A DNA stretch of 31,115 bases from Clostridiales bacterium (GTDB lineage Bacteria > Bacillota_A > Clostridia > Oscillospirales > Oscillospiraceae): contig JAAVHY010000014.1 in NCBI GenBank assembly GCA_014799485.1, positions 1-31,115 of the forward strand, in the 5' to 3' direction. Below, one piece after another: positions 1 through 31,115 of this stretch. The notes under the pieces were generated by a model. The model saw nothing but the letters and a program-made list of their open reading frames with translations, was not told the DNA's origin and did not search any database. The translations under genes and the position numbers were made by a program. Positions within the stretch are counted from its first letter, which is position 1; each line of letters opens with the position of its first letter.

Positions 1-598
1 ACAGGAAGCTGTCGTCGATCTGCTCCTTCTCCATCACGGCGTGGAGCAGGGGGACGATGCGCTCCCGGAGGGTGGCGAAAAATTTGTCCAGGTACTCCAT
101 GTTCACCCCGCGCTCGTACTCGTTGAGCAGGGCGTCGTAAGGGGCCTTGGAGCTGTCGTAGTACCCGGCGAACTTGATGTTGAAGGCCACCAGCTTTTTC
201 AGCACGGGCCGGAACAGCTCGAAATCGCTGGCCTCCTTGGCCCGGTGCCACACGTCGCTGGCCTCGTTGGTCAGCATGGCGTATTCCATGTACTCGTCCG
301 CGGGGATGCGGGTGAGCTGGTCGTAGCTCCGTTTCAGCTCTTCCACCTGGCGGCGGATGGGATGCTCCAGCTCATCCTTGCGCGCGCCCAGGAAGTCCAG
401 CAGCTCCCCCACCTCGGGGGAGGAGAACAGCTTGTGCTCTTCCCCGGCCAGGACGCCCAGGGCCACCCCCCGGCCCTCGGCGGTGTCCTTGGGGGCCACG
501 GTGGTGCCGTCCAGGTACAGGGAGGAGGACGCGCAGTGATAGGCGTACAGCTTTTTTTGCAGTTCGGCCAGCTTGGCCAGTGCTTCCTTCAGTTCCAT
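1..598 (-). CDS. Carboxypeptidase Taq (M32 family), N-terminal part
   Basis: About 199 codons are visible; the C-terminal part lies beyond the left edge. The translation starts MELKEALAKLAELQKKLYAY and contains the family's helical N-terminal domain, including a YDALLNEYERGVNM stretch and FFATLRERIVPLL. M32 enzymes are cytoplasmic zinc carboxypeptidases of about 500 residues that remove C-terminal amino acids with broad specificity. The HEXXH zinc motif lies around residue 265 in the family and so is outside the window; activity cannot be judged. The ATG at 598 has only a weak GGGGAAA ribosome binding site about 5 bases upstream. It follows the small membrane-protein gene on the same strand by 46 bases and may be the last gene of the uvrA transcript or have its own promoter. 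Family assignment is secure from the motif pattern; in vivo substrate is unknown. Confidence 0.88.
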   Translation of the reverse strand, partial: MELKEALAKLAELQKKLYAYHCASSSLYLDGTTVAPKDTAEGRGVALGVLAGEEHKLFSSPEVGELLDFLGARKDELEHPIRRQVEELKRSYDQLTRIPADEYMEYAMLTNEASDVWHRAKEASDFELFRPVLKKLVAFNIKFAGYYDSSKAPYDALLNEYERGVNMEYLDKFFATLRERIVPLLHAVMEKEQIDDSFL

Positions 599-644
599 TG
601 CGATTTCCCCATTTCTTATGTGATTTGATGTAAGACAGTTCCGA

Positions 645-956
645 TCATACGCGATCCGGGTCGTCCCCGGAAAAGCGGACGCCGCCGCGCCTGGCCAGGG
701 CATGGGCCAGGGCGGAGCCGTTTTCGTCCAGCCCGCGGTCCTTGATGACCACCTCGCCCCACCACAGCCCGGCCCGCCTCAGCCACAGCAGGGCCTTGAC
801 GGTCTGCTCCAGCCCTTCGCCGCCGCCCTTGGCGTCCACCACCATCCGGGCGGGGCACACCCCGGGCAGCAGCAGCGCGCCCATCGCCAGCCACCCGAGG
901 CTCACCAGCCCGAAGGCCGCCAGCAGTACCGCCAGAAATTGAAATACCTGCGTCAT
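645..956 (-). CDS. Small single-helix membrane protein, unknown function
   Basis: I chose the ATG at 956 (MTQVFQFLAVLL...) because a GAGGAGG ribosome binding site lies directly upstream; the longer reading frame would run into the preceding phosphatase gene. The product is about 103 residues. Residues about 3-30 form one hydrophobic helix, followed by a cytoplasmic-looking domain with the pattern VVDAKGGGEGLEQTVKALLWLRRAG, and a C-terminal tail rich in charged residues. I do not recognise a named family. It sits between a histidine phosphatase and an M32 carboxypeptidase on the same strand, with gaps of 55 and 46 bases, so cotranscription is plausible. No catalytic motif is visible, and no function is proposed. 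Confidence 0.7.
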   Translation of the reverse strand: MTQVFQFLAVLLAAFGLVSLGWLAMGALLLPGVCPARMVVDAKGGGEGLEQTVKALLWLRRAGLWWGEVVIKDRGLDENGSALAHALARRGGVRFSGDDPDRV

Positions 957-1011
957 TTCCGCCGCCTCCTCATTGAAACTGAGGTATTCTATGGCGGAAC
1001 GCGGCCGTTGG

Positions 1012-1599
1012 TCACCGGTTGAAGTGTACCAGCTGGGCGCCGTTCTCATCCACCCGGATGGCGGAATAGGTCCCGTGGCGGAAGAACCAGTCCGGCTGGA
1101 GCAGTTCCCGCTCCCCCACCAGCCCCAGATGGTACAGGATGAGGGACAGCGAGCCGTTATGGGCCGCCACCAGGGTGTCCTCCCCCCGCCGGATCAGCCC
1201 GTCCACGCAGCCGCCCACCCGCGCCAGCATCTGCTGGGGCGGCTCGCCGCCGGGGGGCGCGGTGTGGAACCAGTCGGAGAGGAGCCGGCCGATCTGGTCG
1301 CCGAAGCGGGCCTCCGCCGCGCCCCAGGTCAGGCCCTCCAGCTCACCCATGTCCTGCTCCCGCAGGGCGGGGCAGGCTTCCGGGACGACGAACCTGCCCT
1401 CGGCGCAGATCATAGCGGTGTCCCACGCCCGGGACAGGGGGCTGGACACGCAGCGGGTGAATTCCACCTCGCGCAGCTTGTCCGCCGCCTGTTTTGCCTG
1501 CTCCCGGCCCAGCTCGGTGAGGGGGTAGTCCCGCACGCCGAAAAAGAGCTGCCGCTCGTTGCCGGTGGACTGGCCGTGGCGCACCAGATAGAGATACAT
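1012..1599 (-). CDS. Histidine phosphatase family protein (phosphoglycerate mutase-like)
   Basis: The protein (195 residues) starts [14 protein letters not shown]. The LVRHG motif carries the phospho-accepting histidine at about residue 8, with arginine 7 beside it; an acidic catalytic region, [10 protein letters not shown], is near residue 85; and the second histidine is in AAHNGS around residue 146. These are all the conserved positions of the branch-1 histidine phosphatase fold. Members include cofactor-dependent phosphoglycerate mutase, alpha-ribazole phosphatase (CobC) and many broad small-molecule phosphatases; nothing nearby is cobalamin-related, so I leave the substrate open. The ATG at 1599 has an AAGGAGG site nine bases upstream. 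The start lies 15 bases after the stop of the upstream membrane-transport gene, which suggests one transcript. Confidence 0.88.
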
Positions 1600-1614
1600 A
1601 GGACGTCCCTCCTT

Positions 1615-2103
1615 TTAAATCAGGCTCACGATCCCATAGGATAGGATGCTGATGGCCATGCCGGCGATCAGCACGCCGGCAATCACCGACGGGATGGCCT
1701 TCCTCAGCGGCATATCCAGGAACGCCGCCGCCAGCGAGCCGGTCCACGCCCCGGTGCCGGGGAGGGGGATGGCCACGAACAGCATCAGGCCCAGGTATTT
1801 GTACCTGTTCACCTTCTGCCCCTTGAGATGGGCCTTGCGCTCCAACCTGTCCACCAGGCTGTTCAGCCGGGGGATCCGCTCCCGCATCCACTGGAGGATC
1901 CGGCGGATATAGACGATGATGAAGGGAGCGGGGATCAGGTTGCCGATGACGGCGGCCAGGAACGCCGCCCACACCGGCAGGCCGGCGGCCACCCCGAAGG
2001 GGATGCCCCCCCGCAGCTCCACCACCGGGATCATGGACACCAGTATGGTGAGGGTGAACTCCCCCATCATGGTCTCCGTCAGCCATTGCAGATTCAGCTC
2101 CAT
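1615..2103 (-). CDS. Small multidrug export family membrane protein (COG2426 type)
   Basis: The 162-residue product has about four membrane-spanning segments (near residues 15-40, 43-68, 105-130 and 138-160). Characteristic family residues are [12 protein letters not shown] near the first segment and [16 protein letters not shown] near the third, the latter forming a glycine- and proline-rich membrane loop. This family is annotated 'putative small multi-drug export protein', but the name comes from similarity and no substrate has been firmly established. It begins 12 bases after the uvrA stop codon, with AAGGAG before the ATG at 2103, so it is probably translated from the uvrA message. A role in DNA repair is not implied by this arrangement. 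Confidence 0.85.
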
Positions 2104-2115
2104 GGTCGGCTCCTT

Positions 2116-4944
2116 TTACTCCAGTACCGTTTTCAGGTATTTGCCCGTGTAGCTCCCGGGGTGCTGGGCGACCTCCTCCGGCGTGCCCATGCACACCACC
2201 GTGCCGCCGCCGGAGCCGCCCTCCGGCCCCAGGTCGATGATATAGTCCGCCGTTTTGATGACGTCCAGGTTGTGCTCGATGACCACCACCGTGTTGCCCT
2301 TGTCCACGAACCGCTGGAGCACCTCCACCAGCTGGTGGACGTCGGCGGTGTGCAGGCCGGTGGTGGGCTCGTCCAGGATGTACACCGTGGAGCCGGTGGA
2401 CTGCTTGGAAAGCTCGGTGGCCAGCTTTACCCGCTGGGCCTCGCCGCCGGACAGGGTGGTGGAGGGCTGGCCCAGCTTCACGTAGCCCAGGCCCACGTCT
2501 TTCAGGGTCTTGACCCGGTTATACAGCTTGGGCAGGTTCTCGAAGAAGGGCAGGGCCTCGTCCACCGTCATCTCCAGCACCTCGTGGATATTTTTGCCCT
2601 TATACCGCACCTCCAGGGTCTCCCGGTTGTACCGCTTGCCCTTGCACACTTCGCAGGGCACGTAGATGTCGGGGAGGAAGTGCATCTCGATCTTCAGCAG
2701 GCCGTCCCCGGAGCAGGCCTCGCACCGCCCGCCCCGGACGTTGAAGGAGAACCGGCCCGGGCCGTAGCCCCGGGTCTTGGCGTCCTGGGTGGAGGCGAAC
2801 AGCTCCCGGATGTCGTTGAACAGCCCCGTGTAGGTGGCGGGGTTGGAGCGCGGGGTGCGGCCGATGGGGGACTGGTCGATGGCGATGACCTTGTCCAAAA
2901 ATTCGATGCCCTCCATGCCGTCGTGTTTGCCCGGGCGGGCCTTGGTGCGATTCAGCTCCGCGCCCAGCCGCTTGTACAAAATCTCGTTCACCAGGGAGGA
3001 CTTGCCCGACCCGGACACGCCGGTGACGGCGATGAACGTGCCCAGGGGGAAGCCCACATCGATGTGCCGCAGGTTGTTCTCCGCCGCCCCCCGGACGGTG
3101 AGGGTGTGGCCGTTCCCCTGCCGCCGCGACCCCGGGACGGGCACCTTTTTCCGGCCCGCCAGGTAGTCGCCGGTGACGGAGCCGGGGGTGTTCATGACCT
3201 CCTCCGCGGTGCCGCAGGCCACCACCTGGCCGCCGTGGACCCCCGCCCCGGGGCCGATGTCCACGATGTAGTCCGCCGCTCGCATGGTGTCCTCGTCGTG
3301 CTCCACCACGATCAGGGTGTTGCCAAGATCCCGCAGCCGCTTCAGGGTGGACAGCAGCAGGTCGTTGTCCCGCTGGTGCAGGCCGATGGACGGCTCGTCC
3401 AGGATGTACAGCACCCCCATCAGGGAGGAGCCGATCTGGGTGGCCAGCCGGATGCGCTGGCTCTCGCCGCCGGACAGGGTGCCCGCCTGCCGAGTCAGGG
3501 TCAGGTACTGCAGACCCACCGAGCGCAAAAAGCCCAGCCGGGAGCGGATCTCCTTGAGGATTTGGTCGGCGATCATGCTTTGGGTCTCGGTGAGGGTGAT
3601 GGTGTCCAGAAACGCCAGGGCCTCGTCCACCGGCTTCTCGCAGAAGTCGTGGATGGAGCTGCCCCCCACGGTGACCGCCAGGGCCTCCCGCTTGAGCCGC
3701 CTGCCCTGGCAGTCGGGGCAGGGGCACTCGCTCATGCACTCCTCGATCTCCCGCTTCATGGCGTCGGACTGGGTCTCCCGGTAGCGGCGCTCCAGGTTGT
3801 TCACGATGCCCTCGAAGGGCTGGTACAGGGTGCCCTTGCCCCGGGGCTGGTCGTAGTTCAGGGTGAGCTTTTCCCCCTTGGTGCCGTAGAGGATGATGTC
3901 CATCACCTCGCCGGACAGCTTTTCCACCGGGTCGGTGAGCTTGAAGCGGTACTTTTTCGCCAGGGCGTCAAAGTACATCCGGGAGATGCCGTCCGACTTG
4001 ATGTGGTTCCAGCCGGAGGCGCAGATGGCCCCGTCTAAAATAGACAGGGAGCGGTTGGGGATGATGCGGTCGGGGTCGACTTTGAGCTGGGCCCCCAGTC
4101 CGGTGCAGGCGGGGCAGGCACCGAAAGGGTTGTTGAAAGAGAACATCCGGGGGGTGAGCTCGTCGATGGACACGCCGCAGTCCTCGCAGGCGTAATTCTG
4201 GGAGAACAGGATGTCCCGCTCCTCGTCCCCCAGCACGTTGATGACCACGATGCCGCCGGACAGGTTGGAGGCCACCTCCACGCTGTCGGTGAGCCGCCGG
4301 GTGATGTCCTCGCGGATGACCAGCCGGTCCACCACGATCTCGATGGAGTGTTTTTTGTTCTTGTCCAGCTTGATCTCTTCCGTCAGGTCGTACAGGGAGC
4401 CGTCCGCCCGCACCCGGACGTAGCCGGATTTCCGGGCGTCCTCGAACACCTTGTTGTGCTCGCCCTTCTTGCCCCGGATGACCGGGGCCAGCACCTGGAT
4501 ACGGGTGGCCTCGGGGAGCGTCATCACCTGGTCGATGATCTGGTCGATGGTCTGCTGTTTGATCTCCTTGCCGCAGTTGGGGCAGTGGGGGGTGCCCACC
4601 CGGGCCCACAGCAGGCGGAGATAGTCGTAGATCTCCGTCACCGTGCCCACAGTGGAACGGGGGTTTTTGGAGGTGGTCTTTTGGTCGATGGAGATGGCGG
4701 GGGACAGACCCTCGATGTAGTCCACGTCCGGCTTCTCCATCTGGCCCAAAAACATCCGGGCGTAGGAGGACAGGGACTCCACATACCGCCGCTGGCCCTC
4801 GGCGTACAGCGTCTCAAAGGCCAGGGAGGACTTGCCCGACCCGGATAGGCCGGTGAGCACCACCAGCTTGTCCCGGGGGATGGTGACGTCGATATTCTTT
4901 AGATTGTTTTCTCGCGCGCCTTTGATGACGATCTTATCCTGCAT
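2116..4944 (-). CDS. uvrA: Excinuclease ABC subunit A
   Basis: The full-length protein has 942 residues, the usual length. UvrA is the damage-sensing ATPase of nucleotide excision repair; it dimerises, scans DNA and loads UvrB at lesions in the cytoplasm. Visible motifs: Walker [10 protein letters not shown] near residue 32; zinc-binding CEDC...CPAC around 250-280; first ABC signature [12 protein letters not shown] near 490 followed by Walker [14 protein letters not shown]; second Walker [10 protein letters not shown] near 640; second zinc module CEAC...CEVC around 735-765; second signature [12 protein letters not shown] followed by [10 protein letters not shown]. All key residues are intact. 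An AAGGAG site precedes the ATG at 4944, and a consensus-like promoter lies at 5002-5030. uvrB, its partner, is on the same strand about 3.7 kb upstream but belongs to a separate transcription unit. Confidence 0.98.
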
Positions 4945-5001
4945 GGATTTTGGTCTCCTTAATCTTGTGAAAAGTTTTTGTTAATTTTTGGGCCCGGATA
5001 T

Positions 5002-5030
5002 AGGATAATGAAACGAATTTTTAATGTCAA
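5002..5030 (-). promoter_or_regulatory. uvrA promoter with half LexA-like site
   Basis: Reading the minus strand: -35 TTGACA (5030-5025), 17-base spacer, -10 TATCCT (5007-5002). Transcription would start about 50 bases upstream of the uvrA ATG. The spacer contains a TTCGTTTC half-site resembling one arm of the Gram-positive LexA box CGAACRNRYGTTYC, but the other arm is degenerate (AAAAA). SOS control of uvrA is normal in Bacillus relatives; here the sequence supports it only weakly. Confidence 0.75.
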
Positions 5031-5061
5031 CCCCTATTTTAGCGGATTTTTCAGGGGAATT

Positions 5062-5418
5062 CTATAAAGCGGGCAGGATGGCGTTCCAGGGCTGGAGGAT
5101 GAGCAGGGCGGCGAACACCAGCACGACAATGATCTCCCAAATCACCACGGCGGTGAGCAGAAGCTTTGCCGCCAGGAGGGCGTACCGCTTCCAGCCCTCG
5201 AAGCCATCGATAAATTCCCGATCCATCCGCCCGGTGGCCTTCCACTTGGCGCGGATGAACAGCAGCAGGGCGAGGAAGCCCGCGTTGGAGGCCAGCAGGA
5301 CCGCCGCCACCGTGGTTAATGCGAAACCCAGCCAGGGCAGGATGAAAGCCATGGCCGCCATGATGATCCACACGGGCCACAGCAGAAGCAGTAAAAACAG
5401 CACAGAAAGAAATGCCAT
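5062..5418 (-). CDS. Small polytopic membrane protein, unknown function
   Basis: The product is 118 residues with about four hydrophobic segments (residues 3-20, 22-52 which may hold two helices, and 80-110). Between them is a short charged stretch, KWKATGRMDREFIDGFEGWKRY, probably cytoplasmic. The ATG at 5418 is preceded by a perfect AAAGGAGG site. It is the last gene of the run that begins with uvrB, 19 bases after the MmcQ/YjbR gene, and ends just before the uvrA promoter. I do not recognise a named family and see no catalytic motif. Confidence 0.75.
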   Translation of the reverse strand: MAFLSVLFLLLLLWPVWIIMAAMAFILPWLGFALTTVAAVLLASNAGFLALLLFIRAKWKATGRMDREFIDGFEGWKRYALLAAKLLLTAVVIWEIIVVLVFAALLILQPWNAILPAL

Positions 5419-5437
5419 GTTAAGTCCTCCTTTTTAA

Positions 5438-5818
5438 TCACTGCTCCGCCAGTTCCTTCTGGACGTACTTGGGCAGCTTGGACACCACCAGCTCATAGGA
5501 CATATCGCACAGGTCGCGCAATACCACGTCGGGCAGGTCCCCGTCCAGCAGGGCGGCAATCCACAGCCGCTTGTCGCAGTAAAAGCCGGGGAGTATGTCC
5601 GGGTACTGCTCCCGGAATGCCTCGGCCAGCCGGGGGTCGCACTTCAGATTCACCAGGTCGTGGCCGTTGTACCGCTCGTCTTTCATCCCCCGGGGGGAGC
5701 ACACGGCGGCGAACAGCTTGCCCCGCACCATGTAGCGGTGCCAGCCCCACTCGATCTTGAAATCTTTCTCCGTGCCGGGTTTGTCCAGCAGATATTGGTC
5801 CAGCCATTCGTATTTCAT
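5438..5818 (-). CDS. MmcQ/YjbR family protein
   Basis: A 126-residue soluble protein with the compact double-wing fold signature of the YjbR/MmcQ family: KIEWGWHRYMVRGKLFAAV at residues 22-40, then HDLVNLKCDPRLAEAFREQYPDI, and PGFYCDKRLWIAALLDG, in which the aromatic and tryptophan residues are conserved. The family is annotated as DNA-binding from a CyaY-like fold (E. coli YjbR structure), but its biological role is not established. The start at 5818 has an AAGGAGG site. It is adjacent to membrane-protein genes with short gaps, so it is probably part of the uvrB transcript, though a link to repair would be inference only. Confidence 0.85.
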   Translation of the reverse strand: MKYEWLDQYLLDKPGTEKDFKIEWGWHRYMVRGKLFAAVCSPRGMKDERYNGHDLVNLKCDPRLAEAFREQYPDILPGFYCDKRLWIAALLDGDLPDVVLRDLCDMSYELVVSKLPKYVQKELAEQ

Positions 5819-5857
5819 GGGTTTATCCTCCTTGTAAACTCTGTACAGGGCGCGCCG

Positions 5858-6625
5858 TCAGAAGATGGGGAACAGCCCTGTGCCAAGGGCATAGACCCAC
5901 ACAGCCACGGCCGTCAGGGCAATCCAGCCCATCCAGCGGCTGAACAGCTCCCACTCGGAGGGCTCGGCGCCGTAGGGGTCCTGCACCCGGAAGGCCAGGT
6001 TCCAGCGGAACAGCTGATCCTCAAACAACAGGGTGGCGAGGCACATGGCGCCGAGCAGCAGGCCCAACAGGATGAACTCAAGGCGTCCCCGGGTGGAAAC
6101 CTCCGGCCCCTGGGCAAAGCGGAGGATGACGCCGGGAGTGGGCTCCGGCTTTGACGATTCCGCGCCAAAGGAGATGGAGATGGCGAGGTCGTTTCCCTCC
6201 TCGTCCAGCAGCCAGTAGGACGAATAGGGGGAATAGGCCCCCCGGAACCACACCTCGTCCCCCTTTCGAATCTCCACGCCGGTGAAGAAATCCGGGTCAT
6301 GCCGGACGGTGTCCTCCGTCTGGGGGACGGCGGTGGGGTCTTCGGTGACGGTGTAGGCGCTGTCCAGCGCCCCGTCCAGCCAGAACTCCACGGTCGATTC
6401 TGAGGACACCACATATTTGACCGCGTAGCCCTCCGCTTTGCCGGAATAGACGGCGGCGTCCCCCTCCTGTTCGTAGCGCAGGTATCCGTTTCTGTAGGAG
6501 ACCATCTGCTGCCGCCCGAGGGTCAGGCAGAGGGCCACAGACAGGATCAGCAGGACGGGGTGGATCAGCAGGATGATTCGCCGCCCGCGGTCCATCTCTT
6601 CCCAGCGTTCCTTCAAATACTCCAT
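5858..6625 (-). CDS. Membrane protein with three helices and an extracytoplasmic beta-rich domain, unknown
   Basis: The protein is 255 residues. One hydrophobic segment lies at about residues 17-37, followed by a roughly 140-residue domain with many beta-type alternations (VEFWLDGALDSAYTV, EVWFRGAYSPYSSYWLLDEE), then two helices near 183-203 and 233-253. The basic N-terminus (KERWEEMDRGRR) suggests a cytoplasmic start and an external central domain. No conserved catalytic motif was recognised. The ATG at 6625 has an AAGGAGG site. It sits 15 bases after the M28 peptidase gene. A partner role with that membrane peptidase is possible but unsupported beyond adjacency. Confidence 0.72.
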   Translation of the reverse strand: MEYLKERWEEMDRGRRIILLIHPVLLILSVALCLTLGRQQMVSYRNGYLRYEQEGDAAVYSGKAEGYAVKYVVSSESTVEFWLDGALDSAYTVTEDPTAVPQTEDTVRHDPDFFTGVEIRKGDEVWFRGAYSPYSSYWLLDEEGNDLAISISFGAESSKPEPTPGVILRFAQGPEVSTRGRLEFILLGLLLGAMCLATLLFEDQLFRWNLAFRVQDPYGAEPSEWELFSRWMGWIALTAVAVWVYALGTGLFPIF

Positions 6626-6640
6626 GGCATTGCCTCCTTG

Positions 6641-7573
6641 TCAGTCCAGCCCGGCGATGTACCGCAGGGCTCCGTCCCGCAGCAGGGCGATGTTGGCCTC
6701 GTCCAGCACCGTGTCCTTGCTGGTGTGGATGCGGTCCATGTAGTAGCCGACGACTTTTTTGTGCTTCAGCGCGCACACCCCCGCGCCCTTTTTGAAGTTG
6801 GCGTTGTCGGAGGGGTACATACTGAAACTGCGCACCACCTGCACGTCCTTGCCCCCGGTGGGGAGAAAAGCAGCCTCCATGCGCTTCAGCGTGTCCTCGT
6901 CCTTCTTCAGCGCCCTCTGGGGGAAGAATTGGATGGAATCCCCGTCGCCCACGCAGTCGAAGTTGAGCACGGCGGTGCGTTTCTTCACCTGCTTGTGCTT
7001 TTTGGCGAAGGCGGCGGAGCCGAACATCCCCTTCTCCTCGTTGTCGAAGAATACGAAGCACACCCGGCCCCGGTGCTCGGGGGGCAGGGCCAGGGCGGTC
7101 TCCACGAGCGTGAGCACGCCGCTGGTGTTGTCGTTGGCGGTGTGCTTGTTGGCCTTGCCGTCCAGGATCCACCAGATGAAAAAGACGCAGATGGCCATGG
7201 ACGCCAGCGGCATCAGCCACCACAGCACCGCCTCCGGCGCGAAGGAGACCAGCGCGCCCTCCACCACGGCGATCGCGATGAACAGCGGCAGAACAATGGC
7301 GATTTGGTAGAGCAGGAAGAAAAACAGGTTCCGGGGCGTGATGAAGTTGGGCACAGGCAGCACGGCCTGGGTGTCGTAGTGGGCGGTGAGCAGCACCTGG
7401 GCTTTGTCCGGGTCGCCCGCCACCACGTTCCGGGCGGCAAAGCCCTTCTCCACCCTGGGCGCGTATCCCGCCGCCTCCAGCTCCCCGCATAACCAGGCGC
7501 GGAATGCTTCCTTCTGCTTCCGGGACTTGCGCACCTGCATTTCGGCCATGATTTTGTTGGACTGCACTGTCAT
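6641..7573 (-). CDS. M28 family zinc aminopeptidase with an internal membrane segment
   Basis: The product (310 residues) has the M28 metal ligands in order: AHYDT (His/Asp, about residues 65-67), TANDNTSG (bridging Asp, about 147), DNEEKG (Glu pair, about 178), DCVGDGD (about 205) and IHTSKD (His, about 282). M28 enzymes are co-catalytic two-zinc aminopeptidases. Unusually, residues about 81-136 are strongly hydrophobic (LFFFLLYQIAIVLPLFIAI, then CVFFIWWIL), placing membrane helices between the first and second metal ligands. The start at 7573 uses a GGAGGG site that lies in the end of the preceding ybaK-like gene, four bases away, so translation is probably coupled. The catalytic set appears complete. 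The peptide substrate and which side of the membrane it acts on are unknown. Confidence 0.88.
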   Translation of the reverse strand: MTVQSNKIMAEMQVRKSRKQKEAFRAWLCGELEAAGYAPRVEKGFAARNVVAGDPDKAQVLLTAHYDTQAVLPVPNFITPRNLFFFLLYQIAIVLPLFIAIAVVEGALVSFAPEAVLWWLMPLASMAICVFFIWWILDGKANKHTANDNTSGVLTLVETALALPPEHRGRVCFVFFDNEEKGMFGSAAFAKKHKQVKKRTAVLNFDCVGDGDSIQFFPQRALKKDEDTLKRMEAAFLPTGGKDVQVVRSFSMYPSDNANFKKGAGVCALKHKKVVGYYMDRIHTSKDTVLDEANIALLRDGALRYIAGLD

Positions 7574-7577
7574 CGCT

Positions 7578-8069
7578 CTATCCCTCCACGACCAGGTCAG
7601 CGGTGGTTCCGCCCACCAGGGCGATGAGATCGGCGGGCTTCACCTCCACCTGGAAGCCCACCTTCCCGGCGGAGACGCAGATGGTGTCACGCTCCAGACA
7701 GCTCTGATGGAACACCGTGGGGAACCGCTTTTTCATCCCCACCGGGGAACAGCCGCCGTGGACGTAGCCCGTCAGGGGCAGCAGCTCTTTGGACGGCAGC
7801 ATGGCGATGGACTTCTCGCCCACGGCCTTCGCCGCCTTCTTCAAATCCAGTGTCTCGGGCCCTGGGATGTCGAACACGTAGTACCCGCCGGAGGCCCCGC
7901 GGGCCACCAGAGTTTTGAACACCACTGCCGGGTCCTGGCCCAGCATTTGGGCCACGGTCACGCCATCGGGAGCGGCGTCGCCGACGGGGTAGGTGTGGGC
8001 GGTGTAGGGCACCTTTTTCTGGTCCAACACCCGCATGACGTTGGTCTTTTCCTCTTTTTGCTTGGACAT
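7578..8069 (-). CDS. ybaK: Cys-tRNA(Pro) deacylase, YbaK/EbsC family
   Basis: A 163-residue protein starting MSKQKEEKTNVMRVLDQKKV. The family pattern is clear: VPYTAHTYPVGD, AVVFKTLVARG with the conserved lysine, KAVGEKSIAML, LTGYVHGGCSPVGMKK and FHQSCLERDTICVSAG. YbaK hydrolyses Cys-tRNA(Pro) mischarged by prolyl-tRNA synthetase, a trans-editing step in the cytoplasm. I chose the ATG at 8069 rather than the frame-open ATG at 8090 because it has a GGGAGTG site overlapping the stop of the upstream gene, leaving a 4-base gap. The gene lies within the uvrB-led run. Confidence 0.92.
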   Translation of the reverse strand: MSKQKEEKTNVMRVLDQKKVPYTAHTYPVGDAAPDGVTVAQMLGQDPAVVFKTLVARGASGGYYVFDIPGPETLDLKKAAKAVGEKSIAMLPSKELLPLTGYVHGGCSPVGMKKRFPTVFHQSCLERDTICVSAGKVGFQVEVKPADLIALVGGTTADLVVEG

Positions 8070-8073
8070 GGTA

Positions 8074-8463
8074 TCACTCCCAAACCGCACAGGCGATACA
8101 CGGCCCGCCTTCTTCTATCAGGATAGTGAAATGATTTACCCCACATTCCGCCACAGGCTGGCCGTTCCGGGCGTAGCGCTTCTCATAGCCGCTGTGGACC
8201 AGATACACGCCGTTTTGCTCCGTCCACTCCAGCGAGGTCTGGCGCTCGGAAAAACCTGCCGTGAATAGCTGGGGGTAGTCCCGCACCACCGTCTCAAATT
8301 CCCGGATGTGCTCCTCCACCGTTTTCGCGGCGTACCCGGAATCCGTCCGTTCCAGCAGCAGCGCGTCCGGGCGGAACAGCGCGCGAAAGTTCCCGGCGGG
8401 AAAGGGCTCACCCGGCCCGAAAGAGATGACCTGATAAAATCGTGTTAAAAATTCGTTCAGCAT
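8074..8463 (-). CDS. NTF2/SnoaL-like protein
   Basis: A 129-residue soluble protein with the cone-shaped NTF2-like pattern: a helix at 1-12, RALFRPDALLLERT, EEHIREFETVVRDYPQLFTAGF, then beta strands EQNGVYLVHSGYEKRYAR and CGVNHFTILIEEGG. Members of this fold are small enzymes or ligand-binding domains; nothing here identifies the ligand. The ATG at 8463 immediately abuts a TAA at 8464-8466, which ends a leftover copy of the uvrB tail, and that copy supplies the GCGAGGG ribosome binding site. In the ancestral order uvrB would therefore have been translationally coupled to this gene. Confidence 0.8.
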   Translation of the reverse strand: MLNEFLTRFYQVISFGPGEPFPAGNFRALFRPDALLLERTDSGYAAKTVEEHIREFETVVRDYPQLFTAGFSERQTSLEWTEQNGVYLVHSGYEKRYARNGQPVAECGVNHFTILIEEGGPCIACAVWE

Positions 8464-8541
8464 TTACTTTCCCTCGCCGCGCAGTTTGATGATCTGATCT
8501 CTCAGGGCGGCGGCAACTTCAAATTCCAGCATCTTGGCCGC
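8464..8541 (-). pseudogene. Orphan copy of the uvrB 3' end (26 codons including stop)
   Basis: This 78-base stretch matches the end of the intact uvrB (8681-8758) at 68 of 78 positions. It encodes [23 protein letters not shown] and a TAA stop, differing from the intact gene by one conservative change (E for D) just before the final GK. Its codons (CTGCGCGGCGAGGGAAAG) look native to this GC-rich genome, while the end of the intact gene uses TTAAGAGGAGACGGAAAA. It is separated from uvrB by a hairpin array. It still provides the ribosome binding site of the NTF2-like gene and could be read as a 22-residue mini-ORF from the ATG at 8532. Confidence 0.9.
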
Positions 8542-8680
8542 GCCCCACGCGGCAAGCCGCGCGGGGGCCCCGATTTGATTCGCTTACGGGCGGAGTGAAT
8601 CCGCCCTGCAAAATTCTCCGCTTCGCTCCGAATTTACGGCGCAAGCGCCGCCCCACCTTCGGCGGGGCCCCAGGAGGCGG
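8542..8680. repeat. Hairpin array A between uvrB and its duplicated tail
   Basis: A 139-base non-coding insert consisting almost entirely of five consecutive stem-loops: 8542-8568 (11-bp stem with one mismatch), 8588-8606 (GGGCGGA/TCCGCCC, perfect), 8611-8635 (AAATTC/GAATTT outer stem), 8637-8650 (CGGCGC/GCGCCG) and 8651-8667 (CCCCaCC/GGcGGGG). GGGGCCC(C) motifs sit near both ends. No reading frame and no transposase are present. No run of T follows a stem on the transcribed strand, so it is not an obvious terminator. A second array of the same style lies at the other end of uvrB. It resembles a non-autonomous hairpin-type repeat element; family membership could not be checked. Confidence 0.8.
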
Positions 8681-10651
8681 CTATTTTCCGTCTCCTCTTA
8701 ATTTGATGATCTGATCTCTCAAGGCGGCGGCAACTTCAAATTCCAGCATCTTCGCCGCCTCCTTCATCTGCTTCTCCAGGCTGGCGATGGCCTCCATCCG
8801 CTGGAGCTTGGTCATCTGGGACAGGTTCTTGTCGTTGTAGTCCGGCTTCTCGTCGGCGGACAGGGCCATCAGCTCCCGCACCGCCTTCTTCACTGTCTTG
8901 GGCACGATGCCGTGGGCCTGATTGAAAGCGTCCTGCTTTTCCCGGCGGCGCTCCGTCTCGTCCATAGCCCTCTGCATGGAGGGGGTGATGGTGTCGGCAT
9001 ACAAAATCACGATGCCGTCGGCGTTGCGCGCCGCACGGCCGATGGTCTGGATGAGCGACGTCTCCGAGCGCAGGAAGCCCTCCTTGTCCGCGTCCAGGAT
9101 GGCCACCAGGGACACCTCCGGCAAGTCCAGGCCCTCGCGCAGCAGGTTGATGCCCACCAGCACGTCGAACTCGCCCAGGCGCAGGTCCCGGATGATCTCC
9201 ATGCGCTCGATGGTGTCGATGTCGTGGTGCATATACCGCACCCGGATACCCGCGTTTTTCAGGTAGTCGGTCAAGCTCTCCGCCATCTTCTTGGTGAGGG
9301 TGGTGACCAGCACCCGCTCGTCCCTCGCCGTCCGGGCGGTGATCTCCCCGATCAGGTCGTCGATCTGCCCGTCCACCGGGCGCACCTCCACCTTCGGGTC
9401 CAGCAGGCCGGTGGGCCGGATGACCTGCTCCACGATCTGCCCCGAGCGCTCCCGCTCGTACTCGCCGGGGGTGGCGGAGACGTACACCACCTGGTTGAGC
9501 CGCTTCTCGAACTCATCGAATTTCAAGGGCCGGTTGTCGAAGGCGCAGGGCAGGCGGAAGCCGTACTCCACCAGGGTGGTCTTCCTCGCCCGGTCGCCGT
9601 TGAACATGGCCCGCACCTGGGGGAGCGTGGCGTGGCTCTCGTCGATGAACAGGACAAAATCCTTGGGGAAGTAGTCCAGCAGGGTGTGGGGGGGCGAGCC
9701 CTCAGGCCGGCCCTCGATGACCCGGGAGTAATTTTCGATGCCGGAGCAGTAGCCCAGCTCCTGCATCATCTCGATGTCGTACATGGTGCGCTGTTTGATG
9801 CGCTGGGCCTCGATGAGCTTGTTCTCGCCCTCGAAAAAAGCCACCCGCTCCTCCATCTCCTTATAAATATCCTGGATGGCGGCGTCCATCTTCTCCTTGG
9901 GGGTGACGTAGTGGGTGGCGGGCCAGATGGGGATGTTGTTCAGCCGCCGGATGGGGGTGCCGGTCACCACATTGATTTCAGACAGCCGGTCGATTTCGTC
10001 CCCAAAGAACTCCACCCGGATGGCGGTGTCCTTCCAGTAGGCGGGCCAGATCTCCACCGTGTCCCCCCGCACCCGGAACATATTGCGCTCAAAGGCGATG
10101 TCGTTGCGCTCATAGCGGATGGCCACCAGCTTTTTCAGCAGGTCCTCGATCTTGATGACCGTCCCCACCCGCAGGGCCACCATCATCTTGCCGTAATCCT
10201 CCGGCTCGCCCAGGCCGTAGATGCAGGACACGGAGGACACCACGATGACGTCCCGCCGCTCCAGCAGGGAGGCGGTGGCGGACAGCCGCAGGCGGTCAAT
10301 CTCCTCGTTGATGGAGGAGTCCTTCTCGATGAAGGTGTCGGTGTGGGGGATATACGCCTCGGGCTGGTAGTAGTCGTAGTAGGACACGAAATACTCCACC
10401 GCGTTGTTGGGGAAGAACTCCTTGAACTCGGCGCACAGCTGGGCGGCCAGGGTCTTGTTGTGGGCCAGTACCAGGGTGGGCCGCTGGACGGCCTCGATGA
10501 CCTTGGCCATGGTGTAGGTCTTGCCCGAGCCGGTGACGCCCAAGAGCGTCTGCTCGTCCAGGCCGTTTTCGATGCCCGCCGCCAGGGCGGCGATGGCCTC
10601 CGGCTGGTCGCCGCTGGGGGTATATTCTGATATGACTTCAAATTTTGGCAT
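8681..10651 (-). CDS. uvrB: Excinuclease ABC subunit B
   Basis: The intact 656-residue UvrB. It receives damaged DNA from UvrA, opens the helix with its beta-hairpin and recruits UvrC. Visible features: Walker A GVTGSGKT near residue 39; beta-hairpin [12 protein letters not shown] near 92; DESH box [12 protein letters not shown] near 337; helicase motifs [35 protein letters not shown] and [10 protein letters not shown]-terminal UVR domain at about 618-653 for UvrC contact. All motifs are intact. The start at 10651 has only a GGGGGA site (ATGGGGGATAACTTATG); the better GGGGGAGG site precedes an orphan start copy at 10878. Both ends are duplicated beyond hairpin arrays, and the promoter lies upstream of the 5' array, so the message has a leader of roughly 260 bases. 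Confidence 0.97.
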
Positions 10652-10835
10652 AAGTTATCCCCCATAACCATGTATCGTAATTCGCCGGCGACCAGCAGCG
10701 GGCCTATGGCCCGCCGCCGCAAATGCGGCGTACAAGTGTTTTGGCGTAAGCCAAAACCTTGGAATGGGCGGGCTCTGCCTGCCCATTCGAGTTAAATTTT
10801 GGGGCCCCCACAAAAGCGATGCTTTTGTGGGGAAA
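10652..10835. repeat. Hairpin array B between uvrB and its duplicated start
   Basis: A 184-base insert made of stem-loops: 10698-10714 (GCGGGCC/GGCCCGC), 10715-10730 (CGCCGC/GCGGCG), 10739-10756 (TTTTGGC/GCCAAAA), 10762-10788 (12-bp stem, one mismatch) and 10806-10832 (perfect 12-bp CCCCACAAAAGC stem, loop GAT). It contains GGGGCCCC at 10801-10808 as array A does. On the uvrB-coding strand it now forms the 5' leader of uvrB. The 34 bases next to the intact start (10652-10685) are unstructured and supply the present ribosome binding site. No protein is encoded. Confidence 0.8.
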
Positions 10836-10878
10836 CGCCGCTGGGGGTATATTCCGATATGACTTCAAATTTTGGCAT
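10792..10878 (-). pseudogene. Orphan uvrB start: 28-codon upstream ORF running into hairpin array B
   Basis: Bases 10836-10878 match the intact uvrB start (10609-10651) at 42 of 43 positions and encode [14 protein letters not shown], then the frame runs into the hairpin array (VSPQKHRFCGGPKI) and stops at 10792. It keeps the strong GGGGGAGGAACTGTC ribosome binding site and lies directly downstream of the uvrB promoter, so it is probably translated as an upstream ORF. It is either the remnant of the original uvrB start or one half of an insertion-associated duplication. Confidence 0.88.
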
Positions 10879-10917
10879 GACAGTTCCTCCCCCACTGCGG
10901 TTCAGCTGTGTGTTTCT

Positions 10918-10946
10918 ATCATAGAACGAACGTTTTAATATGTCAA
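10918..10946 (-). promoter_or_regulatory. uvrB operon promoter
   Basis: On the minus strand: -35 TTGACA (10946-10941), 17-base spacer, -10 TATGAT (10923-10918). Transcription would begin about 10911, some 33 bases before the orphan start and about 260 bases before the intact uvrB ATG. An additional weaker TATAAT (11013-11008) with an 18-base-spaced TTGCCG lies further upstream and may be a second promoter. Confidence 0.85.
10923..10936. promoter_or_regulatory. LexA (SOS) box over the uvrB promoter
   Basis: AGAACGAACGTTTT matches 12 of 14 positions of the Bacillus/Clostridium LexA consensus CGAACRNRYGTTYC. It lies within the spacer and touches the -10 box, the ideal position for repression. 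uvrB is an SOS gene in Bacillus subtilis (dinA), so DNA-damage induction is the natural prediction. LexA itself is not in the window. Confidence 0.75.
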
Positions 10947-11167
10947 CCCTGTTTTTGGACAAATATTCGATGGGCGGACAGGGATGAACTGAAAAATCAA
11001 GCATATCATTATATCATAAAAGAGGCGCGGGCGGCAAGCTGTTTTGGCTGGGGAAAACTTCGGACCGGATGAAAAAAGCGGTCCGCCCCGCCGGTGTTGG
11101 ATGGGGAACCCTCCAAAACTGCGCCATTGACGGGAACGAATTTCGTTATTTTTTTCGCAATCTCGCC

Positions 11168-11196
11168 TTGCGTTTTCCCGACCGGGGTGCTATAGT
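11168..11196 (+). promoter_or_regulatory. Promoter of the cation antiporter gene
   Basis: TTGCGT (11168-11173), 17-base spacer, TATAGT (11191-11196). Predicted start near 11203, giving a leader of about 54 bases that contains a terminator-like hairpin. The 378-base region 10879-11256 holds this promoter, the divergent uvrB promoter and no gene. Confidence 0.7.
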
Positions 11197-11214
11197 TGGT
11201 TCCGTTCGAAAAAT

Positions 11215-11236
11215 GCGCGGGTCGACCCGCGCTTTT
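11215..11236 (+). terminator. Terminator-like hairpin in the antiporter leader
   Basis: GCGCGGGTCGACCCGCGC (11215-11232) is a perfect 18-base palindrome that folds as a 7-bp all-GC stem with a TCGA loop, followed at once by TTTT (11233-11236). It lies between the promoter and the GAGGTG ribosome binding site (11246-11251). It could terminate transcription early (attenuation) or be a protein-binding operator. The sequence alone does not say which. Confidence 0.55.
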
Positions 11237-11256
11237 ATTGCAATCGAGGTGTCATT

Positions 11257-12546
11257 ATGGAAATTTTGATCCAGCTGTCCGTCTGCCTGGTGGGCGGACT
11301 GCTGATGTCCCGCCTGGCAAAGAAATTGAGCCTCCCCGCCGTCACCGCCTATCTGGTGGCGGGGCTGCTGCTGGGCCCCTATCTCCTGGGAGCGCTGGAC
11401 GTGACCGGCCTGGGCTTCTACGCCCCGGAGGTGGTGGCCCGGCTGGACATCATCTCCCAGGTAGCCCTGGGCTTCATCGCCTTCACCATCGGCAACGAGT
11501 TCCGCCTGGAACAGCTCAAGCACATGGGGAAGCAGGCCATCACCGTGGGCATCCTCCAGGCGGTAGGGACCACCGCCCTGGTGGACGTGGCCCTGGTCGC
11601 CCTGCATTTCATCGACCCTGAGCTGATCTCCGTATCCTCCGCCATCACCCTGGGCGCCATTGCCGCCGCCACCGCCCCCGCCGCCACCCTGATGGTGGTG
11701 CGCCAGTACAAGGCGGACGGCCCGCTGACCCGCCTGCTGCTGCTGGTGGTGGCCATTGACGACGCGGTGGGCCTGGTGCTGTTCTCCGCCTCCTTCGGCG
11801 TGGCCATGGCCCTGGAGAGCGGTTCCATCAGCGTCGTCACCGTGCTGGTGGAGCCGGTGGTGGAGATCGTACTGTCCCTGGCCCTGGGCGGTCTGGCCGG
11901 CTGGGTGCTGTACCGGGTGGAGAAGTACTTCCACTCCCGCAGCAAGCGCCTGTCCATTTCCATCGGCTTCGTCCTGCTCACCGTGGGGCTGTCCATGGTG
12001 GAGTTCGAGGCGGGCGGCATCCACTTCGGCTTCAGCCTGCTGCTGGTGTGCATGATGACCGGCACCATCTTCTGCAACATCTGCGACTTCTCCGAGGAGC
12101 TCATGGCCCGTGTGGACGGCTGGACCACGCCGCTGTTCGTGCTGTTTTTCGTTTTGAGCGGCGCGGAGCTGAACCTCAAGATCCTGTCCAACCCCACGGT
12201 GCTGCTCATCGGGCTGGTGTATATCGTGTTCCGTTCCCTGGGCAAGTACCTGGGCTCCTACGGCAGCTGTGCCCTGACCGGGTGCAGCGACAGCATCAAA
12301 AAGCACCTGGGCATCACCCTGCTGCCCCAGGCGGGTGTGGCGCTGGGCATGGCGCTCACCGCCCAGCAGCTGGCGGACGGCTCCGCGGTGCGCAGCGTGG
12401 TGCTGTTCTCGGTGCTGGTGTACGAGCTGGTGGGCCCGGCGCTCACCAAGCGCTCCCTGGTGGCGGCCGGCGAGATCCACGAGGAGGGCAGGACCAGCGC
12501 CCGGAAGAAGAACGCCCCCCAAACCCCTATCCAATTGGACAAATGA
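11257..12546 (+). CDS. Cation:proton antiporter (CPA2 / KefB-NapA-like)
   Basis: A 429-residue membrane protein with about 12 hydrophobic segments covering nearly its entire length, and a short basic cytoplasmic tail (TSARKKNAPQ). Family hallmarks include AYLVAGLLLGPYLLG near residue 30, LGFIAFTIGNEFRLEQLK near 75, the AAATAPAATLMVVRQYKADGPLT region, and the conserved ion-binding region VAIDDAVGLVLFS with its Asp-Asp pair near residue 168. Members exchange Na+ or K+ for protons across the cytoplasmic membrane. There is no C-terminal TrkA-N regulatory domain, so it is the short form. The start at 11257 has a GAGGTG site. The substrate ion cannot be read from the sequence. Confidence 0.87.
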   Translation: MEILIQLSVCLVGGLLMSRLAKKLSLPAVTAYLVAGLLLGPYLLGALDVTGLGFYAPEVVARLDIISQVALGFIAFTIGNEFRLEQLKHMGKQAITVGILQAVGTTALVDVALVALHFIDPELISVSSAITLGAIAAATAPAATLMVVRQYKADGPLTRLLLLVVAIDDAVGLVLFSASFGVAMALESGSISVVTVLVEPVVEIVLSLALGGLAGWVLYRVEKYFHSRSKRLSISIGFVLLTVGLSMVEFEAGGIHFGFSLLLVCMMTGTIFCNICDFSEELMARVDGWTTPLFVLFFVLSGAELNLKILSNPTVLLIGLVYIVFRSLGKYLGSYGSCALTGCSDSIKKHLGITLLPQAGVALGMALTAQQLADGSAVRSVVLFSVLVYELVGPALTKRSLVAAGEIHEEGRTSARKKNAPQTPIQLDK

Positions 12547-12599
12547 TTTGAGCGGTTTTCCCGCGGCATTCCGGGCATACTAATGCCGAGGTGATCACA

Positions 12600-13028
12600 A
12601 TGCTCAGCGAAAACCAACTGCTCAACCACATTTACCAGACCGCCGAGATGGGGCAGGAGGGCATCCAGTCGGTGCTGAAGTACACCGAAGAGCCCAGGCT
12701 GGTGTCCGCCCTGAACAGCCAGCTCACCGAGTACGGGAAGCTGCAAAGCGCCGCCGGGTCCATGCTCCAAGCACGAGGAGAGGAGCCGAAGGGTTTAGGC
12801 CCCGTGGCCAAGGCGTCCTCCGAGGTCATGAGCACCATGAAGGCCATGACGGACCGCTCCGCCACCAACATCGCGGAGATGATGATCCAGGGCTCCACCA
12901 TGGGGGTGACCAAGAGCCTGCGCACCATCCGGGACTGCGAGCTGAAGGACGGCGAGGTCCGCCGTCTGGCGGACAAGCTGCTCAAGACCGAGCAGGCCAA
13001 CATCGAGGAAATGAAACAGTTCCTGTAA
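12600..13028 (+). CDS. Helical-bundle protein, unknown function
   Basis: A 142-residue soluble protein beginning MLSENQLLNHIYQTAEMGQEG. It is predicted almost entirely helical, with four amphipathic helices near 3-25, 33-58, 70-108 and 112-140, suggesting a four-helix bundle of the ferritin-like or DUF2383-like kind. There is no clear set of paired Glu-x-x-His metal ligands, so ferritin or rubrerythrin activity is not supported. I use ATG 12600 because the upstream GTG at 12591 is itself part of the GAGGTG ribosome binding site. The gene is 53 bases after the antiporter and is followed by a strong terminator. Confidence 0.75.
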   Translation: MLSENQLLNHIYQTAEMGQEGIQSVLKYTEEPRLVSALNSQLTEYGKLQSAAGSMLQARGEEPKGLGPVAKASSEVMSTMKAMTDRSATNIAEMMIQGSTMGVTKSLRTIRDCELKDGEVRRLADKLLKTEQANIEEMKQFL

Positions 13029-13034
13029 ACGGCG

Positions 13035-13064
13035 AAGGGCCTCCGCGTCCACGGAGGCCCTTTC
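13035..13064. terminator. Terminator between convergent genes
   Basis: Perfect stem GGGCCTCCG (13037-13045) and CGGAGGCCC (13052-13060), six-base loop, AA before and TTTCGTTTT after. It is efficient for the plus-strand helical-bundle gene and may also serve cytidine deaminase on the minus strand, though the U tract is poorer in that direction. Confidence 0.88.
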
Positions 13065-13075
13065 GTTTTCTGTGT

Positions 13076-13468
13076 TCAGTTCAGCGAGCCGGGGCCGAAG
13101 CCATGGGGCAGCAGCTCCTTCAGGGGGAACTTCACATACTGCCCGTCCCCCCGGGCCACCAGCACGGTGAGGTCGGGGGCGAACTCATACAGCACCTGGC
13201 GGCACACCCCGCAGGGCCAGCAGTAGTCCGTGCTTTTCCCCGCTATGGCAATGGTGGAAAAGTCCCGGAAGCCCTCGCTGACGGCTTTGACCAGGGCGGT
13301 GCGCTCGGCGCAGATGGTGGGCCCGTAGGCGGCGTTTTCCACGTTGCAGCCGGTGAACACCGTGCCGTCGGCGCACAGCAGGGCCGCCCCCACCGGGAAG
13401 TGGGAGTAGGGGACGTAGGAGCGCTCCAGCATGGAAAAGGCGAGATCCACCAGGGCTTGATCGGTCAT
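13076..13468 (-). CDS. cdd: Cytidine deaminase
   Basis: A 130-residue zinc enzyme that converts cytidine or deoxycytidine to uridine or deoxyuridine in pyrimidine salvage. The catalytic set is complete: NVENAAYG, then TICAERTA with zinc ligand Cys53 and proton-shuttling Glu55, and PCGVCRQ with zinc ligands Cys86 and Cys89. The length fits the homotetrameric small cytidine deaminases. The correct start is ATG 13468 (MTDQALVDLAFSM), preceded by AAAGGAG; the longer open frame upstream crosses the promoter. It has its own promoter at about 13541 and a leader hairpin. Confidence 0.95.
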   Translation of the reverse strand: MTDQALVDLAFSMLERSYVPYSHFPVGAALLCADGTVFTGCNVENAAYGPTICAERTALVKAVSEGFRDFSTIAIAGKSTDYCWPCGVCRQVLYEFAPDLTVLVARGDGQYVKFPLKELLPHGFGPGSLN

Positions 13469-13504
13469 CTTCAAGACTCCTTTCCAAATGGTTCCTTTGG
13501 GACG

Positions 13505-13530
13505 GTGGGAGGCCGGAACGGCCCTCCCAC
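13505..13530 (-). promoter_or_regulatory. Hairpin at the 5' end of the cdd message
   Basis: The stem GTGGGAGG/CCTCCCAC continues inward with CCG/CGG after a single bulged G and closes with a TTC loop. Given the promoter at 13536-13541, transcription would start at about this hairpin, so the mRNA would begin with a stable stem-loop. No U tract follows, so it is not a terminator; an mRNA-stabilising or regulatory role is an inference. Confidence 0.5.
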
Positions 13531-13535
13531 GACAC

Positions 13536-13546
13536 AGTATACCAGA
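13536..13546 (-). promoter_or_regulatory. Extended -10 promoter of cdd
   Basis: On the minus strand TCTGGTATACT contains a TGG extension and -10 TATACT (13541-13536). There is no good -35 box, which is normal for extended -10 promoters. The same 11 bases occur in the opposite orientation at 13616-13626. Confidence 0.6.
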
Positions 13547-13597
13547 TTTTCGGCGGCTGTGGAAGGGGAAAAGCGGGCGGAGCGGCGATTTTTGTTG

Positions 13598-13738
13598 TTG
13601 CAATGCGGGGAAGTTTCTGGTATACTATAACCTGTTCGTGCGGGCTGCGCCGTTTCCGCACGTCTGTCATACGACAACGGGGAGCGCCGGGCAAGGGGCC
13701 GGGCGCGGCCATCTAAGAGATAAAGGACGGATGAATCA
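13598..13738 (+). promoter_or_regulatory. Promoter and structured leader of the 13739 membrane protein gene
   Basis: TTGCAA (13598-13603), 17-base spacer, TATACT (13621-13626) with TGG extension. The predicted leader of about 105 bases contains three stems: CGTGCGG/CCGCACG (13637-13643 with 13656-13662), TGTC/GACA (13665-13668 with 13673-13676) and GCGCC/GGCGC (13684-13688 with 13702-13706). I do not recognise the fold as a known riboswitch class. Confidence 0.65.
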
Positions 13739-14515
13739 ATGTTTGAGAAGGGTAAGCGTGAGCGCCGCCAGAGCGAGGAGGATAAGATTTTTAACCGGAT
13801 GCTTATCTGGCTGGCAGTTGCGGTAGTGGTGGAGCTGCTTTTGCTGCTGCTGCGAAAGGCATACGTGGATATAGCGTTCGGCGGGGTGCTGGCCATGGGG
13901 CTGCTGACGTTCTTCCAGGTGTTCAGCGCGGCGGGGGCCGTGCTCACCGCGGGCGGGGTCGCCTGGACGGTGTTCAGCCGCCGCGCGGGCAAGGGGCTGG
14001 TACTGCCCCTGGCAGTCACCGGCGCGGCCGCCCTGCTGTGGGTGGTCTCCCTGATCAGCTACTTCTTCTATCCGGAGGGAGTGCGGGTCCTCCTGCTGCT
14101 GCCCGCGGCAGCGGCGGTGCTGATCGTCATCTTCTTCCTCTACCAGCGGGTCTTCTTCTACAACGCCGTCCTCACCGGCGGCGGCCTGATGGCCCTGTGG
14201 CTCTACGGAAGGTATTATATGTACCATCCCCGGATGATCACGGCCTGCTTTGTGGGCGGCCTGGTGGTGCTGGCCGCTTCGGCGGCGCTGCTGTTCCGCT
14301 TGAAGAAGGGGGACGGGAAGCTGGGCCGGCTCCGTGTCATCCCCGCCAGCTCCAGCAATGTGGACTATATGATAGGCTGGGCCACCTGCGCCATCACCGC
14401 CCTGGTGATGGTACTGGGCCTGACCCTGGGCATGGGGGCCACCCGGTATCTGATGTATGTCCTGGCGGCGTGGCTGTTCGCCCAAGGGGTGTTCTTCACG
14501 GTAAAAATGATGTAA
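13739..14515 (+). CDS. Polytopic membrane protein, unknown function
   Basis: A 258-residue protein with a charged, basic N-terminus (MFEKGKRERRQSEEDKIFNR) and about eight hydrophobic segments arranged through residues 21-255. A soluble loop (KKGDGKLGRLRVIPASSSNVD) lies near 188-208. No transporter or enzyme motif is recognisable, and the hydrophobic composition alone does not identify a family. It is a single-gene unit with its own promoter and terminator. The ATG at 13739 has only a modest AAAGGACGG site upstream; the ATG eight bases earlier is out of frame. Confidence 0.75.
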   Translation: MFEKGKRERRQSEEDKIFNRMLIWLAVAVVVELLLLLLRKAYVDIAFGGVLAMGLLTFFQVFSAAGAVLTAGGVAWTVFSRRAGKGLVLPLAVTGAAALLWVVSLISYFFYPEGVRVLLLLPAAAAVLIVIFFLYQRVFFYNAVLTGGGLMALWLYGRYYMYHPRMITACFVGGLVVLAASAALLFRLKKGDGKLGRLRVIPASSSNVDYMIGWATCAITALVMVLGLTLGMGATRYLMYVLAAWLFAQGVFFTVKMM

Positions 14516-14526
14516 TTGATTGGTTG

Positions 14527-14561
14527 AAAAAATCCGGCATCCTGCGATGCCGGATTTTTTT
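14527..14561. terminator. Bidirectional terminator
   Basis: AATCCGGCATC (14531-14541), loop CTGC, GATGCCGGATT (14546-14556), with an A run before and seven T after. It separates the membrane-protein gene on the plus strand from the ZIP transporter on the minus strand and fits both. Confidence 0.92.
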
Positions 14562-14567
14562 CTGCGC

Positions 14568-15347
14568 TCAATGATGGCCCTGACTGAAAATCAGCAGCAC
14601 GCCCAGGGCGAAGCCCACCACCGTGGCCAGGATGGGCCAGCGGGATCTCCACTGGAGGGCGGCTTCGGGCAGCAGCTCGAAAAACACCACGTACAGCATG
14701 GCGCCCCCCGCCAGGCTGAGGGCCGCGGCCAGGGCGGCGGGGGCCTCGCCCCCGATCAGGTAGCCCGCTATTGCCCCCAGCACCGTGGGCAGGCCGCTCA
14801 GCGCCGCCACGGCGATGGCGGAGACGGCCCCGGAGCCGTCGTGAAGCAGGGGGATGGCGATGCTCATGCCCTCTGGGACGTTGTGCAGGCCGATGGTCAC
14901 CGCCGCCAGCACGCTGGCCAGGCAGACGCCCTGCACCGCCACCGTGGCCCCCACCGCCATGCCCACCGGCACGTTGTGCAGGGCCACCGCTGCCGCCAGC
15001 ACGATGCCGGCGGTGTGCAGGTCGTGGTGGCCGCAGGCGCAGTGGTGGGGGTTGTCCTTGTCCTCGTGGTGGGCGCTCTTGTCGATCCAGCAGTTGAGCA
15101 GATAGGTGGCCACGAAACCCAGCACCAGCACCAGCGGCGTCATAGGCAGCCAGGGGGCGGCTTCCATGGCCTCGGGCACCATGTCCAGCGCCACGATGGC
15201 CAGCATCAGCCCCCCGGTGAAGCTGAGCAGCAGGCTGGCGGCCTGGGGGGATTCCCGCTTGAACAGCGCCGCCAGCAGGCCGCCCAGGGCCAGACCGCCC
15301 ACGCCGGTGGCGGCGGTCAAAAGTACGATGAACAAAATGGGTTCCAT
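14568..15347 (-). CDS. ZIP family metal transporter
   Basis: A 259-residue membrane protein with about eight helices. Two diagnostic helices carry the metal path: HNVPVGMAVGATVA (near residue 125) and GLHNVPEGMSIAIPLLHDG (near residue 155). Between helices 3 and 4 is a histidine-rich cytoplasmic loop, HHEDKDNPHHCACGHHDLH at about 93-111, a likely metal-sensing segment. ZIP proteins bring zinc, iron or manganese into the cytoplasm; the sequence is closest to the ZupT/GufA branch. The start at 15347 has an AGGAG site. A promoter lies upstream at 15408-15436, and the gene ends at a shared terminator. Confidence 0.92.
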   Translation of the reverse strand: MEPILFIVLLTAATGVGGLALGGLLAALFKRESPQAASLLLSFTGGLMLAIVALDMVPEAMEAAPWLPMTPLVLVLGFVATYLLNCWIDKSAHHEDKDNPHHCACGHHDLHTAGIVLAAAVALHNVPVGMAVGATVAVQGVCLASVLAAVTIGLHNVPEGMSIAIPLLHDGSGAVSAIAVAALSGLPTVLGAIAGYLIGGEAPAALAAALSLAGGAMLYVVFFELLPEAALQWRSRWPILATVVGFALGVLLIFSQGHH

Positions 15348-15407
15348 TGCGATGCGCTCCTAAGTATGATTTGCCGGGCGAACCGCAAGGTCCGTCCGGC
15401 AGACATT

Positions 15408-15436
15408 ATATTAGCACGGGAGCGGGGCAAACGCAA
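15408..15436 (-). promoter_or_regulatory. Candidate promoter of the ZIP transporter gene
   Basis: On the minus strand: TTGCGT (15436-15431), 17-base spacer, TAATAT (15413-15408). An overlapping TATAAT (15410-15405) would give a 20-base spacer and is less likely. No clear Zur, Fur or MntR operator was seen. Confidence 0.5.
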
Positions 15437-15444
15437 GGGGGGAG

Positions 15445-15804
15445 CTATCCTTTTTTGAACAGCTCCCGTAGGCCGATGACGATGAGGAACACGCCGAAGC
15501 ATTTCCGCAGTACCTCCACGTCCAGCCCGGTGGCCGCCCAGGCGGTGAGGGCGGAGCACGCCAGCCCCAGGGCGATGGCGGGGAGGAGGACCTTCTTTTC
15601 CACGTAGCCGTTTTTGAAATGGGCCGGCAGGGCGGTGGCGGCGGTGGGCAGGAAGTAGAGCAGGTTGACCCCTTGGGCCAGGGCCTGGGGCACCCCGGCA
15701 AAGCTGGTCATGTAGATGAGCAGCAGCGAGCCGCCCCCCACCCCGAAGCCGGACAGCACCCCGGTGACCGCCCCGGCCAGGGCGGCGATGAGCCAGTCGG
15801 TCAT
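15445..15804 (-). CDS. TauE/SafE family permease, second half-size protein
   Basis: A 119-residue protein (MTDWLIAALAGAVTGVLSG...) with four membrane helices and the family motif GVLSGFGVGGGSLLLIYM, followed by ALAQGVNLLYFLPTAATALPAH. TauE/SafE transporters usually have about 250 residues formed by two such repeats and export sulfonates, sulfite or other organic anions. This gene encodes only one repeat. Its ATG at 15804 overlaps the stop of the partner gene by four bases (ATGA), so the two halves are translationally coupled and probably form a heterodimer. Substrate unknown. Confidence 0.87.
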   Translation of the reverse strand: MTDWLIAALAGAVTGVLSGFGVGGGSLLLIYMTSFAGVPQALAQGVNLLYFLPTAATALPAHFKNGYVEKKVLLPAIALGLACSALTAWAATGLDVEVLRKCFGVFLIVIGLRELFKKG

Positions 15805-16166
15805 AGGAGCGCTTTCACCCCGCCATACAAAATGAGCAGGGCGAACCCCCGGCGCAGCCACACCATGGACATTTTTTTGAACAGCTTGCCCCCGGCCCAG
15901 CCGCCCGCCAGCCCGCCCGCCAGATAGGGCAGGGCCGTGACGGGGTCAAGCTGCCCCCGGAACCAGTAGATCCCGGCGGACAGGGCGCACAGCGGCGCGA
16001 TCACCGCCACCGAGGTGGCAAAGGCTTTTCTCTGGTCCAGGCCGCACTTCCCCGCCAGCATGGGCACCAGCACCTGACCGCCGCCCCCGCCGAAAAAGCC
16101 ATTCACCACCCCGGCGGCGCCCCCCGCCAGGGCGTACCACAGGACCTTGTTGTTTTTTTCCGACAT
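15801..16166 (-). CDS. TauE/SafE family permease, first half-size protein
   Basis: A 121-residue protein starting MSEKNNKVLWYALAGGAAG. It has four membrane helices and the repeat motif GVVNGFFGGGGGQVLVPML, then RKAFATSVAVIAPLCALSAGIYW, matching the first TauE/SafE repeat. Together with the following gene it makes one standard-size transporter. The start at 16166 has a GGGGTG site. It is divergent from the TetR regulator gene, with an inverted repeat between them, suggesting it may be the regulator's target. Confidence 0.87.
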   Translation of the reverse strand: MSEKNNKVLWYALAGGAAGVVNGFFGGGGGQVLVPMLAGKCGLDQRKAFATSVAVIAPLCALSAGIYWFRGQLDPVTALPYLAGGLAGGWAGGKLFKKMSMVWLRRGFALLILYGGVKALL

Positions 16167-16213
16167 CGAATATCACCCCGGGTCAGTATGCCGCCGGGAG
16201 GGAGAATTATTCT

Positions 16214-16237
16214 TTTACAGTTGTGGAAAAGTGTAAA
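16214..16237. promoter_or_regulatory. Inverted repeat, possible TetR operator
   Basis: TTTACA (16214-16219), 12-base spacer, TGTAAA (16232-16237), with flanking CT and AG giving partial extension. It lies in the intergenic region between the divergent TauE/SafE and TetR genes, just upstream of the TetR -35 box. TetR-family regulators often bind such dyads and repress their own gene and its divergent neighbour. Binding here is inference. Confidence 0.45.
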
Positions 16238-16248
16238 GAGAGCGCCCC

Positions 16249-16277
16249 TTGCGTATTTTTCTTTAACCCGATATAAT
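16249..16277 (+). promoter_or_regulatory. Promoter of the TetR gene
   Basis: TTGCGT (16249-16254), 17-base spacer, perfect TATAAT (16272-16277). Because the ATG at 16276 overlaps this -10 box, it cannot be the translation start. Confidence 0.8.
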
Positions 16278-16302
16278 GTTTCAAAAATTGGTCGAAAGAG
16301 GG

Positions 16303-16869
16303 ATGGAAGTGCCAAAATCTACCAAAAATGAGATCATGAGCACTTTGGCCGAGCTGCTCCGGGCCAAGCGGCTGGACGATATCACCGTCACCGAGCTGGT
16401 GGAGCGGTGCGGCATCTCCCGGCAGGCGTTCTATTACCACTTCTCCGACCTGTACGGCGTGGTGGAGTACGGCATCCAGCAGTTCATGGAAGGGCTGGAG
16501 GTCCCCAGCCCGGAACAGTGGCGCGCCGCCATGGAGCAGACGCTGACCCTGCTGCGGGAGAACCGGACGGTGGTGCTCAACGTCTACCGGGCCTATGAGC
16601 GCAGCTATGTGGAGCACGACGTCCGCCAGTGGGCCGCGCCGCTGGTAGAGGCCCGGACGCGGATGGCCGCCGCCAAGTACAATGTGACCGAGGACCAGGT
16701 CGGCTTTATGACCGAGGTGCTCACCCAGGCGCTGGCCAGCATCGTGCTCAGCTGGGTGGAGCGGGGGATGCCCTCCAGCGTCATCAAGCGGATGGACGAC
16801 TTCGACATCCTGGTTGAGGGCTGCCTGGACTACACCATGGAGCGGCTGGCCCAGAAGAACAAGGGATAA
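16303..16869 (+). CDS. TetR/AcrR family transcriptional regulator
   Basis: A protein of about 188 residues. The N-terminal helix-turn-helix is clear: TKNEIMSTLAELLRAK, then ITVTELVERCGISRQAFYYHF with the recognition helix at about 30-45. The C-terminal ligand-binding and dimer domain is all helical and shows no known ligand motif; the QAFYYHFSDLYG pattern resembles regulators annotated DhaS-like. The start is ATG 16303 or GTG 16309; the GAGGG site fits the GTG better. It lies between the divergent split TauE/SafE permease and the downstream radical SAM gene, so it may regulate either. A perfect palindrome follows its stop. Confidence 0.9.
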   Translation: MEVPKSTKNEIMSTLAELLRAKRLDDITVTELVERCGISRQAFYYHFSDLYGVVEYGIQQFMEGLEVPSPEQWRAAMEQTLTLLRENRTVVLNVYRAYERSYVEHDVRQWAAPLVEARTRMAAAKYNVTEDQVGFMTEVLTQALASIVLSWVERGMPSSVIKRMDDFDILVEGCLDYTMERLAQKNKG

Positions 16870-16904
16870 CGGCGGGCGGAGGCCCTGCCATTCGGCAGAA
16901 ATTT

Positions 16905-16952
16905 ACAAAAAGCGAGGGCTTGTCAAAACTTTGACAAGCCCTCGCTTTTTGT
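16905..16952. terminator. 48-bp palindrome: TetR terminator and overlapping promoter element
   Basis: Two perfect 23-base arms (16905-16927 and 16930-16952) with only two bases between them. The core stem GCGAGGGCTTGTCAAA is flanked by A5 and T5, so it works as a bidirectional intrinsic terminator. The right arm also contains TTGACA, the -35 box of the next gene, and the centre TTGTCAAAACTTTGACAA is an operator-like dyad. Confidence 0.85.
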
Positions 16953-16959
16953 CTATAGA
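16931..16959 (+). promoter_or_regulatory. Promoter of the radical SAM gene, embedded in the palindrome
   Basis: TTGACA (16931-16936), 17-base spacer, TATAGA (16954-16959). The start of transcription would fall near 16966, leaving a leader of about 17 bases that holds the AAAGGGGG ribosome binding site. Confidence 0.72.
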
Positions 16960-16982
16960 GCATTGTTCCGAAAGGGGGTATC

Positions 16983-18428
16983 ATGGCGCTGAAGACAAGG
17001 AGGGCCCCGCCCTCTGAAGAAAGGAACGTGTCAATCATGAGTATCATGAACAGTGTGAAGCGGGCCGGATTCCGGGCCATGTACAGCTACCTGGACAAGG
17101 ACCCGGACGCCAACATCCCCAAGCTGATGGACTGGGTGGACCGGTTCGCCGGGGACGGCCCCAACAGCTTCCCCGACCAGCGGGCCGCCTTCCGCAAGGT
17201 CATCGAAAGCCCGGACAACAACTGGTACCGCCTGATCCGTTCCATGTGGACGGACATCGACGGCGAGGTGCGCAAGACCTTCTTTGAGAACTTTATGCTC
17301 AACGGCAACCTCATCGGCTGGGGCGTCCAGGAGGAGGCCAGGGAGCGGTACGGCTGCAACATCCCCTGGGCCATCCTGCTGGACCCCACCTCCGCCTGCA
17401 ACCTGCACTGCACCGGCTGCTGGGCGGCGGAGTACGGCAACAAACTGAACCTCACCTTTGACGAGATCGACGGGATCATCACCCAGGGCAAGAAGCTGGG
17501 GGTGTACATCTATATCTACACCGGCGGCGAGCCCCTGGTGCGCAAGGACGACCTCATCGCCCTGTGCAACAAGCACAACGACTGCGAGTTCCTGTGCTTC
17601 ACCAACGCCACCCTCATCGACGAGGATTTTGCCGACCAGATGCTGAAGGTGAAGAACTTCGTCCCCGCCATCAGCGTGGAGGGCTTTGAGGAGGCCACCG
17701 ACGGCCGCCGTGGGGACGGCGTGTTCCAAAAGGTGCGCCGGGCCATGGAAATCCTGAAGGAGCGCAGGCTGCCCTTCGGCACCTCCTGCTGCTACACCAG
17801 CGCCAACCTGGACTCGATCAGCTCGGAGGAGTTCGTGGACAAGCTGGTGGAGTGGGGCGCCAAGTTCTCCTGGTACTTCCACTATATGCCCGTGGGCAAC
17901 GACGCCGCCCCGGAGCTGATGCCTTCCCCGGAGCAGCGGGAGGCGATGTATGACCGCATCCGGGCCTACCGCAAGAGCAAGCCCCTGTTCCTCATCGACT
18001 TCCAGAACGACGGCGAGTACGTGGGCGGCTGCATCGCCGGGGGCCGCCGCTATCTCCACATCAACGCCAACGGGGACGTGGATCCCTGCGTGTTTATCCA
18101 TTACTCCGACTCCAACATCCGGGAGAAATCCCTACTGGACTGCCTGCGCTCCCCCATGTTCATGGCCTATCACGACGGCCAGCCCTTCAATGAGAACCAC
18201 CTGAAGCCCTGCCCCATGCTGGAAAACCCGGAGAAGCTGCGGGAGATGGTGGCCCGCACCGGCGCCAAATCCACCGATATGCAGTCGCCGGAGAGCGTGG
18301 AGCATTTGTGCGGCAAATGTGACGGCTACGCCGAGAACTGGGACGCCACCGCCCAGCGCCTGTGGAGCTGCGGCCACAGCTGCGCCGGCTGTGGCCAGCA
18401 CTGCGACCGGCAGAAAGAGGCGGGCTGA
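16983..18428 (+). CDS. Radical SAM protein with C-terminal cysteine cluster
   Basis: A 481-residue protein. The radical SAM iron-sulfur motif is SACNLHCTGCWAAEYG (Cys139, 143, 146), followed by the SAM-binding TGGEPLVR and GTSCCYTSAN segments. The next conserved block, NDGEYVGGCIAGGRRYLHINAN then GDVDPCVFIHYSD, resembles the SPASM-type C-terminus. The tail has an additional CGKC and a final CX3CX2CX3C arrangement, enough ligands for auxiliary clusters. These proteins often occur beside TetR regulators in gut Firmicutes, but no reaction has been assigned as far as I know. ATG 16983 has an AAAGGGGG site and a close promoter; ATG 17037 (MSIMNSVKRAG) is the alternative and fits the family's usual N-terminus. 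Confidence 0.88.
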   Translation: MALKTRRAPPSEERNVSIMSIMNSVKRAGFRAMYSYLDKDPDANIPKLMDWVDRFAGDGPNSFPDQRAAFRKVIESPDNNWYRLIRSMWTDIDGEVRKTFFENFMLNGNLIGWGVQEEARERYGCNIPWAILLDPTSACNLHCTGCWAAEYGNKLNLTFDEIDGIITQGKKLGVYIYIYTGGEPLVRKDDLIALCNKHNDCEFLCFTNATLIDEDFADQMLKVKNFVPAISVEGFEEATDGRRGDGVFQKVRRAMEILKERRLPFGTSCCYTSANLDSISSEEFVDKLVEWGAKFSWYFHYMPVGNDAAPELMPSPEQREAMYDRIRAYRKSKPLFLIDFQNDGEYVGGCIAGGRRYLHINANGDVDPCVFIHYSDSNIREKSLLDCLRSPMFMAYHDGQPFNENHLKPCPMLENPEKLREMVARTGAKSTDMQSPESVEHLCGKCDGYAENWDATAQRLWSCGHSCAGCGQHCDRQKEAG

Positions 18429-18443
18429 TTCCAGGCATACGCC

Positions 18444-18476
18444 GGAGGCCCTCCCCAGGGAGGGCCTCCCCCTTTT
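18444..18476 (+). terminator. Terminator of the radical SAM gene
   Basis: GGAGGCCCTCCC (18444-18455) pairs with GGGAGGGCCTCC (18458-18469), followed by CCCTTTT. The effective loop is about six bases. A second stem, GCGGGAAA (18478-18485) with TTTCCCGC (18500-18507), lies next to it and overlaps the following promoter. Confidence 0.85.
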
Positions 18477-18492
18477 CGCGGGAAATTCCCTC

Positions 18493-18520
18493 TTGCAATT
18501 TTCCCGCAGTATGGTACAAT
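18493..18520 (+). promoter_or_regulatory. Promoter of the peptide ABC importer operon
   Basis: TTGCAA (18493-18498), 16-base spacer, TACAAT (18515-18520) with a TGG extension. The right arm of a GCGGGAAA/TTTCCCGC dyad occupies the spacer, so it could also be an operator. The predicted leader is about 55 bases. Confidence 0.68.
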
Positions 18521-18581
18521 GGGCCCGACAACTGAATAGAGACAGTTGCGAGAAATGCAGGAAAGGAAAGGAAGAAGCAAA

Positions 18582-20135
18582 ATGCCCAAGTTCGTCAAAC
18601 GGGCCCTTTTGCTGCTTGTCGCGGCGGTTATGCTGCCGGTCTCACTGTATGGGTGTACAGGAGATACGGGTTCCAGCAATACCCCCCCGGCATCTGCACA
18701 ATCGGGCGAGTTACCCAACGGGAACTCAGTCACGGTAGGTATCGCACAGGATTTGAGCAACCTCGACCCACAGCTGGCCAAAACCGCCGGCATCCGCGAG
18801 GTGCTGTTCAACATCTTCGAGGGACTGGTGAAAGCCGGCCCCGACGGTTCGGTCCGCCCGGCCGTCGCCAGTGACTATGAGATCTCTGAGGATGCCACTA
18901 CGTACACCTTCACCCTGCGGGAAGGCGTCACGTTCCACAACGGAGAGACCGTCACGATCGAAGATGTGGTCTATTCCCTGGAACGCTGCGCCGGATCGGA
19001 GAACGATGGAAAGCCTCTGGTCTCGGCGTTTTCTAATGTCTCCAAGATCGAGGCGGCCGACGACAGCCATGTGGTCATCACCCTGGCCGGGCCCAGCCTG
19101 GAGTTCCTCAACGCCCTCACCGCCGCCATCATCCCCAAGGACTCCGGCCCCACCATCACCGAGACCATGATCGGCACCGGCCCCTTCAAATTTGCCTCCT
19201 TCTCCCCCCAGGACAGCCTGGTGATGGAGAAGTATGACGGTTACTGGGGCGAGGGGGCCAAGCTGGACAAGGTGACGTTCCAGATCGTCCCCGACGCCAA
19301 CGCCATGGTCATCGGACTGAAGGGCGGCACGCTGGACATGGTGGTCCACCTGCCCAACAACCTGGAGGGGGACGTCAAGACTGGCTTCACCGTCCACCAG
19401 GACACCATGAAGCTGGTGCAGGCGCTGTACCTCAACAACGCGGTGGAGCCCTTTGACAACGAGCTGGTACGCCAGGCCATGTACTACGCCATCGACGTGG
19501 ACGAGATCATCGACTTCGTGTGTAATGGCGCGGGGGTGGCCACCGGCACCAGCATGTACCCCGCCCAGGAGAAGTATTTCATGCCGGAGCTGGCGGGGAA
19601 GTATCCCCACGACGTGGAGAAGGCCAAGGAGCTGCTGGCCCAGGCGGGCTATCCCGACGGCTTTACCATGACCATCACCGCCCCGTCCAACTACGCCCAG
19701 CACGTGGACACCGCCCTGGTGATTGCGGAGCAGCTCAAGGCGGTGGGTATCACCGCCGCTGTGGAACAGGTGGAGTGGGAGACCTGGGTGTCCGACGTGT
19801 ACCGGGGCCGGGATTACCATTCCACGGTGTGCGGCATCTCCGCCGACGACATGACCGCCCGGGAGATGCTGGTGCGGTACATGAGCGACGACCAGAAGAA
19901 TTTCATCAACTTCTCCGACGGGGAGTATGACGAGGCGCTGGCCCAGGCCCAGGCGGCCACCGACGCCGGGGAGCAGACCGAGCTGTACAAGCGGGCGGAG
20001 GAGATCCTCAACGAGAAGGCGGCCAGCCTGTGGCTCCAGGACCTGTGCGAGCTGGTGGTGCTGGATCCCGCGCTGGACGGGTTCACCTTCTACCGCACCT
20101 ATGTGGTGGATATGTCCACGATCTACTATAAATGA
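18582..20135 (+). CDS. ABC importer substrate-binding lipoprotein (SBP family 5)
   Basis: A 517-residue lipoprotein. The basic N-terminus and hydrophobic stretch MPKFVKRALLLLVAAVML end in a lipobox LYGC with the lipidated cysteine at residue 25, then a Ser/Pro-rich linker. The mature part has family-5 signatures: NLDPQLAKTAG, LREGVTFHNGETVTIEDVVYS, and the C-terminal ILNEKAASLWLQD. Family-5 binding proteins capture oligopeptides, dipeptides, nickel or opines outside the membrane and deliver them to DppBCDF-type transporters. The specificity is not readable here. ATG 18582 has an AAGGAAGGAAG region upstream. It is the first gene of a complete five-gene operon. Confidence 0.95.
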   Translation: MPKFVKRALLLLVAAVMLPVSLYGCTGDTGSSNTPPASAQSGELPNGNSVTVGIAQDLSNLDPQLAKTAGIREVLFNIFEGLVKAGPDGSVRPAVASDYEISEDATTYTFTLREGVTFHNGETVTIEDVVYSLERCAGSENDGKPLVSAFSNVSKIEAADDSHVVITLAGPSLEFLNALTAAIIPKDSGPTITETMIGTGPFKFASFSPQDSLVMEKYDGYWGEGAKLDKVTFQIVPDANAMVIGLKGGTLDMVVHLPNNLEGDVKTGFTVHQDTMKLVQALYLNNAVEPFDNELVRQAMYYAIDVDEIIDFVCNGAGVATGTSMYPAQEKYFMPELAGKYPHDVEKAKELLAQAGYPDGFTMTITAPSNYAQHVDTALVIAEQLKAVGITAAVEQVEWETWVSDVYRGRDYHSTVCGISADDMTAREMLVRYMSDDQKNFINFSDGEYDEALAQAQAATDAGEQTELYKRAEEILNEKAASLWLQDLCELVVLDPALDGFTFYRTYVVDMSTIYYK

Positions 20136-20137
20136 CA

Positions 20138-20166
20138 GTTTTCCCCCGCCTCCGGCGGGGGAAAAC
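20138..20166 (+). promoter_or_regulatory. Intra-operon stem-loop after the binding-protein gene
   Basis: Perfect 13-base arms GTTTTCCCCCGCC (20138-20150) and GGCGGGGGAAAAC (20154-20166), three-base loop, no U tract. It lies between the binding-protein stop and the permease ribosome binding site. Such stems commonly protect the upstream message from 3' decay and raise binding-protein levels over permease levels. Confidence 0.7.
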
Positions 20167-20187
20167 CGCAGAAAGGGGGGAAACCCC

Positions 20188-21129
20188 GTGGGAAAAGCTT
20201 TGCTGAAACGGGTGGGACTGCTCATCGGCACCCTGCTGCTGGTGAGCGTGCTGGCCTTCGTGGCCTTCTCCGTCATCCCCGGCGACCCCACCGACTCCGT
20301 CCTGGGCATCGAGGCCACCGAGGAGCAGCGGGCCGCCCTGCGTACCCAGCTGGGGCTGGACCGGCCTGTTTACCAGCGGTATTGGGACTGGCTCACCGCC
20401 TTCGTCACCGGGGACTTCGGGCAGGCGTACAAGTACGATATGCCGGTGGCTGAGCTGGTGGGTACCCGGGCGAAGGTGACGCTGGTGCTGGCGGGGGTGT
20501 CCTTCGCCTTGATCGCGGCCATCTCCCTGCCCCTGGGGCTGATCGCCGCCCGGCACCAGGGGGGCGTCGTGGACCGGGCGGTGACGGTGCTCACCCAGGT
20601 CACCATGTCCGTGCCCAACTTTATCATGGGCATCGGGCTGATGTTCCTGTTCGCCCTGGTGCTCCACTGGTTCGAGCCGAAATACGTCCCCCTGGAGGAC
20701 GGGCTGGGGGCCCACCTGCGGTTCATGGTGTTCCCGGCCCTGGCCATCGCCCTGCCCAAAAGCGCCATGACAGTGAAGCTCCTGCGGGGTTCCATCCTGG
20801 GGGAGATGGGCCAGGACTATGTCCGTACCGCCTACAGCAAGGGCAACAGCACCGGCTCCGCCCTGCGGCGGCACGTGCTGCGCAACGCCATGATCCCGGT
20901 GGTCACCTTCCTGGCCATGGCCATCGGGGACATTATGGCGGGCTCCATCGTCATTGAGCAGGTGTTCGGCATCCCCGGCCTGGGCCGCATCCTCATCTCG
21001 TCCATCGGCAACCGGGACTACCCCGTGGTGCAGGCCATCGTGGTGCTGCTGGCCGGGGTGGTGGTGGGGTGCAACTTCCTGGCCGACCTGCTCTACCGGG
21101 TGATGGACCCCCGGATCGCCGAGAGGTAA
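20188..21129 (+). CDS. ABC importer permease, DppB type
   Basis: A 313-residue inner-membrane subunit with six helices. It starts at GTG 20188 with an AAAGGGGGG site eight bases upstream. DppB features are the N-terminal helix MGKALLKRVGLLIGTLLLV, the extracytoplasmic segment with LGLDRPVYQRYWDWLTAFVTGDFG, and the cytoplasmic EAA-type loop QDYVRTAYSKGNSTGSAL near residue 215, which contacts the ATPases. The C-terminal DYPVVQAIVVLLAGVVV is also typical. With the next permease it forms the translocation pore. A 120-base AT-rich insert separates it from the second permease gene, unlike the tight spacing elsewhere in the operon. Confidence 0.95.
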   Translation: MGKALLKRVGLLIGTLLLVSVLAFVAFSVIPGDPTDSVLGIEATEEQRAALRTQLGLDRPVYQRYWDWLTAFVTGDFGQAYKYDMPVAELVGTRAKVTLVLAGVSFALIAAISLPLGLIAARHQGGVVDRAVTVLTQVTMSVPNFIMGIGLMFLFALVLHWFEPKYVPLEDGLGAHLRFMVFPALAIALPKSAMTVKLLRGSILGEMGQDYVRTAYSKGNSTGSALRRHVLRNAMIPVVTFLAMAIGDIMAGSIVIEQVFGIPGLGRILISSIGNRDYPVVQAIVVLLAGVVVGCNFLADLLYRVMDPRIAER

Positions 21130-21249
21130 GTCCTTTTTCTCGAGAGAAAAAGGACCAAAAAGAGCTTTAATTCGCTTCCAAAGTGGATGATGACCCATAG
21201 TTTCCGCACGACAACGAAAATCATGATGTCTTTGGAAAGAGTATAAGAT
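21130..21249 (+). repeat. AT-rich palindromic insert between the two permease genes
   Basis: The spacer begins one base after the dppB-type stop with GTCCTTTTTCTC (21130-21141), GA, then GAGAAAAAGGAC (21144-21155), a perfect 12-bp inverted repeat. A second pair, TTCCAAAG (21175-21182) and CTTTGGAA (21229-21236), encloses 46 bases; its right arm runs into the GGAAAGAG ribosome binding site of the next gene. The region is far richer in A and T than its neighbours. It may be a small repeat element or an RNA structure controlling downstream translation. Confidence 0.65.
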
Positions 21250-22056
21250 ATGAAACATAAAAACTGGTATCTCACCATTGGCGGCGTGCTGACGGCGTGT
21301 ATGCTGGCCTTTACCGTGACCGGCCTGTTCTGGACGCCCTACGTGCCCTCCGCCATGAGCGCCGCGGATCGGGGGAGCGCGCCGTCCGCCGCCCACCCCT
21401 TCGGCTGTGACCAGATGGGCCGCGACGTCCTCTCCCGCACCCTGGAGGGGGCGGGCTCCACCCTGGCCATCGCCCTGGCGGTGCTGGCGGTGGGCGCGGT
21501 GTGCGGGCTGGCCGTCGGCGCGCTGTGCGGCTACTACGGCGGCGCGGCCGACGCCCTCATCATGCGCCTGTGCGACGCCATCGCCGCCTTCCCCAGCGTA
21601 CTGCTGGCCATGGTGGTGCTGGCGGTCACCGGGCCGGGGAAGTACAACGTCATCGGCGCGCTGGGGGTGCTGTTCATCCCCAGCTTCGCCCGGCTGGTCC
21701 GGGGGGAGTTCCTCAAGTACCGGGACCGGGATTTTGTCCAGTCCGCCCGGCTCATGGGGGTGTCCGACCTGCGGATCATCTTTGTCCATATCCTGCCCAA
21801 CACCTGGGCGGTATTACTGTCCGGATTGACGATCGGGTTTAATAACGCGGTGTTGGCGGAGGCGTCCATGAGCTACCTGGGCATCGGCGTCAGCGCCCAG
21901 GAGCCCAGCGTGGGCTATCTGCTCAAGGACGCCCAGGGGGTCTTGTTCAGCCTGCCCTGGTGTACCGTATTCCCGGCTTTGGTGGCCGTTCTGCTGATCT
22001 TAGGGGTCGGCCTGGTGGGCGAGGGCATCCGGGAGCGGATGGGGGTGGCGTCATGA
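21250..22056 (+). CDS. ABC importer permease, DppC type
   Basis: A 268-residue permease with five to six helices. DppC signatures: AAHPFGCDQMGRDVLSRTLEGA after the first helix, the EAA-type loop DFVQSARLMGVSDLRIIFVHILPN near residue 160, and EASMSYLGIGVSAQEPSVGYLLKDA. It pairs with the upstream permease. Translation starts at ATG 21250 with GGAAAGAG about nine bases upstream. Its stop overlaps the start of the first ATPase gene by four bases (ATGA). Confidence 0.95.
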   Translation: MKHKNWYLTIGGVLTACMLAFTVTGLFWTPYVPSAMSAADRGSAPSAAHPFGCDQMGRDVLSRTLEGAGSTLAIALAVLAVGAVCGLAVGALCGYYGGAADALIMRLCDAIAAFPSVLLAMVVLAVTGPGKYNVIGALGVLFIPSFARLVRGEFLKYRDRDFVQSARLMGVSDLRIIFVHILPNTWAVLLSGLTIGFNNAVLAEASMSYLGIGVSAQEPSVGYLLKDAQGVLFSLPWCTVFPALVAVLLILGVGLVGEGIRERMGVAS

Positions 22057-22862
22057 TGCTGGATATCCGGGATTTGAGCGTGGTGTTCTCGGACCGGCAG
22101 GAGCCCTTTACAGCCGTTGACCACGTTTCCCTCCAGATGGAGGAAGGGGAGATCGTGGGCATCGTGGGCGAGTCCGGCTCGGGCAAGTCCATGACCGCCC
22201 ACGCCCTGATGGGGCTGATCCGCCGCTCCCAGGTGGCGGTGAGCGGCAGCGCCCTGTTTGAAGGGGTCGACCTGCTCTCCCTGTCCCGCGGTGAGCTGCG
22301 GCAGTACCAGGGCCGGGATCTGTCCATCATTTTCCAGGAGCCCATGACCAGCCTGAACCCCACCATGCGGATCGGCAAGCAGGTGGAGGAGTCCCTGCGC
22401 ATCCACGAGAAACTCTCCCAGGCCGAGCGCAGGGCCCGGGCCCTCGACGCCATGGCCCTGGCGGGCCTGCCCGACCCGGAGGGCGTGTACCGCCAGTACC
22501 CCCACCAGCTGTCCGGCGGGATGCGCCAGCGGGTGATGATCGCGGCGGCGCTGGTGCTGCGGCCAAAGCTGCTCATCGCCGACGAGCCCACCACGGCGCT
22601 GGACGTGACCATCCAGGCCCAGATTTTGGAGACGCTGAAGGACATCAACCGCAAGGAGGGCACCGCCATCCTGTTCATCTCCCACGACCTGGGGGTGGTG
22701 AAGGCCCTGTGCGGCCGGGTGGCGGTGATGAAGCAGGGGAGGATCGTGGAGTCCGGGCCGGTGGACGAGGTGTTCCACCATCCCCGGGAGGACTACACCA
22801 AGCTGCTCATCGCCTCCCGGCCCGCCAGAAGGAAGCTGAGAGGGGGCGGGACCGGTGGGTGA
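22053..22862 (+). CDS. ABC importer ATPase, DppD type
   Basis: A 269-residue ATPase. Walker [10 protein letters not shown] near residue 38, Q-loop [10 protein letters not shown] near 92, signature [12 protein letters not shown] near 153, Walker [13 protein letters not shown] near 174 and H-loop FISHDLGVV. All catalytic residues are intact. The C-terminal part is shorter than in typical DppD and lacks the usual cysteine-rich iron-sulfur motif, since the protein ends soon after [16 protein letters not shown]. It is translationally coupled to the permease before it and overlaps the next ATPase gene by eight bases. Confidence 0.95.
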
Positions 22863-23592
22863 GCCTATCGTGCGTGTTTCCGGCCTGAACAGCTGGTACG
22901 GGCGGGGCAGGGAGCGCAAACAGGTGCTCCGGGACGTGTCCCTGGAGCTGGCCCCCGGCGAGGTGCTGGGCATCGTGGGCGAGTCCGGCTCGGGCAAGTC
23001 CACCCTGGCCAAGTGTGTGCTGGGGCTGGTCACGGATATCACAGGGGAGCTGGCCGTCAACAGCCCCCGGCCCCAGATGGTGTTCCAGGACCCCTACGGC
23101 TCGCTGAACCCGGCCAAGACGGTGGGCTGGATCTTGGAGGAGCCCCTCCGGGCCGCCGGGGTAAGGGACCGGGAGGAGCGCCGCCGCAGGGTGGGGGAAT
23201 TCCTGTCCCTGGTGGGGCTGGAGGAGGAGCATCTGGCCCGGAAACCCGCCCAGCTGTCCGGCGGGCAGCGCCAGCGGGTGGCCATTGCCGCCGCCCTCAT
23301 CCAGGGCAGCAAGCTCATCGTGCTGGACGAACCGGTGTCGGCGCTGGACGTGACCTTACAGGCCCAAATCCTCCGCCTGCTGGCGGACTTGCAGGAAAAG
23401 CTGGGCCTGTCCTACCTGTTCATCTCCCACGACCTGGCGGTGGTGTACCAGCTGTGCGACCGGGTGGCGGTGATGACAGGGGGGGAGATCGTGGAGGAAG
23501 GGGACGTGGACACGGTCTACGACCACCCCCAACATCCTTATACCAAGAAGCTGCTGGACGCCTCCCTGGCGCTGGACCAGCCTGGACATTAA
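22855..23592 (+). CDS. ABC importer ATPase, DppF type
   Basis: A 245-residue ATPase that would form a heterodimer with the preceding one to drive uptake. Walker [13 protein letters not shown] near residue 42, Q-loop [14 protein letters not shown] near 80, signature [12 protein letters not shown] near 132, Walker [15 protein letters not shown] near 153, and H-loop [14 protein letters not shown]. The start is GTG 22855, preceded by GAGGGGGCGGG inside the upstream gene. The end, [16 protein letters not shown], is the standard DppF/OppF terminus. A strong terminator follows, closing the operon. Confidence 0.95.
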
Positions 23593-23593
23593 G

Positions 23594-23628
23594 AAATCCC
23601 CTGCCGCTTACAGCGGCAGGGGATTTTT
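23594..23628 (+). terminator. Terminator of the ABC importer operon
   Basis: AAATCCCCTGCCGC (23594-23607), loop TTACA, GCGGCAGGGGATTT (23613-23626), then further T. A perfect 14-bp stem directly after the last stop codon. Confidence 0.93.
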
Positions 23629-23681
23629 CACGGCCAAGCCGGGAATGACACGATTGGGAAAACTTGACCAGCAGCAAAGCG

Positions 23682-23711
23682 ATCGCCCCCCGCCGTCAGG
23701 CGGGGGGCGAT
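23682..23711 (-). terminator. Terminator of the purine permease gene
   Basis: ATCGCCCCCCGCC and GGCGGGGGGCGAT (23682-23694 with 23699-23711) form a perfect 13-bp stem with a four-base loop. It lies eight bases beyond the permease stop on the minus strand, but the U tract there is short (GCTTTGC), so efficiency is uncertain. Confidence 0.7.
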
Positions 23712-23718
23712 TCTGTCG

Positions 23719-25143
23719 TTACACGATCAGGAAGAACTTGACGAGGAACAGCGCGGAGATGACGTAGGTCAGCACAGAGACCTCCTTGGCCTTGCCAGAG
23801 AACACCTTGATGACGGTGTAGGAGATCAGGCCCAGGCCGATGGCGTGGCCGATGGAGCTGGAGATGGGCATGGCGATGAGCATCAGGGCCACGGGCACCA
23901 TCTGGTCCATGTCGTCGAAGTTGACGTTCTTCAGGCCCATGAGCATCAGCACGCCCACGTAGATCAGGGCGGCGGAGGTGGCGGGGGCGGGGATGATGGC
24001 CGCGATGGGGGCGATGAAGGTGCAGGCCAGGAACAGCACGCCGCAGGTCAGGGCGGTGAGGCCCGTGCGGCCGCCGGCCTCCACGCCGGAGGCGGACTCC
24101 ACGAAGGTGGTGACGGTGGAGGTGCCGGTGCAGGCGCCGGTCACGGTGCCGATGGCGTCAGCCAGCAGGGCTTCCTTCATGTTGGGCATGTTGCCCTGCT
24201 TGTCCACCATGCCGGCCCGGGAGGCGGTGCCCACCAGGGTGCCGATGGTGTCGAACATGTCGATCATGCAGAAGGTGATGACCAGGGTGATGACGGTGAA
24301 CAGGCCGATGTCCATGAAGCCCTGGACGTTGAACTTGAACAGGGTGGTCTTGGCCATGTCGGCGAAGGGGGGCAGGAAGCTGGCGGTGGCCAGGGAAGCG
24401 AAGGGGTTGGTGCTCAGGAAGGCGAAGGAGCCGATCCAGTAGATCACGGAGGCACACAGCATACCGATCAGCACCGCGCCCTTGACGCCCTTCTTGGCCA
24501 GCAGCACGATGACGAACAGGCCGATGAACATGGTGACCACGGACAGGACCATGGCGGAGTAGCCGGAGCCCATAGTGGTCTGGGCGGTGGAGGCGGTGAG
24601 GGCGCCGAAGAAGTCACGCATGACGTAGAAGGGGCCGCCGGTCTCGGAGTAGATGCCCGCGTTGGAGCCGAAGCCGATGTTCATCAGCATCAGGCCGATG
24701 GCGGGGGCGATGCCCAGCCGGACGCCCAGGGGGATGGCTTCCACGATCTTCTCCCGGATGTTGAGCACGGACAGGACGATGAACACGATGCCCTCAATGA
24801 GGATGATGATCAGCGCGGCCTGGAAGCTGGCCACGTAGCTCATGCCGGTCATGGCGGCCACGTTGGCTACCACGATGGCAAAGAAGCTGTTCAGGCCCAT
24901 GCCCGGGGCCAGGCAGAAGGGCTTGTTGGCCAGGAAGGCCATGCAGAACATGGCGACGGCGGAGGCGATGCAGGTGGCCAGGAACACGCCGTTCCAGAGG
25001 TCCTGCCCCTCGGCGCCGAAGCCGGTGAGCAGGTTGGGGTTCAGGGCGATGATGTAGGCCATCGTCATGAACGTGGTGAGGCCGGCCACGATCTCGGTGC
25101 GTACCGTGGTGCCGTTCTCCTTGAGCTTGAAGATTTTTTCCAT
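23719..25143 (-). CDS. NCS2 family purine permease (AzgA/PbuG-like)
   Basis: A 474-residue membrane protein with 12-14 helices. AzgA-branch signatures: TEIVAGLTTFMTMAYIIALNP near residue 20, PFCLAPGMGLNSFFA near 75, and the two inward segments DMFDTIGTLVGTASRAG near 285 and GTSTVTTFVESASGVEAGGRTG near 340, which hold the substrate and proton sites. Known members take up adenine, guanine and hypoxanthine by proton symport. The start at 25143 has a GGGAG site and is preceded by TTTTTT that ends a terminator-like stem. A purine riboswitch aptamer lies in the leader, consistent with shut-off when purines are plentiful. A phosphoribosyltransferase is divergent. Confidence 0.95.
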   Translation of the reverse strand: MEKIFKLKENGTTVRTEIVAGLTTFMTMAYIIALNPNLLTGFGAEGQDLWNGVFLATCIASAVAMFCMAFLANKPFCLAPGMGLNSFFAIVVANVAAMTGMSYVASFQAALIIILIEGIVFIVLSVLNIREKIVEAIPLGVRLGIAPAIGLMLMNIGFGSNAGIYSETGGPFYVMRDFFGALTASTAQTTMGSGYSAMVLSVVTMFIGLFVIVLLAKKGVKGAVLIGMLCASVIYWIGSFAFLSTNPFASLATASFLPPFADMAKTTLFKFNVQGFMDIGLFTVITLVITFCMIDMFDTIGTLVGTASRAGMVDKQGNMPNMKEALLADAIGTVTGACTGTSTVTTFVESASGVEAGGRTGLTALTCGVLFLACTFIAPIAAIIPAPATSAALIYVGVLMLMGLKNVNFDDMDQMVPVALMLIAMPISSSIGHAIGLGLISYTVIKVFSGKAKEVSVLTYVISALFLVKFFLIV

Positions 25144-25190
25144 AAAAAACTCCCTCTCCAGAATTTCCTTCGGTGGGATCGGAGCGGGAG
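25144..25190 (-). terminator. Riboswitch expression platform: terminator overlapping the ribosome binding site
   Basis: On the minus strand CTCCCGCTCC pairs with GGAGAGGGAG (9 of 10) and is followed by TTTTTT and then the ATG. The right arm includes the permease ribosome binding site. The same stem could therefore both stop transcription and hide the site. The region between it and the aptamer (25191-25240) contains a further imperfect GCGCGGA/TCCGGGC stem with TTTTGTTTT after it, a second possible terminator. Confidence 0.65.
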
Positions 25191-25240
25191 GAAAACAAAA
25201 TCAGCCCGGAGACGAACCGTGCTTCCGCGCTTGTTTTGTG

Positions 25241-25306
25241 ACCGGTAGTTGCCGGATAGGCCGGCAGTAGAGACTCGGGCCCCGTCTCGTCCCGATTATA
25301 CCGAAG
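25241..25306 (-). promoter_or_regulatory. Purine riboswitch aptamer (guanine/hypoxanthine type predicted)
   Basis: On the minus strand the purine-aptamer core is recognisable: P1 CGGTA/TACCG, J1/2 TAATC, P2 CGGGAC/GGCCCG with loop GAGACGG (compare consensus GAUAUGG), J2/3 GTCTCTACT, P3 GCCGG/CCGGC with short loop CCTAT, and J3/1 AACTA. The C in the ACUA of J3/1 is the specificity base that pairs with guanine or hypoxanthine; adenine sensors have U. G-G in loop 2 and C-C in loop 3 can form the tertiary contacts. P3 with its loop is shorter than usual. Gene context, a purine permease, fits. Confidence 0.82.
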
Positions 25307-25331
25307 GATATCAAGTTGACAAGTGGATGAT

Positions 25332-25337
25332 ATCATA
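25332..25337 (-). promoter_or_regulatory. Candidate -10 box of the purine permease transcript
   Basis: TATGAT on the minus strand, with transcription predicted from about 25325, just before the aptamer. No convincing -35 box was found. The TATAAT at 25299-25294 is part of the aptamer core and is not taken as a promoter. Confidence 0.45.
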
Positions 25338-25391
25338 GGAATGGGGGAATTTCTACAGGTTTTTTCCTTTTCCAAAAAACTTCATTACATT

Positions 25392-25420
25392 TTGACAAGA
25401 AGGGCCCGGGATAGTATAAT
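25392..25420 (+). promoter_or_regulatory. Consensus promoter of the phosphoribosyltransferase gene
   Basis: TTGACA (25392-25397), 17-base spacer, TATAAT (25415-25420): a perfect sigma-A promoter, suggesting strong constitutive transcription. The leader is about 30 bases and has no evident structure. The 313-base region 25144-25456 holds this promoter, the divergent riboswitch and no gene. Confidence 0.92.
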
Positions 25421-25456
25421 ATCTCTCGTATATTTTACAACTGGAGATGAGCTGCT

Positions 25457-26008
25457 ATGACCTATGAAATGACCGTGGCGGGTCTGAAACGCCAGCTGCC
25501 CCTGTGCCCCATCAGCGACACCCTGATGATCGGGGCCTTTGTGATCTTCGGCGACGTGGAGCTCACCTGCGCCTGCGCCCGGGACCTGCTGAAGATCGCG
25601 CCGGAATTCGACTACATGGTGGCCCCCGAGGCCAAGGCCATCCCCCTGGTCCATGAGATGGCCCGGCAGAGCGGCCGCAACGACTACTTCCTGGTGCGCA
25701 AGAAGAAAAAAGCCTACATGGACGGCGTGTTCGAGGCGGTGGACCGCTCCATCACCACCGAGGGGGAGCAGAAGCTGTACATGGACGGGGCGGACGCCAA
25801 AAAGATAAAGGGCAAGCGCATCCTCATCCTGGACGACGTGATCTCCACCGGCGGCTCGCTGGCGGCGGTGGAGAGCCTGGTGGACCAGGCCGGGGGCAAT
25901 GTGGTGGGCCGCATGGCGATCCTGGCCGAAGGGGACGCCGCCAAGCGGGATGACATCCTGTTCCTGGAGAAGCTGCCCCTGTTCTCCCCGGAGGGGAAAC
26001 CGCTGTAA
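25457..26008 (+). CDS. Phosphoribosyltransferase, probably purine salvage
   Basis: A 183-residue type I phosphoribosyltransferase. The PRPP-binding loop is ILILDDVISTGGSLAAVE near residue 122, and the substrate-side part has DYMVAPEAKAIPLVHEMA near 52, in the position of the flexible-loop region of adenine and xanthine phosphoribosyltransferases. These cytoplasmic enzymes join a base to PRPP to make a nucleotide. It is divergent from a purine permease, which supports a purine substrate, with adenine or xanthine most likely; I withhold a gene symbol. ATG 25457 is preceded by GGAGATGAG. Confidence 0.85.
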   Translation: MTYEMTVAGLKRQLPLCPISDTLMIGAFVIFGDVELTCACARDLLKIAPEFDYMVAPEAKAIPLVHEMARQSGRNDYFLVRKKKKAYMDGVFEAVDRSITTEGEQKLYMDGADAKKIKGKRILILDDVISTGGSLAAVESLVDQAGGNVVGRMAILAEGDAAKRDDILFLEKLPLFSPEGKPL

Positions 26009-26045
26009 AGACGCGAACGGACATTCTATACATAGAAATCAATAA

Positions 26046-26090
26046 TAAACGCATGTTCGATATTTGAACAAATTAAAAACTTTTGTTCAA
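26046..26090. promoter_or_regulatory. LexA-like box and GTTC/GAAC half-site cluster
   Basis: TAAACGCATGTTCG (26046-26059) read on the minus strand matches 13 of 14 positions of the LexA consensus CGAACRNRYGTTYC. Next to it are TTGAACAAA (26064-26072) and TTTGTTCAA (26082-26090), a nine-base inverted repeat. Three GTTC/GAAC half-sites lie 11 and 19 bases apart. The cluster is 15 to 59 bases upstream of the -35 box of the transglutaminase gene, in a 209-base gap with no other gene. SOS or other dimeric-repressor control is inferred. Confidence 0.55.
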
Positions 26091-26104
26091 TTTCTCAAAA
26101 CCAC

Positions 26105-26133
26105 TTTACTTTTCCCAACAGCCGTGCTATGAT
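26105..26133 (+). promoter_or_regulatory. Promoter of the transglutaminase-like lipoprotein gene
   Basis: TTTACT (26105-26110), 17-base spacer, TATGAT (26128-26133). The leader of about 78 bases is purine rich and contains a short CGGGGCCCCG palindrome but no identified regulatory RNA. Confidence 0.72.
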
Positions 26134-26217
26134 GCTAATGGAAAGACCCGGTCCCCCCGAAAGAGAGGGAGGAAAAGCCGGGGCCCCGATAAAATATTTA
26201 GAAACGAGGTGTCAAGT

Positions 26218-27204
26218 ATGAAGCTGTGGAAACGGCTGATCCCCCTGGCCCTGGCCTTGACGCTCCTGGCCGGCTGCGCCACCACCGGCGATATAACAGA
26301 CGAGGACGTCTACCTTGACCGGGTGGAGCTGCAGGAGGTCAGCATCGAGGACGAGGCTGTGGCCATGTCCGACGCGCCCGCCGCGCTGAGCACTATGCTG
26401 CTGCCCGAAGCGTCCGGCACGAAGGTGGAGAAAAACAGCCGGGCGACCATCGACTACTCCAACATCAAAGATGGCTATGTGATGGTCAAATGCTCCTCTA
26501 CCGGCAAAAAGCTGATGGTGCAGGTGTTCGGTCCGTCCTACGCGACGAACGAGACCAAGTACACCTATAACCTGAACGGCGGCGAATGGACCACCTTCCC
26601 CCTGTCTGACGGCAACGGCAGCTACAAGGTGACCGTGTATGAAAACACCTCCGGCAAGTCCTATGCCGCCCTGCTCAGCGCCTCCTTCAACGTGACGATG
26701 GAGGACGAGTTTGCCCCCTTCTTGCGGCCCAACCAGTACGTGGACTACGCCAACGCCCCCAAGGCCGTCGCCAAGGCGGCGGAGCTGGCCGGCAGCGAGA
26801 CCGACGCGCTGAAGCTGGTGGAGATCGTCTACGACTACGTGGTGAAGAACCTGACCTACGACAAGAAGCTGGCCACCACCGTCAAGAGCGGCTACCTGCC
26901 CGTGCTGGACGACGTGCTGGCCAAGAAGACCGGCATCTGCTTTGACTACGCCAGCCTGATGACCGGGATGCTGCGCAGCCTGGGCGTCCCCTGCAAGCTG
27001 GTGGTGGGCTACGCCGGCACGAGCTACCACGCCTGGATCAACGTCTGGTCGGAGGAGACCGGTTGGGTGAACGGCGCGGTCTACTTCGACGGCGTCGCCT
27101 GGCAGCGGATGGACCCGACCTTTGCCTCCTCGGGCAATCAGAGTGCGGCCATCATGAAGTATATTGGCAACGGGAAGAACTACAATCCGATGTATTTGTA
27201 CTGA
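26218..27204 (+). CDS. Transglutaminase-like lipoprotein
   Basis: A 328-residue secreted lipoprotein: MKLWKRLIPLALALTLLAGC, with the lipobox LAGC at residue 20. A beta-rich middle domain (about 60-165) precedes a transglutaminase-like core. The catalytic triad is visible: Cys in KKTGICFDYASLMTGMLRSL near residue 241, His in SYHAWINVW near 265, and Asp in RMDPTFA near 300. In bacteria this fold usually acts as a protease or in peptidoglycan-related cross-linking rather than as a true transglutaminase. The start at ATG 26218 has a GAGGTG site. It stands alone between a promoter and a terminator. Its substrate is unknown. Confidence 0.9.
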   Translation: MKLWKRLIPLALALTLLAGCATTGDITDEDVYLDRVELQEVSIEDEAVAMSDAPAALSTMLLPEASGTKVEKNSRATIDYSNIKDGYVMVKCSSTGKKLMVQVFGPSYATNETKYTYNLNGGEWTTFPLSDGNGSYKVTVYENTSGKSYAALLSASFNVTMEDEFAPFLRPNQYVDYANAPKAVAKAAELAGSETDALKLVEIVYDYVVKNLTYDKKLATTVKSGYLPVLDDVLAKKTGICFDYASLMTGMLRSLGVPCKLVVGYAGTSYHAWINVWSEETGWVNGAVYFDGVAWQRMDPTFASSGNQSAAIMKYIGNGKNYNPMYLY

Positions 27205-27232
27205 GGCCGCGGATAAAAATTTAAAAAAGCCC

Positions 27233-27291
27233 TTTACGAATGGATGGGTTTGAATTAAAATGGGTCTGTGGATACCACAGGCCCATTTTAT
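27233..27291 (+). terminator. Terminator after the lipoprotein gene, with candidate promoters for the pilus operon
   Basis: AAAATGGGTCTGTGG (27257-27271) pairs with CCACAGGCCCATTTT (27275-27289) with one T-G pair, then ATTATT. Two promoters are possible: TTTACG (27233-27238), 17 bases, TAAAAT (27256-27261), which would read through the stem; or TGGATA, 17 bases, TATGAT (27292-27297), overlapping the terminator and giving a leader of about 28 bases. Confidence 0.72.
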
Positions 27292-27331
27292 TATGATACA
27301 CAACGCGATAGCGTGTAGATTGGAGCATTAC

Positions 27332-28375
27332 ATGAAACGTAATACGATTTCTCACGGGGAGCTGTCCTCCCTGTGCCTGGAGCTGTCCATGCTGTTCCAC
27401 TCCGGCGTGGGCACAGGGGACGCCCTGACCCTGCTGGCGGAGGAGAGCGACCCGGCGTACCAGGCCATGCTGACCGCCATGGCGGATCAGGTCGATTTCG
27501 GAGCCACCCTTTCCGCGGCGATGCGGGAGTCGGGCCGGTTCCCCGCCTACGTATGCGGACTGGTGGAGGTAGGCGAACGGGCGGGCCGCACCGAGGAGGC
27601 CCTGGCCGCCCTGGCCCGGTACTATGAGCGCCGCGCCCGGCTGGACCGGCGGATCAAGAGCGCCCTGCTCTATCCGGCGGTGATGCTGCTGCTGATGCTG
27701 GTGGTCATCGGGGTGCTGCTGGTGAAGGTCCTCCCCATTTTTGACGATGTGTACGCCTCCCTGGGCGGGCGGCTCACCGGCGTGGCCGGGGGCCTGCTGG
27801 CCCTGGGGCGCTGGCTGGACGGGGCGATGCCCGTGCTGTGGGTGCTGATGGCCGCCGTGGCCGCGTTCCTGGCCGCCTTCGCCGCCGTGCCCGCCTTCCG
27901 GGAGAAGCTCACCGCCCTCTGGCGCGGCAGCCGCGGCGACAGGGGCGTGGCCCGGAAGATGAACGACGCCCGGCTGGCCCAGGCCCTGTCCATGGGCATG
28001 GCCAGCGGGATGCCCGTGGAGGAGGCGCTGGAGCTGGCCTCCGGCCTGCTGGACGATGTGCCCCAGACCAAGGAGCGCTGCCTGAACTGCCGCGCCCGCC
28101 TGGAGCAGGGGGAGCGGCTGGCCGCCGCCATGCGGGACAGCGACCTGCTGCCCGCCCGGGCCTGCCGCCTGCTGGAGCTGGGCCAGCGCAGCGGCACGGG
28201 GGACGCCGCCATGGAGAAGATTGCGGACGACCTGTCTGAAGAGAGCGAGGCCGCGCTGGAGGAGCAGGTGAGCCGGGTGGAGCCCGCCCTGGTGCTGGTG
28301 TGCTCCATCCTGGTGGGGCTGATCCTGCTGTCTGTGATGCTGCCGCTGATGCACATCATGTCGGCCATCGGGTGA
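27332..28375 (+). CDS. Type II secretion / type IV pilus inner membrane protein (GspF/PilC)
   Basis: A 347-residue protein with the two T2SSF repeats. The first repeat (residues about 8-120) contains LCLELSMLFHSGVGTGDALTLL and VEVGERAGRTEEALAALARYYE; the second (about 205-325) has ALSMGMASGMPVEEALELA and LLELGQRSGTGDAAMEKIADDL. Three membrane helices lie at about 110-135, 160-190 and 320-345. PilC is the membrane platform on which the assembly and retraction ATPases act. It is shorter than the usual 400 residues, with a reduced N-terminus. ATG 27332 has GGAG five bases upstream. It leads an operon ending in PilT. Confidence 0.9.
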   Translation: MKRNTISHGELSSLCLELSMLFHSGVGTGDALTLLAEESDPAYQAMLTAMADQVDFGATLSAAMRESGRFPAYVCGLVEVGERAGRTEEALAALARYYERRARLDRRIKSALLYPAVMLLLMLVVIGVLLVKVLPIFDDVYASLGGRLTGVAGGLLALGRWLDGAMPVLWVLMAAVAAFLAAFAAVPAFREKLTALWRGSRGDRGVARKMNDARLAQALSMGMASGMPVEEALELASGLLDDVPQTKERCLNCRARLEQGERLAAAMRDSDLLPARACRLLELGQRSGTGDAAMEKIADDLSEESEAALEEQVSRVEPALVLVCSILVGLILLSVMLPLMHIMSAIG

Positions 28376-28381
28376 CGGGCC

Positions 28382-28705
28382 ATGAGGAGACAGAAAGCCC
28401 CCTGGGGGGCCTTGCTCCGCGCCCTGCTGCTGCCCGCGGCGATCGTGGCGGTGCTGGTGTTTTTCTCCACCGCCCTCAGCGGCATTGACAGCGGCCGCGC
28501 GGCGGAGGATCAGAAACAGCTGGAGCAGGCCCTGCGCCGGGGCTGCGTGGCCTGCTATGCCGCCGAGGGGATCTACCCCCCGGACGTGGACTATTTGAAG
28601 GAGCACTACGGCGTCCAGGTGGACGAGGAGCGGTACAACGTGTTTTACACCGTGTTCGCGGACAACCTGATGCCTGATATCGTTGTTCTGGAGCAGACGC
28701 CATGA
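28382..28705 (+). CDS. Small pilin-like membrane protein
   Basis: A 107-residue protein with a single N-terminal helix (about 12-32) and a short external domain. The segment ACYAAEGIYPPDVDYLKEHYG near residue 57 resembles the conserved stretch in bacterial pseudopilins of the GspG kind. There is no GFTLIE prepilin-peptidase site, so it is not a standard pilin. It begins seven bases after the pilC stop and its stop overlaps the next start by four bases. Function in the apparatus is inferred from position. Confidence 0.75.
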   Translation: MRRQKAPWGALLRALLLPAAIVAVLVFFSTALSGIDSGRAAEDQKQLEQALRRGCVACYAAEGIYPPDVDYLKEHYGVQVDEERYNVFYTVFADNLMPDIVVLEQTP

Positions 28706-29184
28706 GACGAAAGCAGATCCAACATCATATCGACGCGCTGATCGCCCTGCTGCTGTTCGGGGTGTTCGCCGCCTGCGTTCTGGCGGTGCTGCTCACTGGG
28801 GCGGACGCCTACCGCCGCCTGACCCTGCGGGACCAGGCGGCCTATGAGCGGCGGGCCTGCACCCAGTACATCGCCACCAAGGTGCGGCAGGCCGACGCCG
28901 GGGGATCGGTGGCCGTGACGGACATAGAGGGGACGCCGGCCCTGGTGCTGGGCGCGGGCGAGGAATACGTCACGTATATCTACTGCCACGGCGGCTGGCT
29001 GCGGGAGCTGTATGCCTGGGCCGAGGAGCCCGCGGCCCCGGAGGACGGGCACGAGCTGGTGGCGGCGGAGGGACTGTCCCTGTCCCTGGAGGACGGGCTG
29101 CTCACCGTGCGGGTGGCCGGGACCGGGGGCGGCGAGGACACGCTGCTGCTGTCTCTGCGGAGCGGAGAGGGGGCGGCCTCATGA
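28702..29184 (+). CDS. Single-helix pilus-operon protein (resembles DUF4860)
   Basis: A 160-residue protein: charged start MRRKQIQHHID, a hydrophobic helix at 11-33, then a mostly beta extracellular domain (GSVAVTDIEGTPALVLG, EEYVTYIYCHGGWLRELYA, LSLSLEDGLLTVRVAG). It resembles proteins annotated DUF4860 in Firmicute pilus clusters; this is from memory and not checked. It has an Asp where the pilin Glu5 would be and no Gly/Ala cleavage site. It overlaps both neighbours by four bases, so its synthesis is coupled to theirs. Confidence 0.75.
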   Translation: MRRKQIQHHIDALIALLLFGVFAACVLAVLLTGADAYRRLTLRDQAAYERRACTQYIATKVRQADAGGSVAVTDIEGTPALVLGAGEEYVTYIYCHGGWLRELYAWAEEPAAPEDGHELVAAEGLSLSLEDGLLTVRVAGTGGGEDTLLLSLRSGEGAAS

Positions 29185-29627
29185 GGAGCAAAGCGCCCCT
29201 GGCCATGATGGAGCAGATCGTCATGCTGCTGGTGTTCGCGCTGGCGGCGGCGCTGTGCCTCCAGGCATTTGTCCAGTCTGACCAGCAGTCCCGCCGGATG
29301 GAGGCCCGGGATCGGGCCGCGGTGCTGTGCCAGAGCGCGGCGGAAGTCCTGCGCTCGGCCAAAGGGGAGACGTTCGCCGTATCCGCAGCGCTGGGCCATC
29401 CATATGTTTATGGCTATACCCGGGCGCCCCTGGCTATCTACTATGATGATAACTGGGAAATGGGTTCGGAGACAGAAGGCGCCTATTGCCTGAGGGTAGA
29501 GCCCCTGGAGGACAGCGGGATCCCCGGCTTGGGCAAGGGATCTGTTTCAGTGACCGCTACGGACACCGGGGAGACCCTGTTTGAGCTGGACGTCGCCTGG
29601 CAGGAGGAGGTGGGCAACCATGGCTGA
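29181..29627 (+). CDS. Single-helix pilin-like protein
   Basis: A 148-residue protein. The N-terminus MRSKAPLAMMEQIVMLLVF puts a Glu just before a long helix (about 12-32), as in type IV pilins, but the residue at the cleavage position is Pro instead of Gly or Ala. The remainder is beta rich (KGSVSVTATDTGETLFELDVAW). It overlaps the preceding gene by four bases and the next by eight. I take it as a minor pseudopilin-like component. No other motif is visible. Confidence 0.72.
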   Translation: MRSKAPLAMMEQIVMLLVFALAAALCLQAFVQSDQQSRRMEARDRAAVLCQSAAEVLRSAKGETFAVSAALGHPYVYGYTRAPLAIYYDDNWEMGSETEGAYCLRVEPLEDSGIPGLGKGSVSVTATDTGETLFELDVAWQEEVGNHG

Positions 29628-30180
29628 GCGGAAGAGGGAAGGCATGGCCCCGCCCGCCCTGGGGGGCAGCTCCCTGCTGGTGGCCTTCGCGGTGCTGGCC
29701 CTGACGGTGTTTGCCCTGCTGTCCCTGTCCACCGTCCGGGCGGACGTGCGGCTGGCGGACGCCTCCGCCAAGGCGGTGGAGGACTACTACGCCGCCGATG
29801 TGAAGGCCCAGGAGATCCTGGCGCGGCTGAGGAACGGCGAGACGGTGGAGGGTGTAGAGAGCATCGAGCCGACACTGACGCAAAAGGACCGGGAGCAGAT
29901 CGACTGGGTACTTGACAGTGGGCTTTCCTCGCGGCATGAGGGGACGGAGACCGACCTCCCGCTGGGTGATGTTACGGTGACGGGGACCGGCCTCCCGCTG
30001 TTCACCATTCCCGCCGCGAAGTGTGTGGGTTACGCCGTCCCCATCTCGGACACCCAGGAGCTCCAGGTGGAGGTCCTGCTATACGGAACGGACTATGAAG
30101 TGCGGCGCTGGCAGGCCGTCCCCATCGGCGATTGGGAGCCGGACGACCACCTGAACGTCTGGACCGGGGAAGATGAATAA
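29620..30180 (+). CDS. Single-helix pilus-operon protein, unknown
   Basis: A 186-residue protein, starting at ATG 29620 with a GGAGGAGG site in the previous gene. A basic N-terminus and a Gly-Gly-Ser-Ser stretch precede a hydrophobic helix (about 16-40), then a helical stalk (RADVRLADASAKAVEDYYAA) and a beta-rich C-terminal domain. The layout, N-terminal helix continuing as a stalk and ending in a globular domain, is that of a pseudopilin, though the prepilin motif is absent. It ends 12 bases before pilT. Confidence 0.72.
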   Translation: MAERKREGMAPPALGGSSLLVAFAVLALTVFALLSLSTVRADVRLADASAKAVEDYYAADVKAQEILARLRNGETVEGVESIEPTLTQKDREQIDWVLDSGLSSRHEGTETDLPLGDVTVTGTGLPLFTIPAAKCVGYAVPISDTQELQVEVLLYGTDYEVRRWQAVPIGDWEPDDHLNVWTGEDE

Positions 30181-30192
30181 GGAGCGGAGACC

Positions 30193-31115
30193 ATGGAAAA
30201 CCTATTTGATTATTTGAAGCGGGCGGTAGAGGACAACGCCTCCGACCTGTTTATCGTGGCGGGCGGCCCGGTGTGCGAAAAACTGGATAAAAAGCTGATC
30301 CCCATCGGCACAGACCGCCTCATGCCCAAGGACGCGGAGGAGCTGGTTACCCAGCTTTACACCCAGGCCGGGCGGCCCAGGGACGTCTTTTTGCGGGATG
30401 GCGATGACGACTTCTCCTTCTCCATGGCCGGGCTGGCCCGGTTCCGGGTGAACACCTACCGCCAGCGCGGCTCCATGGCGGCGGTGGTGCGGGTGGTGGC
30501 CTTCGGCATCCCGGACTGGCAGGACCTGCACATCCCGCCCCAGGTGATGGAGCTGGCAAGCCTGACCCACGGCATGGTGCTGGTCACCGGCACGGCGGGC
30601 AGCGGCAAGTCCACCACCCAGGCCTGCGTCATCGACCGGATCAACCAGACCCGGAGCGGCCACATCATCACCCTGGAGGACCCCATCGAGTACCTCCACC
30701 GCAACGCCAAGAGCATCGTCTCCCAGCGGGAGATCTCCATCGACACCCAGGACTACCTCGCCGCCCTGCGGGCCTGCCTGCGGCAGGCCCCCGACGTCAT
30801 CCTCCTGGGTGAGATGCGCGACCACGAGACCATCCGCACCGCCATGACGGCGGCGGAGACGGGCCATCTGCTCATCGCCACCCTGCACACCAAGGGGGCG
30901 GTGAACACGGTGGACCGCATCGTGGACTCCTTCCCCAGCACCCAGCAGGAGCAGGTGCGCTCCCAGCTGTCCATGGTGCTGCGCACCGTAGTGAGCCAGC
31001 AGCTGCTGCCCGACAAGGACGGCGGCATGGTGCCCGCCTATGAGATCATGCAGATGAACAACGCCATCCGCAGCCTCATCCGGGACAACAAGACCCACCA
31101 GATCGACAACGCCAT
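30193..31115 (+). CDS. pilT: Type IV pilus retraction ATPase PilT, C-terminus cut by window end
   Basis: About 307 codons are visible. The N-terminal PAS-like domain ([20 protein letters not shown]) leads to the RecA core: Walker [11 protein letters not shown] near residue 134, Asp box [10 protein letters not shown] near 161, Walker [16 protein letters not shown] near 200, and the His box [18 protein letters not shown] near 234. [10 protein letters not shown] near residue 296 matches the PilT signature AIRNLIREGK, which favours PilT over the PilB assembly ATPase. PilT hexamers power pilus retraction and twitching or DNA uptake. The Asn of the usual LHTNSA is Lys-Gly here. ATG 30193 has GGAGCGGAG upstream. 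Confidence 0.93.

Follow-up and report, generated by a model that had tools for sequence, protein, structure and literature searches.

Protein-free units with duplicated gene ends and a complement of their insertion site in the family of Flavonifractor plautii

Mobile group I and group II introns occupy conserved sites in conserved genes, and a segment within the intron base-pairs to the sequence on either side of the insertion point. Short non-coding palindromic repeats such as REP/BIME, MITEs, RUP and ERIC lie near gene ends in many copies per genome; to our knowledge their duplications are short or lacking and they hold no target-specific complement. In the OMEGA systems of IscB and TnpB a guide of ~15 nt sits beside a multi-hairpin scaffold. 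Gene hybrids, or mORFs, have been described in Allomyces atp6, Rhizopus atp9, Mortierella cox2 and Glomus atp6, atp9, cox2 and nad3 (PMC3630166). According to the passages of that paper on gene hybrids, a fungal mORF lies close to a conserved gene's end, encodes an endonuclease and supplies a replacement C-terminus, while the native one is displaced. The same passages give the inserted Glomus C-termini 64–81% DNA identity to the gene of a relative compared with 91–98% for the native ones, and protein identities of 94–100% in wording that is ambiguous as to the copy meant (PMC3630166). The bacterial units described here likewise hold a duplicate of a host gene end, with the native end displaced. 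Unlike the mORFs as portrayed in those passages, they are too small for an endonuclease gene, judged by their size, and have a structured element with a site complement instead; they reside on bacterial chromosomes, can occupy the start of a gene or its end, and 98 units fall on 62 distinct targets, one of which is uvrB.

We analyzed a 31,115-nt stretch of Oscillospiraceae DNA (contig JAAVHY010000014.1), hereafter the window. Its minus strand encodes at 8681–10651 an intact protein of 656 aa with 97% amino acid identity to that of relative L001, which we take to be UvrB from the sequence and its recognized relatives. The preliminary description had claimed that both ends of this gene are duplicated beyond two hairpin arrays and that the arrangement is unusual, and both statements hold. 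The tail repeat joins 8465–8541 with 8682–8758 (77 nt, 88% identity) and the head repeat joins 10609–10651 with 10836–10878 (42 of 43 positions). Both stretches between the repeats are GC-rich hairpin arrays. Compared with shuffled sequences the head array folds strongly (z −9.4, 0/200 as good) and the tail array more weakly (z −2.2, 5/200 as good). The arrays had been thought to differ in sequence and to share a style; the likeness goes beyond style, as one covariance model (R1) fits both on opposite strands, scoring 105.5 bits on the plus strand, whose array is among the seven sequences behind the model, and 65.4 bits on the minus strand, whose array is not. They represent one family in opposite orientations.

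The tail unit lies entirely on the minus strand. It consists of the gene-end copy T, which is the uvrB end now translated and includes the stop codon (8681–8758), the insertion-site complement X' immediately 3' of that stop codon (8671–8680; CCGCCTCC compared with GGAGGCGG in the gene) and the hairpin element E in gene sense (8542–8672), identified by the model and its fold. Beyond E follows the displaced native uvrB end (8464–8541), whose stop overlaps the next start codon (TAAATG). In the head unit the uvrB start now translated is a gene-start copy (10609–10651, minus strand), and a ribosome-binding-like site for it was seen by eye at 10652–10685 on the same strand (GGGGGA upstream of ATG). 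X' (10686–10696; CGGCGACCAGC compared with GCTGGTCGCCG) and E (10697–10832) are on the plus strand, E thus being antisense to uvrB. The displaced native start (10836–10878, minus strand) has a ribosome-binding-like site and a promoter-like region upstream. In the head units of L016 and L023 the ribosome-binding stretch of the copied start resembles, by eye, that of the native one. Also by eye, ATTAAAACGTTCGTTCTA upstream of the outer head recurs upstream of uvrB in the unit-free relative L004 and, altered, in L001 and L003. Together with the TAAATG overlap this makes the outer copies look like displaced native ends, as had been proposed.

The arrangement is repeated far beyond uvrB. Element E occurs in 14 of 15 relatives' genomes with up to at least 63 copies, counts that are lower bounds as no more than 150 candidates were scored per genome. 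From 118 model hits, 115 were carried on (three weak or partial ones were omitted) and 112 had enough flank. Direct repeats with a score of at least 20 (null 99th percentile 20.5) flank 98 of these 112 copies, and the native copy begins 0–5 nt past E in all 98. An assembly fault in one record is excluded as the explanation, since 21 of 23 copies fetched from two genomes with near-whole-genome contigs (4.3 and 2.9 Mb) have the flanking repeat at the same score. With the uvrB and uvrA cases added, 111 of 124 records have the repeat; 13 have none nearby, one of which (L126) has a repeat ~400 nt off. The records include loci met twice (L081/L019, L102/L006, L120/L016) and represent 99 distinct sites. 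The junction lies within a coding gene in 104 of the 111 repeat-bearing records and the coding score is weak in seven, genes being called by codon scoring with a caller trained on uvrB only.

In element orientation the layout is gene X, then gene-end copy T, complement X' and E, then displaced native T. E is a structured multi-hairpin element of ~135 nt and a single unit, with its gene-end copy and X', measures only a few hundred nt. Like REP/BIME, MITEs, RUP and ERIC, the units are short, non-coding, numerous per genome and near gene ends. The cut is situated 22–114 nt before the stop at 78 of 80 distinct gene-end sites (the other two at 610 and, inside a tandem array, at −3), which sets the units apart from a MITE or insertion sequence with a short target duplication of fixed length. 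At 55 of the 80 sites the repeat length is within 10 nt of the cut-to-stop length. At 19 gene-start sites the cut is ~33–103 nt after the start, under a rule that sought the start only 20–120 nt away. No fixed motif at the cut was seen by eye. E is in gene sense in 82 of 104 records and antisense in 22. A replication-strand bias was set aside: one near-complete genome has a tail unit on a gene apparently running against its replichore (as judged from the strands on which the other units lie), and orientation seems to follow the gene instead.

The structure of E is conserved. Covariation was found for 34 of 35 base pairs, with 823 double-changed cells compared with 237 after shuffling, although alignment A2 was fitted to a model built on seven sequences, so these counts lean towards the structure. 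G–T cells outnumber A–C cells by 71:8 in tail units, 12:1 in head units and 13:4 in unclassified ones. This wobble asymmetry indicates that the strand in E sense works in single-stranded form, also where it is antisense to the gene, and probably as RNA.

X' is ~15 nt long and complementary to about −7 to +8 around the cut. Its match, centered on the cut, exceeds the 99% null at 59 of 99 sites; it falls below at the other 40, at 30 of them also below the 95% null. Moreover, X' co-varies with the host insertion site. Own pairing was better than swapped pairing in 35 of 51 same-target pairs, worse in 6 and tied in 10, without filtering; an earlier comparison had kept only own pairings of at least 9, which favored its result. 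A segment complementary to both sides of an insertion site in conserved genes recalls group I and II introns, and as in OMEGA systems a ~15-nt complement adjoins a multi-hairpin element.

Both T copies evolved under protein-coding constraint. Codon differences between them are 224 synonymous to 58 nonsynonymous in tail units (neutral expectation 67.7/231.3) and 33 to 8 in head units (9.8/34.5). The test left out 14 of 82 tail records (11 with length differences, one of low identity, two duplicate or too short) and 6 of 22 head records. In gpmI the constraint on the displaced copy may be weaker; nonsynonymous changes were seen there by eye in L209, L211 and L112. Error-prone recoding of T was considered and rejected, as codon preference has no strong direction (copy commoner 116, native commoner 145) and uvrB tails of genomes with units diverge only modestly more at synonymous sites (median ratio 1.38 with one unit-bearing member and 1.56 with two, compared with 1.24).

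We give even chances to the reading that the units are target-specific homing-type elements that restore the gene end and have an RNA-guide-like part, similar to mORFs but protein-free. Composed of T, X' and E, a unit lies 20–115 nt from the start or stop of its gene, in many cases a conserved housekeeping gene; its T takes the place of the native end, which is left outside E, and the gene stays intact. E would be transcribed and serve as a scaffold on which X', as a guide, could recognize the same site in putative unit-free alleles of the same gene within the species. The unit would then be copied into the unit-free allele and carry its own T along. Continued recombination between unit-free and unit-bearing alleles would explain why both T copies look like recently working coding sequence. 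The X|T site is still present in the unit-bearing allele, and protection from renewed attack has no explanation under homing. The stricter version is RNA-guided homing without an own protein, in which guide X', an RNA scaffold and a rescue end would work in either orientation with a host or other nuclease acting in trans; this we regard as a possibility short of probable. If true, synthetic rescue drives would have an equivalent in nature in these units.

Candidate partners were sought in the 15 genomes. IscB was over the cut-off in none of the 15 and IS110 in four. Y1 transposase exceeded it in four and was found in none of G007, G010 and G013, the three highest-copy genomes of the 15. Reverse transcriptase (RVT_1) exceeded it in six, with no match in G009, G010, G011, G012 and G013, and a TnpB-type domain was present in seven and missing from G009, G011 and G012 (at least 40, 22 and 20 copies). 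All five were rejected, since none tracks copy number in the 15 genomes and each is missing from several high-copy genomes. The units accordingly differ from OMEGA, as they contain no nuclease ORF and neither IscB nor TnpB follows their copy number, from REP/RAYT, as Y1 is absent from the three genomes richest in units, and from an RVT_1-dependent retroelement, as several unit-bearing genomes have no reverse transcriptase match.

Alternatively, a MITE-like hairpin element might duplicate 20–115 nt upon insertion, with only gene-end-restoring insertions surviving and with X' and the coding constraint as by-products. Such an element would agree with the direct repeats around 98 of 112 copies, with the occurrence of tandem units and with T copies that share species-specific residues within one genome, as in gpmI. 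Same-genome E pairs are also slightly closer than unrelated ones (0.558 vs 0.544, p 7e-8), which leaves room for some spread from target to target inside a genome. However, E identity of at least 0.70 is commoner in pairs with the same target in different genomes (12/59, the other 47 lying below) than in same-genome pairs (8/665), and 25 of 4023 pairs sharing neither reach it. A duplicate outside the stop codon should moreover decay neutrally, yet synonymous changes dominate, X' co-varies with its site, and the copies follow none of the transposase families tested. We therefore consider this origin unlikely. Of the two explanations in the preliminary description, a pair of hairpin insertions with target duplication came nearer, but site-complement co-variation and coding-constrained gene ends go beyond simple insertion.

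Like a splint, X' bridges the joint, and the coding constraint on the native T and the prevalence of E in gene sense (82/104) would also suit an intron-like RNA that excises itself. In this reading the mRNA would lose T copy, X' and E, with X' base-paired to the edges of the two exons much as the internal guide of a group I intron is, and both ends would be translated. This is quite improbable, because in head units E is antisense and still shows the same layout, wobble asymmetry (12 vs 1) and coding constraint (33 synonymous, 8 nonsynonymous), and because no splice-site consensus was seen at the junctions by eye. Searches against Rfam found nothing in the window at gathering score and nothing in four loci at E 0.1, so covariance evidence for a group I or II intron was not found in the loci searched. 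Unlike these introns, the units are antisense in 22 of 104 records and restore coding through the copied gene end.

If E were instead a beneficial gene-end RNA under selection for stability, termination or regulation, the duplicate would be a long-standing scar that gene conversion keeps renewing. The strong structural conservation of E, the likeness that some units at a given target show from genome to genome and the similarity of T copies within a genome are in line with such a function, but it would leave X' and the constraint on an untranslated copy without reason, and units are found at starts and ends in either sense. Distribution argues against it as well. Among 79 uvrB genes scored (78 from relatives and that of the window), the tail unit alone recurs in L002, L015, L019, L020 and L035, the head unit alone in L006 and L016 and both in L023. 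The duplications are thus no chance feature of the window, yet the close relatives L001, L003 and L004 have no unit at uvrB, and 95 of 150 family genomes gave no match in a scan with strict filters, which makes its counts lower bounds, as in the class-wide scan. A host function of this kind appears very doubtful.

It is barely conceivable that, as the preliminary description favored, an incoming uvrB cassette with both arrays replaced the native gene and left its ends outside: the outer ends do look native and the uvrB tails of the window and L006 are unusually diverged from L001, L003 and L004 at synonymous sites (0.60–0.65 compared with 0.17–0.20 in the body), but head and tail units are independent of each other in relatives, identity of the window uvrB to L001, L003, L004 and L006 stays at a similar level throughout the gene (0.87–0.97 per 150 nt), and other genes carry the same units.

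Presence of units is patchy in close relatives, with differences seen between species and none seen at strain level, and cut positions in uvrB tails differ between lineages. In gpmI the cut falls within ~2 nt of one place in four genomes, indicating site reuse; L112 and L169 were added as already known, L209 is the query's own genome, and L211 is the one unit-bearing locus among 29 others fetched. Many targets are conserved genes and include those for SecA, IF-2, EF-G, PolC, GroEL, UvrA, UvrB and UvrC, identified from pieces of at most 300 aa, so that many matches are below curated whole-protein cut-offs. Two near-identical copies (L177) adjoin apparent tRNA genes. A search of IMG/VR for phage carriage with one exact core pattern returned only two stretches. 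As far as searched, the units are confined to the family of Flavonifractor plautii (Oscillospiraceae in record titles). Among the best-ranked open-licence PMC papers listed we found no report of them, which does not prove that none is in print, and they apparently constitute a large family of small protein-free genetic units, new to the literature, in one family of gut bacteria.

If the homing reading is true, many members of this family carry protein-free units that colonize housekeeping genes without breaking them, and the target complement co-evolves with the gene, which would define a new class of guided mobile element. It would also amount to a rescue-type drive found in nature and could point to a guided enzyme not yet known. 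Should the units be immobile, an explanation would still be needed for genomes in which dozens of genes carry structured elements together with duplicated, still constrained ends. The units should be taken into account in annotation pipelines and in studies of recombination in gut Oscillospiraceae.

uvrB lies on the minus strand of the window (8681-10651), and the gene-end duplicates that the preliminary description placed outside its two hairpin arrays are real. A copy of the last 77 nt stands at 8465-8541 (88% identity) and a copy of the first 43 nt at 10836-10878 (42/43 identical), with a hairpin array between the members of each pair. The head array folds with a z of -9.4 and the tail array with -2.2. 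Repeats were scored in the window and in the 78 of 80 related uvrB loci that contained both gene ends. A tail repeat of the window's kind recurs at six related loci (L002, L015, L019, L020, L023 and L035) and a head repeat at three (L006, L016 and L023), while the close relatives L001, L003 and L004 carry neither. Because of this separate distribution and absence, the head and tail units of uvrB are mutually independent and patchy. L016 has two full head copies in tandem, and L006 one full and one partial copy. At the uvrB ends of L006 and the window (8681-8758), 0.60-0.65 of same-amino-acid codons differ from L001, L003 and L004; in the gene bodies the fraction is 0.17-0.20. L006 uvrB is without a tail unit, and a former one may have been lost. 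The nearby uvrA (2116-4944) carries no unit; that of L021 has one at its end.

The two arrays had been described as differing in sequence and alike in style. The likeness goes beyond style: their parts follow a common order, and a covariance model of the hairpin element (E) built from 7 arrays matches both, on opposite strands. In uniform orientation the arrays read X' (a short segment complementary to the unit's own insertion site), a pair of GC hairpins and a hairpin of sequence CAAGyGTTTTG..CAAAACCTTG; after these come a hairpin whose loop is often AATTCA, a spacer, in most cases GGGGnCCCC, and the final hairpin. The CAAGyGTTTTG..CAAAACCTTG hairpin is replaced by another sequence in the tail copies of the window, L002 and L015, and L035 apparently has one GC hairpin fewer. 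The model also found one new copy, at the uvrA end in L021. It detects 0 to 63 copies per genome, with at least one in 14 of 15 genomes. Under stricter filters, 55 of 150 genomes from the family of genome G007 match E; among the 245 genomes of a class sample, the 2 that match are G007 and G080, which the family sample contains as well. Two IMG/VR contigs (L199 and L200) contain the exact core hairpin pattern.

Among 115 distinct copies, 34 of 35 base pairs have both partners changed in one or more sequences, and double-changed cells number 823 versus 237 in shuffles; the alignment behind these counts was itself fitted to the structure. Among non-Watson-Crick cells, G-T outnumbers A-C in tail units (71 vs 8, binomial p 1e-13) and head units (12 vs 1, p 0.003), with 13 vs 4 in unclassified units. 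The E-sense strand therefore seems to be under selection as single-stranded RNA or DNA in tail and head units, including cases in which it is the antisense strand of the gene.

Loci comprised 80 stretches fetched by coordinates and others taken from searches. The preliminary description had proposed looking for arrays elsewhere with gene-end duplications, and these are common. Of 118 model hits, 115 were submitted to repeat scoring and 112 had enough flank; 98 of the 112 show a direct repeat across E scoring 20 or more (99th percentile between different loci, 20.5), the downstream copy starting 0-5 nt after E. Adding the uvrB and uvrA cases gives 124 records, 111 of them with a repeat; in 104 of these 111, codon scoring places the junction within a gene. 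Distinct sites number 99 (80 tail, 19 head). At 78 of the 80 tail sites the stop lies 22-114 nt beyond the junction; at head sites the junction follows the start by 33-103 nt, as measured by a rule that considered only 20-120 nt. Relative to the stop, the repeats at tail sites end no more than 3 nt away in 35 of 80 and no more than 10 nt away in 55; 19 extend more than 10 nt past it and 6 fall short of it by more than 10 nt. By eye, some longer repeats copy a terminator-like hairpin along with the gene end (L170, L184, L169); others are tandem units. At these sites the layout in E orientation is the gene (X), then the copied gene end (T), X' and E, then native T; T contains the stop when E is in sense and the start when E is antisense.

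Tandem unit arrays (L006:4585-4955, L016:1671-2023, L151:1036-1552, L159, L161, L149) are what unequal crossing-over between T copies would be expected to produce. Two nearly identical E copies at L177:992-1121 and 5012-5141 have no gene-end repeats close by; both adjoin a terminator-like hairpin and, by eye, an apparent antisense tRNA gene. A second kind of element, with core GAGGAGGAGCAAGGGAG (L169:854-870 and 4887-4903, L184:1132-1148, L025:162-178) and ending in about GCGGACTTTGCGACGACGA, also lies between gene-end copies in L169 and L184, and may represent a second family sharing the layout. A T copy separates it from E near 1029 in L169, and it directly precedes E in L184 and near 4950 in L169.

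Across 98 units, 62 different targets are represented, and 18 of these recur in at least two genomes. Thirty target proteins were scanned against NCBIfam in pieces of at most 300 aa, and 28 match families at E 1e-15: SecA, a PRK05313-type protein, TypA, IF-2, MnmG, malic enzyme, a HinT-like protein, dGTPase, EutL, GroEL, EF-G, an AraC-type regulator, TsaD, UvrC, chorismate synthase, LepA, 3,5-diaminohexanoate dehydrogenase, PolC, EutC, AlaRS, RNase III, MutL, NAD synthase, MutS2, AsnRS, EF-Tu, enolase and a CopA-type ATPase. The target proteins of L167 and L139 gave no NCBIfam match at that threshold. Further targets, from their recognisable sequences, we take to be UvrB, UvrA (L021) and phosphoglycerate mutase. 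For gpmI, 4 of 32 loci have a unit (two added as already known, one the query's own), all cut within about 2 nt of one place, between DLMG and L, and both T copies of each genome have common species-specific features.

The stretch before E was searched for the reverse complement of the insertion site. X' scores average 11.1, versus 6.0 for mismatched pairs and 6.9 for the same strand, and exceed the 99% null at 59 of 99 sites and the 95% null at 69. Matched bases centre on the junction, from about -7 to +8. Between genomes sharing a target, X' pairs better with its own site than with the swapped one in 35 of 51 comparisons; in 6 it pairs worse and in 10 equally well, counted without a filter and over pairs that are not independent. 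At several sites (e.g. L020, L023, L170, L182) X' by eye matches both cut sides with a mismatch near the cut. X' may act as an RNA guide, a reading we rate as somewhat less likely than not.

Both gene ends bear the mark of coding constraint. The 68 tail T pairs differ by 224 synonymous and 58 nonsynonymous codons (simulated neutral, 67.7 and 231.3), or 166 versus 32 without the last four codons, and the 16 head pairs by 33 and 8 (neutral, 9.8 and 34.5). Pair by pair, 72 of 85 are synonymous-rich and 6 nonsynonymous-rich, with 7 ties. These counts are pooled over both copies; by eye, both T copies of uvrB and gpmI have changes of their own. Judged from these codons, the displaced end belonged to a functional gene until not long ago, or does so even now in some of the population, because long neutral decay should have made nonsynonymous changes far commoner. 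Taken jointly, unit anatomy, the E family, gene-end location and coding constraint are in our judgement very nearly certain.

A homing-type unit would carry the end of its target gene and recognise its site through X', and unit-bearing and unit-free alleles would exchange; this would explain X' co-variation and coding constraint together. We give such behaviour about an even chance. Its weak points are the missing enzyme, with none of the families IscB, Y1, RVT_1, TnpB and IS110 tracking copy number across 15 genomes, and the X|T site, which the unit-bearing allele retains. If the unit were spliced out of the mRNA, the constraint and X' of tail units could be understood; those of head units could not. 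Plain insertion duplicating long target segments, as once proposed for uvrB, fits the repeats spanning E at most copies but leaves X' co-variation and coding constraint unexplained. The other early proposal, a single incoming uvrB cassette with both arrays, is disfavoured because head and tail units are found separately among relatives.

The nearest described systems to these putative homing units are fungal mitochondrial mORFs, in which a foreign C-terminus and an endonuclease gene are inserted and the native C-terminus is displaced; in Glomus, DNA identity to a relative's gene is 64-81% for inserted and 91-98% for native C-termini (PMC3630166). Unlike mORFs, the units here have no endonuclease gene and carry a structured element and site complement instead.

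E identity reaches 0.70 or more in 12 of the 59 pairs that share a target but come from different genomes (10 of 32 when uvrB is set aside), in 8 of 665 same-genome pairs and in 25 of 4023 other pairs. Since such identity is commoner in same-target than in same-genome pairs, many units look like target-specific lineages and not like a transposon that is currently spreading inside genomes. Units may still move between targets to some extent, because 47 of the 59 same-target pairs do not reach 0.70 and pairs within a genome are a little closer than unrelated pairs (0.558 vs 0.544, p 7e-8).
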